In this document: piece by piece, positions 1 to 64,000 of the stretch
Position numbering within the stretch: position 1 is the first letter of the stretch
Layout: every line of letters begins with the position of its first letter
Source: Longimicrobiales bacterium
GTDB lineage: Bacteria; Gemmatimonadota; Gemmatimonadetes; Longimicrobiales; RSA9
Assembly: GCA_035764935.1 (NCBI GenBank)
Contig: DASTYK010000034.1
Location: 1-64,000, forward strand
DNA: 64,000 nt
Reading direction: 5' to 3'
Translations under genes and position numbers: made by a program
The notes under the pieces: generated by a model
What the model saw: only the letters and a program-made list of their open reading frames with translations
Told to the model about the DNA's origin: nothing
Database searches by the model: none

Positions 1-104
1 CGAACACGCTGCGCGTGATCTTCGCCGTCGTCCTCGTGCTGCTCGGCATCCACTACCTGCGCGGCTACCGGCGCGCGGTGCGCGCGCGCGCGGCGCTGCC
101 ATGA
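1..104 (+). CDS. C-terminal end of a membrane permease, TauE/SafE-like (partial)
   Basis: Only the last 33 codons are in the window, read in the frame that starts at base 3 and stops at TGA 102-104. They encode one hydrophobic helix followed by a short Arg-rich tail (ending RARAALP), as expected for the last membrane segment and positive-inside tail of a transporter. The pattern of a Leu-Arg pair, an aromatic-rich stretch and LGIHYLRG resembles the last helix of TauE/SafE (TSUP) sulfite or organic-anion permeases, but the fragment is too short to be sure. The stop overlaps the next ATG (ATGA), so the two genes are probably cotranscribed and translationally coupled. Confidence 0.45.
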   Translation, partial: NTLRVIFAVVLVLLGIHYLRGYRRAVRARAALP

Positions 105-697
105 CCGCGCTCACGCTGGCCCGGCTGGTCATCGGCATCGCGCTGCTGGTGCTGGGCGCGGAGCTGCTCGTGCGGGGCGCCAGCCGGCTCGCGCGCATGC
201 TCGGCATCACGCCGCTCATCATCGGCCTCACCGTCGTCGCGTTCGGCACGAGCGCGCCCGAGCTCGCGGTGTCGATGAGCGCCGCCTTCTCCGGCCAGGC
301 CGACATTACGATGGGCAACGTGGTCGGCAGCAACATCTTCAACATCCTCTTCGTGCTCGGCATCACCAGCGTGCTGTCTCCGGAGACGCTGCGGGTCGCG
401 ACGTCCGCGCTCACCTTCGACCTGCCGTTCATGATCGCAGTCGCGGTGGCGTGCCTGCCTATCTTCTTCACTGGCTACACGATTGACCGCTGGGAAGGCT
501 TCGTGTTCCTGCTCTTCTACGTCGCCTACACCGTGTACCTGGTGCTCCACGGCATCGCCCACGATGCCGCGCCCGTGCTCGGCCACGTGATGCTGCTCTA
601 CGTCGTGCCCCTCACCACCCTGACGCTGGTTCTCGTCGCATGGCGCGAGTGGTACAGCCACCGTGCCGGCAGCAGACGCGTCCCATTCGACCGGTAA
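101..697 (+). CDS. Half-size Na+/Ca2+ antiporter (CaCA family, one alpha-repeat)
   Basis: A 198-residue membrane protein with the first alpha-repeat of YrbG-type sodium/calcium exchangers: GTSAPE at residues 49-54 and GNVVGSN at 72-78, the ion-binding signatures. Family members usually have about 300-350 residues and two inverted alpha-repeats. Here the chain ends after the linker helices, at residue 198, and no second GTSxPE or GNxxGSN appears in any frame of the 370 bp downstream. It may work as a homodimer, pair with another half encoded elsewhere, or be a stable remnant. The ATG sits in the preceding stop codon. The reading frame is clean, so I call it a gene rather than a pseudogene. Confidence 0.75.
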   Translation: MTALTLARLVIGIALLVLGAELLVRGASRLARMLGITPLIIGLTVVAFGTSAPELAVSMSAAFSGQADITMGNVVGSNIFNILFVLGITSVLSPETLRVATSALTFDLPFMIAVAVACLPIFFTGYTIDRWEGFVFLLFYVAYTVYLVLHGIAHDAAPVLGHVMLLYVVPLTTLTLVLVAWREWYSHRAGSRRVPFDR

Positions 698-1067
698 CGA
701 TCCGTTAGAGTTTTCCACGGCTGAAACAAAAGTTCTGTTCGTGAGGTACCTCGTGCGGCACTGCAGGGAGCAGGGCGTGCGCGCGACGCCACGTTCCCGC
801 ACGGTGCAGGGGCCGGCATTCCGCGATTTGTCGCGATTGCCGTAAGTCGCAGGAAACGCGTGACTAACGCCATTCGAACAGCATGGCGGAAATCCGCGGG
901 CGGTTTATCTTGGTCGCGCTTTGCGTACTGCGACGCGAGTGCAGCCGTGGCATCGGATCGGAAGTTGCCACGGGGCCGGCGTCACGCGAAGCGAAGGGCA
1001 GTCGGTTGTGGGGATGTGCAGCTGTGCGCACGCACCGCTGCACGGGAAAACAGCGAACGAGGTAACA
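698..1067. other. Intergenic stretch without a recognised gene
   Basis: About 370 bp between the antiporter and the first barrel gene. It holds a 10-bp palindrome GAGGTACCTC (743-752) and an inverted repeat CCGTGGC/GCCACGG (945-951 and 967-973) that could form a hairpin in the leader of the barrel gene. I see no convincing sigma-70 promoter, tRNA or conserved small ORF. Confidence 0.5.
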
Positions 1068-1694
1068 ATGCGTAAGCTCTTTGCGGTGGCGGCAGTCGCT
1101 GCCACGCTGGTCGCTGCGGATGACGCCGCGGCGCAGTCGTTCCAGTTCGGCCCGGTCGCGGGCGTGAGCATCGCGAACGTCTCGGGCGATGACGCGGGTG
1201 ACACGGATTCCCGCACCGGCTTCTTCGGCGGTGCGCAGGTGGTCTGGCAGGCGCCGGGCTCCCTTTTCGGCTTCGAGACGGGTGCCGTGTACGTGCAGAA
1301 GGGCGCCAAGTTCTCGGACACGGACGGCGAAGGCACGATCGAGCTCGACTACATCACGGTCCCGCTGCTGCTTCGTGTCGCCCCCCCGATGGGCGCATCG
1401 TCGTTCACGCCGGTCTTCGGACTCGGTGGCGAGGCAGGCTTCGAGGTCGGCTGCTCGGCATCGGGTGAGGCCGAGGGTGTGGAAATCGACGTCGATTGTG
1501 AAGAATTCGGTCTGGAGACGAAGTCGTTCGATTTCGGACTGGCAGCATCGGTCGGTGTGGACTTCCCGATCGGTCGCATGACCCTGGCGCCGTTTGCGAA
1601 GTACACGCTCGGCCTGACGAGCATCGATGACTCGGAGTCCGAGGACGACGTCAAGAACAGCGGCTTCCTCGTTGGCGCTGCGCTGCGGTTCTGA
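1068..1694 (+). CDS. Outer-membrane beta-barrel protein (PorT/OmpW-like)
   Basis: A 208-residue secreted protein. I chose ATG 1068 because a classic signal peptide (MRKLFAVAAVAATLVA, cleavage near AAAQS) follows at once and GAACGAGG lies just upstream; the frame is open further 5' but that stretch is not protein-like. The mature part alternates hydrophobic and polar residues and is rich in Gly and aromatic residues, ending in ALRF with a terminal Phe, the outer-membrane insertion signature. Two Cys residues (in VGCSAS and VDCEEF) could form a loop disulfide. The size fits an eight-stranded barrel. The substrate is unknown. A second barrel gene follows 72 bp later. Confidence 0.75.
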   Translation: MRKLFAVAAVAATLVAADDAAAQSFQFGPVAGVSIANVSGDDAGDTDSRTGFFGGAQVVWQAPGSLFGFETGAVYVQKGAKFSDTDGEGTIELDYITVPLLLRVAPPMGASSFTPVFGLGGEAGFEVGCSASGEAEGVEIDVDCEEFGLETKSFDFGLAASVGVDFPIGRMTLAPFAKYTLGLTSIDDSESEDDVKNSGFLVGAALRF

Positions 1695-1713
1695 TCGCAG
1701 GCAGCATACACGT

Positions 1714-1744
1714 CACGGCGCGGGGCAGGGTGTCCCGCGCCGTG
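1714..1744 (+). other. Intercistronic hairpin between two barrel genes
   Basis: A perfect 11-bp inverted repeat (CACGGCGCGGG / CCCGCGCCGTG) with a 9-nt loop. No T-run follows, so it looks like an mRNA processing or stability element, or a weak attenuator, rather than a full terminator. Confidence 0.5.
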
Positions 1745-1766
1745 TCACTATCACAGAGAGAAAGAC

Positions 1767-2405
1767 ATGAAGGCAGTCAAGGTGATCGCGCTGGCCGCGG
1801 CCGGCGTTCTCGTTTCGGCAGGCTCGGCATCGGCGCAGGCGTACTTCGGCGCTCCGATCGGTGATGCGGGCTTCGCGGTCCGTGCGGAAGTCGGCCTGCC
1901 GGACGGCAGCAAGACGTATGACCTGGTTCTCGATGCCAACCTCATGGGCCCGATCTCGTTCCAGCTCTTCGGCGGCCTGTGGGACATCGATGACGTGGAG
2001 GACAACGGCGGTCGCTTCGGCGGCAAGCTCGGTTACGAGCTGCCGGTGACGGGCTTCTCCGTCGGCCCGTTCGTCGGTGCGGAGTACACGACGTTCAGCG
2101 CGGGCGAGGGTGATGAGGAAGTCTCGACGTCCCTGCTGACGATCCCCGTCGGCATCGGCATCGGCACCACGCTGGCTGTTGGCCCCACGGCTGACGTCGC
2201 GCTGTTCGCACAGCCTGCCTACTACTACATGAAGGCTGACGTCGAGATGCTGGGTGCCGAGTTCGACGAGTCGACGAACGAGTTCGGCGCAGAGGCGGGT
2301 GCGCGCCTGGGCTTCGGCCGCTTCCTGGTCGGCGGCTCGGTCGAGTTCACGACTGTCGAGGATTCGGACGCGGTGTTCTCGCTGACGGCGGGCGTGCGCT
2401 TCTAG
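1767..2405 (+). CDS. Outer-membrane beta-barrel protein
   Basis: A 212-residue protein starting at ATG 1767 after an AGAGAGAAAG ribosome-binding site. A signal peptide (MKAVKVIALAAAGVLVSAGSASA, then QAYFG) is followed by alternating beta-strand segments rich in Gly and Phe, ending VRF, so a small outer-membrane barrel is likely. Acidic patches (EDNGG, GEGDEE, EDSDA) probably mark surface loops. It follows another barrel gene and may share its transcript. A strong hairpin with a UUCG loop 31 bp after the stop should end transcription before the convergent glycerophosphodiesterase gene. Specific function unknown. Confidence 0.72.
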   Translation: MKAVKVIALAAAGVLVSAGSASAQAYFGAPIGDAGFAVRAEVGLPDGSKTYDLVLDANLMGPISFQLFGGLWDIDDVEDNGGRFGGKLGYELPVTGFSVGPFVGAEYTTFSAGEGDEEVSTSLLTIPVGIGIGTTLAVGPTADVALFAQPAYYYMKADVEMLGAEFDESTNEFGAEAGARLGFGRFLVGGSVEFTTVEDSDAVFSLTAGVRF

Positions 2406-2416
2406 TCCGGCGCCGT

Positions 2417-3256
2417 TCAGTCAGTTGCAGTCTGGCGGCGTGCGGCTTCGGCCGCACGCCGTACTGCTTCCAGCCCCCGCAGCTCGTTGTCCGGCCGCAG
2501 CCGCAGCAGCCGGTCCGTGAAGTTGGTGAACATCCCGTCCACGCGTGCCTCGGTCATCCGCCGCATGTCCGCTTCCTCGTCTACCGTATAGGGGTGCACG
2601 TGCAGCCCGTGGCGATGCGCGGCTCCCACCACCAGCCGGTCCACGTCCGTGAACGCAGGACCGACTCCGACCGCGTACTCGGCAACGCGCGGCAGCATCT
2701 CCTCGAGTGCGCCGCTCTCCGTCCCTTCCGGAATGAGCTGAACGAGCGGCAGCGCAGGGTCGCGCCGATGAATCAGCCGCAGGCTGCGTTCACTGAACGA
2801 CTGGATGACGACGCGCCACTCCGCGCGTGCAGCGTCGCGCAGGTCGAACCTGTCGAGCAGGTCGAGCAGTGCCGCCTCCATGCCGGGTGCGGACTCGGGG
2901 GTCTTCGTCTCGATGTAGAAGGCGGCTCGATCACGGTAGCGCGCGAGCACCTGCTCCAGCGTCGGGATCCGCTGGCCGGTGTAATCGGTGCGCGCCCGTG
3001 AAGGGAACGTGTCGTTGAACCAGGTGCCGACGTCGCACGGCTCCAGCTCATGCCAGGAGTGGTCGATGACGCGGCCGCTGCAGCCCTGCGCGGTGCGGTC
3101 GAGGGTGTCGTCGTGCATGCAGACGAGCACGCCGTCGCGGGTCATCTGCAGGTCCTGCTCGAGGAAGTCGCAGCCGAGCTGGAGCGCGAGGTCGTAGGCG
3201 GCGAGCGTGTGCTCGGGCGCGTGGCCGGAAGCACCGCGGTGGGCGATGACGAGCAT
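2417..3256 (-). CDS. Glycerophosphodiester phosphodiesterase
   Basis: A 279-residue GDPD TIM-barrel enzyme that hydrolyses glycerophosphodiesters to glycerol-3-phosphate and an alcohol. The catalytic signature is at the N-terminus: HRGA (residues 6-9), the metal ligands in EQDLQMTRDG and the second histidine in MHDDTLDRT; YIETKTPE carries a further metal-binding Glu. There is no signal peptide, so it is likely cytoplasmic (UgpQ-like) rather than periplasmic GlpQ. It is a single gene upstream in orientation of nothing obvious; its stop lies 11 bp from that of the convergent barrel gene. No clear Shine-Dalgarno sequence precedes the ATG. Confidence 0.9.
   Translation of the reverse strand: MLVIAHRGASGHAPEHTLAAYDLALQLGCDFLEQDLQMTRDGVLVCMHDDTLDRTAQGCSGRVIDHSWHELEPCDVGTWFNDTFPSRARTDYTGQRIPTLEQVLARYRDRAAFYIETKTPESAPGMEAALLDLLDRFDLRDAARAEWRVVIQSFSERSLRLIHRRDPALPLVQLIPEGTESGALEEMLPRVAEYAVGVGPAFTDVDRLVVGAAHRHGLHVHPYTVDEEADMRRMTEARVDGMFTNFTDRLLRLRPDNELRGLEAVRRAAEAARRQTATD
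2436..2461 (+). terminator. C(UUCG)G tetraloop hairpin inside the convergent gene
   Basis: An 11-bp perfect stem (CGGCGTGCGGC / GCCGCACGCCG) closed by a C(UUCG)G tetraloop on the plus strand, an exceptionally stable RNA fold. It lies 31 bp past the barrel stop but inside the last codons of the minus-strand glycerophosphodiesterase gene, so the coding sequence may double as a terminator for the opposite strand. No U-tract follows. Confidence 0.55.
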
Positions 3257-3375
3257 GCGGCCAAGCTATGCATGCTGCCGGGGCAGGGACAGTACGGCAG
3301 ACGGCGGTTGACGCGCCGCAACGCCGCTGCACACGTGCAGGCGCCGCGTCCTCCACCACACTTCTCAGCTGGCGG

Positions 3376-3403
3376 CTGACGGCCCGAGCCCCCTGGCCGT
3401 CAG
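3376..3403 (-). terminator. Hairpin at the end of the first RND operon
   Basis: Inverted repeat CTGACGGCC / GGCCGTCAG (9 bp, 10-nt loop) that begins in the stop codon of the RND gene. No T-run on the minus strand, so termination there is likely but not certain. Confidence 0.4.
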
Positions 3404-6400
3404 TCGCCGTGTGCCTCGACCGGCTCGCGTACCGGCTCGGCGCGTGGCTCGCCGCGACCGCCCGTCAGGAACGTCATGGCCCGTTCGGCTGCGCCGTTCA
3501 GGATCACGTAGGCGCCGGGCACCACGAACAGCGTGAGCAGCGTCGAGACCATCATGCCGCCGACCACGGAGATCGCGAGCGGCTGCATCATCTCCGATCC
3601 CTGGCCGATTCCGAGGGCGAGCGGGAACATGCCGATGACCGTGGTGAGGGTGGTCATGAGGATCGGGCGCAGGCGTACTGCGCCCGCGTCGATCACCGCC
3701 TGCTCGCGGGTGAGGCCCCTTTCGACCCGCGCATTCTCGGTGTACTCCACCAGCAGAATCGCGTTGTTCACCACGATCCCGGCCAGCAGGATGACGCCGA
3801 GCAGCACAGGCGCGCTCATGGGCAGCTGCGTGACCCAGAGTGCAACGCCGACGCCGATCAGCGACAGCGGGATCGCCAGCAGGATCACGAGCGGGTTGAT
3901 GAAGCTCTCGTACTGCACCGCCATGACGACGAAGACGAGGAAGATTGCGAGCCCGACAACGATCGCCAGCTGGCGGTTGTTCTCCGCAATCGCCTCCTCC
4001 TCGCCGCCGAAGACGATCGAGTAGCCTTCGGGCACGTCCAGTGTCGCGATGCGCGCGCGGATCGAGTCGTTCACCGCGCTGATGGATGCGACCTCATTGA
4101 TCACGTCGCCGGTCACGCGGAAGATCCGGTTCTGGTTCTCCCGGTTGATCGTGGTCGGGCCGAGCGACGAGCGCACGGTCGCGACGTCGCGCACGTAGAT
4201 CGGTGCGCCGCGTGCGCCGCCGGGGAACAGCGCGATGGAGTTGATGTCCTCCGGGCTGGTGAAGCGCTCGCGCGGGAACATCACGCGCAGGTCGTACTCC
4301 TGGTTGCCGCTCGTGAAGCGGGTGGCGACCGTGCCGTCCAGGGCGGTGCGCAGCGTCTGCCCGACGGTTGCGACGTTCAGGCCGAGGTACGATGCGCGCT
4401 CACGGTCCAGCTCGATGGTGAGCTGCGGGCTCGCCTCGTCGGCGGACGCCTCCATGTTCTCGAGCCCCGGGATCCCGCGGGACAGCAGGGCGATCTCCTC
4501 GCCCAGCCGCTGCAGTGTGCCGAGCTCGTCGCCCTGGATGATGATGGCGACGTCGGAGCCCGACGTGTTCGTGCGCAGTCCGCGGATCCGCGGGGGGCGC
4601 ACGAAGACGCGCGCACCGGGGAAGCCGCGTTCATCGATCCGCGCCTGGAGCATCTGCACCCATTCCTGCGCGCTCATGTCGCGCTGGTCAGAGCCCGCGA
4701 GCACGATGTCGATGCTGCCGCGGCCGGCGTTCTCGCTCGTCGAGCCGCCGAACAGGAAGCCGCCGGCGACCGCGAAGACGCTCTCCACGTGCGGCATCCC
4801 GTTGATCATCTCCTCGACTTCGAGCGCGATGCGGTTCGTCTCCTCCGCGGATGCGCCGGGTGAGAGCCGGACGAACACGCCGACGTTGCCGTCGTCGACC
4901 TGCGGCAGGAACTCGTTGCCGAGGTTGCGCGTCAGCAGGAACGCACCGGCCAGCCCTGCGACGGCGGCCCCGAGCACGTACCAGCGTTTCGCGAGCACCC
5001 GCGGCCCGACCTTGCGGTACCATGTCCGCGCGCGGGAGATGCCGTTGTCGAAGGCGACGAGCGGCTTCCACTCGTCGGCGCCGCTCTGGAAACGCACCTT
5101 GGCAAGCTGCGCCGCGAGCATCGGGACCAGCGTGAGCGCGACCGTCAGCGACGCAAAGATCGCGAACGAGATGGTCAGGATCAGCTCGCGGAAGATCAGT
5201 GCAGCCAGTCCGCTGATCAGCAGGAACGGGACGACCGCGGCAAGGTTCGTCGCGGTGGATGCAATGACGGCGCTGCGCACCTCGTTGGCGCCGACGTGTG
5301 CGGCCTCCTCGGGATCCTCGATGCCCTCCTCCCGGCGCCGGAAGATGTTCTCGAGCATCACGATCGAGTTGTCGATCAGCAGGCCGACACCGAGGGCGAG
5401 ACCGCCCAGCGAGATGATGTTGAGCGTCAGGTTGCTCAGGCCCATCATCACGAACGTCGCCAGCATGGCGAGCGGGATTGCCGTACCGATGATGAACGTC
5501 TTGCGCAGTGAGCCCAGGAACAGGAACACGACGATCATCGCCAGCACTGCACCCGTCAGTGCGGCATCCCGGACCGAGCTGACCGACGACTTGATGAACG
5601 AGGACTGGTCCTGGATGACCTGGTAGCGGATGTCGGCGGGGATGAAATGATCCCGCTGCAGCCGCTGCAGCGTCGCATCGACCTCCTCGGCAACGGAGAC
5701 CGTATTCGCGTTCGGCTGCTTGCGCACGGACAGCTTCACGGCGGGCGTGCCGTCGAGGCGCGCCCACATGCGCTGCTCGACGTGCGTGTCGCGCACGTCC
5801 GCGACTTCCGTGAGCGGGATGCGCCCGCCGCCCGGCACGGTGAGCAGCACGTTCTGCACGTCGGCGATCGTGCGGAACTTGCCCGCGGTCTTGCCCACGA
5901 CCTCGCGTGTCGGTGAGGCCACGCGGCCAGCGGCCACGTCCTGGTTCTCGGAGCGCAGCGCTTCGATCACCTGCGAGACGGTCAGGCCATAGGAGCGCAG
6001 CCGCTCCTGGTCCAGGACCACCTGGATCTCGCGGATCAGGCCGCCGGCAATATCGACCGACGCGACGCCCTCGATGGTGAGGAGCTGCGGGCGCAGCCGG
6101 TACTCGGCCCAGTCGCGCAGCGAGACCAGGTCGCGCGTCGGAGAAGAGAATGCGACCTCGTAGATCGGTGACTGCGACGGGTCGAACTTGAAGATCGTGG
6201 GCGGGTCCGCTTCCTCGGGCAGCCGGCCGCGCGCACGCTCCAGGTTCTTGGCGGCATCCTGCAGCGCGAAGTCGATGTCCGTTCCGTACGCGAAGTGCAG
6301 GTTCACACCGACGCGCCCCTCCTGGACGTCCGTCTCGATGCGGACCAGGTCCTCCGTCGTCGCGAGTGCTGCCTCCAGCGGCTTCGCGACGGTCTCTTCC

Positions 6401-6603
6401 AGCACCTGCGGCTCGACGCCGCGGTTGGAGACGTTCACACGGATGTTCGGGTAGACGATCGTCGGCAGCAGGTCGAGCGGCAGGCGCGCGAGGAAGAACA
6501 CCCCGAGCACCACGATCACGCTGCACAGCATCAGGGTGCCGATCGGCCGAACGATCGCGAGACTCGAGATGCCGCGGTGATGCGGCTTTTCCTTGATGCT
6601 CAT
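3400..6603 (-). CDS. RND efflux pump inner-membrane transporter (AcrB/HAE1 type, first pump)
   Basis: A 1067-residue resistance-nodulation-division transporter with the usual 12 membrane helices and two large periplasmic loops; it exports hydrophobic compounds by proton antiport with the adaptor and TolC genes just upstream. The TM4 relay reads LLIDNSIVMLEN, so only the first Asp of the AcrB Asp-Asp pair is kept (D411) and the second is Asn (N412). In TM10 the AcrB lysine position is Asn (VVNNAILLVEY, N946). This D-N/N pattern also occurs in the SwrC-like branch of the family, so it is probably functional. The ATG overlaps the adaptor stop, showing coupling. Substrate cannot be read from sequence. 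Confidence 0.92.
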   Translation of the reverse strand: MSIKEKPHHRGISSLAIVRPIGTLMLCSVIVVLGVFFLARLPLDLLPTIVYPNIRVNVSNRGVEPQVLEETVAKPLEAALATTEDLVRIETDVQEGRVGVNLHFAYGTDIDFALQDAAKNLERARGRLPEEADPPTIFKFDPSQSPIYEVAFSSPTRDLVSLRDWAEYRLRPQLLTIEGVASVDIAGGLIREIQVVLDQERLRSYGLTVSQVIEALRSENQDVAAGRVASPTREVVGKTAGKFRTIADVQNVLLTVPGGGRIPLTEVADVRDTHVEQRMWARLDGTPAVKLSVRKQPNANTVSVAEEVDATLQRLQRDHFIPADIRYQVIQDQSSFIKSSVSSVRDAALTGAVLAMIVVFLFLGSLRKTFIIGTAIPLAMLATFVMMGLSNLTLNIISLGGLALGVGLLIDNSIVMLENIFRRREEGIEDPEEAAHVGANEVRSAVIASTATNLAAVVPFLLISGLAALIFRELILTISFAIFASLTVALTLVPMLAAQLAKVRFQSGADEWKPLVAFDNGISRARTWYRKVGPRVLAKRWYVLGAAVAGLAGAFLLTRNLGNEFLPQVDDGNVGVFVRLSPGASAEETNRIALEVEEMINGMPHVESVFAVAGGFLFGGSTSENAGRGSIDIVLAGSDQRDMSAQEWVQMLQARIDERGFPGARVFVRPPRIRGLRTNTSGSDVAIIIQGDELGTLQRLGEEIALLSRGIPGLENMEASADEASPQLTIELDRERASYLGLNVATVGQTLRTALDGTVATRFTSGNQEYDLRVMFPRERFTSPEDINSIALFPGGARGAPIYVRDVATVRSSLGPTTINRENQNRIFRVTGDVINEVASISAVNDSIRARIATLDVPEGYSIVFGGEEEAIAENNRQLAIVVGLAIFLVFVVMAVQYESFINPLVILLAIPLSLIGVGVALWVTQLPMSAPVLLGVILLAGIVVNNAILLVEYTENARVERGLTREQAVIDAGAVRLRPILMTTLTTVIGMFPLALGIGQGSEMMQPLAISVVGGMMVSTLLTLFVVPGAYVILNGAAERAMTFLTGGRGEPRAEPVREPVEAHGD

Positions 6604-7733
6604 GTGTCGCTCTGCGGTGCCTGTGCCGATGAAGCAGGAGCCGGAAGCGTGTTGTTGACGCGGACGGCCGCGCCGTCGCGCAGCATGTTGCTGCCGGCCG
6701 TGACAATGACTTCGCTGCCGTCGAGGCCGGACAGGATCTCGACACGGCCACTCGACGTGAGGCCGGTCTCGACGGTGCGGCGGATCGCGCGGTCGTTCTC
6801 GACGACGAAGACAGCCTGTGAACCCTGCCCACCCATGAGTGCACTCGCGGGCACGAGCAGCACATCCTCCTGCGCGCTCAGCCGGAACGTGACCCGGGCC
6901 AGGAAGCCGGGGCGCGCAACACGTGCGCTGGCCTCGTCGAAGGCGACTTCGACCGGCACGAGTCGCGTGTCCGGATTGGCCGACGGGAAGACCCGGCGGA
7001 TGCGGCCGGACAGTGTGCGTCCGGGATAGGCGTCGAGCATGATCTGCACTGCGTCGCCCACGCGCAGCTCGACCACGTCCAGCTCGGAGACGCCGACGCG
7101 CACGACCATCGTCGAGATGTCCGCCACTTCGAACAGCCGCGTCTGGTTGCTGACGACGTCGCCCGCTTCGACCAGCTTCGCGGTCACCACGCCGCTCACG
7201 GGCGCATTCACCGTCGTATAGCCGAGACGCGTGCGCAGCTGATCGACGCTCGCCTGTGCGGCTGCGTATGCCGCACGGTCACGCTCGTACTCCGGCAGCG
7301 TGATGACCTTGCGGTCGCGCAGCTGCTCGGCGCGCTCGTAGGCGCTCCGCGCAACCTGGAGCTGCGCCTCGGCCGACAGGAGCTGCGCACTCAGCTCGCG
7401 GTCATCGATGCGCGCGAGTACCTGGCCGCGCCGCACCAGGCTGCCCTCCTCGGCGTTCACGGAGAGCAGTGCACCCGGAACCTGCGCGTTGACACCCACA
7501 CTCCGGATCGGCTCGACCACCCCGGAAACGCTCACGGACCGGGCAATCGAGCCGCGCTCGACGCTTGCAACCTCGACCGGCGTGACCGCATCCGGGCCAC
7601 CACGGCCGCGCATCTGTGCCTGCGCACCGGGTCCCTCGTCGTTGCCGCCACACGCGGCGCTCAGCAGTGCAAGCCCCAGCACACCGGCACGGGCTCCCGC
7701 CCGTGCGCGCTTCTCCGCCGCTCTACCGCTCAC
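6600..7733 (-). CDS. RND periplasmic adaptor lipoprotein (membrane fusion protein, first pump)
   Basis: A 377-residue HlyD/AcrA-type adaptor that joins the RND transporter to TolC. It starts with GTG overlapping the TolC stop (GTGA). An N-terminal hydrophobic stretch ends at a lipobox (LLSAACGG), so it is probably lipid-anchored. Order of domains: biotinyl-lipoyl half-motifs (from VNAQVPGALLSVNAEEGSLVRRGQVLA), a coiled-coil hairpin with Ala/Gln/Glu heptads, the second lipoyl half (NAPVSGVV), a beta-barrel domain and a membrane-proximal domain. It sits between tolC and the RND gene, overlapping both by 4 bp. Confidence 0.9.
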   Translation of the reverse strand: MSGRAAEKRARAGARAGVLGLALLSAACGGNDEGPGAQAQMRGRGGPDAVTPVEVASVERGSIARSVSVSGVVEPIRSVGVNAQVPGALLSVNAEEGSLVRRGQVLARIDDRELSAQLLSAEAQLQVARSAYERAEQLRDRKVITLPEYERDRAAYAAAQASVDQLRTRLGYTTVNAPVSGVVTAKLVEAGDVVSNQTRLFEVADISTMVVRVGVSELDVVELRVGDAVQIMLDAYPGRTLSGRIRRVFPSANPDTRLVPVEVAFDEASARVARPGFLARVTFRLSAQEDVLLVPASALMGGQGSQAVFVVENDRAIRRTVETGLTSSGRVEILSGLDGSEVIVTAGSNMLRDGAAVRVNNTLPAPASSAQAPQSDT

Positions 7734-9043
7734 CTTGCCTCCGTTATCGTCTCACCCAGCACCGCCTCGAGCTGTGCGACGGCGGTGCCGAGATCCTGTC
7801 GTGTGCGAACGGCCGCGATCTCGGCGTCCGTCAGTGCAACCTGCGACGTCTGCAGATCCAGAATCGTCGCCGCGCCGATCTGGTAGCGCTCCTCCTGGAC
7901 ACGCAGGTCCTCACGTGCAAGCTCGACCGCCCGATCCGCGATCGTGACACGCCGCTCCGCCGCCCGGACCTCGCTGGCCGCTGCGTCGACTGCTGCACGC
8001 ACCGCGATCTGCGTGTCACGCGCCCGTGCCTCGGCGACCCGCCGGTTCGCGTTCGCCCGCTGAACCGCTGCCTCGCGGCCAAAATTGTTGAACAGCGGCA
8101 TGCTCGCCGTCAGGCGCAGGTTCCACGACTGCTCGTCCGGCGGAAAGTCGAAGGAGAACCAGTCGTACCCGCCGGTCAGTCGCAGGGTCGGCGCGTACGC
8201 CAGCAGCGACTCCAGCCGGTCCGCCGAGCGGCTGTCCAGCTCCGCCTCCGCCGCAAGCACGTCCGGGGACGCGAGCATCGCTCGCCGGATCAGCTCCTCG
8301 GCGGCCGGCAGCGTCGGCGCTTCCGTGGGCAGCGCAAGCGGCTCCGCCGCGACCGGCTCGGCCACGCCGATCAGCCGCCCGAGCTGCAGCATGCCGCTCC
8401 GCAGCGCGGTCTGCGCATCGATCAGCGCCAGCTCCGCATTGCCGACCTCGAGCTCCGCGCGCAGAACGTCTGACTGCGTTGCCGTGCCCACCTCGAGCCG
8501 CGTCTGCGCGAAGGAGAGCTGCTGGCGCGCACGCTGGAGCCGCTGGTCGGCCGAGCGCACGATGTCCCCGGCGGCCGCCGTCTCGTAGAACGCCTGCGTC
8601 GTGACCAGCGTCGTTGCGAACCACTCTGCGCGCCGGTTGGCCTCCGCCGCGTCCACGTCCGCGCCCGCGCCCCGCAGCTGGGCGACCCGCCGGCCCCCGG
8701 TGAAGATGTCATAGCCCGCCTGCAGTGCGGCAGAATAGTTCTGCGAGACCAGTCGACCGGTCGACTGGTCGAAGCGCTCGTTGCTGGAGTTCGAGAACGA
8801 GCCGTTCGCCGTCAGACTCGGCAGCAGCGAGCCCCGCGTCTGCAGCTGGTTGGCCTCCGCGATGTCCACCGCACCCTGTGCGGCGATCATCGAGGGCGCC
8901 GTCGCACGCGCAAGCTCCAGCGCCTCCCGCAGCGTGACCGTGCGCGCCGCCACCGGCGCATCCTGCGCCGCGGCTGGAACTGCAAAGAACAGAAAGGCGA
9001 GCGCCACGCCCATGCCGCGACGTCGCCGGGATCCGAAAGCCAT
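7730..9043 (-). CDS. TolC-family outer-membrane efflux channel (first pump)
   Basis: A 437-residue outer-membrane factor, first gene of the tolC-adaptor-RND operon. A signal peptide (cleavage near AAAQD) precedes two internally similar halves, each with a long coiled-coil hairpin and strands for the trimeric barrel; both OEP signatures are visible (TLREALELARATAPS early; QTSQVALTDAEIA late). Length matches the family (about 430-490). The 240-bp gap upstream separates it from a divergently transcribed histidine kinase gene, so this gap carries the promoters for both and is the natural target of the neighbouring NtrC-type regulator. Confidence 0.9.
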   Translation of the reverse strand: MAFGSRRRRGMGVALAFLFFAVPAAAQDAPVAARTVTLREALELARATAPSMIAAQGAVDIAEANQLQTRGSLLPSLTANGSFSNSSNERFDQSTGRLVSQNYSAALQAGYDIFTGGRRVAQLRGAGADVDAAEANRRAEWFATTLVTTQAFYETAAAGDIVRSADQRLQRARQQLSFAQTRLEVGTATQSDVLRAELEVGNAELALIDAQTALRSGMLQLGRLIGVAEPVAAEPLALPTEAPTLPAAEELIRRAMLASPDVLAAEAELDSRSADRLESLLAYAPTLRLTGGYDWFSFDFPPDEQSWNLRLTASMPLFNNFGREAAVQRANANRRVAEARARDTQIAVRAAVDAAASEVRAAERRVTIADRAVELAREDLRVQEERYQIGAATILDLQTSQVALTDAEIAAVRTRQDLGTAVAQLEAVLGETITEAR

Positions 9044-9284
9044 CGGAACACCACAGAGTCAGAATGAGTCATGCGGGATAGACCCGCCCAATTTACGACG
9101 CGCGAGGGCGCACGAGCGTTGGGCGGGACGGACCATGAATCCATGCGGACGGGAGCGGAAAAACGCGGGTCCAGTATCCGGCACGGTGGGAGGGCCGGCT
9201 CCCCTACCTGGCGCCACCCGGCCGACAGCAGCCACCCGTGAAATCGCAGGCACCGGTGGCTACCTTCCGGTCGTGCGACAGGGG

Positions 9285-10750
9285 ATGCGACTCGGGACGC
9301 GGCTGCTGCTGCCGCTGCTGGCGACGGTGGTCGCCGTCATGGCGTTCGGAACCTGGCAGTCTCAGCGTCAGCGCGAGAAGACGCTGACGGAGGAGGCGCG
9401 CCGGGAAACCAACGCGTATGCCGTCGCGCTCGGCCTCGCGCTGGAAGCGGCCGCGCTGAGCGGCAGTGATCCGGAAATGCAGGCGATCATCGACCGGATC
9501 ACCCAGGAGCCCACGATCTACGGCGTCGTGGTCTACGACACCGCCGCCCGCGTCCGCCTCGTGTCCCAGACCGTCGACACGCTCCGCACCGCGCCGCTGC
9601 AATCCGTTCAGACCGTGCTGGCGACCGGCAGCCGGGAGGTGCTCCTGCGCGACTTCGAGGGCGAGCGCGTCTACTCCGTCGTGCGCGCGCTGCGCCAGGA
9701 CGGCGAGATCGTCGGCGCCATCGAGGTCGCCCAGACCCTCGCATTCGTGGAAGCCGAGAAGCAGCAGACCCGCGAGCGCTATATCCTGAGCACCGCGCTG
9801 CTCGCCGTCGCGATGACCATCCTGATCCTGTGGTTGGTCCAGCGGCTCGTGGCCCGGCCGCTGGACCGCCTGGTCACGGGCGTGCGTGCGCTCGGCAGTG
9901 GCGAGCTCGCCCACCGCATCGACCGGAGTGTCGGGCCCGGGGAGCTGGGGGTCCTGGCTCGCGAGTTCAACGACATGGCCGACCGGCTCGAGGCTGCCCG
10001 CGGCCGTATCGAGCGGGAGGCGGAAGAGCGGCTCGCACTGGAGCGGCGGCTCCGGGAGACGGAGAAGATGGCAGCCCTCGGAACGCTCGCTGCCGGCCTC
10101 GCCCACGAGATCGCCGCGCCGCTGCACGTGATCCGCGGGCGCGCCGAGATGCTGCTCAAGCGCGAGCAGGAGTCCGGTGCGGAGCGGAACCTGCGCATCA
10201 TCAGCGCACAGATCGAGCGCATCACCCACATCGTGCGCAACCTGCTCGACTACGCGCGACGGCGTGAACCGCACATGGAGACCGTTCCGGTCGCGCGGCT
10301 GCTCGACGACCTCCTCGAGTTCCTGGCCGCGGAGATCAGCGCCGACGGCGTGGACGTACAGCGGACCGGGAGCGCGGACGTGGCGGTATATGGCGATGCA
10401 GACCTGCTGCACCAGGTGTTCATCAACCTGCTGCTCAATGCGCTGCAGGCCCTGCGAGGACAGGACGCACCACGACTCCGGCTGGATGTGTCGACCAGTG
10501 CCACCGCCAGCGTGACGATCGACGTCGAGGACAATGCTGGCGGCATCGAGGAGCACATGCTCGAGGCGATCTTCGATCCGTTCGTAACGACCAAGGCGGC
10601 CGAAACCGGTACCGGCCTGGGACTGGCCGTGGCGCGCAGCATCATCGAGGAGCACGGCGGCCGGATCGAGGCGTTCAACCGTGAGCACGACGGCGTGCGC
10701 GGCGCCGTCTTCCGCGTGACGCTCCCCGCAGCACCGGCCCAGGAGGCAGC

Positions 10751-10754
<4 letters not shown>
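9285..10754 (+). CDS. Sensor histidine kinase (two-component system)
   Basis: A 489-residue membrane kinase. Domains in order: first helix (about residues 8-26), a periplasmic sensor of about 150 residues, second helix (about 168-190), HAMP linker, HisKA with the phospho-acceptor box AHEIAAPL (H274), and HATPase_c with N box ([14 protein letters not shown]), G1 box (DNAGG) and G2 box ([10 protein letters not shown]). Start: ATG 9285 begins the protein-like region; a GTG four codons upstream (9273) is also possible and neither has a clear Shine-Dalgarno. Its stop overlaps the GTG of the response regulator gene (GTGA). It is the partner of that regulator and may control the divergent efflux operon. 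Confidence 0.9.
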
Positions 10755-12142
<1,388 letters not shown>

Positions 12143-12170
12143 GCGCGCCGCCCGACAGCTGGACAACGCC

Positions 12171-12205
12171 GACGGCCCGACGGCCCCGACGGCCCCGACG
12201 GCCCC
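12171..12205 (+). repeat. Short tandem repeat GACGGCCCC, four copies
   Basis: One 8-base and three 9-base units in direct tandem, about 30 bp after the response-regulator stop. No coding role; probably replication slippage in GC-rich DNA. Confidence 0.8.
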
Positions 12206-12339
12206 ATCCGTTCCGCCCCTTCCCGCCCCACCCCTGTGGCATGGCGCCACACCCGGATTCCCGCCGTTCACGCGGAAAACTGCTCATGGTGTGGCGAAAT
12301 GCCGCATTCGGCTCCTGGCATCGATTTTCGTAAGTCACT

Positions 12340-12369
12340 GTCGGACCGCCAGTTACGCAGTGGTCCGAC
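12340..12369 (+). promoter_or_regulatory. Inverted repeat upstream of the universal stress gene
   Basis: GTCGGACC (12340-12347) and GGTCCGAC (12362-12369) are perfect 8-bp arms 14 bp apart, about 55 bp upstream of the start codon. The spacing fits an operator for a dimeric regulator or a leader hairpin. No regulator is identified. Confidence 0.35.
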
Positions 12370-12422
12370 CGTTGCCTTGGAAATGCAGAGCAACGCGCGC
12401 GACGTAGACGCGGAGGGGGGAC

Positions 12423-12845
12423 GTGGACGAGGGATGCGTACTCGTCGGGACCGATTTCTCGCCGGGAGCGGCGGCCGCGCTCGAAGAAGCGCGCCGTCTC
12501 GCCGCCCGGTTGGGTTGTCCGGTGCACGTCGTCCACGTGGTCGAGTCGGAAGCGCCGCAGGACTGGCGGCCGACGGGCAGGGAGCAGGGCTGGCTCAGCG
12601 AAGCCGAGCTGGATGAGGCCTCGCTGCACGTGCGCTTCGGCGCCGCGTGGGCGGAGCTGGCGCGCTACGCGGATCGGTGCCGCCCGGCGATGCTGGTGGT
12701 TGGAAGCCATGGGGCGTCCGGATACCAGCCAGTGTCGGTCGGGACGACGGCGGAGCGGTTGACACTCAATGCCCGGCACTCGGTGCTGCTGGTCGGACCG
12801 CGGCACAGTGCGTCACGAAGGCCGGCGGAAGCGGGTCGTTCGTGA
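12423..12845 (+). CDS. Universal stress protein (UspA family)
   Basis: A 140-residue UspA-fold protein, cytoplasmic, probably ATP-binding. The N-terminal strand VLVGTDFSPGA carries the nucleotide-contacting Asp, and the C-terminal phosphate-binding pattern G-2x-G-9x-G-(S/T) is present as GSHGASGY, then VGTT. It starts with GTG preceded by a GGAGGGGGG ribosome-binding site. The stop codon overlaps the GTG of a lytic transglycosylase gene by 4 bp, an unusual pairing that suggests both are made together under stress. An inverted repeat lies about 55 bp upstream. Confidence 0.88.
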   Translation: MDEGCVLVGTDFSPGAAAALEEARRLAARLGCPVHVVHVVESEAPQDWRPTGREQGWLSEAELDEASLHVRFGAAWAELARYADRCRPAMLVVGSHGASGYQPVSVGTTAERLTLNARHSVLLVGPRHSASRRPAEAGRS

Positions 12846-14989
12846 GTGGGCGTCGCAGGAAAAAGGGGACAAGCCGGAACCGGCGGGCCTCGGTCGGAAC
12901 AGCGGGATCGTACGCGATCCGTGTCGTTCTGCCGGCCCTCGCTCTGGGAATCGGGTTGGGAGGCTCGCGCGTCATACCTCCGAGTGACGAAGCGGCCTTT
13001 CGCACCGAGGCACCGTTGGCTCCGGTCCACCTGGACAGGTACCTCCTCACAACCAGTGATCGTGCGGATCGCGACAGTGCGCTGGCAGTGCTGCGCGCGG
13101 CGATTCGTGCGCGTGACGCGGGCGAGCTGAAGCAGGCGACGTCCCGGTTCGAGCACGCGGCCAGGGTGTTGCCTGCGTTCGCGGACTGGGCTCGCCTGCT
13201 GGCCGCGGATGCGGCGGGGCGCGACGGGTCGGTTTCCGCTGTCCAGCGGCTCCTTGGCGAGACCGATGCAGCGCTCGCGCGCGACCGTGGCTGGCGCTCG
13301 CTGGTGCGTGCGCACCGTGTCGCGAAAGACATTTCCGGCGCCGCGGCAGCGGCCGCCGCCGCGCAGCCGTTGCCGGCCGGTGAGCGCGTCGATGCGGTCG
13401 TCATGCGCGGAGAGCTGCTCCTGCTCGCGGGCAATGATGCGGGTGCGCGGGAGGCATTCCGCCTGGCAGCGGACAGTTTCCCGGGCGCAACGCGCACCGT
13501 GGACGCCATGCGTGCGCTGTCCGCCATGAGCGGGCTGACACTCGACGACCGGCGGCGCATCGGCGTTGTCTACCTGCGCCACGGCAACCTCGATCGCGGG
13601 CTGAGCAACCTGGACGCGTACCTCGAAGGTCGTGGCGGTACGCCCGATACCCGCAATGCGCTGCGGCTCGAGATCGGACGTACGCTGTTCGCGCGGCGGG
13701 AGAACCGGAGTGCGGAGCAGCGCATGCTGCGCCTCGCCGCGCTGCAGGTGGCACCGGAGCTGGCTGCGGAGGCGCTGCTGATTGCCGGTCGTGCGCAGTA
13801 CCGCGACGGCCGCGAGACCAGGGCGCAGGCGACCCTGGCGAATGCGATCGAACGGGTGAACGGCGTTGGACCGGTCGCGGCGGAAGCGCTGTTCGTGCTC
13901 GGGGACATCGCGCACGACGACGGGCGCGCCGCTGCCGCACGCGAGTTCTACCGGCGTTCTGCAGCAGCAGACCCCGCGTCGCCACGAGGGCACGAGGCGG
14001 CCGTCAGGTACGGTGCGCTGCACTACCTGGCCGGTGACGCTGCAGCGGCGGCCAGCGCGTTCAGCGAGACGCCGGGCAGCGGCACGCGCAGGCAGCGGCT
14101 CGACTTCTGGGCTGCGCTGTCGCATCGCGCCACGGGCGACAGCACGACCGCGCAACGCCTGCTGGACGGGGTGCTGCGGCTCAACCCGCTTTCTTACTAC
14201 GGCATGCGGGCGGCCGAGCTGTTGAGTGCTCCGACGCCGGACATCGCCAGCGCAACGCCCGATGATGAGCACACACCGCTGCGGGTTCGCAACGCGCTGC
14301 TTCGCTACGATCTGCTGACCGAGCTGGGGCTGACCGATGCGGCATCCTACGAGCTGGACCGACTGCAGGAGCTGTATGCGCAGCAAAGCGGCGTGCTGTA
14401 CGGGATGGCGGAGGCATTGCACGAGCGCGGCGAGCACCTGCGTGCGGTCCTGATCGGGCGTGCGATCGAGCGCAACCTCGAGAGCAGCGGCCGCCGGCCT
14501 GACGCGCGCCTGCTGCGCATCATCAACCCGTTCCCGTTCCGCGACCTGATCGAGCGGGAAGCGAAGCGGCACGACCTCGACCCGTACTTCGTCGTCGCGC
14601 TGATGCGGCAGGAGTCGCTGTTCAATCCGAAGGCGAAGAGCGGACCGGGCGCCGTCGGGCTGATGCAGGTCATGCCGCGCACCGGCAAGGCCGTTGCCGC
14701 GCGCCTCGGCATCCGCAACTTCCGCGAAGAGATGCTGACCGATCCGGAAACCAACATCCGCATCGGCACCGCGATCCTTGCCGACCACCTCCGCAGCTAC
14801 GGCGGCCGCGTCGAGGACGTGCTCATCGCCTACAACGCCGGCGCCGGCCGGCTCGGCCGCTGGCGTGCCTTCCCCGAGCGCTCCGACCGCGACCTGTTCA
14901 TCGAGCGGATCCCGTACGATGAAACGCGGGACTACGTCCGGATCGTGCGGACGAATACGTACGTGTATCGGACGCTGTACGACGATTGA
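12842..14989 (+). CDS. Membrane-anchored lytic murein transglycosylase (Slt70-like)
   Basis: A 715-residue peptidoglycan-cleaving enzyme giving 1,6-anhydro-muropeptides. Start GTG 12842 overlaps the universal stress protein stop; a basic N-terminus (SGRRRKKG) and one hydrophobic helix (about 27-43) suggest a signal anchor. Residues about 60-560 are Ala-rich helical TPR-like repeats matching the superhelical U domain of Slt70. The SLT domain is C-terminal: the catalytic Glu is E591 in ALMRQESLFNP, followed by SGPGAVGLMQVMP and the AYNAGAGR motif. All key residues are present. It ends before a hairpin shared with the convergent RND operon. Confidence 0.92.
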   Translation: MSGRRRKKGTSRNRRASVGTAGSYAIRVVLPALALGIGLGGSRVIPPSDEAAFRTEAPLAPVHLDRYLLTTSDRADRDSALAVLRAAIRARDAGELKQATSRFEHAARVLPAFADWARLLAADAAGRDGSVSAVQRLLGETDAALARDRGWRSLVRAHRVAKDISGAAAAAAAAQPLPAGERVDAVVMRGELLLLAGNDAGAREAFRLAADSFPGATRTVDAMRALSAMSGLTLDDRRRIGVVYLRHGNLDRGLSNLDAYLEGRGGTPDTRNALRLEIGRTLFARRENRSAEQRMLRLAALQVAPELAAEALLIAGRAQYRDGRETRAQATLANAIERVNGVGPVAAEALFVLGDIAHDDGRAAAAREFYRRSAAADPASPRGHEAAVRYGALHYLAGDAAAAASAFSETPGSGTRRQRLDFWAALSHRATGDSTTAQRLLDGVLRLNPLSYYGMRAAELLSAPTPDIASATPDDEHTPLRVRNALLRYDLLTELGLTDAASYELDRLQELYAQQSGVLYGMAEALHERGEHLRAVLIGRAIERNLESSGRRPDARLLRIINPFPFRDLIEREAKRHDLDPYFVVALMRQESLFNPKAKSGPGAVGLMQVMPRTGKAVAARLGIRNFREEMLTDPETNIRIGTAILADHLRSYGGRVEDVLIAYNAGAGRLGRWRAFPERSDRDLFIERIPYDETRDYVRIVRTNTYVYRTLYDD

Positions 14990-15131
14990 ACGGCGGGTTT
15001 TGGGTGGTAAGGGGGCGGGAGACGCCGCTCGCTCCGCTCGCGCGTGGGTGGCGGACAAACCGGGTAACAACGACGGGCGGCGGGCGCCCCCGCCCACCGC
15101 CCGCCGTTCATCCCGAAGTGTCCACCACCCC

Positions 15132-15154
15132 GGCGTGCGCAGAATGCGCACGCC
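15132..15154. terminator. Hairpin between convergent slt and RND genes
   Basis: Perfect arms GGCGTGCGC / GCGCACGCC (9 bp) with a 5-nt loop, centred in the 206-bp gap between converging genes. Symmetric, so it could act on both strands. The same gap also has GAACGGCGGG and CCCGCCGTTC about 100 bp apart. Confidence 0.5.
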
Positions 15155-15195
15155 TCCCACCACCCACCGCCCACAACCCGCAGTTCAGAGCAGTC

Positions 15196-18449
<3,254 letters not shown>

Positions 18450-18453
<4 letters not shown>

Positions 18454-19607
18454 CGTGCCCCCTCAGGCTCCGCTTCCGCCTCGGTTGGACTCGCCGCCGG
18501 CACTCCGCTGATCCGGACCTGCGCACCCGCGCGCGCCGCGCCGGGCGCGATCAGCACCTGCTCGCCCGGCTCGAGCCCCGACACGATTCCGACCGACCCA
18601 CGCGCCACGTCCGTGCTGCCGGCATTGACCGGACGCTGTTCGAGCACGCCGTCCGCGATCACCCATACGAACGTCGCACCGCCCTGCTCACGCAGTGCTG
18701 ACGAGGGGATCACCACGACACTGTCCTGCCCGCCGGTCACGATGCGGCCGGTCGCGTACAGGCCACCGACAAGGGTGCGGCCCGGGTTCGGCATGCGCAG
18801 ATACACGCCGACGCGGCGCGTCGATGGGTCCGCAACCGGTTCCACGCGCTCGACCTCGCCCACGAACACCTGTCCGGGGTAGGCATCGGTCGTGAACTCG
18901 ACCGGCTGGCCGCGCTGCACGCGCGAGGCCTCGCGCACCGGGATCTGCCCGGCAAGCTCCAGTGCCGTCGTGTTCACGACCTGGAAGAGCGCCTGCCCCG
19001 GATTCACCGCCTCTCCGACGTTCACCATGCGCGAGCTGACTTCACCCGCAAAGGGTGCCGTGATCGTCGCCTGCCGTGCCGACTCCGAGGCGCTGGCCGA
19101 CTGCGCCTGCGCTGCGGCGAGCTGGCCGCGCGCGGCTTCCAGCGCCGCCTGCGCCGCCTGGAAATCGATCTGCGAAATCGCCCCCGCCTCGTACAGCTTG
19201 CGCGACGACTCGAAGCGCTGCTGTGCGAGCGCGACGTTAGCCTCGGCAGCGGCAACCTGTGCACGCGCTCCCGCAGCCGAGCTGCGAATCCCCTGCGCGT
19301 CCAGCACCGCCATCACCTGGCCGGCAGCCACGGCATCGCCGCGATCCACGCGGATCGACGAGACCAGCCCCGGCACCTGCGCGCGCACCTCTGCAACACG
19401 GTAGGGGTTCAGCGTGCCGGTCAGGACGACGCTCTGCGCAACACTCTCGAGCTGCGCAGTCGCAACGTCGGTCGGCTGCAGCACCACGACGTCCGAAGCG
19501 TCCACCGTCGCCTGCGCCTGCTGGTCCGATCCGCCGCACGCCGCGACGCCCAGGACGAACGCGAGCAGGGCGGCACTGCGGATGGATTGACTGTTCTCTA
19601 TGGTCAC
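18450..19607 (-). CDS. RND periplasmic adaptor lipoprotein (second pump)
   Basis: A 385-residue AcrA/HlyD-type adaptor. I prefer GTG 19607 (MTIENSQSIRSAA) because a GGAA-containing ribosome-binding site precedes it; an upstream GTG at 19637 would add ten residues with no clear site. The signal peptide ends at a lipobox (LGVAACGG), so the protein is probably lipid-anchored. Lipoyl halves (VPGLVSSIRVDRGDAVAAG and TAPFAGEVSSR), a coiled-coil hairpin, a beta-barrel domain and a membrane-proximal domain follow in normal order. Its stop overlaps the RND start. Confidence 0.9.
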
Positions 19608-19642
19608 GTGTCGTTCCGTTGTCGTTGTCAGATCCACGATGA

Positions 19643-21118
19643 TCAGCGCACCAGTTCCGTCGCCGGCCGGCCGAGCGCACGCAGCGCAGTCGCCAGCGCG
19701 AGCTGGTAGTCGTGGTAGGCTGTTACTTCGTTCAGGCGTGCCTGCTGCAGGGCAAGCCGCGCATCGGACACATCCAGCTGCGTGGCGAGCCCCTCACGGA
19801 AGCGCAGCTCCGTGAGCTCGTAGACCCGCTGCGCCTGTGACACCGTGGTGCCAGCAGCTTCCAGCTGCAGCCGCGCCCGCTCGAGCTCACGCAATGCACT
19901 GTCGTACTCGAGGCGAACACCCTCCTCGAGCTGGGCCGCCTGCAGCTCCGCCTGGCGGACCTGCGCGTTCGCCGCATCGACCTCCGCCTTGCGACGCATC
20001 CCCTGGAACAGCGGCCAGCTCACCGCAAACCCAACGTTCCAGTCGTCTCGCCAGTCATTCGCGCCGGGGAGAAAACCCGTCGGAAACGCCTGGCGCGCCA
20101 TGTTCCCCTGCAGGTACACGGCTGGCAGGAACGACGAGCGCGCGATGTCCGCCTGCTCCTCCATCATCGCCACGTTGGCACGCGCGGCACGCACACTCGC
20201 ACGTCGGTCCAGCACGGACGCCGCTTCCGTGAGCGTCGGCAGATCCACCGCACCGACCGCAAGCGCACCGGGACCACTGAGCGGCGTCGTCAGCCGCACT
20301 TCCGTCTCGGCGGGAACGTTCACCAGCCGCTTCAGGTTCGCCACCGCCAGGTCGCGCCCGTTGTTCGCCTGCGCGAGCTGCGGGCGCAGGTTCTCCAGCT
20401 CGACCTCCGCACGCAGCACGTCCAGCTCCGACGCAACGCCCGCGTCGAACTGGAGGCGGACCTGCGCAAGGTGCGCCTCCGCCAGCTCCACGCTCGCCGC
20501 AACGATCTCCGCCGTCTGCTCCGCCAGCGTCGCGTCCAGGTACGCCTGCGCCACCTGCAGCGTCACGTCGGACACCGCCTCCTCGTACGACGCCCGCGCA
20601 GCGTCGGACGCACGCCGCGCGAGCTGCACGCCCGAAACCGCTGCCGGGGCGAACAGCGCCTGCTGCAGCGTCGCCGCCGCGTTCCACGTGTGCTCCTGGC
20701 CGAACGGCAGCCCGCTGAACAGGCTGCCCAGCGACTGGAACGCCGCGTTGGGCACGTTCTCCTCCAGGTACCGCAGCCGCTCCGCCGTCGACGCCGTGCT
20801 GTCCGGCTCGAAGCGAAGGCTGTCCGGAATCTCGAAGCCGCCCCCCTGGAAAACCGATCGCAGCGTGCGCGTGTAGCCGAGCTGCGTGTTCACCTGCGGC
20901 AGCAGGTTCGAGCGCGCCGCGCCCACATCCGCCCGCGCACGATCCACCTGCGCCTGCGCGATGCGGACCTCCTCCGATCGCTCCAGCGACCGGTCCAGCG
21001 CCTCCTCCAGGCTCAGCCCGATCGTGTCCCGCGCTTCCTCGACCTGCGCGGATGCCGCACCCGGCATCGTCGCCAGCGTCAACACCGCGGCCACCGCCAG
21101 CCACTTCCCAGCACTCAT
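19643..21118 (-). CDS. TolC-family outer-membrane efflux channel (second pump)
   Basis: A 491-residue outer-membrane factor with signal peptide (cleavage near ASAQV), two repeated halves and long Ala/Gln/Glu-rich coiled-coil hairpins (for example RAEVELENLRPQLAQANNG). It is somewhat longer than the first TolC here because of a loop near residues 80-120 (FQGGGFEIPD to NVPNAAF). Its ATG overlaps the repressor stop, so it is translated with the regulator, and the adaptor gene follows after a short gap. Confidence 0.9.
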   Translation of the reverse strand: MSAGKWLAVAAVLTLATMPGAASAQVEEARDTIGLSLEEALDRSLERSEEVRIAQAQVDRARADVGAARSNLLPQVNTQLGYTRTLRSVFQGGGFEIPDSLRFEPDSTASTAERLRYLEENVPNAAFQSLGSLFSGLPFGQEHTWNAAATLQQALFAPAAVSGVQLARRASDAARASYEEAVSDVTLQVAQAYLDATLAEQTAEIVAASVELAEAHLAQVRLQFDAGVASELDVLRAEVELENLRPQLAQANNGRDLAVANLKRLVNVPAETEVRLTTPLSGPGALAVGAVDLPTLTEAASVLDRRASVRAARANVAMMEEQADIARSSFLPAVYLQGNMARQAFPTGFLPGANDWRDDWNVGFAVSWPLFQGMRRKAEVDAANAQVRQAELQAAQLEEGVRLEYDSALRELERARLQLEAAGTTVSQAQRVYELTELRFREGLATQLDVSDARLALQQARLNEVTAYHDYQLALATALRALGRPATELVR

Positions 21119-21588
21119 ATATCCCCCCGCGATCCGCTCGACGCGATCGCATCACTGTCGTCGCGCAGCCGGCGGATCGTCTCCGTCATCAGCTCAAAGG
21201 ATCGCTGGAACACCCGCAACCGCTCACGCACTTCCTCCTGCTCGGCCGCTTCCGTTTCCAGCCCCTGCTCGAACGCCTCACGGAACCGGCCGAGCCGCTC
21301 CAGGCGCATCTCGATCATGCGACGCTGCGTGTCCTCCGACACCTCGTAGTAGTCACGCCGGTCGCCCGGCCGCGTCACACGACTGATCACGTGCAGCCCC
21401 TCCAGCATGCGCGCATTCGCGCTCACACTGGCCTTGCTCACACGCAATTCCTCCGCAATCTCGTCCAGCGACAACGCGCCCGGGGTCAGCAGCAGCAACC
21501 CAAAAAGCCGGCCCGCGATCCGCGGACCGGCCTCCGCCTCGAACAGCTGCCCCATCCGTTCGACGAACTGCTCCGCCTTTGCTTCCAT
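21115..21588 (-). CDS. MarR/GbsR-type transcriptional repressor of the second efflux operon
   Basis: A 157-residue winged-helix regulator. I start it at ATG 21588 (MEAKAEQFVERMGQLFEAE); the frame is open further upstream but that part overlaps the promoter and operator. The DNA-binding core is LSLDEIAEELRVSKASVSANARMLE followed by the wing (RPGDRRDYYEV), and the C-terminal half is a charged helical dimerisation region. The GbsR-like start (FVERMGQLFEAEAGPRIAGRLFGLLLL) is distinctive. A palindrome covering the -35 box of its own promoter is the likely operator, giving autorepression and control of tolC, adaptor and RND genes, which overlap one another by 4 bp or nearly so. Confidence 0.88.
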   Translation of the reverse strand: MEAKAEQFVERMGQLFEAEAGPRIAGRLFGLLLLTPGALSLDEIAEELRVSKASVSANARMLEGLHVISRVTRPGDRRDYYEVSEDTQRRMIEMRLERLGRFREAFEQGLETEAAEQEEVRERLRVFQRSFELMTETIRRLRDDSDAIASSGSRGDI

Positions 21589-21625
21589 TCGCAGCCAGCC
21601 ATCCGTTCCGTTGCAGGTGCCGCGA

Positions 21626-21654
21626 AGGATAGGCCATTCAGATCGTACAGTCAA
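21626..21654 (-). promoter_or_regulatory. Sigma-70-type promoter of the marR-tolC-adaptor-RND operon
   Basis: On the minus strand, TTGACT (21649-21654) and TATCCT (21626-21631) are separated by exactly 17 bp. Transcription would begin about 30 nt before the repressor ATG at 21588. The -35 box lies inside the operator palindrome. Confidence 0.7.
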
Positions 21655-21664
21655 TACTGTACGA
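21643..21664. promoter_or_regulatory. Perfect operator palindrome for the MarR/GbsR-type repressor
   Basis: Arms TCGTACAGT and ACTGTACGA (9 bp each, no mismatch) flank CAAT, 22 bp in all. It is AT-richer than its surroundings and covers the -35 box, so a bound dimer would block RNA polymerase. The position next to the regulator gene is the main evidence. Confidence 0.75.
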
Positions 21665-21777
21665 CGTAAAATGAGACGCGCGGACAACCGGCGCCGCGGG
21701 CCGGCGGATGTCGATTCAGAAAGGGGGCGCCGTTACGCCAGGAGGAGGCCGGCGGCCGGTCCCGGCCGGCCGGAGCC

Positions 21778-21792
21778 AGCCGGACGCCGGCT
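21778..21792 (-). terminator. Small hairpin after the minus-strand barrel gene
   Basis: AGCCGG / CCGGCT with a 3-nt loop ends in the barrel stop codon; further GGCCGG-rich palindromic sequence continues to about 21748. No T-run, so termination is only suggested. Confidence 0.3.
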
Positions 21793-22313
21793 CAGAAGGG
21801 GTTCACCACCACGCCCAGGTGGATGTAGGCGCTGCGCATGTCGATCTCGAAGGCGCGGGAGCTGACCACGCCACGTGCATAGACCGACAGGTTTTCGGAG
21901 ATTCCGCGTGCGGCGAGGGTCGCGAGGGACCAGGCGCCGGAGTACTCGCTGTCGGTTTCATCCGGCTCCGGGCCGGGGACCACGCGCTCGTAGAGATCCA
22001 GACCGCCGCCCAGGAACCAGCCGTAGTTGCTGCTGCCGAGCACCCGGTACAGCAGGTGCAGCCCGCCGCCATGGCAGCCCTCATCGCCGCAGCGCTCCAG
22101 CCGGCTGGCGCCCGGGCCTTCCTCCCACTGCACGTAGTGGATCCCGGCGATGGTGCGTTCGCCGGTCGGCAGGTACAGACCGACGCCCCACGACAGAGCC
22201 TCCTCGTCGCGCTGCCCGAGCCACGAGCCGCCGCCCTCCAGGGCGATGCCCTGGCCGCTGACGGCGGCAGGAAACAGCGCGAGAACGCCCGCGAGTATCA
22301 GAGAACGGTACAT
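21792..22313 (-). CDS. Small secreted beta-barrel-like protein
   Basis: A 173-residue protein of unknown function. A signal peptide (MYRSLILAGVLALFPAAVSG, cleavage near GQG) is followed by alternating strands rich in Gly, Tyr and Leu, ending VVVNPF with a terminal Phe, consistent with a small outer-membrane barrel. One short loop carries two Cys (ERCGDEGCHGGG), possibly a disulfide or metal site. An AACGGAGTC ribosome-binding site precedes the ATG. It is divergent from the next gene and does not appear linked to the efflux operon. Confidence 0.6.
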   Translation of the reverse strand: MYRSLILAGVLALFPAAVSGQGIALEGGGSWLGQRDEEALSWGVGLYLPTGERTIAGIHYVQWEEGPGASRLERCGDEGCHGGGLHLLYRVLGSSNYGWFLGGGLDLYERVVPGPEPDETDSEYSGAWSLATLAARGISENLSVYARGVVSSRAFEIDMRSAYIHLGVVVNPF

Positions 22314-22442
22314 ACTGACTCCGTTTTTTCGTCGCTGGTACTGCTCTGCAGCGCCCGTCCCCCTGTACCTGCGAGTTCGGGCGCCGCCATGCTACGTCCG
22401 GTCCGGTCGCCGACGCAACGCATTCGTTCCAGCCCGACGCTC

Positions 22443-22472
22443 GTGACGCACGCGTGCGCGTCGACGTATACT
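22443..22472 (+). promoter_or_regulatory. Candidate promoter for the methyltransferase-like gene
   Basis: GTGACG (22443-22448), an 18-bp spacer and TATACT (22467-22472), about 30 bp before the ATG. The spacer contains the perfect palindrome GCACGCGTGC (22448-22457), a possible regulator site. Confidence 0.45.
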
Positions 22473-22501
22473 GGAAACGGCCCCTCGTGGAGGGCATTCC
22501 G

Positions 22502-23746
22502 ATGCGAACACGCCCGCTCGCCGTGATCGCCGTACTTGCCGCAGTCCTCGGCAGCGCGCTGCTGATGCTGTCGCCGCAGGCGCTGGACACGTTGCAGTGG
22601 GAGCATGCAGCCGTCGGGCAGCGCCCGCAGCGCGATACGACGTTCGGCGCGCGCATCGTCCGCCTGTCGGAGGAGGGCGGGTACTTCGACACCGACAATC
22701 TGATTTCCAACGAGCGTTCCTACCTGCACGTCGCGCCAGCCCTGCGTGCGCGCGCCGGGGGCGGTGCATACATCGGGGTCGGTCCCGATCAGAATTTCGC
22801 GTATATCGCGCTGCTGCGGCCCGAAATCGCCTTTGTCGTCGACATCCGCCGCGACAACGTGCTGCAGCACCTGCTGTTCAAGGCGCTGTTCGAGCGCTCC
22901 GAGAACCGTGCGGCATACCTCGCGGGACTGACCGGGCGCATGGCACCAGGGCATCGTGCGGAATCACGCGTCCCGGACGACAGCACCGAATCAGCCACGG
23001 CACGTGGTGAGCTGCCGGCCGCCACGGCCCGCGGCGCAGCACCTCCTGCGGGCGGTACGCTGCGTGACATCGTCGCATGGATCGACGGCAGCCCGGTGGA
23101 TCCCGAGGAGCTTGCACGCGTTCAGCGCGACGTGCGTGCCCGTATCAGCAGGTACGGATACCCACTGACCGAGACCGACTACGCGGTCATCGAGCGTATT
23201 CACGAGACGTTCGCGCGTGAGGGCCTGTCACTGCGTTTCAGCAGCCATGGCAGAGCCCCGCAGTCACACTACCCGACCTGGCGTGACCTGCTGCTGGAGA
23301 CCGACCGGTCAGGCGCGCCGGCAGGCGCGTTCTCAGACGAAGAGTCCTACGCGTTTCTGCGCAGGATGCAGCAGGAGGACCGCATCATCCCGGTCGTGGG
23401 CGACTTCGCGGGCACGCACGCCCTGCGCGCCATTGCAGAAGACCTGAAAGCCGACGGTTTGCAGGTGAAGGCGTTCTATACCTCGAACGTCGAGTACTAC
23501 CTGTTCCGCGATGGCGGCTTCGAGCGTTTCGTCGAGAATGCGGCCAGTCTCCCGTGGCACGCCGACGCCCTCATCATCCGCTCCGTCTTCCGCGGTGGTT
23601 CTCCGTCTCTCGCCGCGCACACCGTTCCCGGGTACGGCAGCATCCAGGTGGCACAGCCGGCGCGCAGCTTTCTGGAACGGAGTCGCAGGCCAGGCTACAC
23701 TGCATACAGCGAGCTGACCGCCCATGACGTGCTCCCTCCGCAGTAA
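22502..23746 (+). CDS. Exported or membrane-anchored methyltransferase-like protein, unassigned (LIC_10091-like)
   Basis: A 414-residue protein starting at ATG 22502 behind GGAGGG. A hydrophobic N-terminal helix (PLAVIAVLAAVLGSALLML) acts as a signal anchor. The segment GGAYIGVGPDQNFAYIALL, then RPEIAFVVDIRRDN, looks like a nucleotide- or SAM-binding strand-loop-helix plus an acidic strand end. A second alpha/beta part has PVVGDFAGTHALRAIAEDL and FYTSNVEYYLF. This resembles the uncharacterised LIC_10091 family as I remember it, which I cannot verify here. No catalytic role can be claimed. It is a single gene with its own likely promoter. Confidence 0.5.
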   Translation: MRTRPLAVIAVLAAVLGSALLMLSPQALDTLQWEHAAVGQRPQRDTTFGARIVRLSEEGGYFDTDNLISNERSYLHVAPALRARAGGGAYIGVGPDQNFAYIALLRPEIAFVVDIRRDNVLQHLLFKALFERSENRAAYLAGLTGRMAPGHRAESRVPDDSTESATARGELPAATARGAAPPAGGTLRDIVAWIDGSPVDPEELARVQRDVRARISRYGYPLTETDYAVIERIHETFAREGLSLRFSSHGRAPQSHYPTWRDLLLETDRSGAPAGAFSDEESYAFLRRMQQEDRIIPVVGDFAGTHALRAIAEDLKADGLQVKAFYTSNVEYYLFRDGGFERFVENAASLPWHADALIIRSVFRGGSPSLAAHTVPGYGSIQVAQPARSFLERSRRPGYTAYSELTAHDVLPPQ

Positions 23747-23791
23747 CCGTGCAGCTCGAACCGGAGTCCATCCCTGCATAGTGGAGACGAC

Positions 23792-24172
23792 ATGCCGAAC
23801 GTGAAGATCGAAGGCCTGGCCCAGATCGCGCTGAGCGTTGCCGACGCCCGTCGTGCGAGGGCCTTTTACCAGGACAAGCTCGGTCTCCGGCTGCTTTTCG
23901 AGGCCCCACCCGGTCTGGCCTTTTTCGAGTGCAGCGGCATTCGTCTCATGCTTGCCGAGCCGGAGACGCCTTCCGAAGGCCACGCCTCATCCGTGCTCTA
24001 CTTCCGCGTTCCCGCGATCGCTGACGCGTACGCGTCACTGCAGCAGCAGGACGTGCAGTTCGAGAGCGAGCCTCACGTCGTGCATCGCGCCGACGACCAT
24101 GATCTGTGGATGGCCTTTTTCCACGACGGCGAAGGCAACATGCACGCGCTGATGGAGGAGCGCCGGCGCTGA
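23792..24172 (+). CDS. VOC-superfamily protein (glyoxalase/dioxygenase fold)
   Basis: A 126-residue single-domain vicinal-oxygen-chelate protein with two beta-alpha-beta-beta-beta modules. It begins QIALSVADARRARAFYQDKLGLRLL, the typical first module, and ends HDGEGNMHALMEE, where the last Glu is the usual second metal-ligand position; the expected first His is replaced (QIALSV), so metal binding is uncertain. Start ATG 23792 follows GGAGACG. Substrate unknown; such proteins act in glyoxal detoxification, antibiotic resistance or ring cleavage. The 3' end is part of a small tandem palindromic repeat. Confidence 0.82.
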   Translation: MPNVKIEGLAQIALSVADARRARAFYQDKLGLRLLFEAPPGLAFFECSGIRLMLAEPETPSEGHASSVLYFRVPAIADAYASLQQQDVQFESEPHVVHRADDHDLWMAFFHDGEGNMHALMEERRR

Positions 24173-24189
24173 TGGAGAGCGCCGGCGCT
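24148..24189 (+). repeat. Tandem palindromic repeat across the VOC stop codon
   Basis: GCTGATGGAGGAGCGCCGGC is followed at once by GCTGATGGAGAGCGCCGGC, so the gene end is duplicated. Each copy contains the 12-bp palindrome AGCGCCGGCGCT (24159-24170 and 24178-24189). The pair of hairpins lies between convergent genes and may terminate transcription. Confidence 0.6.
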
Positions 24190-24197
24190 GACGGACG

Positions 24198-25784
24198 TCA
24201 GGGTCGCCGGACCGTCGGGTACTCCACTCCCAGCTGCTCCAGATACGTCTCGTACTTTGACGGGTCGTAGCGCAGCGGCTCGAGCTGATCCCTGTAGCCG
24301 GCCATCCGTTCGGTGTTGAGGTGCACGGGCGGCGGCGTATCCAGCGGGATGAGCGACTCCCACTGGTAGTCCTTCGTCTGCACTTCCTCGAACCAGCGCT
24401 GTGTCTCCTGCCGCAGCTGTTCATCGACGAGGAGGTCGACGGCAGTGCGTGCGACGACGCGCGCGCCGTAGTTGGAGCCCTTGTGCGCGATCGGCGTGGC
24501 CATGGCGATGCCGCTCGACCAGTGGTGGCCGGTCATGCCCGGTATGTTCGCGGGGTAGCGCAGTCGCACGGTCGGGACGACCCATGACACCTCGGCGATG
24601 TCGTCGCTGCCGCCGCCCATGCCCTGGTCGGCTTCCCGCAGTGAATCGGGCACGCTCGTGTGCAGCCCGACGGTGTCGCGCTCCAGCTCCCGTTGGGCCG
24701 CCTTTGCCAGGGCGATGTCCGCTGCGCTCCACTCGGGCATTCCGACGGCGACGATGTTGGCGTGCATCGCTTCCGCGAGCGGCTTGCTGTAGTTCTGCGG
24801 CCAGGCGGCGCCGAGCACGCGCTCGGTCATTTCCGTCGACGTCATTGCAGCGGCCGCGTTCGCCATGGTCCGACCGAGCTCGTGCAGCTCACGGATGCGC
24901 GGGTAGTCCAGCTCCCGGAAGTAGTACCAGACGCTCGCCTCGGAGGGCACGACGTTGGGCTGGCTGCCGCCGTTCGCGATGATGTAGTGCGAGCGCTGGT
25001 GCAGACGCAGGTGCTCGCGGCGGAAGTTCCAGCCGACGTTCATCAGCTCCACCGCGTCGAGTGCGCTCCGGCCGGCCCACGGAGAGCCCGCGCTGTGTGC
25101 GGAGCGGCCGCTGAAGGTGAACATCGTCGACACGAGGCCGGACCCGCTGATGCCCCACGTCGTCGACATGTTGCTCGAGACGTGCGTAGACAGCATGAAG
25201 TCCATGTCCTCGAACATCCCGGCGTTCACCATGTAGGTGCGGCTCGCGACCAGCTCCTCGGCGACACCGGGGATCACGCGGATCTCGCCCGGGATGTCGT
25301 GCTTCTTCATGATCCGGCTGGTCGCGATGGCGGCGACGAGGTCCACCGCCGGGGCGCTGTTGTGTCCCTCGCCGTGACCCGGACCACCCTCGATCAGCGG
25401 TTCGTGCCAGGGGATGCCCGGCTTCTGCGAGGTCTCGGGCAATCCGTCGATGTCGCCCATGATCCCGATCACGGGCCCGCCGTTCCCGTGGCGGAATGTC
25501 GCCACGTAGCACGTCGGCATGCCGGCACAGCCGCGTTCGATCGTGAAGCCTTCGCGCTCGAGGATGCCCGTCAGGTAGTCGGCCGTCTCCAGCTCCTGGA
25601 AGCCGAGCTCACCCAGCGAGAACACCATGTCGACGATCTCCTGCGACAGCTTCTCCATGCCCGCAACTTCGTTCGCGACCTCACGTTTGAGCGCGTCCGC
25701 GGAGGGGCGCTGTGCGTGGGCGGCCGGACTGCTGGCGGCGAGCAGGAGCAGGGCTGCGGCTGTGCTGCGGCGGTGCAGGCGCAT
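24198..25784 (-). CDS. Secreted M20-family amidohydrolase/peptidase (AbgB-like)
   Basis: A 528-residue metallo-amidohydrolase. ATG 25784 is chosen because a signal peptide follows (RRSTAAALLLLAASSPAAHA, then QRPSADA). The M20 fold shows the metal and catalytic motifs MGDIDGLPE, GHGEGHNSAPAVD, VAEEL and LSTHV, plus a dimerisation domain insert (HSAGSPWAGRSALDAVELM). Where many M20D relatives have Cys (HACGHN) this protein has Glu (HGEGHN). By family it cleaves N-acyl or p-aminobenzoyl-glutamate-like amides, here in the periplasm. It is convergent with the VOC gene and divergent from the plug-like lipoprotein gene. Confidence 0.85.
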   Translation of the reverse strand: MRLHRRSTAAALLLLAASSPAAHAQRPSADALKREVANEVAGMEKLSQEIVDMVFSLGELGFQELETADYLTGILEREGFTIERGCAGMPTCYVATFRHGNGGPVIGIMGDIDGLPETSQKPGIPWHEPLIEGGPGHGEGHNSAPAVDLVAAIATSRIMKKHDIPGEIRVIPGVAEELVASRTYMVNAGMFEDMDFMLSTHVSSNMSTTWGISGSGLVSTMFTFSGRSAHSAGSPWAGRSALDAVELMNVGWNFRREHLRLHQRSHYIIANGGSQPNVVPSEASVWYYFRELDYPRIRELHELGRTMANAAAAMTSTEMTERVLGAAWPQNYSKPLAEAMHANIVAVGMPEWSAADIALAKAAQRELERDTVGLHTSVPDSLREADQGMGGGSDDIAEVSWVVPTVRLRYPANIPGMTGHHWSSGIAMATPIAHKGSNYGARVVARTAVDLLVDEQLRQETQRWFEEVQTKDYQWESLIPLDTPPPVHLNTERMAGYRDQLEPLRYDPSKYETYLEQLGVEYPTVRRP

Positions 25785-25925
25785 GAGTGTCTCCGGCGTG
25801 CTGAGCGGCGGCGGCGACGCGCTGCAGCGCGCGGTGCCGTTCGCCTGGATGTGGTGGAAGGGAACCGTACATCGGAAGCATGGTGCGCCGCAACGCGCGG
25901 GCCGACTGCCGCGGGCACATTCTTG

Positions 25926-25955
25926 TTGCGGCGGACGCGACCGCAGTCGTATCAT
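25926..25955 (+). promoter_or_regulatory. Candidate promoter for the plug-like lipoprotein gene
   Basis: TTGCGG (25926-25931), an 18-bp spacer and TATCAT (25950-25955), about 28 bp before the ATG. Confidence 0.4.
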
Positions 25956-25982
25956 CGCGGAAACCCCTACCGGAGGCATCCG

Positions 25983-26369
25983 ATGATGCGGCGGATACCC
26001 TACCTCGTGCTGCTCGCCCTGTTCGTCGGGGCCTGCGCCTCGAGCGGCAGCCCCCGTTCGCTCAGCTCGCGCAACGTGATCACTCAGCAGGAGATCGAGT
26101 CGGTCAACGTCAGCACCGCCTACGAGGTGGTGCAGCAGCTGCGACCGCACTTCCTGCAGGGCCGCGGTCAGACGTCCATCCAGGACCCGGGCTCGAGCAT
26201 GCCGGTGGTGTACGTGAATGGTGTCCGCTACGGCAGCCCGGACGTACTGCGGGGCATGCGCAGCATGGACCTGCGCGAGATCCGCTTCCTGAGCGCCAGC
26301 GATGCGACCACGCGTTACGGCACCGGTCACGTGGGCGGTGTCATCGAAGTGACCACCCGCGGAACCTGA
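25983..26369 (+). CDS. Lipoprotein with a TonB-receptor plug-like domain
   Basis: A 128-residue protein with a lipoprotein signal (LALFVGACASSG; Cys about residue 19). The mature part resembles only the plug of TonB-dependent receptors: NVITQQEIESVNVSTAYEVV, VVYVNGVRYGSPDVLRGM, then a Tyr-Gly-Thr-Gly segment and GGVIEVTTRGT. No barrel follows, and the stop is clean. Plug domains without barrels suggest a partner or decoy for TonB receptors or a SusC-like assembly, but function is unknown. The ribosome-binding site ACCGGAGG is strong; ATGATG gives two possible starts. It precedes the ECF operon but is separated from it by that operon's own promoter. Confidence 0.7.
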   Translation: MMRRIPYLVLLALFVGACASSGSPRSLSSRNVITQQEIESVNVSTAYEVVQQLRPHFLQGRGQTSIQDPGSSMPVVYVNGVRYGSPDVLRGMRSMDLREIRFLSASDATTRYGTGHVGGVIEVTTRGT

Positions 26370-26401
26370 CCCTCCCGCTTACCCGCACCGGGGCAGACAC
26401 T

Positions 26402-26430
26402 GGAACGCCCCGGCCCGCCCCGGTGTCTGA
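26402..26430 (+). promoter_or_regulatory. ECF (sigma-E-like) promoter of the sigma/efflux operon
   Basis: GGAACGC (26402-26408), 16 bp, then GTCTGA (26425-26430), close to the GGAAC/GTCTRA pattern used by many group-4 sigma factors, and 67 bp before the ECF sigma start. This suggests positive autoregulation. An inverted repeat CAGACAC/GTGTCTG surrounds the spacer. Confidence 0.6.
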
Positions 26431-26496
26431 CGCTGGCTGCGGCGTACCTTCCCGCCGCGCTCGATTCCAACGTTCAACAGGGCTGGCGCGTCGATA

Positions 26497-27057
26497 ATGC
26501 AGGCCAAGACGGAAGGCGATGCCGGACTGGTCGCTCGCGCCCGCGCCGGTGACGGCTCCGCGTTCGAGGAGCTCGTCCGCCGGCATCTCGGCGCCGCCCA
26601 CGCCGTCGCCGTTGCCGTGCTCCGCGATCCGGCGGACGCGGACGACGTCTGCCAGGATTCATTCGTCGCCGCGCTGCAGCAGCTCGACAGGCTTGCCGAG
26701 CCACACCGATTCGGCGCCTGGCTGCTCCGGATCGTGCGGAACCGCGCGCTGAGCGCGCTGCGCAAGCAGCGCGTGCGCGCTGCGGCACCGCTCGAGTGGG
26801 CGGTGGATGCGGCCGGCACCGACAACCCGGGGCGTGACGCCGAGCGTGCGGCGCTGCGTGACCGCCTTTCCGCCGCGCTCGATACGCTGCCCGAGCATCA
26901 GCGTCAGATCGTGCTCCTGCACGATCTCGAGGAGTGGAAGCATCGCGAGATCGGTGAGCTGCTGGGGATGCCGGAGGGCACGGTGCGCCACCATCTCTTT
27001 CAGGCACGCCGCGCACTGCGCGTGCGGCTGCTGCCGGAACAGGAAAAGGAGGGCTGA
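26497..27057 (+). CDS. ECF RNA polymerase sigma factor
   Basis: A 186-residue group-4 sigma factor with regions 2 and 4 only. Region 2 contains HAVAVAVLRDPADADDVCQD and FGAWLLRIVRNRALSALRKQ (-10 recognition and melting); region 4 contains LPEHQRQIVLLHDLEEWKHR and the helix-turn-helix IGELLGMPEGTVRHHLFQAR (-35 recognition). The stop TGA shares one base with the next ATG. It heads a seven-gene unit ending in a MacAB-TolC exporter, and an ECF-type promoter lies directly upstream, so it most likely transcribes its own operon when released from its anti-sigma partner. Confidence 0.93.
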   Translation: MQAKTEGDAGLVARARAGDGSAFEELVRRHLGAAHAVAVAVLRDPADADDVCQDSFVAALQQLDRLAEPHRFGAWLLRIVRNRALSALRKQRVRAAAPLEWAVDAAGTDNPGRDAERAALRDRLSAALDTLPEHQRQIVLLHDLEEWKHREIGELLGMPEGTVRHHLFQARRALRVRLLPEQEKEG

Positions 27058-27410
27058 TGGAGCCCGATCGGATTGATCTGAGCGCCCTTTCGCTGGACGC
27101 CGACCGCTTCGAAGCACGGGTCCGCGCGATCATGAGGGCTGCGGCGCCGGAGCTCGCGCGCCGCGCCAGTCGCGACGGCGTGCTCGTCGTGCTGGGCCAG
27201 TGGTGGCGGCCTGCCCTCGCCGCGGCCGCGGTGGTCGGCGTGCTCGCGACCGGCGCACTGCTGCAGGCGGTCCGCGATACGGCACCCTCGGCGAGCCAGG
27301 GCGTGGCGCACCAGCTCGGTGTGGCCGAGCCGGCACTTCAATGGATCGACGAGGAGCGCGACCCGACCGTCGGCGATCTGGAGATGGCATTGATCGGAGA
27401 TGCACGATGA
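27057..27410 (+). CDS. Single-pass membrane protein, probable anti-sigma factor
   Basis: A 117-residue protein with a charged cytoplasmic part (residues 1-48), one membrane helix (about 51-71, WWRPALAAAAVVGVLATGALL) and a short periplasmic tail of about 45 residues. It has no zinc-binding HxxxCxxC motif and I see no known domain. Position (one-base overlap with the sigma stop) and topology match small anti-sigma factors such as CnrY, and the next gene encodes a CnrX/CpxP-like periplasmic protein. The function is inferred from context only. Confidence 0.6.
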   Translation: MEPDRIDLSALSLDADRFEARVRAIMRAAAPELARRASRDGVLVVLGQWWRPALAAAAVVGVLATGALLQAVRDTAPSASQGVAHQLGVAEPALQWIDEERDPTVGDLEMALIGDAR

Positions 27411-27838
27411 TGGTCGCGAACGGAGCCGGCAGGCTGCGTTTTGCCGGAGCGCTGCTGCTCGCTGCGACCTTTGCGGTGGGCGGGCTCGGCGGATACTCGG
27501 TTGCACAGCTCGCCGGGCGCGGCGATACCGCGCAGGCGGATGAGCCCGAGTGTGAGGACCACGATCGCAACCGCAGCAACTACTACGAGAGCCTCGGCGT
27601 GGACCCATCCCAGAAGGAGCGCATCGACGCCATTCTGGGAGCGCGCAAGCAGCAGATGGATCTCTTCTGGGCGGAGAACGGTCCGCGCATGGAGCAGATC
27701 GTGGACTCGGCGCGGGCCGAGATCCGCAACGTACTCACGCCTGAGCAGCGGGCAGAGGCTGATCGTCGGCGCGCGGAGCGTCGTGCCAAGCGCGAACGAC
27801 AGGAAGAGGCCTGCAAGAAGCTGCAGGAGAAGCAGTAG
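27407..27838 (+). CDS. Membrane-tethered CpxP/CnrX-like periplasmic sensor or chaperone
   Basis: A 143-residue protein with an N-terminal membrane helix (about 11-33) and a periplasmic helical domain. The family hallmark LTPEQR is at residues 110-115, after a helix with PSQKERIDAILGARKQQMD. An acidic Cys/His cluster, ECEDHD (48-53), lies just after the anchor and could bind metal; a second Cys is at 136. Family relatives (CpxP, Spy, ZraP, CnrX) bind misfolded proteins or metals and modulate envelope stress responses. ATG overlaps the preceding stop (ATGA). The ATGATG start leaves a one-codon ambiguity. Confidence 0.75.
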   Translation: MMVANGAGRLRFAGALLLAATFAVGGLGGYSVAQLAGRGDTAQADEPECEDHDRNRSNYYESLGVDPSQKERIDAILGARKQQMDLFWAENGPRMEQIVDSARAEIRNVLTPEQRAEADRRRAERRAKRERQEEACKKLQEKQ

Positions 27839-27839
27839 C

Positions 27840-29207
27840 ATGACCCCCACTTCGTGCGCCGCGATGTCGCGGCGCGCGCTGGTCGCCCTGGTGGCGGCCG
27901 GCACTCTCGGCGCCGCTGGCTCCGCCGCGGCGCAGCAGCCTCCGCCCCAGACCACATCCCGGCAGCCGACGTCGCCGGCAACGCAGGAGCCGACCGTGAC
28001 CCTCGCGCAGGCGGTCGAGCTGGCGCAGCAGCACAGTCCGGCTCTTGCGCAGCGGCTCGGCGCCGTCACGACGTCGCGCTCGGCGGAGCGCGTCCAGATC
28101 GGCTCGTTCCTGCCGAACCTGTCGTTCAGCTCGGGTGCGTCGCTCGCGAGCACGGAGCGCTTCAATCCCCAGACGAACACGACCGTCAGCGGATCCAGCG
28201 ACAGCTACAGCGCGGGCCTCTCGGCGTCGGTCGATCTGTTCACTGCGGGACGGCGCGGTGCGCAGTTGCGCCAGGCGCGCGCCAGCACCGATGCGGCACT
28301 CGCGTCGGTCATCGAGCAGCGCTTTGCCGTGGCGCTCCAGGCCAAGCAGTCGTTTTTCGACGTTCGTCGCGCCGATGAGTTGATCCGCGTGGCGGAGGCG
28401 CGCGTCACGCGCGCGCAGCAGTCGGAGGAAGCCGCGCAGCGTCGCATGCAGGTGGGCTCCGGCACGCGCTCGGACGTGCTTCGCGCGCGGCTCGAGGCGA
28501 ACCAGGCTCGCCAGGCCCTGCTGCAGGCGCAGTCGCAGCGTCGCGCCGCGACGTACGCGCTCGGCGCCGTCATCGGCGCGGACGGTCCGGTGGCAGCGCA
28601 ACCAGGCGAGGAGCCCGGCCCGGCGGATCTCGCGCTCTCGGATGCGGAGCTCGTCGAGCTGGTCGAGCAGCAGTCGCCGGCGGTGCAGACGGCGGAAGCG
28701 GATGTTGCCGCCAGTGATGCGGGCCTGCGCTCGGCGCGCACGCAGTATTTCCCGACGCTGCGCGCGAGCGGGGGATACGACTGGTTCAACCAGGACGCCT
28801 CCTTCAACGGCGGCCGCACGAGCTGGAGCACGCGCCTTTCCCTGTCCTACCCGCTCTTCAACGGCTTCGGCCGCGAGGACGCGGTGCAGCGGGCGAGCGT
28901 GCAGGCGAACGTCAGTCGCATCCAGCTCGACGCGTCCCGCCGGCAGGCCCGCGCGGACCTCGAGGGCGTGCTCACCAGCCTGCGGCTCGCCGAGGAGCAG
29001 ATCGTGCTCGCGGCCGAGGCCGTCGATGTTGCGGCCGAGGATCTCCGGGTGGTGGAGGAGCGCTACCGTCTCGGTGCGGCGACCAGCATCGATCTGCTGC
29101 AGTCGCAGACCGCGCTGGTCGAAGCGGAGCAGGCGCTGGTCAACGCGCGCTACGATTACCTGATCGCGCGTGCGCAGCTGGAAGCCCTGGTCGGGAGGGA
29201 GCTGTGA
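27840..29207 (+). CDS. TolC-family outer-membrane channel of the MacAB-type exporter
   Basis: A 455-residue outer-membrane factor with signal peptide (cleavage near AAAQQ) and a Pro/Thr/Gln-rich linker (about residues 32-50) before the first helix. Both repeated halves are present: [19 protein letters not shown] at the start and [19 protein letters not shown] near the end. It starts one base after the sensor stop and its end overlaps the ABC ATPase start (GTGA), so the channel is encoded inside the exporter operon, unlike E. coli macAB, which borrows TolC. Confidence 0.9.
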
Positions 29208-29947
29208 GCACCGCCGCCGGTCAGGCCGACGAGGTCATCCGCATCGATCGGCTCACCAAGGACTACATCCTCGGCGCCGAGACCGTGCACGCGCTGCGTG
29301 GCGTCGACCTCGTGGTGCACCGCAACGAGTACATCGCGATCATGGGCCCGTCGGGCTCCGGCAAGTCCACGCTGATGAACCTGATCGGCTGCCTGGACAC
29401 GCCGAGCGGCGGCGAGTACTGGCTGAACGGCCAGGCCGTCTCGCAGCTCACCGACGACGATCTCGCCCGGATCCGCAACCGCGAGATCGGGTTCGTCTTC
29501 CAGACGTTCAACCTGCTCCCTCGCGCGACGGCCCTGCACAACGTCGAGCTGCCTCTCGTCTACGCGGGTGTGGGCGCAAAGGACCGGCGCGAGCGAGCCG
29601 CGCGGATGCTGGAGCGCGTCGGCCTCGGCGACCGCATGACGCACCGCCCGAGCGAGCTGTCCGGCGGACAGCGGCAGCGTGTCGCGATCGCGCGGGCGCT
29701 GATCAATGATCCCGCGATCCTCCTGGCGGACGAGCCGACGGGCAACCTCGACTCGCAGACCGGCGCGGAGATCATGGCGCTGTTCGAAACGCTGCACGAG
29801 CAGGGGCAGACGATCGTGCTCGTCACGCACGAGCTCGACATCGCCCAGCACGCGCGGCGGCAGATCTTCCTGAAGGATGGTGTCATCGAGCGCGACGAGC
29901 GGAGCTGGGCTCCGCCCGTCGCTGAGTCAACCGGAGGCGTTCTGTGA
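29204..29947 (+). CDS. ABC transporter ATPase (MacB/LolD type)
   Basis: A 247-residue nucleotide-binding subunit. Walker [11 protein letters not shown]-loop [10 protein letters not shown], signature [10 protein letters not shown], Walker [14 protein letters not shown] and the switch His in VTHELD are all intact. The closest group is MacB/LolD (type VII, mechanotransmission) ATPases. It starts with GTG overlapping the tolC stop and ends overlapping the GTG of the adaptor gene. In E. coli MacB this domain is fused to the permease; here it is a separate gene. Confidence 0.93.
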
Positions 29948-31449
29948 TCGAGCGGGTGAATGGTGCCGTGCGCGCGGCGGCGCTGCCGCTGTTCGGTTGC
30001 GTGCTCCTGGCATGCAATGGCACCGAGGCGAGCGAGGGTGGCGTGAGCAGTGTGACGGAGGCCGCGCCGGTCACGCGCGGTGACCTGACCGTCACGGCGG
30101 AAGCGGCCGGCCAGATCGAACCGATCCGGCTGGTCGAGGTGAAGTCCAAGGCGTCCGGTGAGATCAGGGAGATCCTCATCGAGACCGGTGATGTCGTGCA
30201 GGCAGGCCAGCTCCTGGTCCGGATCGACCCACGCGACGTCCGCAACGCGTACGACCAGGCGGATGCCGACCTCGAGGTGGCGCGTGCGCGACTCGCTACC
30301 TCAGAGGCGCAGCGCAAGCGCGCCGAGGAGCTGCGTGCCGCCAACGTGGTCACGGAACAGGAATACGAGGCCGCGGCACTCGACGAGGCGAATGCGAGGG
30401 CGCAGTTCATCAAGGCGCAGACGAACCTGCAGCTCGCGCGCGAGCGGCTCAACGACGTGACCATCCGCGCACCCATCAACGGGACCGTCATCGCCGAAAC
30501 GATCGAGATCGGGCAGATCATCGCGTCCGCCAGCCAGAACATTTCGGGTGGCACCACGCTGCTGACCATGGCGGATCTGAACGAGATGCAGGTGCGCGCG
30601 CTGGTCGACGAGACCGACCTCGGTCGCATCCGGCCCGGGCTGAACGTGGTCGTGCGCGTGGAAGCGTACCCGGACCGCGCCTTCAATGGGCAGGTGCTGA
30701 AGATCGAGCCGCAGGCCGTGATCGAGCAGAACGTCACGATGTTCCCCGTGCTCGTGCGACTCGACAATCGCGAGGGCCTGCTCAAGCCGGGCATGAACGC
30801 GGACGTGGAGGTGCGTATCGCAGATCGCTCCGGCGTCCTGCTCGTGCCCAATTCGGCCATTGTCGGACCGCGCGACCTGGCTGCCGCCGCAGAAGTGCTC
30901 GGTCTCGATGTGGATGCGGTACGGCAGCAGATGCGCGGCGGCGCAGCGCCGAACGGATCCCGCGCCGACAACGCGCAGCCAGCAACCCCCGCCGCAACGC
31001 AGCAGCGCGAGCGCGGCGCGCAGTCGGCCACGGATCCAGCAGCTTCGCCCACGGCCGGCAGCGCCGATGCGGACGAGTGTTCCGCACTGCTCGAGAAGAT
31101 GCGCGCAGCCGGCGGACCGCAGGTGCTGACCGAGGCCGAACGCACACAGCTGCGTGCCTGCCGCGGTCGCTCGGGCGGCGCGATGGCGCAGACCGGACGC
31201 GGCAGCACCGGTGACGTGCGTCCCGGCTTCGTGTTCGTTTCGACACCCGGTGGCATCGAGGCGCGGCGCGTGATGCTCGGCGTCAACGACTGGGACAACA
31301 CGGAAGTCGTCAGCGGCCTCGAGGAGGGTGACAGCGTGATCCTCATGTCCGTCGCGCGGCTGCAGGCGCAGCAGGCGGAATTCGAGAATCGAGTGCGCGA
31401 GCGGACGAGCGGTCCGTTTCCCGGCGGCTCGGGCGGCCCCCGGCGTTGA
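29944..31449 (+). CDS. MacA-type periplasmic adaptor with a Cys-containing insert
   Basis: A 501-residue membrane fusion protein, longer than typical MacA (about 370-390). N-terminal hydrophobic segment with possible lipobox (VLLACNG), lipoyl halves ([21 protein letters not shown] and [16 protein letters not shown]), coiled-coil hairpin, and a beta-barrel domain. After [11 protein letters not shown] (about 300-308) comes an insert of about 115 residues: an Ala/Gln-rich linker and a small helical part with C379 and C406 (DECSALLEK and QLRACRG), before the membrane-proximal domain resumes at about 425. The Cys pair could sense redox or metal, which is inference. GTG start, 4-bp overlap with the ATPase gene. 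Confidence 0.88.
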
Positions 31450-31456
31450 GGCAGCC

Positions 31457-32665
31457 ATGCTGATCGGCGAAACGATCGGGGTCGCACTCTCGGCGATCCG
31501 CGCGAACAAGATGCGCTCGTTCCTGACCATGCTCGGCGTGATCATCGGCATTGCAGCGGTGATCACCATGGTCGCGCTCGGCGAAGGTGCGCAGCGCCAG
31601 GTGGAAGGTCAGCTCGCCTCCCTCGGTGCGAACGTGCTGACGGTCCGGCCCGGGCAGCAGATGTTCGGCGGCATCGATCGGGGCGAGAATCGCATGACGC
31701 AGGACGACGCGACCTCTCTGCTCACCGAGCCGCGCAGCATTCGCTCCGTCTCGCCCGAGATGCAGCGCCGTCAGCAGATCGCGTTCGAGGGCGCGAATGC
31801 GAGCAACACGGTGCTCGGCATCTGGCCCGCCTACTTCGAGATCCAGAACCACGCGCTCGCGCGCGGCCGTCTCTTTTCGGTCGGCGAGGAGCGCGGGCGC
31901 CGGCGCGTCGCAGTGGTGGGTGCCCGGGTCGGTGAACGACTGAACATCGCAACGGACGCGCTGCTCGGTCGCACCCTCCGCATCCGCGGCATCCCGTTCG
32001 AGGTCATCGGCATCCTCGCCGAAAAGGGCGAGCAGGGCTGGATGAATCCGGACGAGACCATCTACGTGCCGCTCTCCACCGCCCAGTTCCGGCTGTTCGG
32101 TGATGATCGCGTGAGCAGTATCCTGGTGCAGGCGACGAGCGAGTCCGCGATGAATGCCGCGGTCGCGGAGATCGACGCAAAGCTCCGTCGCGAGCACCGC
32201 ATCCAGCCGGGCGAGCCCAGCGATTTCACGGTGCGCAACCAGACGACGCTGCTGTCCACGCTCAGCGAGGCAACCCAGACCTTCACGATGCTGCTCGCCG
32301 GCATCGCCGCGATCTCTCTGCTCGTCGGCGGCATCGGCATCATGAACATCATGCTGGTGTCCGTCACGGAGCGCACGCGGGAGATCGGCGTGCGGAAGGC
32401 ACTCGGCGCACGGCGTCGCGACATCATGCTCCAGTTTCTCGTCGAGGCGCTCGTGCTCTGCCTGGCTGGCGGGGCGCTGGGTATCGCCCTCGGCGTGGGC
32501 GCTGCCCGTATGACGGAACGGCTGCTTGCCTGGAACGTGGCCGTTGCGCCGGCCGCAGTGATGCTGGCGTTCGGCTTCGCCGGAGCGGTCGGCGTGTTCT
32601 TCGGAATATGGCCGGCTCGCCGCGCGGCACGCCTGGATCCCATCATCGCCCTGCGCTACGAATAG
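31457..32665 (+). CDS. MacB-type ABC permease (FtsX domain)
   Basis: A 402-residue permease with the MacB/LolC topology: first helix after RSFLTMLGVIIGIAAVITMVA, a large periplasmic MacB_PCD domain (about residues 45-265), then three C-terminal helices with the FtsX segment LLVGGIGIMNIMLVSVTERT and REIGVRKALGARR. It has no ATPase domain and pairs with the separate ATPase gene. Last gene of the ECF-sigma operon, starting 7 bp after the adaptor stop. Likely export substrates are lipophilic toxins, lipopeptides or lipoproteins; this cannot be read from sequence. Confidence 0.92.
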   Translation: MLIGETIGVALSAIRANKMRSFLTMLGVIIGIAAVITMVALGEGAQRQVEGQLASLGANVLTVRPGQQMFGGIDRGENRMTQDDATSLLTEPRSIRSVSPEMQRRQQIAFEGANASNTVLGIWPAYFEIQNHALARGRLFSVGEERGRRRVAVVGARVGERLNIATDALLGRTLRIRGIPFEVIGILAEKGEQGWMNPDETIYVPLSTAQFRLFGDDRVSSILVQATSESAMNAAVAEIDAKLRREHRIQPGEPSDFTVRNQTTLLSTLSEATQTFTMLLAGIAAISLLVGGIGIMNIMLVSVTERTREIGVRKALGARRRDIMLQFLVEALVLCLAGGALGIALGVGAARMTERLLAWNVAVAPAAVMLAFGFAGAVGVFFGIWPARRAARLDPIIALRYE

Positions 32666-32704
32666 CTCAGGGCGTTCGAAAGGCGTGCGTGAGACCCGTT
32701 GCGC

Positions 32705-33952
32705 TCAGCGCCCGCCGGTCGCCGCGGGCAGCTCGACGCGGGCGGTGTGCACCACCGTGGAAGCTCCGTCCGCCGCGGCCGCGCCACCTGCGGCGGTCCA
32801 CGCCAGGACCACGTCCGAGCCGGAGAACGCCATGCGGGGGAAACCGCTTGCCCGCTCGGCGCCCGTGCGGCTCACCGTGAGCGGCCGCGACATCCCGCCC
32901 CCGGGGACAACGTGCCGCAGGCGCACTTCGGCCGCGCCCTCCACCCGTTCCAGCCAGCTCACGATCGCACTCCCGTCCTCCGCCATGAGCAGGTCGACAC
33001 GGCCTGCGGGCGCGCCGTCGTCCACGCGCACGGGCGCGCTGAACGTACGGCCGCCATCACTCGAAAACGCGACATTGACGCGCGGCTCCTCCTGGGCTGC
33101 GGTGAACCACGCGATGGCGACGCTGCTTCCCCGTGCGTCCGCCTGTGGCCCGTTCACGGGGCAGGCATCGATCTGCCAGCCGTCGTCGTGCAGCGTCACG
33201 GGCTGACCCCACGCACTGTCCTCGAGGGTGGCCACGCCGATGTCGCGCAGCTCCTGTTCGGAGCGGTCGCGGTAGAACACCAGCAAACGTCCGTCGCTCT
33301 GCACCACGCTGGTCTGGCAGCAGTCGCAGACGCGCGCGTCGATCTCGTGCTCGCCGCCCAGCGAGCCGTCCGGCGCTACCACCGCGTGCCGCAGCGTCAT
33401 GACCTCGTCCCCCGCCGCGTAGCGGCGGCCGTCGAGCCACACCGCGCCGACGTTCCCGGCGCCGGCGTCGTACAGGCTCACGAACCCGTGCTCGGCGGGC
33501 GTGCTGTCGTGCGGCGTCACGGGCGTGCTCCACGTTTCGCCGCCATCCGTCGAGCGCGCGATGCGCACGCCGTAGGCGTAGGTGCCGGCGCCGTTGCGCT
33601 GCAGCCAGTGCGCGACCAGTGAGCCGTCGCCGAGCTGGATCATGGACGGGAAGTCGGCCCAGTTGACGAACCAGTCCGCACCGCTCGCGATGGTGCGCGG
33701 CGGCGACCAGGTGCCGTCCTCGAGAACCGAGAAGCGCAGCATCCAGGCGCTGTCGGACGGCTCGAGCCATGACAGGTGCACCCGTCCATCCGGCCCCGTG
33801 CTGAGGTTCGGCTCCGCACTGCCCGGTGCTGCAGGCGTGGTCAGCACAACCGGCCCGGCCAGCGGCGGCGGCGCATCTGCGGCTCCGCGTTCACAGGCGG
33901 CTGACGTGACACAGGCAGCGAGGGCAGGGAACAGAACGGGAAAGCGTCGCAT
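32705..33952 (-). CDS. Secreted BNR-repeat (sialidase-like) lipoprotein
   Basis: A 415-residue protein; ATG 33952 is chosen because a signal sequence (RRFPVLFPALAACVTSAAC) follows. Two possible lipobox Cys residues are present. The mature chain has several Asp-box/BNR motifs of six-bladed beta-propellers, such as STDGGETWSTPV and SSDGGRTFSAPV, with further degenerate copies. I do not see the Arg triad of true sialidases clearly enough to claim glycosidase activity; many such proteins are structural or binding propellers. It is convergent with the macB-like gene and divergent from a barrel gene. Confidence 0.72.
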   Translation of the reverse strand: MRRFPVLFPALAACVTSAACERGAADAPPPLAGPVVLTTPAAPGSAEPNLSTGPDGRVHLSWLEPSDSAWMLRFSVLEDGTWSPPRTIASGADWFVNWADFPSMIQLGDGSLVAHWLQRNGAGTYAYGVRIARSTDGGETWSTPVTPHDSTPAEHGFVSLYDAGAGNVGAVWLDGRRYAAGDEVMTLRHAVVAPDGSLGGEHEIDARVCDCCQTSVVQSDGRLLVFYRDRSEQELRDIGVATLEDSAWGQPVTLHDDGWQIDACPVNGPQADARGSSVAIAWFTAAQEEPRVNVAFSSDGGRTFSAPVRVDDGAPAGRVDLLMAEDGSAIVSWLERVEGAAEVRLRHVVPGGGMSRPLTVSRTGAERASGFPRMAFSGSDVVLAWTAAGGAAAADGASTVVHTARVELPAATGGR

Positions 33953-34107
33953 GTGGGACGTCCGGGCCGGGGGAGCGGGAGGTGCCATCTGCTGGTTCAG
34001 GTTACACGCCGACGCTGCTCAGGCACAAGGCGAGGGAACGCGGCGTGCATCCGACGCGTACCCCTGCAGCGTCTCCGGTGAGGCGCAGCACCTTGAAGGG
34101 AGGAGAT

Positions 34108-34719
34108 ATGCGGATTCGACATGCCTCGCTGTTTGCCGTGCCGCTGCTCGCACTCGCGATGGCGACGCCGGTGCAGGCGCAGGGCCGGCTGACCGTTACC
34201 CCGCTGATCGGCGGGTACATTCCCGGCAACGACATCCACGACCTGCGGGAGGGCGCCGAGGAGGTCACAGTCGACAAGGAAGCGGCGCTCGGCCTGGGCC
34301 TCAATGTCGAGCTCGGCTGGCTGCGAGGCAGCCTGGCCTACGCGTCGGGCGCCACGGTCAATGTCGAGGACGTGAGCGACCCCGGCCTCGAGGGGGAGAT
34401 CGGCGAGGGTAGCGTGCTTGCGGTCGCTGCCGACGTCGTGCTGCGCCCGCTGCCCCGGCTCATCGTCGTACAGCCGTACCTGCTGGCAGGCGCCGGCCTC
34501 AAGCGGACCGACTACGACTGGGAAACCGACGGAGCCGCGGACGCATTTCCGGAGGACCAGAGCGACTTCACCCTGCACGTCGGGGTCGGTGCCGACATCT
34601 CGCTCGGGCCGGTCGGACTCGTGGTCGAGGTGACGGACTTCATCTCGAACGAGGGCAACGACTCGTTCGGCAGGCACGACGCGTTCGGGATGCTGGGATT
34701 GAAGTTCGGACTGTTCTAG
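34108..34719 (+). CDS. Outer-membrane beta-barrel protein
   Basis: A 203-residue protein; ATG 34108 has a very strong ribosome-binding site (AAGGGAGGAG) and begins a signal peptide (ASLFAVPLLALAMATPVQA, then QGRL). Alternating strands with Gly/aromatic residues and a C-terminal LKFGLF ending in Phe indicate an eight-stranded outer-membrane barrel (OmpW/OprF-N-like). Function unknown. It is followed by a long symmetric terminator shared with the convergent TPR gene. Confidence 0.75.
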   Translation: MRIRHASLFAVPLLALAMATPVQAQGRLTVTPLIGGYIPGNDIHDLREGAEEVTVDKEAALGLGLNVELGWLRGSLAYASGATVNVEDVSDPGLEGEIGEGSVLAVAADVVLRPLPRLIVVQPYLLAGAGLKRTDYDWETDGAADAFPEDQSDFTLHVGVGADISLGPVGLVVEVTDFISNEGNDSFGRHDAFGMLGLKFGLF

Positions 34720-34732
34720 TCGGACGAGCAGC

Positions 34733-34801
34733 GTTCAACCACAGAGGGCCGGCGGGAGTTTCGATCTCCCGCCGGCCCTCTGCATTGCTCTGTGGTTGAA
34801 C
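34733..34801. terminator. Long nested bidirectional terminator
   Basis: An inner 16-bp perfect stem (34743-34758 with 34766-34781, 7-nt loop) lies within outer arms GTTCAACCACAG and CTGTGGTTGAAC, separated from the inner right arm by an 8-nt bulge. It sits between two converging genes and is symmetric, so it should stop both transcripts. Confidence 0.8.
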
Positions 34802-34821
34802 TCTATCAGAGTCCGGCGAAG

Positions 34822-36108
34822 CTATCCGCGGACCTCGTACTTCCAGCCCGCGATGTCGCCCTCCACCGGGATCGTTCCCTGGAACTCCACGGATGCGCCA
34901 TCGGCCGGTGCAGTCACCGTGATGTCGCCCTCACCGATCGTCTGACCCTCCATGCCGATGAGCGTCATGTGGATCACGAGCGAAGCGCCCTCGGTCGCGC
35001 CGGCGTTCGTCAGCATTCCCGACACCACTGCACCGGCATCGCCGGTCCGGATCGCGAGCTGATCGAGGTAGACCGGCAGCGCCTCGCGCTGCGTGAGCAG
35101 CTCGAGCGCCTTGTCCTGACCCGCCTTCTGCGCCGCGGCATCGTCGGACAGCAGCCCGTTCATGCGGTGCGCGCGCGCGGCGATGATGTACAGCATCTCG
35201 TTGTTGGGATCGATCTGCTGCACGCTCTCGACTGCCGCAATGACCTGCGGATACATCGGCCGCAGCTCGTTCTCGAGCCGCTCCACGTCGGCCGTCTGCT
35301 GCTTCGCGCGCGCGCTGTCGAGCTCCTCCTCGAGCGACTGCACGCTCGCGAACAGCGCCTGCACGTAGTTGTAACGGAAATCGCGCGAGTGCGGGTTCTG
35401 CTCGGCCGCAGCCTTGAACATCTCCGCTGCCTGCTCGTACTCCTCGGCCTGGAAGGCCTCGATCCCGGCCTGGCCGCTGAGCTGCGCGATGTTCATCTTC
35501 GCCATCTCCGCGTAGCTCGCCCACTGCGCCCTGGTCTCCTCGTTCACCTGCTCCAGCATGGGGCCGGTGACGATCGCGTGCGCCTTCTGCAGCGCCTCGA
35601 CCGCCTTGGCGGTCTCCCCCGAGTTGGCGTACAGGCTGCCCAGGTTGAGGAACGCCTCGGGACGCTGGTCGTACAGCTCGTTCGCGGCCTCCAGCGCTGC
35701 GATCGCAGCAGCGTTGTCGCCCTGGTCCATCGCCGTCACGCCGGCATTGAACGCGTGGATCCACGCCTGCTCACGCTCGGCTGACAGCTCCGCCTCGTAG
35801 GCCGGGTACAGCTCCAGCGCCTTGTCGAATGCGGCGTCCGCCTCCGAGAACTGGCCCAGCGCGGCGTAGACGGCGCCGGCGAGGTACCACGTCTTGGCAT
35901 GGTTGGGCTCCTCGGCCATGCCCTGCTCGAGCGCCGTGAGTGCCTGACGGTACATCTCCTGGCGCTCGGCATCGTCCTGGCGCGTCATGGCCAGCCCGAT
36001 ATGCTTCGTCGCCTCTTTGGTGTGCTTGTTGTCGTCCTGCGCCGACGCAGTCGCCGGCAGGAGCAGCAGCACGAGGGCTGACAGGAACAGCCCGCGGAAC
36101 CGTGCCAT
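34822..36108 (-). CDS. Periplasmic TPR-repeat protein
   Basis: A 428-residue secreted protein. Signal peptide (FLSALVLLLLPATASA, then QDDN) and strong ribosome-binding site AGGAGG. The chain holds several TPR units, clearest at about residues 55-120 (NHAKTWYLAGAVYAALGQF, then ADAAFDKALELYPAY) and 135-185 (PEAFLNLGSLYANSGETAKA), with later degenerate units. The last 100 residues (ALPVYLDQLAIRTGDAGAVV onward) look like a beta-rich domain without a clear family. It probably scaffolds protein complexes in the periplasm; partner unknown. Confidence 0.75.
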   Translation of the reverse strand: MARFRGLFLSALVLLLLPATASAQDDNKHTKEATKHIGLAMTRQDDAERQEMYRQALTALEQGMAEEPNHAKTWYLAGAVYAALGQFSEADAAFDKALELYPAYEAELSAEREQAWIHAFNAGVTAMDQGDNAAAIAALEAANELYDQRPEAFLNLGSLYANSGETAKAVEALQKAHAIVTGPMLEQVNEETRAQWASYAEMAKMNIAQLSGQAGIEAFQAEEYEQAAEMFKAAAEQNPHSRDFRYNYVQALFASVQSLEEELDSARAKQQTADVERLENELRPMYPQVIAAVESVQQIDPNNEMLYIIAARAHRMNGLLSDDAAAQKAGQDKALELLTQREALPVYLDQLAIRTGDAGAVVSGMLTNAGATEGASLVIHMTLIGMEGQTIGEGDITVTAPADGASVEFQGTIPVEGDIAGWKYEVRG

Positions 36109-36269
36109 GGTCCAGCCTCCTGGGTAATTCGTTGTTACTTCCGCGATCCGCGAGAACGCTGCGCGCTCGTGTGCGGCATGAAGGATAACCGCGCAGGGCC
36201 AACAGGTTCCGCAGATCCGGGGAGCACGTCAGCTTAGAGGCCGGACTACCGTGGCACAAGCAGGTCCGC

Positions 36270-37631
36270 CTACGCCGCCTCGCCCGAGGGGCCCTCCTCG
36301 CCGACGTCCGGCGTGGTGCTGTGGGTGGCGGCCTGGAGCCCGCGCGCGACCTCCGGCAGGATGCCCAGCCGCCGGTAGATCGGCCGCACCTGCTCACGCA
36401 GGGCGGGAAGCCGCAGCCGGAACAGAAAGGCGGCAAGGATGGCGCAGGTGCCGCCGACCGCGATGGTGAGTGGCGCTCCGATCCGGCTCGCCGCCACACC
36501 CGCAATCAGGCTGCCGAGCGGGGTCATGCCCAGGAACGCCATGCTGTAGAGGCTCATGATCCGGCCGCGCTTGTCGTCGTCCACCAGCGTCTGCAGCACG
36601 GTATTGCTCGACGCCATCTGCGTCATCATGCCGAAGCCCGCGAACACCAGGGCCAGCAGCGTGAGCGGCAGCGAGCGCGAAGCGGCCACACCGAGCAGCG
36701 CGGCGCCGAACAGGGTGGCGGCGCGCGCGATCACCCTGCCAAGACCGGCGACTGTGCTGCGCGCGGCAAGGAACAGTGCGCCGGACAGCGCACCGAGCCC
36801 CATCGCGGCCATCAGGAACCCGAGCGTGTCCGCACCGCCGCCCAGGACGTCCGTCGCGATCACGGGCAGCAGCACGGTAAATGGCACTGCCACCACGCTC
36901 ACGGTCGCAACCATCAGCAGGATCGAGCGGATCGGCGCGAAGCCGAAGGCGTAGTCGAAGCCCTCGCGGATATGACTGAGCACGCTCACGGACGCGCGCA
37001 CGCGCCTGACCGGCGTCAGCCGCATCAGCAGAAGCGAAGAGAGTACCGCGATGTAGCTCGCCGCGTTGATCGCGATCACCCAGCCCTCGCCCATGACCGC
37101 GATGGCCACACCCGCGATCGCCGGGCCGATCAGTCGGGCAAGGTTGAACATGGAGGAGTTCAGCGCGATCGCATTCGGCAGGTCGGCCCGCTCCCCCACC
37201 ATTTCGAGCAGAAAGGCCTGCCGGCTGGGCGTGTCGAAGCCGATGATCGCGCCGAGCATCGTCATCAGCAGCAGGATGTGCCAGACCTCGACCGTACCCG
37301 ACAGGACCAGCACCGCCAGCAGCGTCGCCTGCACCATGGCCGCCGTCTGCGTCGCAATCACCAGCCGGTGCTTGTTGACCCGGTCGGCCAGCGCACCTGC
37401 GAACGGCGCCAGCACGAAGGCCGGCGCCTGTCCGAGAAAGCCGACGAGTCCCAGGTAGAAGGCGCTGCCGGTCAGCCGGTACACGAGCCAGCTCACGGCA
37501 ACCTGCTGCATCCAGGTCCCGATCACCGAAATCGACTGCCCGGCCGTGAACAGGCGGAAATTGCGATGGCGAAGCGCGCGCAGCGCGAAGCGGAGCTTGC
37601 TGCCGGATCCTGGTGTGTCCCCGTTCGACAT
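36270..37631 (-). CDS. MFS transporter (MFS_3/EntS-like)
   Basis: A 453-residue major facilitator with 12 predicted helices. ATG 37631 is chosen because the first conserved segment (ALRHRNFRLFTAGQSISVIGTWMQQVA) starts soon after; an open frame continues upstream without a better signal. The motif between helices 2 and 3 (GALADRVNKHRLV) is the MFS loop signature. The MFS_3 group includes enterobactin exporter EntS and macrolide or tetracycline exporters. Substrate unknown. The gene is divergent from the LysM gene. Confidence 0.88.
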   Translation of the reverse strand: MSNGDTPGSGSKLRFALRALRHRNFRLFTAGQSISVIGTWMQQVAVSWLVYRLTGSAFYLGLVGFLGQAPAFVLAPFAGALADRVNKHRLVIATQTAAMVQATLLAVLVLSGTVEVWHILLLMTMLGAIIGFDTPSRQAFLLEMVGERADLPNAIALNSSMFNLARLIGPAIAGVAIAVMGEGWVIAINAASYIAVLSSLLLMRLTPVRRVRASVSVLSHIREGFDYAFGFAPIRSILLMVATVSVVAVPFTVLLPVIATDVLGGGADTLGFLMAAMGLGALSGALFLAARSTVAGLGRVIARAATLFGAALLGVAASRSLPLTLLALVFAGFGMMTQMASSNTVLQTLVDDDKRGRIMSLYSMAFLGMTPLGSLIAGVAASRIGAPLTIAVGGTCAILAAFLFRLRLPALREQVRPIYRRLGILPEVARGLQAATHSTTPDVGEEGPSGEAA

Positions 37632-37707
37632 TGCGACAAGCTTAGCAGAACCGCCACGCGCCGGCCATGCGTCCGCAGTCGCAACTCTGGACACGACGGA
37701 GAGTTAG

Positions 37708-37815
37708 CATTATTAATGGCAGAGGACGGCCGCGTGCGTGCACGCGGCGCCTTCCGAGGTGGTTCCCCCTGCCTCGACGTTGTTCCGAAGGACACGATCC
37801 CGACGGACCGTGTCC
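37708..37815 (+). promoter_or_regulatory. Promoter-like patch and two leader hairpins before the LysM gene
   Basis: An AT-rich patch (TTAGCATTATTAATGG, about 37704-37719), unusual here, may hold a -10 box. Two hairpins follow: GCCGCGTGC/GCACGCGGC (37729-37748) and GGACACG/CGTGTCC (37790-37796, 37809-37815), ending 26 bp before the ATG. No known riboswitch consensus was recognised. Confidence 0.35.
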
Positions 37816-37841
37816 CGTGCGTATTTCAAACAGTTCGAGTC

Positions 37842-39029
37842 ATGGCACGAGCCACCGCAGCCGTAGTGGGCCTTGTTCTGCTCACGCTCTCCGCGCCCGC
37901 GTCCGCGCAGTCGTTGCGTGGATCGCGTTCGTCCATGCAGAGGCAGAACGGAATCGCTCGCAACCACGACTACAGCTTCCTGCGCACGTCCTCCCAGGTG
38001 AACCGCTTCGTCGATCTCGGGCTGCTGGTGCGCCTGCCGGGCAACAGCGACTACGAGCTGGCACGGGTCTCGTACCCGTATGCGCGACCGGCCATCAAGC
38101 TCTTCGTCGAGCGGCTCGCCTCGCAGTACCACGCGGCGTGCGGCGAAAAGCTCGTCGTGACCAGCCTCACACGCCCCGAGGCAAGGCAGCCGCGCAATGC
38201 CTCCGACCTTTCGGTCCACCCGGCCGGCATGGCCGTGGACCTGCGCGTCAGCCGCCGGGCCGACTGCCGCAAGTGGCTGGAGTCGACGCTGCTGTCGCTG
38301 GAGAAGCAGGGCGTCATCGACGCCACGCGGGAGCGTTACCCGCCCCATTACCACGTTGCGGTCTTCCCCAACCCGTATGAGGGGTACGTCGCGACCCTGA
38401 ACAGCCGCGCCACCGCGCGCCTGGCGAGCGCCGAGGCGCCGGCCGAGCCCGCCACCGGTGAGGCCGGGTCCGCGAGCGAGGCAAAGCCGACTGTGACGCT
38501 CGCCAGCGCCACATCGACCGATGATGTCCCATCCGGTCCCGCCGCCGCTGCCGAGGTCGTGACGACGAAGCCGTCCGGGAGCACGTCGGCAGAGTCCGTT
38601 ACCGAAACCTACGAGGTCCGCCGAGGCGATACCCTGTGGGGCATCGCCCGCCGCTTCGGCGTCAGCGTCGACGCTCTGAAGGACGCAAACAAGCTCGGCA
38701 GCGCCCGGATCATGGCGGGCCAGAAGCTGAACGTGGCTGCCGCCACGCCGCTGTCCGCTCCGGCAAGCGAGGCGGCATCCGCGGCCGAGGCCGTTGTTGC
38801 GGTTGCTTCCGCGGACGACGTTCTCGACACAACTGCTCCGGCGCCTGAGGTCGCCCCACAGGTCGAGACCGCCGCGCCCGTCACGGTCGAGTACCGGGTC
38901 CGGCCGGGTGACACGCTGTGGGAGATCGCGCGCCGCCATGGCATTACCGTCGACGAGCTCAAGAGCGTGAACGGGCTGGCCGGGGCGCGCATCGTTGCGG
39001 GGCAGACGCTGGCGCTGCCGTCGCCCTGA
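37842..39029 (+). CDS. Secreted DUF5715/M15-like protein with two LysM domains
   Basis: A 395-residue protein with signal peptide (VVGLVLLTLSAPASA, then QSLRG). The N-terminal domain (about 20-200) has the zinc pattern of M15 D,D-peptidases: H126 and D133 in SVHPAGMAVDL and an HYH (H169, H171) in PPHYHVAVFP. It also fits DUF5715. A Ser/Thr/Ala-rich linker leads to LysM 1 (about 257-300, YEVRRGDTLWGIARRFGVS) and LysM 2 (about 348-392, YRVRPGDTLWEIARRHGIT). It probably binds and trims peptidoglycan. ATG 37842 starts the signal peptide. A textbook terminator follows. Confidence 0.82.
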   Translation: MARATAAVVGLVLLTLSAPASAQSLRGSRSSMQRQNGIARNHDYSFLRTSSQVNRFVDLGLLVRLPGNSDYELARVSYPYARPAIKLFVERLASQYHAACGEKLVVTSLTRPEARQPRNASDLSVHPAGMAVDLRVSRRADCRKWLESTLLSLEKQGVIDATRERYPPHYHVAVFPNPYEGYVATLNSRATARLASAEAPAEPATGEAGSASEAKPTVTLASATSTDDVPSGPAAAAEVVTTKPSGSTSAESVTETYEVRRGDTLWGIARRFGVSVDALKDANKLGSARIMAGQKLNVAAATPLSAPASEAASAAEAVVAVASADDVLDTTAPAPEVAPQVETAAPVTVEYRVRPGDTLWEIARRHGITVDELKSVNGLAGARIVAGQTLALPSP

Positions 39030-39056
39030 TCGTGACCGGACGCTGATGGCCCTCGA

Positions 39057-39085
39057 GCGCCGCGCACCGCGCGGCGCTTTTTTTT
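39057..39085 (+). terminator. Intrinsic terminator after the LysM gene
   Basis: GCGCCGCGC / GCGCGGCGC stem (9 bp, 3-nt loop) followed directly by eight T residues (39078-39085). Confidence 0.92.
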
Positions 39086-39181
39086 GCTGCGCTTTCTGCC
39101 GGGCCGGCCGGGGCCGGGCACCCTGATTGCATTGTGAACACCGCGAATCAGTCGGTCATCACGGCAGCAGGAGGTGTATCC

Positions 39182-39673
39182 ATGGAATCCATGCAGAAGC
39201 TGTATCTCGAGGAACTGCGCGACGTGTACGACGCGGAAAAGCAGCTGGAGAAGGCGCTTCCGAAGATGGCGGAGAACGCGTCGCACAATCAGCTGCGCAC
39301 CGCCTTCCAGGAGCACCTGGCGACGACGCAGGAGCAGGTGCGTCGCCTGGAGACGATCTTCGACAATCTCGGCGAGTCGCCGCGGGGCAAGTCGTGCAAG
39401 GGCATGAAGGGGCTGCTCGAGGAAGGCGAGGAGATCATGAAGCAGCCCGGTGATCCGGATGTGAAGGATGCGGCGATGATCTCCGCCGCGCAGCGCGTGG
39501 AGCATTACGAGATTGCCGCGTACGGCTCGCTGCGCACCTATGCCGAGGAGCTCGGCCTGAAGGACCACGCCGACCTGCTGCAGCGGACGCTGGACGAGGA
39601 GGGCAACACCGACAAGCGTCTGACCAAGCTGGCCGAAAGCCGCGTCAACAAGGACGCGACGATCGGCCGCTGA
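39182..39673 (+). CDS. DUF892 ferritin-like protein (YciE/YciF family)
   Basis: A 163-residue helical protein. ATG 39182 is selected because AGCAGGAGG lies 8 bases upstream; a GTG at 39134 is in frame but poorer. The four-helix bundle has ferritin-like metal ligand positions: LEELRDVYDAEKQLEKALPK, the helix with EHLATTQEQVRRLE, AAQRVEHYEIAAYGSLRTYA and LLQRTLDEEGNTD. Relatives are induced by osmotic or oxidative stress; the exact role is unknown. Flanked by terminators on both sides, so it is monocistronic. Confidence 0.88.
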   Translation: MESMQKLYLEELRDVYDAEKQLEKALPKMAENASHNQLRTAFQEHLATTQEQVRRLETIFDNLGESPRGKSCKGMKGLLEEGEEIMKQPGDPDVKDAAMISAAQRVEHYEIAAYGSLRTYAEELGLKDHADLLQRTLDEEGNTDKRLTKLAESRVNKDATIGR

Positions 39674-39707
39674 GCCGGGGCCGCGTCGCGCGACGCAGGC
39701 CTCATCG

Positions 39708-39740
39708 ACGGCCGGAGCGGCGTACCCGCTCCGGCCGTTT
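39708..39740 (+). terminator. Terminator after the DUF892 gene
   Basis: Perfect 13-bp arms (ACGGCCGGAGCGG / CCGCTCCGGCCGT) with a 5-nt loop, then TTT. Confidence 0.75.
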
Positions 39741-39818
39741 CGCGCGCCAATTCCCTGCGAGCCCGTTCTGCGCGAGCTTACTGACAGGCACGAACCAGTC
39801 CGTGAAGAACTGAACATC

Positions 39819-40955
39819 ATGCGCAGCATCGTTGCATCTCTGGTTGCTTCCGCCCTGATCGCGCTGCCCGCGTGCGGCGGCGGCGATTCATCCCCGCGCG
39901 ACGCCGCGGCCGCTCCGCTCGTCGAAACCGACGACAGTGCCCGCGGCCGCGGCAGTGCCGCGGCCACACGTGATTCGGTCCTGGCCGACTCCGGTGCGGT
40001 CCCCGACTCCGTCGGCCGGTCGGCCGATGCACCGGCCGCCCGGACGTCGCGTGCAGTACACGAGGCGGACGCCGCACACGCTCATCGTACGCCCAACGAG
40101 CTCGGTCGCGTTCCGATCCTGGAGTACCACCTGATCGGGCCGGAGCCGTCACAGTGGACGGTCACACCGGCCGCGCTCCGCTCTCATCTCGAGCTGCTGT
40201 ACGAGCGAGGCTATCGTCCGGTGAATCTGCGCGACCTCGTGGATGGCGAGCTCGATCTGCCGCGTGGTCTATCGCCCGTCGTGCTCACCTTCGACGACGC
40301 CTCGCCGAGCCAGTTCCGCTACGTGGAGCGCGACGACGGCACGCTCGACATCGATCCGGAGTCTGCGGTCGGCATTCTGCTCGAGTTCGCCCGCACGCAC
40401 CCGGGCTGGGAGAACCGTGCGGTGTTCTGCATGCTGCCGGCGGCGGAAGCAGGCCGCTCGTTCTTCGGTGACAAGGGTATAGAAGGGCAGAAGTCGGAAT
40501 GGCGTTTCCGCAAGGTTCGCTTTCTGGCCGAGCAGGGCTTCGAGCTGTGCAATCACACGCTCTGGCATGCGAACCTGGCGAAGTACGAGGACGCGTTCGT
40601 GCAGGAGCAGATCGCGCGCGGCGAGCTGGCGATCGATTCGGCAGTGGCAGGTTACGACGTCCGCAGCTTTGCGCTGCCACTGGGTGAATGGCCGAAGCGA
40701 CGGGAGCTTGCGTCCCAGGGAAGCTGGACGGACCCGAAGACGGGTCGTACGCTGAGCTACTCGTACGACGCTGTTCTGCTGGTTGCGGGCGGGCCTGCAC
40801 GCAGCCCGCACGACGCGGAGTTCGACCCGCTGCGGCTGCCGCGCTTCATCGTGTATGCGGAAGAGCTTCCGAAGCTGCTCGACCGACTCGACCGTGAGGG
40901 CAGCCGCTACGTCTCGGACGGTGATCCCTCGAGGGTAGCCAGACCGGAGGACTGA
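39819..40955 (+). CDS. Polysaccharide deacetylase-family lipoprotein
   Basis: A 378-residue protein with a lipoprotein signal (LVASALIALPACGGGD) and an Ala/Ser/Asp-rich linker to about residue 90. The NodB-homology domain has VPILEYHLIG, motif 1 VVLTFDDASPSQF (Asp pair) and motif 2 NHTLWHANL (His ligands), so a metal-dependent carbohydrate esterase 4-like fold is likely. A later segment FALPLGEWPKR fits the arginine-bearing motif. It probably deacetylates envelope glycans. Its TGA shares a base with the next ATG, making a three-gene operon with the NDH-2-like and DUF456 genes. Confidence 0.83.
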   Translation: MRSIVASLVASALIALPACGGGDSSPRDAAAAPLVETDDSARGRGSAAATRDSVLADSGAVPDSVGRSADAPAARTSRAVHEADAAHAHRTPNELGRVPILEYHLIGPEPSQWTVTPAALRSHLELLYERGYRPVNLRDLVDGELDLPRGLSPVVLTFDDASPSQFRYVERDDGTLDIDPESAVGILLEFARTHPGWENRAVFCMLPAAEAGRSFFGDKGIEGQKSEWRFRKVRFLAEQGFELCNHTLWHANLAKYEDAFVQEQIARGELAIDSAVAGYDVRSFALPLGEWPKRRELASQGSWTDPKTGRTLSYSYDAVLLVAGGPARSPHDAEFDPLRLPRFIVYAEELPKLLDRLDREGSRYVSDGDPSRVARPED

Positions 40956-42235
40956 TGAACTCAGCACTGCCGCACGTCGTGATCATCGGCGGTGGCTTCG
41001 CGGGTCTCTACTGCGCACGCGGCCTCGCCCGTGCCCCGGTGCGGGTCACCGTCGTCGACGCGCGCAACTTTCATCTGTTCCAGCCGCTGCTCTACCAGGT
41101 CGCGACCGCGTCGCTGTCGCCCGCGGACATTGCCATGCCTCTGCGGTACGTGCTGCGTGGCAGCGACAATACGCAGGTCTGGCTCGGCACGGTGACTGGC
41201 ATCGATCCGGACGCACGCGCGGTCACGCTGCGCGAGGGCGGTGCGCTGCACTACGACTACCTGGTGCTCGCGACCGGTGCGACTCACGCCTACTTCGGTC
41301 ATGACGAGTGGGCCGGGCGTGCACCGGGCCTGAAGACGGTCGACGACGCGACGGAGATCCGGCGTCGCTTCCTGGTCGCATTCGAAGCGGCGGAACGCGA
41401 GGGGGATCCGGCCGCGCGCCAACGCCTGCTCACCTTTGCGATCGTCGGTGCCGGCCCGACGGGCGTGGAGCTGGCCGGCGCGATGGCGGAGATCGCCCGA
41501 CAGGTGATGCCGCGCGAGTTCCGCTCGATCGACACCAGGGACGCGCGCGTGCTGCTGCTGGAGGGTGGACCGCGTGTGCTGCCGACGTATGCGGAGCAAT
41601 CCTCGGAAAGTGCGCGGCGACAGCTCGAACGACTGGGCGTCGAGGTGCGCACCGGCGCACTCGTCACGGGCATCACCGAGGAGTCGGTGCTGATCGGTGG
41701 GGAAGAGATTCCTGCGGGCAACGTGTTCTGGGCCGCTGGCGTGGCGGCATCGCCGCTTGGTGCAGAGCTCGGCGCGCCACTCGACCGGGCCGGCCGCGTG
41801 ATCGTCGAGCCGGACTGCGGCGTGCCCGGCAGACCGGAGATCCTGGTGCTCGGCGACCTGGCGCACCTGGAGCAGGACGGCATGCCGGTGCCCGGCGTCG
41901 CGCCCGCCGCCATTCAGATGGGAAAGCACGCTGCGCGCGTGCTCCGCGCGGCAATCGAGGGTCGGCCGCGCCCTGTCTTCCGCTACCGTGACAAAGGCAG
42001 TCTTGCCACGATCGGCCGTGCACGTGCCGTTGCCGAGATCGCCGGCCTCCGGCTGAGCGGCTTCATCGCCTGGTTCGTCTGGGCCTTCGTGCACATCCTC
42101 TACCTGATCGGCTTCCGCAACCGTCTCGTCGTCATGATCGAGTGGGCCTGGTCGTATCTCTGGTTCAAGCGCGGCATCCGGCTGATTACGGGCAGCCCGG
42201 AGATCGAGCTTGCACGCGCGCGGGAGAGCGCATGA
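40955..42235 (+). CDS. Type II NADH dehydrogenase-like FAD oxidoreductase
   Basis: A 426-residue flavoprotein that by family transfers electrons from NAD(P)H to quinone without pumping protons. FAD-binding GGGFAGLYCARGLA is near residues 10-23; the NAD-binding motif is VGAGPTGVELAGAMAE (about 167-182); the quinone-site motif VAPAAIQMGKHAA (Ala-x-x-Gln type) is near residue 316, and FAD-contact VLGDLAHLEQDG is before it. The C-terminus has amphipathic and hydrophobic helices (FIAWFVWAFVHILYLIGF) for membrane attachment. Translation is coupled on both sides by overlapping start and stop codons. Confidence 0.92.
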   Translation: MNSALPHVVIIGGGFAGLYCARGLARAPVRVTVVDARNFHLFQPLLYQVATASLSPADIAMPLRYVLRGSDNTQVWLGTVTGIDPDARAVTLREGGALHYDYLVLATGATHAYFGHDEWAGRAPGLKTVDDATEIRRRFLVAFEAAEREGDPAARQRLLTFAIVGAGPTGVELAGAMAEIARQVMPREFRSIDTRDARVLLLEGGPRVLPTYAEQSSESARRQLERLGVEVRTGALVTGITEESVLIGGEEIPAGNVFWAAGVAASPLGAELGAPLDRAGRVIVEPDCGVPGRPEILVLGDLAHLEQDGMPVPGVAPAAIQMGKHAARVLRAAIEGRPRPVFRYRDKGSLATIGRARAVAEIAGLRLSGFIAWFVWAFVHILYLIGFRNRLVVMIEWAWSYLWFKRGIRLITGSPEIELARARESA

Positions 42236-42720
42236 ATCCGTGGGGGTTCGCAGGCGTGGCGGTGATGATCGGCTCGCTGTTCCTGACGCCGCTCGGCCTG
42301 CCCGGCAACTGGATCATGATCGCCGTACTGGCTGTCGGCGCGTTCTTCGGCGAGGTGGGCGTGCTCGTGCTGCTCGCGACGCTCGTCATCGCGCTCGTCG
42401 GTGAGCTCATCGAGTTCTGGATCGTGAAGCGCTACAACCTGCGCTACGGCGGATCCAGCAAGGCGTTCTGGGGCGCGCTGGCCGGCGGGCTGATCGGCAC
42501 GTTCGTCGGGATCCCCGTGCCGGTCATCGGCTCCATCATCGCGGGCATCATCGGCTCGTTCGTCGGCGCCGTGCTCGTGACCATGGCCGAGGCCCGCACG
42601 CTCGGGGACGCGACGCGGGTCGGCTGGGGTGTCATGCTCGGACGCGTGTGGTCCGCGGTCGCGAAGACGGCGGCGGGCGTCACCATCCTCGCGCTCGGCG
42701 GCTGGGCACTGCTGTTCTGA
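42232..42720 (+). CDS. DUF456 membrane protein
   Basis: A 162-residue protein with about five membrane helices and the DUF456 pattern: TPLGLPGNWIMIAVLAVGAF, then GELIEFWIVKRYNLRYGGSS, and Gly-rich helices GGLIGTFVGIPVPVIGSI and GIIGSFVGAVLVTMAEAR. Function unknown. ATG 42232 overlaps the dehydrogenase stop (ATGA), so it is the third gene of that operon. A terminator-like hairpin follows. Confidence 0.85.
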   Translation: MNPWGFAGVAVMIGSLFLTPLGLPGNWIMIAVLAVGAFFGEVGVLVLLATLVIALVGELIEFWIVKRYNLRYGGSSKAFWGALAGGLIGTFVGIPVPVIGSIIAGIIGSFVGAVLVTMAEARTLGDATRVGWGVMLGRVWSAVAKTAAGVTILALGGWALLF

Positions 42721-42732
42721 GCAGGCGACGGT

Positions 42733-42755
42733 GCGGCGGTCGGATCGACCGCCGC
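42733..42755. terminator. Hairpin between convergent DUF456 and NTF2-like genes
   Basis: GCGGCGGTC / GACCGCCGC (9 bp, 5-nt loop), 12 bp after one stop and 4 bp before the other. Probably bidirectional. Confidence 0.6.
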
Positions 42756-42759
42756 GTCG

Positions 42760-43257
42760 TCACGATCCGGTCGGCGCCTGCCATTCCTGGTGTGTGCACC
42801 CCTCCCGTCGGCGCGAGTCTGCCAGGTGCACGATTTTCCACTCGCCATCCAGCTTCAGCATCTGGAACCCGTCGTACCCGCAGTGACTGAACCGGTCGCC
42901 GACGTGGAACGTGTAGTACGTCCACACGTGCGCCAGCGGCCCGTCGATGCGGATCTCGACATCATAGAGCGTCTCATTGAGCGCGGGGCCGCCCGCAGCA
43001 CCGCCGATCACCTGGAAGAATTCGGACGGCGTGGTGTAGCTCAGGTTCCCCTCGCGGTCGACGCCTGCGAAGCGTGCGTCCGGCGCGAACAGGGGGCGCA
43101 TTCCGGCGGTATCGTGTACCGCCATCGCTTCGAACAGTCTGTCGACCACGGCGCGCACCGCCTGCTCATCGGTCGTGCTCTGTGCACTCACCGGTGTTGT
43201 CATGCCCAGCGCCATCGCAAACGCGCCGAGGATCCATCGCCGTCTGGCTGCTGTCAT
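42760..43257 (-). CDS. Secreted NTF2-like (SnoaL/DUF4440) protein
   Basis: A 165-residue protein with signal peptide (ILGAFAMALGMTTPVSA, then QSTTDE) and a single NTF2-like cone domain: AVRAVVDRLFEAMAVHDTAGM on the first helices, FAPDARFAG, and the sheet with LAHVWTYYTFHVGD and GYDGFQMLKLDGEWKIVHL. The fold is used by enzymes such as ketosteroid isomerase and by binding proteins; the pocket residues do not reveal which. Single gene, divergent from the GGDEF-EAL gene. Confidence 0.75.
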   Translation of the reverse strand: MTAARRRWILGAFAMALGMTTPVSAQSTTDEQAVRAVVDRLFEAMAVHDTAGMRPLFAPDARFAGVDREGNLSYTTPSEFFQVIGGAAGGPALNETLYDVEIRIDGPLAHVWTYYTFHVGDRFSHCGYDGFQMLKLDGEWKIVHLADSRRREGCTHQEWQAPTGS

Positions 43258-43477
43258 CGATCCGTGCTCCCTCGCATGTGGTGGACGTCGATCGCCTCTT
43301 GCGGCCCGCGAATGTGTAAATCGCGGTCCGGCTGTGCGCTACCCGTGAGGGGCCAGCGGCGCCACGCACGTGACCGTTGCCGCGACGCGCAGCGGCGCCG
43401 TAGTTTTCGAGCTCTCTCCGGGCTGCCGCCTTCCTGCTCCACGAGGCCGGCCGCCCCGATCCTGATTTCTGACGAAT

Positions 43478-45733
43478 GTGAATCCTTCGGCGTCGAACCT
43501 GCCGGGACCGGCCAGCCTGCCGAGGCTGTCCAGTTACGAGATCCGCACGTATCGCCTGCTGATGACGGTGACTTCCGTTCTCGTGCTGGCGCTGCAGCCG
43601 GTGTACGTGGCGACGGATCCGCTGGCGCGCGATCCCTGGCTGCTGCGTGCGCTCGCGGCCGTGGTCTGCCTGGTCGCGCTCGCCGCGAGCTTCCGGCTGC
43701 GAACGCCCGCACTGCGGCGGGTAGTGCTCGCCGCCTACAGTGCGGTCACCGCGTGGCTCCTCGTGCTGGTGGCGATCAACGCGTTCGCGTGGCAGTACGC
43801 GCTCACGCTGCTGGTCTTCGTTGCCGGCTTCACCGCAGGCGTGGCCGAGCGGCGGCTGCTCGCCTGGTACGGCATCGGCAGCGCCGCCGGGCTCGCGCTG
43901 GTCATCCTGCTGGTCGGGGAGCCGCGCATCGACCTGGCACCCTTTATCGCCGCGGTCGCCACACTCGCCCTGCTTTCGTTTACCGGCTTTGGCACGCGCA
44001 TGCTGGTCGAGGAACGCCTGGTCGCCAGCAGGGAGCGCTTTGCCCTGGCCGCATGGGGCGCCAACGACGGGCTGTGGGACTGGAACGTGGTGCGCGGCGT
44101 CGTCTTCTACTCGACGCGCTGGAAGGCCTCGCTGGGCTACGCGCCGCAGGAGATCGGTCATTCACTGGATGACTGGCTCGGGCGCGTGCACCCCGACGAC
44201 CGCGGCGCCGTCGACGCGACGCTTGCCGCGCTGCACGAGGGCGGCTCGCATTTCGAGGTGGAGTATCGCATGCGCCACGCTGATGGTACGTGGCGCCACA
44301 TGGTCGGACGCGGGGCGGTAGCGCGCGACCGGCGCGGCAGGGTCGTGCGTGTGACCGGCTCGCAGGCGGACGTGACGTCGCGCAAGCGCGCGGAACAGCA
44401 GCTGCTGCACGATGCGATGCATGACACCCTCACAGGCCTGCCGAACCGTGCCCTGTTCCTGGATCGTCTCGAGCGTTTCCTGCATCACGCGCAGCGGCGT
44501 CCCTCCTTCCGTTTCGCGGTCCTGTTCATCGATCTCGACCGCTTCAAGGTCGTGAACGACAGTCTCGGCCACCCTGCCGGTGACAGCCTGCTGATCGACG
44601 TCGCCCGGCGTCTCGAGCTGCTGCTGCGCCCCGAAGACACCCTGGCGCGCCTCGGAGGCGACGAGTTCGCTGTGCTGGTCGACGACGTGCGCGATGGCGA
44701 AGCCGCCGTGCGGATCGCGGACCGGATCCAGCACGCGCTGGCCGAGCCGTTCCGCACGCGCGGCCAGCGCCTCTACGTGTCGGCCAGCATCGGCATCGCG
44801 CTCGGCGGCGCAGGCAACACCACTGACGCGCTGCTGCGCGATGCGGACACTGCGATGTACCGCGCCAAGCGGCAGCGCGCGCGCTACGCCATGTTCGATG
44901 AGGCGATGCACGCGGAAGCGGTGCTGCAGCTCGAGCTCGAGAGCGACATCCGCCACGCGATCGAGCGGCGCGAGTTCGTCACGCATTACCAGCCGCTGGT
45001 CCGGCTGGACACCGGCGAGCTCATCGGGTTCGAAGCGCTCGTGCGGTGGATGCATCCGGAGCGCGGGCTCCTGATGCCCGACGTGTTCGTGCCGCTCGCC
45101 GAGGAGACCGGCCTCATCTCCGACATCGGCCGCTGGGTGCTCGACGAATCGTGTACGCTGCTGCAGCGCTGGCAGGAGATGCTGCCGGAGGGCCAGCCGT
45201 TCGTGCTGAGCGTCAACGTCTCGGGCAAGCAGTTCCTGGATGAGCGTTTCGCGGACGAGGTGATCAGCGTCCTGCGCGAGCGGCAGGTCCCCCACAGCGC
45301 ACTCAAGCTGGAGCTGACCGAGACGGCGATGATGGAGGACTCGGCCGCCGCCGCACGCGTGCTCGATCGGCTGCGCGCACACGGCGTATCCGTCTGGATC
45401 GATGACTTCGGGACCGGCTACTCGTCGCTTGCCTACCTGCAGCGGCTGCCGGTCGGCTCACTGAAGATTTCACGCCATTTCATGACGGGCCTGGCGAGCG
45501 GCGGCAGCGAGGCTGCACTCGTGCGTGCCATTGTCTCGCTTGCCGCGACGCTCGGCCTCGACACCATCGCGGAAGGCGTGGAGACCGAGGCGCAGCGGCG
45601 GATCCTGTGCGAGCTCGGCTGCCGCATCGGGCAGGGCTGGCTGTTTGCACCCGCCCTCGACGCCGAGGCGGCGACACGCATGCTGCAGCAGCCGCTGGCC
45701 GCGATCACTCCTCCGTCCAGCGACTGGCAGTAA
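43478..45733 (+). CDS. Membrane PAS-GGDEF-EAL protein (cyclic di-GMP turnover)
   Basis: A 751-residue protein with about six N-terminal helices (residues 25-190), a PAS_3 domain (about 195-300; DGLWDWNVVRGVVFYSTRWK), GGDEF (about 305-465) and EAL (about 480-740). The cyclase site is intact (GGDEF at 393-397) with an RxxD inhibitory site exactly five residues before it (R384-D387). The phosphodiesterase site is also largely intact: EAL 519-521, SVNVSG, ELTETAM, IDDFGTGYSS and AEGVET; LKISRHF has Ser where LKID is usual. Both activities are possible. GTG start at 43478. Its 3' end overlaps the next, convergent gene by 29 bp. Confidence 0.92.
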   Translation: MNPSASNLPGPASLPRLSSYEIRTYRLLMTVTSVLVLALQPVYVATDPLARDPWLLRALAAVVCLVALAASFRLRTPALRRVVLAAYSAVTAWLLVLVAINAFAWQYALTLLVFVAGFTAGVAERRLLAWYGIGSAAGLALVILLVGEPRIDLAPFIAAVATLALLSFTGFGTRMLVEERLVASRERFALAAWGANDGLWDWNVVRGVVFYSTRWKASLGYAPQEIGHSLDDWLGRVHPDDRGAVDATLAALHEGGSHFEVEYRMRHADGTWRHMVGRGAVARDRRGRVVRVTGSQADVTSRKRAEQQLLHDAMHDTLTGLPNRALFLDRLERFLHHAQRRPSFRFAVLFIDLDRFKVVNDSLGHPAGDSLLIDVARRLELLLRPEDTLARLGGDEFAVLVDDVRDGEAAVRIADRIQHALAEPFRTRGQRLYVSASIGIALGGAGNTTDALLRDADTAMYRAKRQRARYAMFDEAMHAEAVLQLELESDIRHAIERREFVTHYQPLVRLDTGELIGFEALVRWMHPERGLLMPDVFVPLAEETGLISDIGRWVLDESCTLLQRWQEMLPEGQPFVLSVNVSGKQFLDERFADEVISVLRERQVPHSALKLELTETAMMEDSAAAARVLDRLRAHGVSVWIDDFGTGYSSLAYLQRLPVGSLKISRHFMTGLASGGSEAALVRAIVSLAATLGLDTIAEGVETEAQRRILCELGCRIGQGWLFAPALDAEAATRMLQQPLAAITPPSSDWQ

Positions 45734-46343
45734 CGACAGGGCGCGCCCGCCCGTCCGGACCGGCCTCCAAGACATCTCGGCTGTCTGTACCATCCACCGG
45801 CGCCGCGCGCCGCCACGCGGCGTACAGCGCACCTGCCACTGCACAGGCGTAGACGAGGAGCCCCACCCCCCGTACCGCACGCGCGATCGTGCGATCGCGC
45901 TCGAGCAGTCCGACCTGCACCAGCAGAAACGTCCAGTCGTGGCCGGCCGGGTCACCGCCGAGCAGCGGAAGCTGCCGCGTCCGCGCGTCGCCGATGTACA
46001 CGGCCGCGTCCGTGAGAGCGAACGCCAGCCAGAGCCCAACGATCGCCGTCGCATAGCGGTCATTGCGCCGCCAGAAGTAGGCGATGAATACGACCGGAAA
46101 CAGCACCTGGAAGAGGGTGCCACCCAGCACCATGACGTATTCGCCGAACGGCATGAAGAGGACGTGGCCCGCCTCGTGGGTGGCGAGGATGACGTCGCGC
46201 AGGAAGACGTAGTGGAAGGGGTCCAGCACCGGTCGGCCCACGTACCAGGCCGCGAACAGCGCGAATGCGATCATCGCGTTGCGCTGCACGAGCAGCTCCG
46301 CGCGCCCGTGGCGGCCGATGTCGGCGGCGTCGCCTGGTGTCAT
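45705..46343 (-). CDS. Polytopic membrane protein with HEAGH zinc-protease motif
   Basis: A 212-residue protein with about four or five helices. Between two helices it carries VILATHEAGHVLFMPFGEY, with the HExxH signature of membrane zinc metallopeptidases (M50-like). I do not see the second M50 motif (NxxPxxxxDG), so peptidase activity is uncertain; LWLAFALTDAAVYIGDAR might supply a third acidic ligand. ATG 46343 begins the recognisable protein. Its last 29 bp overlap the end of the GGDEF-EAL gene tail to tail. The phosphoesterase gene lies 31 bp upstream on the same strand, so they may be cotranscribed. Confidence 0.65.
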   Translation of the reverse strand: MTPGDAADIGRHGRAELLVQRNAMIAFALFAAWYVGRPVLDPFHYVFLRDVILATHEAGHVLFMPFGEYVMVLGGTLFQVLFPVVFIAYFWRRNDRYATAIVGLWLAFALTDAAVYIGDARTRQLPLLGGDPAGHDWTFLLVQVGLLERDRTIARAVRGVGLLVYACAVAGALYAAWRRAAPVDGTDSRDVLEAGPDGRARPVVTASRWTEE

Positions 46344-46374
46344 GCTGGAAAGAACCGGTCGATGCCGTCCGGCG

Positions 46375-47676
46375 TCAAGGCTGGAGCCGCTGCTCCAGCC
46401 ACGTCGCGGATTTCCGACCCGGGGTATACGGCCCGTCGTGTGCACGTGCGCGCACCGCACTCCAGCCGTGCTCACGGGCGAGCTCGCGCACCTCGTCCAG
46501 TTGCCCGGTGACCTCGACCAGCTCCACGTCCGGCACACGCCGCCGGCCGAACAGCGCATCGAGCGCTGCGCGGCGCTCCTGCCACGGCGCGTCCAGCAGT
46601 GCGTCGCCTCCGCTGAGCAGCAGGTCCCAGGCGTGGTACGTGGCGCCCTCCGCATCCGAGCTCACCGCGCCATCCAGCACGAATGACGTGCGCGCCCGTT
46701 TCGCCAGTGCCTGCAGTGCTTCCGTGATCTGCGGCCAGCCGCCCCGCGGATGCCCGGCGCTGTCGACCAGCGTCGCTGCATCCGGCGTCACGTACGCGAG
46801 TACACGCGTTCCGTCGGGTGCCGGCTCGAACGACCACCCGTCGCGTGCCGACAGCCGCTTGCGCTGTGTGGGCTGCATCGGCTCGATCGCGAGCGCGGCC
46901 AGGTCCGTCGATGGAGCGGGCGGGCCGCTGCCCCGGCTCCTGCGCGTCGCGCTGCCCGATCCGCGGTCCGAGTGCCACACCGCCGAGTCGCCGCGCGCGA
47001 TCTCGTCCATGGTCCTGCCGCTGTCCACGGAGGTGTCGATGTCCGCAGCAATGTCGTAACCGCGGCGTGCCACGGCATCGCGATGCTTGATCAGCAGCCA
47101 CTTCGGTTTCGGGCCGCTGTCCGTACGGACGAGTGCATAGGAGCCGCGCAGTCGCTCCCCCTCGAACGTGATGCTCAGCTTGCCCTGCTTCATCTCACGG
47201 CGGAGCGCGGCCTCGTGGTCCGTGTTGCCGGCCTCATCGGGGAAGTACGTGCCGCGGTCCCAGAGCATCACAGTCCCGCCACCGTACTCATCCTCCGGGA
47301 TGATGCCTTCGAAGGTGTTGTAGGCGATCGGATGATCCTCGACCTGCATGGCGAGTCGCTTCGCCGCCGGGTCCAGGCTCGGCCCCTTCGGCACGGCCCA
47401 GCTCTTCATCACACCATCCAGCTCGAGACGCAGGTCGAAATGCAGGCTCGTCGCTGCGTGCTTCTGGATGACGAACCTGAGGTGGCCACGGGCGCCCGGT
47501 GCGCGCTCCACGGGCGTATCCGGCGCCGTGTCGCTCGGTTCCGGTGTCACGTCGAAGTCGCGCTTGCGGCGGTACTCGGTGAGCTGTCTGCTCGCCTTGC
47601 CGTCCGGCTTTTCCGTCCGCTTCCGGGTCGGCCGCTTGCCGCTCGTCCGCCTGGTGGTCTTTCTGCCTGTTGTCAT
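46375..47676 (-). CDS. LigD-type 3'-phosphoesterase fused to a degenerate ATP-dependent ligase domain
   Basis: A 433-residue protein; ATG 47676 follows GGAGGCGAT. After a Lys/Arg-rich tail (1-40) the 3'-phosphoesterase domain (about 62-200) keeps all residues known from Pseudomonas LigD at identical spacing: H73, H79, D81, R83, H115, Y119. The rest (about 275-433) aligns with the ligase adenylation domain, but the catalytic Lys of motif I is Ala (FEPAPDG, A286), motif III DGE is DGA (A337), motif IV EGVxAKR is WSAVRAR and motif V lysines are gone. So end-healing is likely retained and ligation lost. No polymerase domain and no Ku gene nearby. Confidence 0.85.
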   Translation of the reverse strand: MTTGRKTTRRTSGKRPTRKRTEKPDGKASRQLTEYRRKRDFDVTPEPSDTAPDTPVERAPGARGHLRFVIQKHAATSLHFDLRLELDGVMKSWAVPKGPSLDPAAKRLAMQVEDHPIAYNTFEGIIPEDEYGGGTVMLWDRGTYFPDEAGNTDHEAALRREMKQGKLSITFEGERLRGSYALVRTDSGPKPKWLLIKHRDAVARRGYDIAADIDTSVDSGRTMDEIARGDSAVWHSDRGSGSATRRSRGSGPPAPSTDLAALAIEPMQPTQRKRLSARDGWSFEPAPDGTRVLAYVTPDAATLVDSAGHPRGGWPQITEALQALAKRARTSFVLDGAVSSDAEGATYHAWDLLLSGGDALLDAPWQERRAALDALFGRRRVPDVELVEVTGQLDEVRELAREHGWSAVRARAHDGPYTPGRKSATWLEQRLQP

Positions 47677-47861
47677 ATCGCCTCCGCAGGGCGAGTACGG
47701 TCGCAAGAAGCGGGCACGCCAGTGTGCGCGAGCGCGCCGTCGCACCGGCGATGATCCACGACTCACAGGCTCGTGCGCGGTGTGCGCGGCGGACCTGATC
47801 TTGCCGGGCAGCGCGCGGCGGGCAAACATCAGCGGACCCATCACTCGACGGAGGCACGCTC

Positions 47862-48779
47862 ATGATGCGATGGCTGGCAGCGGCGGGCATGATCGTGCTC
47901 GGCAGCGGGGCCGCGAATGCGCAGGAGCCGGAGGCACGCTCCCTCACGGGTTCCGCGCTGTATGCGCCGGAGCTCGCGCCGGCCACGCGTGCGCGGCTGG
48001 AGGCCGACCTGGCGCGCGCGCAGGCGGAGTACGACGCCGCACCCGATGATGCGGACGCGATCATCTGGCTCGGTCGCCGCCTGGCGTACCTGGGGCGCTA
48101 CCGCGATGCCATCGAGGTCTTCTCGCGGGGCGTGGATCTGCACCCCGACGACGCCCGCATGTACCGGCACCGCGGCCACCGCTACATCACGGTGCGCAGA
48201 CTGGACGATGCGATCCGTGATCTCGAGCGCGCGGCGGGGCTGACTCGTGGGCGGCCGGACGAGGTGGAGCCCGATGGCGCACCGAACCGCTACAACATCC
48301 CGACCAGCACGCTGCAGTCGAACATCTGGTACCACCTCGCGCTTGCCCACTACCTGAAGCACGACTTCGAGCGGGCGCTGCCGGCGTGGCGGCAGGCGGT
48401 CGCCGTTTCCACGAACGAAGACATGCTCGTGGCAAGCGCCGACTGGCTGTACATGACACTGCGGCGACTGGGCCGGGACGCCGAGGCAGCCGCCGTGCTC
48501 GAGCGCATCACGCCGGACATGCGCATCCTCGAAAACGATGCGTACCACCAGCGGCTGCTGATGTACAAAGGACTGGTCCGGCCGGACGCGCTGCTGTCCG
48601 TCGATACGGACGATGCCGTGCAGCTTGCGACGTACGGCTATGGCGTCGCGAACTGGCACCTGTACAACGGCGACGAGGAGCGGGCGCGACAGATCCTGGA
48701 ACGCATACTGGCCGGTCCGAACTGGGCGGCGTTCGGCTACATCGCCGCGGAGGCGGAGCTGGCGAGTGCGAATCGTTGA
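47862..48779 (+). CDS. Secreted TPR-repeat protein
   Basis: A 305-residue protein with signal peptide (AAGMIVLGSGAANA, then QEPEA) and a good ribosome-binding site (ACGGAGGC). Two or more TPR units are clear: DDADAIIWLGRRLAYLGRYR with DAIEVFSRGVDLHPDDARMY, then YHLALAHYLKHDFERALPAW. The C-terminal end lies in 14 bases shared with the next gene start. No enzymatic motif. Its coupling to the TreT-like and decarboxylase genes may reflect shared regulation only. Confidence 0.75.
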   Translation: MMRWLAAAGMIVLGSGAANAQEPEARSLTGSALYAPELAPATRARLEADLARAQAEYDAAPDDADAIIWLGRRLAYLGRYRDAIEVFSRGVDLHPDDARMYRHRGHRYITVRRLDDAIRDLERAAGLTRGRPDEVEPDGAPNRYNIPTSTLQSNIWYHLALAHYLKHDFERALPAWRQAVAVSTNEDMLVASADWLYMTLRRLGRDAEAAAVLERITPDMRILENDAYHQRLLMYKGLVRPDALLSVDTDDAVQLATYGYGVANWHLYNGDEERARQILERILAGPNWAAFGYIAAEAELASANR

Positions 48780-50247
48780 GATCCCCTCGCTTCCGGGGCT
48801 GGACGAGCACGCGGCCGTCGCACACCTGACGGGGGCGGTCTCGGCGCTGCGGGCCGCCGCGGTGCGCGCACTGCCTGCGCTGCGCGGCCGCACCCTGTGG
48901 ATGGTCAACTCGACCGAGCACGGTGGCGGCGTCGCCGAAATGCTGCCCGGAATGGTCACACTGCTGCGCGAGCTGGACCTCGACGTGCAGTGGGCCGTGA
49001 TCGAGTCGCCCGACCCTCACTTCTTCGAGTTCACCAAGCGCATCCACAACCTGATCCACGACGCGGGCGAGCCCGTGATCACCCCCGAGGACGTTGCGCT
49101 GTACGAGGCGGTGAACCGGCGGAACGCGGATGAGCTGCTGCGCCGGGTGAAGCCCGGCGACATCGTCGCGCTCCACGATCCGCAGCCGCTGCCGATGGCC
49201 CCGCTGCTCCGGGAGGGCGCTGACGTCCACCTGGTCTGGCGCTGCCACATCGGACTCGACGAGCGCACGGCGCGTACGGAAGCCGCGTGGCAGCTGCTGC
49301 AGCGCTACACTCCGGCGTGCGACCGCGTGATCTTTTCCGCGCCTGAATACGTGCCGGACAGCATGGCGACGCGTGCGGCGATCGTGCATCCCGCGATCGA
49401 TCCGCTCGCGCCCAAGAACGCGGAGCTGAGCCTGCATGCGCTCGTCTGTATCCTGGCGAGCAGCGGCCTGTCCAGTGCGGGGCCGATCGTGCCGCCGCCA
49501 TACGAGCACCAGGTGCAGCGCATCGCCTTCGACGGGACGCCGATCAGGGCCTCCCGGATGGGTGAGGTCGGCCTGCTCACGCGGCCGATCGTGCTGCAGG
49601 TCTCGCGCTGGGATCGACTCAAGGGATTCCTCCCGCTGATGCAGGCGTTCGTGCGGATGAAGGCACTGGCCACGTCGGAAACGGGACGCGCCCGCCGACG
49701 TGCACTGCTCACGCGGCTTGTGCTCGCGGGGCCCGCGGTCGGGGCGGTCGCCGATGATCCGGAGGCGCGCGACGTTCTCGACGCGCTGGTGCGCGCCTAC
49801 GTCGAGCTGCCCCCCGCAACGCAGGAGGACATTGCCATTCTCCTGCTGCCGATGGAGTCGCGCGCGGAAAACGCGCTCATCGTCAATGCACTGCAGCGTG
49901 CGTCGTCGATCGTCGCCCAGAACTCGCTGCGGGAGGGGTTCGGCCTGACGATCGCCGAGGCGATGTGGAAGCGGATCCCGGTGCTCACCAGTGCTGCCGC
50001 TGTCGGACCCCGCACGCAGATCGCCGATGGCGAGCACGGCCGGCTCGTGCAGGACCCGGAGGACGTGGCCGAGCTCGCCGACGTGCTGAGCCACATGCTG
50101 CAGCAGCCCGACGAGCGGGCACGCTGGGCCAGGAACGCGCAGCGTCGCGCGCATGACGAATTCATGATCTTCACGCAGCTCCGGCGCTGGATCGACCTGT
50201 GTCGCGAGGTGGTCGAAGACAGCGCCCGTGTGGCGGGACATGCCTGA
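48766..50247 (+). CDS. TreT-like trehalose synthase / GT4 glycosyltransferase
   Basis: A 493-residue retaining glycosyltransferase. The N-terminal half matches TreT (NDP-glucose + glucose to trehalose): LWMVNSTEHGGGVAEMLPGM, then HFFEFTKRIHNLIHD and VWRCHIGLD. The C-terminal half has the GT4 signature LREGFGLTIAEAMWKRIPV with the paired Glu residues, after VLQVSRWDRLKGF. A loop of about 40 residues (VPPPYEHQVQRIAFDG region) is longer than in the TreT sequences I remember. GTG 48766 starts inside the TPR gene (14-bp overlap). Trehalose synthesis is likely but not proven; other disaccharide products are possible. Confidence 0.8.
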   Translation: MRIVEIPSLPGLDEHAAVAHLTGAVSALRAAAVRALPALRGRTLWMVNSTEHGGGVAEMLPGMVTLLRELDLDVQWAVIESPDPHFFEFTKRIHNLIHDAGEPVITPEDVALYEAVNRRNADELLRRVKPGDIVALHDPQPLPMAPLLREGADVHLVWRCHIGLDERTARTEAAWQLLQRYTPACDRVIFSAPEYVPDSMATRAAIVHPAIDPLAPKNAELSLHALVCILASSGLSSAGPIVPPPYEHQVQRIAFDGTPIRASRMGEVGLLTRPIVLQVSRWDRLKGFLPLMQAFVRMKALATSETGRARRRALLTRLVLAGPAVGAVADDPEARDVLDALVRAYVELPPATQEDIAILLLPMESRAENALIVNALQRASSIVAQNSLREGFGLTIAEAMWKRIPVLTSAAAVGPRTQIADGEHGRLVQDPEDVAELADVLSHMLQQPDERARWARNAQRRAHDEFMIFTQLRRWIDLCREVVEDSARVAGHA

Positions 50248-51154
50248 GGAGCCGGTACCGGACGTATCGCCGGAGCTTCCGGCGTTTCACTGGCGCGCCA
50301 CGCTGGGGCTGCTGCGTCGCCTGCCGCAGGGTGCGCTCTCACGTGCGTTCGGCCGCGTTGCAGACCTGCCGATTCCGCCACGCCTGCGACCCGCTGTGCT
50401 CGGCGCGTTCGCCCGTGGAACCGGCATCGACATCGACGAGGCCGAGCTTCCGCTCGTGGAGTATCCAACCATCAACCGCTTCTTCGTGCGCCGGCTCCGG
50501 CCCGGGGCACGCGCATGGCCCGCCGCCAGCGGCGTCGCCGCCTCACCCGTCGACGGTGTTGTTGGCCAGTCTGGCAGAATCCGCAGCGGAACGCTGCTCC
50601 AGGCCAAGGGCCGCACCTACACGGTGCATGATCTCCTCGCCGATGCAGACGACGCCAGGCGCTATGACGACGGCTCCTTTCTGACACTGTACCTGAGCCC
50701 CCGGCACTACCACCGCATCCATGCACCGTGCAGCGGCGCGATCGGTCGCGCCCGCTATGTGCCGGGCGCGCTGCTGCCGGTCAATGCGCCCGCCGTCATG
50801 CACGTGGACCGGCTGTTCCCCAGGAACGAGCGCCTGCTGTGTACCATCGACGGCTCCCTCGGCCGCGTCGTCGTCGTTGCTGTCGGTGCGTACAACGTGG
50901 GGCGCATCTCGGCGGCGTTCGATCCGGCCTGGAACGGGGGTGAGCACGGGTGGGTGACGAACCGCGGCAGGCGCGCGATCGAGGAGCGGCACTATGACCC
51001 GGCGGTACGCGTGGAGCGCGGCGACGAGATCATGGCGTTTCATCTCGGCTCCACCATCGTCCTGCTGTTCGAGCGCAGTGTCCGGCTGGAGCCGCGTGCC
51101 GCCGGCGATGCGATCGCGCTGGGAAGCCCGATCGCGCAGGTGAGCACGCCCTAG
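50228..51154 (+). CDS. psd: Phosphatidylserine decarboxylase proenzyme
   Basis: A 308-residue inner-membrane enzyme converting phosphatidylserine to phosphatidylethanolamine. The catalytic triad and self-cleavage site are intact: Asp in ASPVDG, His in YHRIHAP, and LGST at 273-276, where cleavage before S275 makes the pyruvoyl group. Length suits the class I (E. coli-like) enzymes. GTG 50228 is assumed; ATG 50240 is an alternative. The start overlaps the TreT-like gene by 20 bp. No phosphatidylserine synthase gene is present in the window. Confidence 0.92.
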   Translation: MWRDMPEEPVPDVSPELPAFHWRATLGLLRRLPQGALSRAFGRVADLPIPPRLRPAVLGAFARGTGIDIDEAELPLVEYPTINRFFVRRLRPGARAWPAASGVAASPVDGVVGQSGRIRSGTLLQAKGRTYTVHDLLADADDARRYDDGSFLTLYLSPRHYHRIHAPCSGAIGRARYVPGALLPVNAPAVMHVDRLFPRNERLLCTIDGSLGRVVVVAVGAYNVGRISAAFDPAWNGGEHGWVTNRGRRAIEERHYDPAVRVERGDEIMAFHLGSTIVLLFERSVRLEPRAAGDAIALGSPIAQVSTP

Positions 51155-51155
51155 G

Positions 51156-51914
51156 CTACGGCGCCTGCAGCAGTCGTATCCTGCGTGGCCCGCCGTGCAC
51201 CACGAGACAGGCGTAATAGCCGTCCGGACTCGGCAGTGGCGCTACCTGCCATCCCGCGCTCTCGTGAGGGCGCGGCGGCCACACGAAGGGGAGCGGATCG
51301 GGAGAGCGCAGCAGCCCGCTGCCGATCGCCTTCACGTATGCCTCACGCTGCGTCCATGCCCAGATGAACGCCCTGTCGCGCTCCTCGTGCGGAATGCGTT
51401 CGAGCGCCTCGGCCGATGCCGGCGCCAGCACGCGACGGGCGATGCGCTCCTGCCTCGGCACACGTCGCAGTCGTTCGACGTCCACGCCGACGGGGGCCTC
51501 CCGGGCAAAGGCGAGCAGCGCGAGATCACCGGCGTGCGCCACGCTGAAGTGCAGCCACTCCTCGCTGCGCAGATGCGGCTTTCCCATGTCCCCATAGTCG
51601 AAACCGACGTGGGCAGGTGCGCAGCCGAGGTAGCCAGCCAGTCGTGAGCGCAGTGCATTGCGCGTCACGACGAAGCGCGAGCGCGCCGGCTCCACGAGCG
51701 TCCGCGCCCGGTCGACCTCGTCGTGCGAGAGCGATGCCGCCCCGTGCGGCCAGTGCGATCCGGCCTCCGCACTGTCCCCTGCAGAGAGGGGTGCGGCCTC
51801 CTCTGCAGAGGGTACGCGCACGAGCCAGACGTGCACGGCGCCCTCCTCCAGGGGAGGCGTTTGCCGCGCCGTCTGCCATGCATCGGGAGGGGTGCTGCTG
51901 CGCTCGTCGCTCAC
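51156..51914 (-). CDS. 4'-phosphopantetheinyl transferase (Sfp type)
   Basis: A 252-residue enzyme that moves phosphopantetheine from CoA to carrier-protein serine. Motifs: HFSVAHAGDLALLAF, the Mg-binding VGVDVERLR and WAWTQREAYVKAIGSGL (Glu ligand and Lys). The two-domain length fits Sfp-type rather than AcpS-type enzymes, so it can serve peptide or polyketide carrier proteins, though no such cluster is in this window. GTG start. It lies 1 bp from the decarboxylase stop, convergent. Confidence 0.88.
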   Translation of the reverse strand: MSDERSSTPPDAWQTARQTPPLEEGAVHVWLVRVPSAEEAAPLSAGDSAEAGSHWPHGAASLSHDEVDRARTLVEPARSRFVVTRNALRSRLAGYLGCAPAHVGFDYGDMGKPHLRSEEWLHFSVAHAGDLALLAFAREAPVGVDVERLRRVPRQERIARRVLAPASAEALERIPHEERDRAFIWAWTQREAYVKAIGSGLLRSPDPLPFVWPPRPHESAGWQVAPLPSPDGYYACLVVHGGPRRIRLLQAP

Positions 51915-51935
51915 ACGGTCCCTCGTCGTCCGGTT

Positions 51936-52004
51936 TTCCCTCTGGGAACCACCCGCTCACCAGAGCGGAGGTGGCGCAATTTTGTTGTTGCGTACCAGAG
52001 GGAA
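51936..52004. promoter_or_regulatory. Divergent regulatory region with inverted repeats, upstream of the SWIB gene
   Basis: TTCCCTCTGG (51936-51945) and CCAGAGGGAA (51995-52004) are perfect 10-bp inverted arms about 50 bp apart; ACCAGAG also recurs at 51958-51964 and 52024-52030. An AT-rich stretch (CAATTTTGTTGTTGCG; then TAAGCATTTTTG) between and after them may hold a promoter with -35 TTGTTG. Confidence 0.4.
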
Positions 52005-52074
52005 GCTAAGCATTTTTGTGCCCACCAGAGAGATGCATCGCCACAGCTCTCACTCACCCAACCAGGAGATGTAC

Positions 52075-52611
52075 ATGGCGACGAGGAAAGCCGCGAAGAA
52101 GGCGGCGAAGAAGACCGCCAAGCGGCCGGCCAAGAAGACGGCTAAGAAGGCAGCGAAGAAGACCGCCAAGCGCGGTGCTGCCAAGACCGCAAAGCGCGGC
52201 GCAGCGAAGAAGACGACGCGTCGCAGTGCAGCGAAGAAGTCGACGGCCCGTCGTGGCGCAGCAAAGAAGACTGCGCGCAAGGCGGCCAAGAAGTCGACCG
52301 CGAAGAAGAGCGCTCGCAAGGCGACGAAGAAGTCTGCTGCCAAGAAGAGCGGTCGGAAGCGCGCACCGAACCCGGCGTTCATGAAGCCGATGACGCCGAG
52401 CTCGGAGCTGGCCGCAGTGGTTGGTGACTCGCCCATGCCGCGGACCGAGGTCACGAAGAAGGTCTGGGCGTACATCAAGCGCAACGGGCTGCAGGATGCC
52501 CGCGAGCGTCGGATGATCAACGCCGACGACAAGCTGAAGAAGGTCTTCGGCGGCAAGAACAAGGTCTCGATGTTCGAGATGACCGCGCTCGTCAACAAGC
52601 ATCTCAAGTAG
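52075..52611 (+). CDS. SWIB-domain protein with a histone-H1-like Lys/Ala tail
   Basis: A 178-residue basic protein. Residues 1-98 are nearly all Lys, Ala, Arg and Thr in irregular AAKKTAKR-type repeats, like bacterial and chlamydial histone-H1 homologues. Residues about 100-178 form a SWIB/MDM2 domain: PSSELAAVVGDSPMPRTEV, VWAYIKRNGLQD, RMINADDKLKKVFG and SMFEMTALVNKHLK. It likely binds and compacts DNA. ATG 52075 is favoured because CAGGAG lies six bases before it; an ATG two codons upstream is too close. It has an AT-rich upstream region and a strong terminator, consistent with high expression. Confidence 0.88.
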   Translation: MATRKAAKKAAKKTAKRPAKKTAKKAAKKTAKRGAAKTAKRGAAKKTTRRSAAKKSTARRGAAKKTARKAAKKSTAKKSARKATKKSAAKKSGRKRAPNPAFMKPMTPSSELAAVVGDSPMPRTEVTKKVWAYIKRNGLQDARERRMINADDKLKKVFGGKNKVSMFEMTALVNKHLK

Positions 52612-52634
52612 ACAGCTGCTTGTGCCGTTGCAGG

Positions 52635-52666
52635 AAGGGCGTGTCCGCACGGGCACGCCCTTTCTT
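52635..52666 (+). terminator. Intrinsic terminator after the SWIB gene
   Basis: AAGGGCGTGTCC / GGGCACGCCCTT (12 bp with one G-U pair, 4-nt loop) followed by TTTCTT. Confidence 0.85.
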
Positions 52667-52770
52667 CATTCGACCGTGCGTGGCACGGGTCGTGACGTTC
52701 ACCGGTAGCGGGCAGCCTCGACCGGCTGTCGGTTCACCGGCAACACGATGTCGATCTGAGGATCCGGGAG

Positions 52771-53706
52771 ATGACCAGGCAGGAAGCGTTCATTGCACGC
52801 GTCGGCGCGGACCGTATCGAACGGGACGTGCGACTGGCGCCATACACCACGTTCCGCATCGGCGGGACCGCGGACCTGTTCTACCGCGCACAGACCGCTG
52901 ACGAGCTGGCCACTGCAGTGCTGGCCGCACGCGAGCTGGAGCTGCCGCATTTTCTGCTCGGCACCGGCGCGAACATCCTCGTGGGCGATCGCGGCTTTCG
53001 TGGTGTCGTGATCCGCAACGAAGTCAGCGGGATCGATTTCATCGACGACGTGCGCGTTCGTGCGGGCGCCGGTGTGCACACGTTTCCCGACCTGATCGTA
53101 GCGACCGTCGCGCGCGGGCTCGGCGGGCTGCAGCACTACGTCGGCATCCCCAGCACGGTCGGCGGTGCTCTCTGGCAGAACCTGCACTTCCTCTCACCGC
53201 CACCTGAGCGAGAGCGCACCTGCTTCATCGAGGAGGTGCTCGAGTCGGCGGAGATCCTGACGGAGGAGGGGGAGCGGCGCACGGTCGACAACGCGTATTT
53301 CCGCTTCGGCTACGACTACAGCATCCTGCACGACCGCAGGGACATCGTGCTGAGCGCGACATTCCGCCTGGAGCCGGCCGATCCGGAGCAGCTGCGCTGG
53401 AACATGCGGGAGAACCTGCAGTGGCGCGACGACCGCCACCCCGACCTGTGGCTCTACCCGAGCGCGGGGTCGATCTTCCAGAAGATCGAGGGTGTGGGGG
53501 CGGGACGCCTGATCGACCAGGTCGGGCTCAAGGGGCGCGTGCTCGGCAATGCCGGCATCTTCCACAAGCACGCAAACATCATCGTCAACTTCGGCGGTGC
53601 GACTGCCGCCGAGGTGCGGGGTCTCATCGACCTCGCCCGGACGACAGTCGCACGTGAGCTCGGCTACGAGCTTCGTACCGAAATCGGGTTCATCGGCGAA
53701 TTCTGA
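52771..53706 (+). CDS. murB: UDP-N-acetylenolpyruvoylglucosamine reductase
   Basis: A 311-residue FAD/NADPH enzyme making UDP-MurNAc, an essential peptidoglycan step in the cytoplasm. FAD-binding strands include YTTFRIGGTADLFYRA and LLGTGANILVGDRGFRGVVI; the proton-donor region is SAGSIFQKIEGVGAG and the C-terminal segment is GNAGIFHKHANIIVN followed by IGFIGEF. It resembles type II MurB without the type I insert. It starts at ATG 52771 after GGATCCGGGAG. Isolated from the usual mur cluster. Confidence 0.9.
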   Translation: MTRQEAFIARVGADRIERDVRLAPYTTFRIGGTADLFYRAQTADELATAVLAARELELPHFLLGTGANILVGDRGFRGVVIRNEVSGIDFIDDVRVRAGAGVHTFPDLIVATVARGLGGLQHYVGIPSTVGGALWQNLHFLSPPPERERTCFIEEVLESAEILTEEGERRTVDNAYFRFGYDYSILHDRRDIVLSATFRLEPADPEQLRWNMRENLQWRDDRHPDLWLYPSAGSIFQKIEGVGAGRLIDQVGLKGRVLGNAGIFHKHANIIVNFGGATAAEVRGLIDLARTTVARELGYELRTEIGFIGEF

Positions 53707-53710
53707 AGCG

Positions 53711-53968
53711 TTACACCGTCGTGGAACGGGCCGCGAACTTCCGGTACAGCCAGAGCACCAGCAGTGCGCCCAGGATCGAGCCGATGATGCCGGTCGGACC
53801 GAAGCCCCGCTCGCCCGAGAACAGGCCGAGGATGAAGCCGCCGACGATCGAGCCGATGATACCGATGATGATGGTGACGATGATGCCGCCGGGGTCCTTG
53901 CCGGGCATGATGAGCTTGGCGATCGCTCCCGCAATCAGGCCGATCAGAATCATCCACAGGATGCTCAT
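53711..53968 (-). CDS. GlsB/YeaQ/YmgE-family small membrane protein
   Basis: An 85-residue protein with three membrane helices and the family pattern: MILIGLIAGAIAKLIMPG, then DPGGIIVTIIIGIIGSIVGG and FGPTGIIGSILGALLVLWLY. Members are induced by stress; function is unknown. ATG with GGGAGT upstream. Stop is 5 bp from the MurB stop, convergent. Confidence 0.9.
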   Translation of the reverse strand: MSILWMILIGLIAGAIAKLIMPGKDPGGIIVTIIIGIIGSIVGGFILGLFSGERGFGPTGIIGSILGALLVLWLYRKFAARSTTV

Positions 53969-54049
53969 GGGACTCCCTTTCCGAGCAGGTTGAACTGACT
54001 TACGCCGTTCGGGCGCCAGTGGAATGCAAACGGGGTGCCCGGCATGGAG

Positions 54050-54084
54050 AACGGCCGCCCGCGCTCGATGCGCGAGCGGCCGTT
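54050..54084 (-). terminator. Hairpin after the 64-residue membrane protein gene
   Basis: AACGGCCGC / GCGGCCGTT outer arms (9 bp) enclose a second CGCTCG/CGAGCG alternative. It separates two small minus-strand membrane-protein genes. Confidence 0.5.
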
Positions 54085-54103
54085 GTCGTTCGTGCGCCGC
54101 GGT

Positions 54104-54298
54104 TTAGACCTGTTCGGGCCGTTCGCGGAACGACCTGACGATTCGCATCACGATCCAGCCGATCAGGAGGATCGGCAGGACCTTGAAGAACAGGAAGCCG
54201 AACAGCGCGGCAACGAACCCGAACACTCCGAACAGCAGCTTGACGGTGATCAGTCCGATCACGGCAAGCACGCCGCCGGTCAACAGCCTGGAACCCAT
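54104..54298 (-). CDS. Small hydrophobic membrane protein, unknown
   Basis: A 64-residue protein from ATG 54298, preceded by CGGAGGGGG. Two hydrophobic segments (LLTGGVLAVIGLITVKLLFG and FLFFKVLPILLIGWIVMRIV) with a cationic end (VRSFRERPEQV). No known family. The strong ribosome-binding site and following hairpin support a real gene. Confidence 0.6.
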   Translation of the reverse strand: MGSRLLTGGVLAVIGLITVKLLFGVFGFVAALFGFLFFKVLPILLIGWIVMRIVRSFRERPEQV

Positions 54299-54548
54299 GG
54301 ACCCCCTCCGGTCGAGTGTGCTCAGGTCCCTACGGCCGGGCATGCTCCCCGGATTCACCGGGTGCAGGGCGCTGGCCCCGAGGCGCTCCATCGGGTACGT
54401 TCGCGCCCCTGCGTCGGCGCCTGCATGCCGACCAGCCGCCGACGGGCGGTTGCGTCAGCAATTGGCGCGCAGGCGCACCTTGCGGCGCCGGGCACATGGT
54501 TCCGGGCGACGCGTGGAGCCGCACCAGGATTCCGACCGGAGGTCTCGT

Positions 54549-56678
54549 TTGCGCAGTGTCCGCCTGATCCTGCCCGCTCTCGTGCTGCCCGCTCTCGTGC
54601 TGCTGAATGCCTGCACGGCACTCCAGCGGCTGACCGGTGGTGGCGCACCTCCCGAGACAGGGCAGTACACCATCCAGCGCGACGCGTGGGGCGTGCCGCA
54701 CATCCACGGGGCCACCGACGCCGCAGTGGCGTTCGGTCTCGGGTACGCGCAGGCAGAAGACGACTTCCGCCAGCTGGAGGAAGACGTCATGCATGCGATC
54801 GGCCGTGCGGCCAACCTGTACGGCGACGCGGCGCTGATGAACGACCTGGTCGTGGCCGCGTTCGAGATCCCGCGCCTCGCGCGCGCGGAGTACGCCCGTG
54901 AGCCGGAAGAGCGGCGTCGCGTGTGGGATGCATTCGTCGCGGGCATCAACCACTACCTGGCGACCCATCCGGACGTGCGGCCGCGCCTGATCGGCAGGTT
55001 CGAGCCCTGGCACCTGTTCGCTCTTGCGCGCGCGGTCCCCGTGGGCACGACCATCGACGGCGTCACGCTCGGAAACATCGACGCGGGTGCGCCTGTTCTC
55101 CCCGGCGCAGCAACAACGCTGGCGCGCTACGACACGACGTCCCAGGATCCCACAGCAGGCGGCAGCAACGCCTCGATTGCGCTGGCAATCGCGCCTGCAG
55201 CGACGCGCAACGGCCAGGCTCTGCTGCTGCACAGCCTCGACCGCTCATTCAACAACCCGGGCAGGCCCTACGAGGCCCACCTCCGCAGCGAGGAGGGCTG
55301 GCAGGTGAGCGGGTATGCGACGCTGGGCACGCCGGTGATCCGCGCCGGACACACCCGGCACCACGCCTGGGCGCATACCGAGAGCGCGAGCGACACACGC
55401 GACGCGTGGCTGCTTCGGTTCGATCATCCGACCGACTCGCTCGCCTGGCGCTGGAATGGGGAGTGGCGCCAGGCCGAGCTCTTCACCGACACGATTGCCG
55501 TGAACACCACGACGGGCGTGGTGCGCCGGCCGTACACGTTCCTGCGCACGGAGTACGGACCCGTGGTCGCGCGCGTCGACGGGAGCAGCGCGGTCGCGGT
55601 GCAGATCGCACGGATGCAGGAGGGCGGCGCACTGCAGCAGTGGTATGCCATGAACCGTGCGACGTCGCTGGAGGAGTTCCGTGGCGCACTCGCGCATACC
55701 GCGCTGGTCGGGCTCAATACGCTGTATGCCGACGCGTCAGGCAGCATCTACTACGTGCACGGCAGCGCGGTGCCGCGCCGTCACGAGGGGGTCGATCCAT
55801 CGAACGCGCTGGACGGCAGCAGTGCGGCGAGCGCATGGGACGGCTATCACAGACTCGAGGAGCTGCCGGAACTGCTCAACCCCGCGAGCGGCTGGATTCA
55901 GAGTGCGGGTGGCACACCTTTCCTCGCGACAGCCGCGGGATACAACGTGGATCGTGATCGGTACCGCCCGTACCTGGCACCCGAAGGCGACGCGCCGCGC
56001 GCGCTCCGCGCACGCCGAATTCTTTCCGGCAATGACGCCTGGACCCTGGAAGAGCTCGAAGCTGTCGCGTTCGATGTCGAGGTCGCGACCGCGGAGACAG
56101 CGATCCGGCGCCTGGTCGACGAGTACGAACAGCGAGGCGCAGTGGACCCGTGGGGCGTACTGCCCCTGGATGACGTGATGCATCGGCTGCGTGAATGGGA
56201 CAGGCAGGGGCGAATCGACTCACCGGAGATGACCTGGTTCGTCACCTGGCAGGAGCGACTGCGCAGTGAGACGGCCCGGCAGGATCGAGAGTGGCCGCTC
56301 ACGGACGCACTGCTCTGGGCACTGGAGCGCATCGAGCGACGCTGGGGCGACACGGCCGTCCCCTGGGGCACGCTCAACCGTCTCGCGCGCCCCGGCGCCC
56401 CGCGACCGGACAGCGCTGCGGTGGCATTGCCTGGGGGACCGGCGTGGACGGGCTCACTGTTCGGAGCCGCACCGGGTGCGCCGGGCTATGGGGACCTGCG
56501 CACCCTGGCGTCCGGTATCGCATGGAGCAGCGTCGTCGAGCTGGGCCCGCCGGCGCACTCGCGCAGTGTGGTGATCTTCGGGCAGAGCGGACAACCGGAC
56601 TCGCCCCACGTTTTCGACCAGGCCAGCCTGCTGGCGGAGGGCAGGATGAAGCCCGCGGCGGATTCGACGGCCTGGTAG
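54549..56678 (+). CDS. Penicillin acylase-family Ntn-hydrolase, lipoprotein
   Basis: A 709-residue secreted acylase. TTG 54549 is the start: GGAGG lies six bases upstream and the signal peptide begins at once. The lipobox is LLNAC; the sequence before it contains PALVL twice from an exact 15-bp duplication. The family self-cleaves to alpha and beta chains; the nucleophile is S206 at GGSNAS, the usual Gly-Ser-Asn start of the beta chain. Further conserved parts are RDAWGVPHIHGAT near the start and TEYGPVVA later. Relatives cleave penicillin G, N-acyl-homoserine lactones or lipopeptides; substrate unknown here. Confidence 0.87.
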   Translation: MRSVRLILPALVLPALVLLNACTALQRLTGGGAPPETGQYTIQRDAWGVPHIHGATDAAVAFGLGYAQAEDDFRQLEEDVMHAIGRAANLYGDAALMNDLVVAAFEIPRLARAEYAREPEERRRVWDAFVAGINHYLATHPDVRPRLIGRFEPWHLFALARAVPVGTTIDGVTLGNIDAGAPVLPGAATTLARYDTTSQDPTAGGSNASIALAIAPAATRNGQALLLHSLDRSFNNPGRPYEAHLRSEEGWQVSGYATLGTPVIRAGHTRHHAWAHTESASDTRDAWLLRFDHPTDSLAWRWNGEWRQAELFTDTIAVNTTTGVVRRPYTFLRTEYGPVVARVDGSSAVAVQIARMQEGGALQQWYAMNRATSLEEFRGALAHTALVGLNTLYADASGSIYYVHGSAVPRRHEGVDPSNALDGSSAASAWDGYHRLEELPELLNPASGWIQSAGGTPFLATAAGYNVDRDRYRPYLAPEGDAPRALRARRILSGNDAWTLEELEAVAFDVEVATAETAIRRLVDEYEQRGAVDPWGVLPLDDVMHRLREWDRQGRIDSPEMTWFVTWQERLRSETARQDREWPLTDALLWALERIERRWGDTAVPWGTLNRLARPGAPRPDSAAVALPGGPAWTGSLFGAAPGAPGYGDLRTLASGIAWSSVVELGPPAHSRSVVIFGQSGQPDSPHVFDQASLLAEGRMKPAADSTAW
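54573..54602 (+). repeat. 15-bp tandem duplication in the acylase signal peptide
   Basis: CCCGCTCTCGTGCTG occurs twice in direct tandem (54573-54587 and 54588-54602), encoding PALVL-PALVL. In frame, so it only lengthens the hydrophobic core. Confidence 0.85.
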
Positions 56679-56705
56679 GGCCGCCGGGTCCGCTGCGAGG
56701 AGTGG

Positions 56706-57431
56706 TCAGTCCAGCACGAACGTGCTGTGCACCGTGACGGTGATCTGCTTCTGTCGCGTGCCCGTGTTGTACATGCCGTATGCGGACACCTCGTTCGCAT
56801 ACGGCTCGTTGATCTGGAAGACTCCGGCCCGCGCGCTCACGATCGAGCCGACCTCCCGTTCGGCACTGCCCGCGATCTCGCTGGCACGGCGATGGGCGTC
56901 TCTGGTTGCGGCGGCGAGCAGGTCGTGCTTCAGCGAGTCCAGCCCGGAGTAGAAGTACTCGAGCTGTGAGCCCTGCATGACGACGCCGTCCCCGAGCAGC
57001 GTGCCCGGGTCCATGGCCCACCTCTCCACACCATCCACGTCCGAAGAGATCACGACGATTCCCTGGATGACCTGGTAGGAGTTGATGGTTCCGGTCTGGT
57101 TGTAGATCGGGTTCGCACTGACCGGTTGTGTGCTGACGGCACTGTCCGGAATGCCGGCGCCACTCAGCTGCGCACGCACACGCTCGACATCGCCTCGCAG
57201 CTGCGCGTACCCGCTCGGCAGCACCGCCGCGTCCACCGTGCGTGCCAGCGTGATCTGCCACTTGATGACGTCGGAGGTGAACCGCTCGCTGGCAGCGCCG
57301 ACGACCTGGACGGTGTCGCGGCTCGCACGGGAGCTGTGGAAGAAGGCGCCGAAGATCGTCGCCGCCAGCACCGCGCCGAGTGCGAGGATCGCTGCCGGGA
57401 GGAGGCGGGCGCTGCCGTTCTGGTTCGTCAT
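56706..57431 (-). CDS. SIMPL-domain (DUF541) protein
   Basis: A 241-residue envelope protein from ATG 57431, or 251 from ATG 57461; neither has a strong ribosome-binding site. One N-terminal helix (LLPAAILALGAVLAATIFGAFF) anchors it. The SIMPL domain follows, with VQVVGAASERFTSDVIKWQI at the start, a middle containing YNQTGTINSYQVIQGIVV and ending KQITVTVHSTFVLD. Known members are periplasmic or signalling-associated and oligomeric; the precise role is unknown. Convergent with the acylase gene. Confidence 0.8.
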   Translation of the reverse strand: MTNQNGSARLLPAAILALGAVLAATIFGAFFHSSRASRDTVQVVGAASERFTSDVIKWQITLARTVDAAVLPSGYAQLRGDVERVRAQLSGAGIPDSAVSTQPVSANPIYNQTGTINSYQVIQGIVVISSDVDGVERWAMDPGTLLGDGVVMQGSQLEYFYSGLDSLKHDLLAAATRDAHRRASEIAGSAEREVGSIVSARAGVFQINEPYANEVSAYGMYNTGTRQKQITVTVHSTFVLD

Positions 57432-57616
57432 GGAGAGGTGCTCGTTGAAATGGATCGCCACGAACGTGCGTGACGTGAAGTGCTACTGCGCCCGCGTCGC
57501 GTTCGTTCCGACCTGGCTTCCGGCCTGCTGACGCACCTGCTGATCGGCGCGAAACGTGCGGCCCGCCCGGCCGTAGGGAACAGGAATAAAGGGATCATCA
57601 GCCATGAGGAGGCAGT

Positions 57617-58123
57617 GTGGAACATACGGGTGGCAGCGGCGCGGGCTCGTCGGGTGAGCCAGGTGGCGCCGGCAGCACGGGAGGGATGGGTGGCGCAGGC
57701 GGGGCCGGTGAGCCCGGTGGGCCGGGGACGGCAGGGAGCAGCGGTGGCGGTGCGGGTGGCGAAGCACGGCGTGACCCGCTGCGCGACCTGCAGTCCCGGA
57801 TCGAGGCGGCAGTGGACGAGGTCCGGCCGAAGATCCGCAAGGCGCTGGAAGAGCTCGACAGCCGGGTGGACGAGGCGGTCGCAGACATCAGGCCGCGCGC
57901 ACAGAACGCGATGAAGGAAGTTCAGCCCAAGGTCGACCAGTTCGTGGCGGACATCCAGCCGCGGCTGGACAACCTGCTCGAGCGGCTGCAGTCCAAGATC
58001 AACGAGCTGCGTCGCGATCTCGACGAGCGGGCCACGCGAACGAGCGGCGGCAGCAGTCGGCCCACTGCGGGCGAGCTGCCGAGCGGCAACCCGTCCGAGC
58101 CAGGCCCGGACGGCATGCCCTGA
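57617..58123 (+). CDS. Gly-rich protein with seven 11-residue amphipathic repeats
   Basis: A 168-residue protein starting with GTG behind AGGAGGCAG. Residues 1-49 are almost all Gly, Ser, Ala and Pro. Residues 58-134 are seven exact 11-mers in tandem: LQSRIEAAVDE, VRPKIRKALEE, LDSRVDEAVAD, IRPRAQNAMKE, VQPKVDQFVAD, IQPRLDNLLER, LQSKINELRRD. Pattern: hydrophobic-x-Pro/Ser-basic-hydrophobic, like the 11/22-mers of apolipoproteins and some LEA proteins, which lie on membranes or lipids. No signal peptide, so probably cytoplasmic. The tail (135-168) is polar. No known family assignment. Confidence 0.72.
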   Translation: MEHTGGSGAGSSGEPGGAGSTGGMGGAGGAGEPGGPGTAGSSGGGAGGEARRDPLRDLQSRIEAAVDEVRPKIRKALEELDSRVDEAVADIRPRAQNAMKEVQPKVDQFVADIQPRLDNLLERLQSKINELRRDLDERATRTSGGSSRPTAGELPSGNPSEPGPDGMP

Positions 58124-58145
58124 AGACGGTTGCCGTTGATGAAGC

Positions 58146-58172
58146 GGGGCGCGGTCGTTCAGACCGCGCCCC
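58146..58172. terminator. Bidirectional hairpin between the 11-mer gene and rmuC
   Basis: GGGGCGCGGTC / GACCGCGCCCC (11 bp) with a 5-nt loop, between converging genes. Confidence 0.7.
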
Positions 58173-58182
58173 GTCGTCGTTT

Positions 58183-59679
58183 CTACAGTTCTGTCTGGAT
58201 GACCCGCGGGATGCTGGCCGGTGGCTCGTCCTCGTCGTGCATCACCAGGTCCGGCGCATTGAGCTGACGCGTCTGGTGATTGATCACCTCCACGGCATCG
58301 ATCTCCTCGCCGGTGCCCGCGCCCAGGCTGCGCAGTCTCCGTGCGGACGGCAGCACGCTGCGTTCCAGTGAGCCGACGGCCTTGTTGTACGAGCTCACAG
58401 CCCGTTCGAGGCCTCTGCGCATGCCCGTGAAGTGCTCGGCGAACGCACGCACACGCTTGTACAGCTCGGAGCCCGCCTCGCTTATCTGATGAGCTTCGCG
58501 GGCGATGGTTTCCTGGCGCCAGCCGAACGATACCGCCTTCAGAAGCGCGATGAGCGTCATTGGCGTGGCGATCAGCACCCGCTGCTGCACCGCGTTCTCG
58601 ATGAGCTGTGCGTCCGCTTCCAGCGCAGCGCTGTAGAACGCTTCGCCGGGAAGGAACAGCACCACGAACTCCGGGGATTCGGCGTGGAACTGTTCCCAGT
58701 ACGCCTTCTCGCCCAGCTTGCGGACGTGCGCGCGGATCTGCTGCGCGTGCTTGCGGAGGTGATCGTTGCGCGCCTGTTCGTCCGCCGCCTCGCGGGCATC
58801 CAGGTACGCCTCCAGCGGGACCTTGGCATCGACGACGATCACCTTCTCGTTGGGCAGCCGGACGAGCATGTCGGGCCGGAGCCTGCCGTCGGCGGTCGTG
58901 ATGCTTTCCTGCTCGGTGAAGTCGCAGTACTTCAGCATGTCGGCCATCTCGACGACGCGCTTGAGCTGGATCTCCCCCCAGCGGCCGCGCGTGGCGGGTG
59001 CGCGCAGCGCCTGTACCAGGTTGGCCGTCTGCGCATGGAGCTGCTGCTGCACCGCGTTGAGCTGGCGCACCTGCTCCGAGAGCTGATGGTAGGCCCCGGT
59101 GCGTGCGCGCTCCAGCTCGTTGATGCGCTGGTCGACCTTTTCGAGAGATTCGCGCAGCGGCTTCACGACCGAATCGATCTCGCGGGACTTGGTCTCGAGC
59201 TCGCCCTTGGCACGCTCCTGCTGCTTCTCGAGCGCAGCGCGCGCCAGCTCGAGGAAGGTCTGTGCGTTCTGGTTCAGTGCGTTGGACGACAGCGCCTTGA
59301 ACGAGTCCTCGAGTGATTTCCGGGCGCTCTCGAGGACGCCCAGCTTTTCGGCGGTGGCTTCACGCTCATGCGCGAGCTGCTCCTGCGCGCGCGACAGCTC
59401 GATGCGGGCGTCGGCCGAAACACGTTCCGCTTCGTGGAGCTGCTGTTCGCGCTCCCGCACGAGGCTCTCGAGGTCGCGCACGCGAGCCGCCGTCGCCTCG
59501 GCCGCTGAGCGCCGCTCCGTCTCGATGACCAGGGCGCGCTGCAGCTCACTGCGCGCCTGCTCGCGCCCGGCAGCGGCCGATTCCGCGTCGCGCAGCCGGC
59601 GCGACAGTACCAGCCACACGATGACGGCACCGGTGACCGCGCCGATTACGAAGAGGCCGAGAAGTGTGAGATCAACCAT
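58183..59679 (-). CDS. rmuC: DNA recombination protein RmuC
   Basis: A 498-residue protein. An N-terminal membrane helix (about 5-25) is followed by a long Arg/Glu/Ala coiled coil (about 30-190) and the RmuC domain (about 210-420): VQALRAPATRGRWGEIQLKR, PDMLVRLPNEKVIVVDAKVP, and later FVVLFLPGEAFYSAALE. The domain resembles restriction-endonuclease-like folds and limits inverted-repeat rearrangements in E. coli. The DUF4015 gene ends 6 bp upstream, so both are probably in one transcript. Confidence 0.92.
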   Translation of the reverse strand: MVDLTLLGLFVIGAVTGAVIVWLVLSRRLRDAESAAAGREQARSELQRALVIETERRSAAEATAARVRDLESLVREREQQLHEAERVSADARIELSRAQEQLAHEREATAEKLGVLESARKSLEDSFKALSSNALNQNAQTFLELARAALEKQQERAKGELETKSREIDSVVKPLRESLEKVDQRINELERARTGAYHQLSEQVRQLNAVQQQLHAQTANLVQALRAPATRGRWGEIQLKRVVEMADMLKYCDFTEQESITTADGRLRPDMLVRLPNEKVIVVDAKVPLEAYLDAREAADEQARNDHLRKHAQQIRAHVRKLGEKAYWEQFHAESPEFVVLFLPGEAFYSAALEADAQLIENAVQQRVLIATPMTLIALLKAVSFGWRQETIAREAHQISEAGSELYKRVRAFAEHFTGMRRGLERAVSSYNKAVGSLERSVLPSARRLRSLGAGTGEEIDAVEVINHQTRQLNAPDLVMHDEDEPPASIPRVIQTEL

Positions 59680-59685
59680 CGTTCC

Positions 59686-61089
59686 CTACTGTGCCGATCC
59701 CGGGGCCGTGCCGCTCACGCGTTCGCGCGCTGCACGCGCCCCCGCCGCATCGATCCGGTCGGCAAAGTCGATCAGGTCCTGTGGCGGCTCGAATGCTTTT
59801 GCCCGCGCGGCAGTCGTGCGATCGAAGGCTGCGGACAGGTGCTCGTAGCGCGACCCCGGGTGCCAGAAGATCCAGTCGTCGACGCCCACCGCGTACAACG
59901 CGTCGATCTGCGCTTTCGCCTGCTCCGGCCCGTAGCTGTACTCCTTGTCGATCCACGGCGCGTCGAACGCCTGCAGCCAGGGAACGACGCGCGCCGGCGC
60001 GACTCCGCTGTCCGCCAGCCGCTGCGCGCGCACCATGCCGGCGCCGACACTCTTGTACACCGTCTCGTAGGGCATCCGGTTCGGCGTCTTCACTCCGGGG
60101 AGATGCGTCGGGAGGTAGTGCGACGGATACACCATGGGCAGCACATGGTCCGCCGCGGCCAGCACGTCCTCCCACTGCTGCCCGATGTTGATGTCGCGAC
60201 CATCATTGGGCGAAAGCCCGAACACGTCGGCGGCGACGATCGCCCCGAGCGGATGCAGCCGCTCCCGCGCCAGCTCGAGGAACGCGACGATCGCTTCCGT
60301 TCGCGTGCCCGCCGCCCTGGGGTGCACCTGGTCCGGCAGACTCGGGTATGGCTCGGGGAAGCGGATGTAGTCGAACTGGATCTCGTCGAAGCCGGCCCTG
60401 GCCGCCTCCTCGGCGATCGACAGGTTGTAGTCCCAGACCGCGGACTCCCACGCGCTCACCCAGGTGTTGCCCGCCTTGTCTACCCACAGCTCCCCTTCCG
60501 GCGTGCGGATCGACCATTCCGGCCGCGCCCTGGACAGGATCGGGTCCTTGAACACGACGATCCGCGCGATCGCATGGATGCCGTGTGCATGCAGCGTATC
60601 CACGAACGCCGACAGGTTCCGGATCGTCTGCTCGCCCGGCTGCGCGAGCGCGGTCGGCAGCTCCAGCGTGGAGCGGTAGTGAATGCCCTTCTCGTCCTTC
60701 ACATCCACGACGAACGCATTCAGCTCGGTCGTATCCGCGAGGGCAAGCAGCGCCGGCAACCGGCGTGCGGAGCCGGCTGCGTACGCGTTCAGGTAGATGC
60801 CGCGGATCTGCGCCGGCGCGCCTCCCCGAACATCGCCCGCGGAGCGACCGGCGGCGTTCAGCTCCTGTGTCGTGGCAGCGACGGCAAGCCCGCCGGGAGC
60901 AGCATCGAGCTCCAGCGAATCCCCGGCCGCGGCAGAGCCCGCCGAGTCCCTGCCCGCGCCGGCGTGGTGCCCGGCCGGGCGCGTCGCGTCCGCTGCCTGC
61001 GCGGGGATCATCCCGGCGCGATCCGCCGGCGCTTCCGCGCATGCCAGCAGAATCGCGGCGGGCAGCAACATCGACCACCTGTGCTTCAT
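59686..61089 (-). CDS. DUF4015 putative glycoside hydrolase lipoprotein
   Basis: A 467-residue protein; ATG 61089 has an ACAGGAG site and a lipoprotein signal (MLLPAAILLACAEA). After a Gly/Ala-rich linker (to about 105) comes a TIM-barrel-like domain: RGIYLNAYAAGS, NAFVVDVKDEKG, AIARIVVFKDP, GFDEIQFDYIRFPE and HVLPMVYPSHYLPTHLPG. This is the DUF4015 putative glycosidase family; the conserved acidic residues in VDVKDE and FDYIRFPE are likely catalytic, which is inference. Its own sigma-70-type promoter overlaps the preceding gene stop. Confidence 0.82.
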   Translation of the reverse strand: MKHRWSMLLPAAILLACAEAPADRAGMIPAQAADATRPAGHHAGAGRDSAGSAAAGDSLELDAAPGGLAVAATTQELNAAGRSAGDVRGGAPAQIRGIYLNAYAAGSARRLPALLALADTTELNAFVVDVKDEKGIHYRSTLELPTALAQPGEQTIRNLSAFVDTLHAHGIHAIARIVVFKDPILSRARPEWSIRTPEGELWVDKAGNTWVSAWESAVWDYNLSIAEEAARAGFDEIQFDYIRFPEPYPSLPDQVHPRAAGTRTEAIVAFLELARERLHPLGAIVAADVFGLSPNDGRDINIGQQWEDVLAAADHVLPMVYPSHYLPTHLPGVKTPNRMPYETVYKSVGAGMVRAQRLADSGVAPARVVPWLQAFDAPWIDKEYSYGPEQAKAQIDALYAVGVDDWIFWHPGSRYEHLSAAFDRTTAARAKAFEPPQDLIDFADRIDAAGARAARERVSGTAPGSAQ

Positions 61090-61213
61090 ACAGCTCCTGT
61101 GGGCTGAGATCGCGCGCCTGTCACGCGTCCCGGGAGCAGGTCGGCTCCGCCGGCGGACGCGGTATCTCTCAGGGGAGGTCATGTGCGGCAGACGACTGCC
61201 GTGATGAATCTTA

Positions 61214-61242
61214 AATATATGTGTGACAATGCTCTATGTCAG
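61214..61242 (-). promoter_or_regulatory. Sigma-70-type promoter for the DUF4015-rmuC genes
   Basis: On the minus strand CTGACA (61237-61242), 17 bp, TATATT (61214-61219): five of six matches in each box. The half-sites TGACA and TGTCA (61224-61228, 61237-61241) form an inverted repeat with an 8-bp gap over the spacer, a possible operator. The -35 box overlaps the stop codon of the upstream GMC gene. Confidence 0.75.
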
Positions 61243-63329
61243 CCGGCCCCGTGCGTCCCGGAGGACCGGGAGCGATGGCGTTCCGCGATCCGGCCGGCGA
61301 TCACCGATGCCGCGGCCATGATCGTCCATTGCGGATTGACGCCGGGTGCGGTCGGCAGGATCGACCCGTCGACCACGTAGAGCCCCGGGACGCCCCACCG
61401 CTCCGCGTCCGGGGAGCAGCCGGACGCGGCGGGGTCCGTGCCGATGCGGCAGGTGCCGTTGACGTGCGCCGAGAAGAGTGAGAGCCGGTTCGGCTGCATC
61501 GAAGCCGCTTCCATCCACTCGAGGTCCCCCTCGGAGCGCAGCGGCGGGATCTCGTTGTGCACCGTCAGCACTTCGGTGGCACCGGCGGCGAGATGCAGAC
61601 GTGCTGCTGCGCGCATGCCGATCCGCAGCAGCTTCCACTCGTGCTCGCGTGCCGAGTACGAGATGCTGACTGCGCCGTTGCGGCGCACGCGCACGCTCCC
61701 GTTGGAGACGCCGGTCTCGTGGCCGTCACGCGTGAGCACGATCAGCGCTGCCGTGTGGGTGAAGCGGCTCATGCGGCGAGCGTGCTCGCTGCCGAAGCCC
61801 GGCGTGGCTACCGCGGCGAGTGCGGGGAGAAACGGGGGACACTCGATCCAGGTGCCGTAGCCGTCGTCGATGTCGTGGAATTCCGTGCAGAGGGAACTCT
61901 GCGGGATGCCCGCGGCCTGGTAGATCGTTTCCGGGTAGACTCCGGCGACAGCCGTTGTCGGATGCAGCCGGAGCCAGTCCCCGACGCCGTCGCCGCCGAG
62001 TCCGGAGCGCTGCAGCAACACCGGCGTCCCGACCGCGCCGGCGGCGAGGACGACGATGGGTGCGTCGATGGCGAGTGCGCGTCGCGTGTCACCCTGCGCG
62101 ATTGTCGCATGAATGCGCTTCAGCGGCGCGCGGCCGCCGCGCTCGCGCAGCTCGATGCGCTCCGCGCGCACGTCGGTGAGGATGCGGGCACCCGCACGCG
62201 CAGCGCGAGGCAGGTACACGGCCAGCGTGCTCTGCTTGGCGTGATAGCGGCAGCCGAGTCCGCACAATCCTGTGCGGATGCACCCCTTTGCATTGATGCG
62301 GGCGGCCGAAGCGCTCCAGCCGAGCCGCGCAGCGCCGTCCAGGATGATGCGGTTGCCGCGGTCGTGGGCATCCTCCGGCACGAGGCGCGCGTGCACCTCC
62401 CCGCCGACGTGCGCGAGAGCGGGCGCGAGTGAGCTGGCGCCGAGGAGCGATGCACCGTGCGCATGCTCCCATTCGTCCAGCACGCGAGCCGGCGGCTCCA
62501 GCATGAGCATCCAGTTCACGGTCGTGCCGCCGCCCAGGGTGCGGCCCTGCAGCAGTGCGAACGCACCGTCGTCCGTCAGCCGTGCCCCGCCATCCGCGTA
62601 GAGGCGGGCGGTCATGCGCCCCTCGTCCTCGTCCAGCTCGGCCGGCGCGAGGTAGCCGCCTTCCTCGAGGACGATGACGTCGAAGCCGGCCTCGGCCAGG
62701 CGTGCTGCGGCGACTCCGCCCCCGGCGCCACTGCCGATGACACACGCATCCGCACGCAGCACGGCGGCGTCGACCGTCCGTGCACTGCGAACGCCGGTCA
62801 ATGCGAGCGGCAGGTCGAGCTGCGGCTGCAGGGCGCCGCGCAGCACCGGCTCGTCGTCCCGGGTGGTACCTGCGAGCGGCCCCTCCCAGGGGAAGCGCGG
62901 CCCGCGCAGATGGTAGGGGCCGAGGTAGCCGATCTGCTGCTGGGCACGCGGCAAGGCGTACCAGCTTCCCAGGACGAGGCGACGAACGGCCTGGAAGACG
63001 CCGCGCTGCAGCGCACCCCGTGCATGTTCCCAGCGACGCAGGGCGGTGTCCTGCTGCTGCGGTGCCAGCGCATGGAACGGCCGGGGCGAGCCGCAGGCGA
63101 TCAGTGAAGCGAGGCGTGCACCGAGGAGCGCCAGCGCAACGTGCAGCCGGGAGAGCGAATGCTGGTCGAGCGCCGCGACACGCTGATCCAGCGACGTCTC
63201 GAGCTCCGCGGCCGACTCGTCCTCGATGTACGCCGCCGGCACGATGCGCCGCGCGGCCGCATGCAGCGTCGCGCGTGCACGCCGCGGCAGGCGGTCGACG
63301 CCAGCAGGTTCGGAACGTTGGACGCTCAC
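61239..63329 (-). CDS. GMC-family FAD oxidoreductase with an N-terminal gluconate-dehydrogenase-3-like domain
   Basis: A 696-residue protein. GTG 63329 overlaps the msrQ stop (GTGA). Residues 1-160 resemble the small subunit of gluconate 2-dehydrogenase (VDRLPRRARATLHAAARRIV). The FAD-binding motif VIGSGAGGGVAAARLAEAG is at about 195, then RTLGGGTTVNW, the Cys-containing CIRTGLCGLGCRYHAKQS, and the C-terminal GLYVVDGSILPTAPGVNPQW, where family members carry His/Asn catalytic residues. This arrangement is also seen in long-chain alcohol oxidases. No signal peptide is visible. Substrate unknown. Confidence 0.85.
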   Translation of the reverse strand: MSVQRSEPAGVDRLPRRARATLHAAARRIVPAAYIEDESAAELETSLDQRVAALDQHSLSRLHVALALLGARLASLIACGSPRPFHALAPQQQDTALRRWEHARGALQRGVFQAVRRLVLGSWYALPRAQQQIGYLGPYHLRGPRFPWEGPLAGTTRDDEPVLRGALQPQLDLPLALTGVRSARTVDAAVLRADACVIGSGAGGGVAAARLAEAGFDVIVLEEGGYLAPAELDEDEGRMTARLYADGGARLTDDGAFALLQGRTLGGGTTVNWMLMLEPPARVLDEWEHAHGASLLGASSLAPALAHVGGEVHARLVPEDAHDRGNRIILDGAARLGWSASAARINAKGCIRTGLCGLGCRYHAKQSTLAVYLPRAARAGARILTDVRAERIELRERGGRAPLKRIHATIAQGDTRRALAIDAPIVVLAAGAVGTPVLLQRSGLGGDGVGDWLRLHPTTAVAGVYPETIYQAAGIPQSSLCTEFHDIDDGYGTWIECPPFLPALAAVATPGFGSEHARRMSRFTHTAALIVLTRDGHETGVSNGSVRVRRNGAVSISYSAREHEWKLLRIGMRAAARLHLAAGATEVLTVHNEIPPLRSEGDLEWMEAASMQPNRLSLFSAHVNGTCRIGTDPAASGCSPDAERWGVPGLYVVDGSILPTAPGVNPQWTIMAAASVIAGRIAERHRSRSSGTHGAG

Positions 63330-63904
63330 GCTCGAGAGTGGCGCCGGCGTCGCTCGAGCGCAATGATGGCGCGCACGCCGAGGATGAGCGCGAGCGCGGC
63401 TCCGTAGGCAAGCGCGTCGCGCACGTCGGACTTGGACGCCAGCTTCCAGTAGAAGTGCAGCAGCGCGAGCGCTGTGGCCGGGTAGACCAGCATGTGCAGC
63501 CGCCCCCAGTTGCGGCCGAGCCGTCGGATCCATCCGCGCGTCGAGGTGACTGCGAGCGGCACGAGCAGCACCAGCGCCGTGAAGCCGACCGTGATGTAGG
63601 GTCGTTCCACGATGTCCTCCACGATGTAGTCCCACGCAAAGAACTGGTCGAGCACGACGTAGATCGTGAAATGCAGCAGCGCGTAGAAGAACGCGAACAG
63701 TCCCAGCGGTCGGCGCACGCGGATCAGCCAGTGCTGTCCCGTGATGCGACGCAGCGGTGTGACGGCAAGGGTGGCGATCAGGATGAGCAGCGCGGCGCGA
63801 CCGGTCTCATGGGTCAGTGTCTCGATCGGGTTGGCGCCGAGGCTGCCGGCAAACGCATCGATTGCCAGGCGGGCGGCCGGAATGAGGCAGACCGCCCAGA
63901 GCAC
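63326..63904 (-). CDS. msrQ: Heme-binding subunit of the MsrPQ methionine sulfoxide reductase
   Basis: A 192-residue six-helix cytochrome of the ferric-reductase-like family that passes electrons from the quinone pool to periplasmic MsrP. Heme His residues are seen in LFAFFYALLHFTIYV and in WGRLHMLVYPATALALLHFYW. GTG 63904 is the only good start after the msrP end; the reading frame also continues upstream through a 45-bp duplication. The preceding sequence ends in the C-terminus of MsrP, giving the standard msrPQ order. Confidence 0.85.
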   Translation of the reverse strand: MLWAVCLIPAARLAIDAFAGSLGANPIETLTHETGRAALLILIATLAVTPLRRITGQHWLIRVRRPLGLFAFFYALLHFTIYVVLDQFFAWDYIVEDIVERPYITVGFTALVLLVPLAVTSTRGWIRRLGRNWGRLHMLVYPATALALLHFYWKLASKSDVRDALAYGAALALILGVRAIIALERRRRHSRA

Positions 63905-63905
63905 T

Positions 63906-63995
63906 GCCTTCGCGAGGACCGTCAGAAGTTGCGGCGCAGGTCCATGCCGCGCCTTCGCGAGGACCGTCAGAAGTTGCGGCGCAGGTCCATGCCGC
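63906..63995. repeat. Exact 45-bp tandem duplication at the msrP-msrQ junction
   Basis: Bases 63906-63950 and 63951-63995 are identical. On the minus strand each copy carries GMDLRRNF, a TGA stop and the msrQ upstream sequence CGGTCCTCGCGAAGGC. Thus the msrP end and the intercistronic region are present twice. Confidence 0.9.
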
Positions 63996-64000
63996 TGTAG
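63967..64000 (-). CDS. msrP: C-terminal end of MsrP, methionine sulfoxide reductase (partial)
   Basis: The minus strand reads YSGMDLRRNF and stop, ending 63 bp before the msrQ start. This matches the end of MsrP (YedY) molybdoenzymes as I remember the family, and the position before msrQ supports it. Only ten codons are inside the window. By family it repairs oxidised periplasmic methionines. Confidence 0.55.
   Translation of the reverse strand, partial: YSGMDLRRNF

Follow-up and report, generated by a model that had tools for sequence, protein, structure and literature searches.

The stretch of DNA analysed here (hereafter, the window) comprises 64,000 nucleotides from the genome of a Longimicrobiales bacterium (G000). 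On its minus strand, an open reading frame spanning positions 46375-47676, with an ATG at 47676 and a TGA at 46375-46377, encodes a protein of 433 amino acids. A GGAGG sequence (47681-47685) lies 4 bases upstream of the start codon, and the corresponding frame of the plus strand over 46375-47676 is interrupted by a stop. The protein carries an N-terminal LigD-type 3'-phosphoesterase (PE) domain (residues 32-200; 47077-47583) and a C-terminal adenylation (NTase) domain of a LigD-type ligase (LIG) from which the catalytic residues have been lost (residues 265-432; 46381-46884), and is referred to as PE-pseudoLIG. Between the two domains lies a low-confidence linker (residues 236-258; 46903-46971; pLDDT < 50). 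The first 30 residues (47587-47676), mostly predicted to be disordered (pLDDT ~40), form a basic tail with a net charge of +10, compared to a mean of +3.9 among active relatives; this tail is a possible DNA-binding extension.

Starting ~30 bases past the PE-pseudoLIG stop codon, on the same strand, is a HEAGH-motif gene (45705-46343), which apparently encodes a membrane protein and has no Pfam match; a TPR-repeat gene is transcribed divergently from the plus strand (47862-48779). The HEAGH-motif gene follows the PE-pseudoLIG orthologue of genome G011 in the same order, and the TPR gene is likewise found upstream of that orthologue, within a few kilobases; in a third genome, G005, the neighbourhood is shared in part. 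The PE-pseudoLIG gene is not adjacent to genes for Ku or for a LigD consisting of ligase and polymerase domains (LIG-POL).

The PE domain passes the curated cut-offs of both PF13298 (144.2 vs 31.1 bits; E = 1.9e-42) and TIGR02777 (199.8 vs 144 bits). Its best sequence match in the PDB is 5DMP, the PE of Methanocella paludicola, and the modelled domain matches 3n9b in Foldseek searches (E = 2.5e-17). The first-pass annotation had placed six PE catalytic residues at the spacing known from Pseudomonas LigD, and this assignment holds: across 66 aligned PE-domain proteins, which without exception carry the H-H-D-R-H-Y set, residues H73, H79, D81, R83, H115 and Y119 are in register with the 65 relatives and correspond to His42, His48, Asp50, Arg52, His84 and Tyr88 of the Pseudomonas enzyme, for which catalytic roles have been described (PMC8656161). 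Furthermore, 63 of the 67 PE columns conserved in at least 90% of 29 active Gemmatimonadota LigDs are retained by the window protein and both of its orthologues. Judging from these matches, the PE half is apparently an intact enzyme domain, and we infer that it is active. The window copy carries two substitutions, T125I and G129D (residues 125-129; 47290-47304), at sites that do not vary among the 29 active relatives and keep the usual residue in both orthologues, and these may affect its PE activity.

A ligase domain without ligase chemistry

The 29 active Gemmatimonadota LigDs, in which each of the ligase positions considered is invariant or nearly so, served as the reference for the losses in the C-terminal domain. 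In the window protein, the catalytic lysine of motif I is replaced with alanine (K286A; 46819-46821) and the adjacent Y287 is also lost; T305-R306-N307 of motif Ia has become D-S-A, the glutamate of motif III is an alanine (E337A; 46666-46668) and F350 of motif IIIa a tryptophan. Where active enzymes have EGxxAK at motif IV, the window protein has SAVRAR (residues 406-411; 46444-46461), with E406 changed to S and K411 to R, and the K-x-K of motif V is replaced with E-Q-R (residues 428-430; 46387-46395), K428 having given way to E and K430 to R. Altogether, 24 of the 58 ligase columns conserved in at least 90% of the reference proteins are retained by the window protein and both orthologues alike, and 17 are absent from all three dead proteins, including K286 and Y287 (motif I), T305-R306-N307 (Ia), F350 (IIIa), E406, K411 and R412 (IV) and K428, K430 and E432 (V). 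The comparison confirms the previously reported loss of the motif I lysine, the motif IV glutamate and lysine and the motif V lysines; the loss of the motif III glutamate, reported alongside, stands for the window copy but not as a general trait, given that both orthologues retain the motif as VLDGE.

When aligned by phmmer with the structure of the Mycobacterium tuberculosis LigD ligase, the catalytic lysine of the KWDG motif falls opposite Ala286. An alignment with a lysine at motif I was looked for and ruled out: no lysine lies between residues 274 and 325, so that realignment cannot yield one, and none lies nearby in any of the three proteins. Among those of the 66 PE proteins whose motif I could be read, the lysine is missing only in the window protein and its two orthologues, and all other LigD and ligase sequences with a readable motif I retain it. 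The C-terminal part scores barely over the cut-off of PF01068 (26.8 vs 26.2 bits) and far under that of the NHEJ-ligase model TIGR02779 (48.8 vs 227.75 bits). The protein stops at motif V, the OB fold being absent, and the POL domain that a full three-domain LigD would carry is found neither within nor near the gene. A frameshift or a detached downstream OB/POL portion was considered and rejected, because no remnants are present nearby; the only match with E < 0.1 (E = 0.008) lies in the region of a trehalose synthase-like gene, on the opposite strand. Of the hallmarks of ATP-dependent DNA ligases, the window protein thus lacks motifs I, III, IV and V and the OB fold (motif VI) and possesses the NTase fold.

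This fold is confidently predicted to be kept by the dead domain. The AlphaFold2 model has pLDDT values of ~81-96 from residue 261 to the C-terminus (~87-96 across most of the NTase domain), and in Foldseek searches the C-terminal part matches the LigD ligase of M. tuberculosis (6nhz/1vs0) with E ~4e-12 and a target TM of 0.47, a value expected because the OB fold is missing. The dead ligase domain is also under purifying selection (omega ~0.06). Pairwise dN/dS estimates are weak and close to saturation (pN/pS of 0.74-0.88 in the ligase part), and a maximum-likelihood codon model of the three sequences was therefore used. It yielded an omega of 0.10 for the PE and of ~0.07 (GY) or 0.03 (MG) for the dead ligase domain, the exact value being ill-determined with three sequences and near-saturated synonymous sites; for the latter domain, omega = 1 fits worse by 47 lnL units. 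Four residues, D305, R378, R380 and R411, are invariant specifically in the three dead proteins, which suggests some new constraint. The original reading of the gene as a PE fused to a catalytically dead ligase domain that retains the overall ligase fold is borne out by profile search and structure prediction, and it is strengthened by the two orthologues and the signature of selection.

Distribution in the family and a second LigD paralogue

A search of 99 related genomes recovered two full-length counterparts, G005:C46 and G011:C15, which are 53% and 52% identical to the window protein, respectively. Both have the same architecture and C-terminal end point, lack the motif I lysine and belong to two other genera of the family of the window genome. 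Profile searches covered the 12 family genomes, the complete set of 154 from the order, and class and phylum samples; beyond the three carriers, none of these yielded a further PE-pseudoLIG, and the weaker profile matches whose sequence was read are active ligases with the motif I lysine. Among the genomes searched, PE-pseudoLIG is therefore a family-restricted LigD paralogue. In a PE tree, the three dead proteins group together (82/73) and fall among the EPKYDGIR-type active LigDs of Gemmatimonadota (100/99), and since they are nested within active LigDs, the dead state is derived.

Among the 12 family genomes, exactly the three with PE-pseudoLIG, G000, G005 and G011, encode a PE-less LIG-POL LigD of a particular type, located at C89:54643-57081 (L206:6644-9082) in the window genome, on C23 in G011 (L207:6354-8447) and on C211 in G005 (L208:3630-5653), where a scaffold gap (Ns) breaks the gene. 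The three proteins form a single clade (98/95), and the G000 and G011 copies have intact LIG and POL motifs. The corresponding site of G001 and G004, recognisable by its shared flanking genes, holds a PE-LIG-POL gene, and PE has therefore most likely been lost from this LigD in the three carriers. The PE-LIG-POL relative is present and PE-pseudoLIG absent in G001, G004, G006 and G009. G003, from the same genus as G011, shows neither PE-pseudoLIG nor the PE-less LIG-POL; a contig start truncates the locus in G002, which was left out of the scoring. In G000, G005 and G011, PE and LIG-POL are thus found on separate proteins of one genome, in a split-LigD arrangement, and the two LigD paralogues appear to complement each other in the half that each has lost. 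The co-occurrence is suggestive rather than statistical proof, because the carriers may represent one evolutionary event and hence are not statistically independent.

The window genome additionally encodes a complete PE-LIG-POL LigD (C13) beside a Ku gene (C13:8967-9506; L074) and a further, tandem Ku pair (C72:14227-15760; L075 and L076), and G011 has a complete PE-LIG-POL LigD (C50), with Ku on C47 and C148; therefore, PE is not missing in these two genomes. In G005 (85% complete), no other PE and no Ku were detected. Tandem Ku pairs are also present in G003, G006, G009 and G011. Four other ligase-domain proteins are encoded in the window genome. A separate ATP-ligase of 416 aa with an intact motif I (EPKWDGFR) is located at G000:C167:12238-12822 (L183), near an apparent YebC-like gene.

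Proposed role of PE-pseudoLIG

The PE of LigD catalyses Mn-dependent removal of 3'-ribonucleosides and 3'-phosphates (PMC8656161). By homology, the PE of PE-pseudoLIG would remove the same groups with Mn and thereby heal 3' ends on behalf of other break-repair enzymes, acting in trans; the PE-less LIG-POL LigD of the same three genomes is the foremost candidate partner. The pseudo-ligase NTase domain would bind nicked or broken DNA, or dock on a partner, in a non-catalytic manner, so that the PE would be delivered to the ends handled by LIG-POL. We consider it reasonably probable that PE-pseudoLIG heals 3' ends in trans in this way and that its pseudo-ligase half provides DNA binding or docking. 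This reading draws on the PE scores and residues, the orthologues, the selection and predicted fold of the dead domain, and the PE loss from the second LigD; weighing against it are the complete PE-LIG-POL LigDs of G000 and G011, the position of the gene away from Ku and LIG-POL, the two substitutions at invariant PE sites in the window copy and the possibility that the three carriers reflect one event. The data are compatible with the DNA-binding or nick-sensing module proposed at first pass, and the comparative data lend at least equal support to docking on, or scaffolding for, the PE-less LIG-POL LigD. A more specific version, to which we attach tentative weight at best, is a two-subunit LigD that would have arisen by complementary loss, one subunit comprising the PE and a docking or end-sensing pseudo-ligase and the other LIG-POL, in G005 possibly operating without Ku.

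An unlikely but serious alternative is that the protein functions as a lone PE enzyme and carries its ligase half as a folded remnant, which merely stabilises it or persists as a roleless tail. Such a history would fit the faster evolution of the ligase domain (39-43% identity vs 66-69% for the PE), the bulk loss of invariant ligase sites and the existence of PE-only ORFs in other Gemmatimonadota (e.g. L019-L028), but it is at odds with the rejection of omega = 1, the fold predicted to be intact, the end point common to three genera and, as far as three sequences can suggest, the new constraint on D305, R378, R380 and R411. Less probable still is a regulatory function, whereby the pseudo-ligase, at ends that are adenylated or blocked, would compete with active ligases or cap them and so hold back sealing until 3'-end healing is complete. 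An NTase fold kept without its chemistry would suit this function, and the four other ligase-domain proteins of the genome could be the competitors, yet stable nick binding is doubtful for a domain devoid of the OB fold and the nucleotide pocket.

A pseudogene or an assembly artefact of a normal LigD might be suspected from the many lost residues and from the window genome being a single draft of 195 contigs, but is highly improbable in view of the identical architecture and shared losses in three genomes, the conserved neighbours in G011, the uninterrupted reading frame preceded by GGAGG, the purifying selection and the absence of OB/POL remnants downstream; indeed, unless the orthologues represent contamination, they and the selection refute a pseudogene. 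Finally, although the overall fold is retained, ligase activity by an unusual route, involving another nucleophile or cofactor, has a negligible chance of being correct, since none of the three proteins has kept motif I, Ia, IIIa, IV or V and no lysine lies between residues 274 and 325 of the window protein.

Relationship to known systems

PE-pseudoLIG and bacterial LigD (PE-LIG-POL; Pseudomonas, Mycobacterium) have homologous PE and ligase NTase domains and common PE catalytic residues, but PE-pseudoLIG is devoid of POL, of the OB fold and of the ligase catalytic residues. The domain order is the same as in the PE-LIG-POL LigDs of Gemmatimonadota, among which it is nested in the PE tree. Bacillus subtilis-type LigD consists of LIG and POL, with no PE; the candidate partner of PE-pseudoLIG (G000:C89, G011:C23) has the same architecture but differs in that two other members of the family have PE-LIG-POL at the site where it lies. 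Stand-alone LigD PEs (Methanocella paludicola 5DMP; Korarchaeum, Methanosarcina) are, similarly to PE-pseudoLIG, encoded apart from an active ligase; unlike it, they carry no domain of ligase origin.

Non-conventional NHEJ gene sets, in which LigD domains reside on separate proteins, have been described in a survey that scored domain presence (PMC7719229). These sets resemble the arrangement described here in that the PE is separate from the LIG and POL protein, whereas the attachment of the PE to a conserved pseudo-ligase sets PE-pseudoLIG apart; a dead LIG domain finds no mention in the passages of the survey consulted. A further parallel is provided by noncanonical prokaryotic PolX, a dead polymerase with an active attached nuclease (PMC9226535): in both cases, the main catalytic domain is dead and the attached nuclease or PE is kept, but PolX is another enzyme family, the activities of which have been assayed, whereas those of PE-pseudoLIG are predicted.

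Neither published pseudo-ligases nor a conserved dead LigD ligase with a PE were found in the open-access literature searched, which likewise yielded no example of a ligase domain retained by selection after total loss of its chemistry. If, in line with the reading we favour, the pseudo-ligase tethers the PE to ends or to the PE-less LIG-POL, the pair would represent a natural separation of healing and sealing. Surveys of bacterial end joining that score domain presence may mistake such proteins for ligases, as the window protein lies just above the PF01068 cut-off. In comparison with the known systems, PE-pseudoLIG is a lineage-restricted variant of split LigD: separate LigD domains were already known, and the dead ligase domain maintained by selection is, as far as the literature searched goes, the new element.
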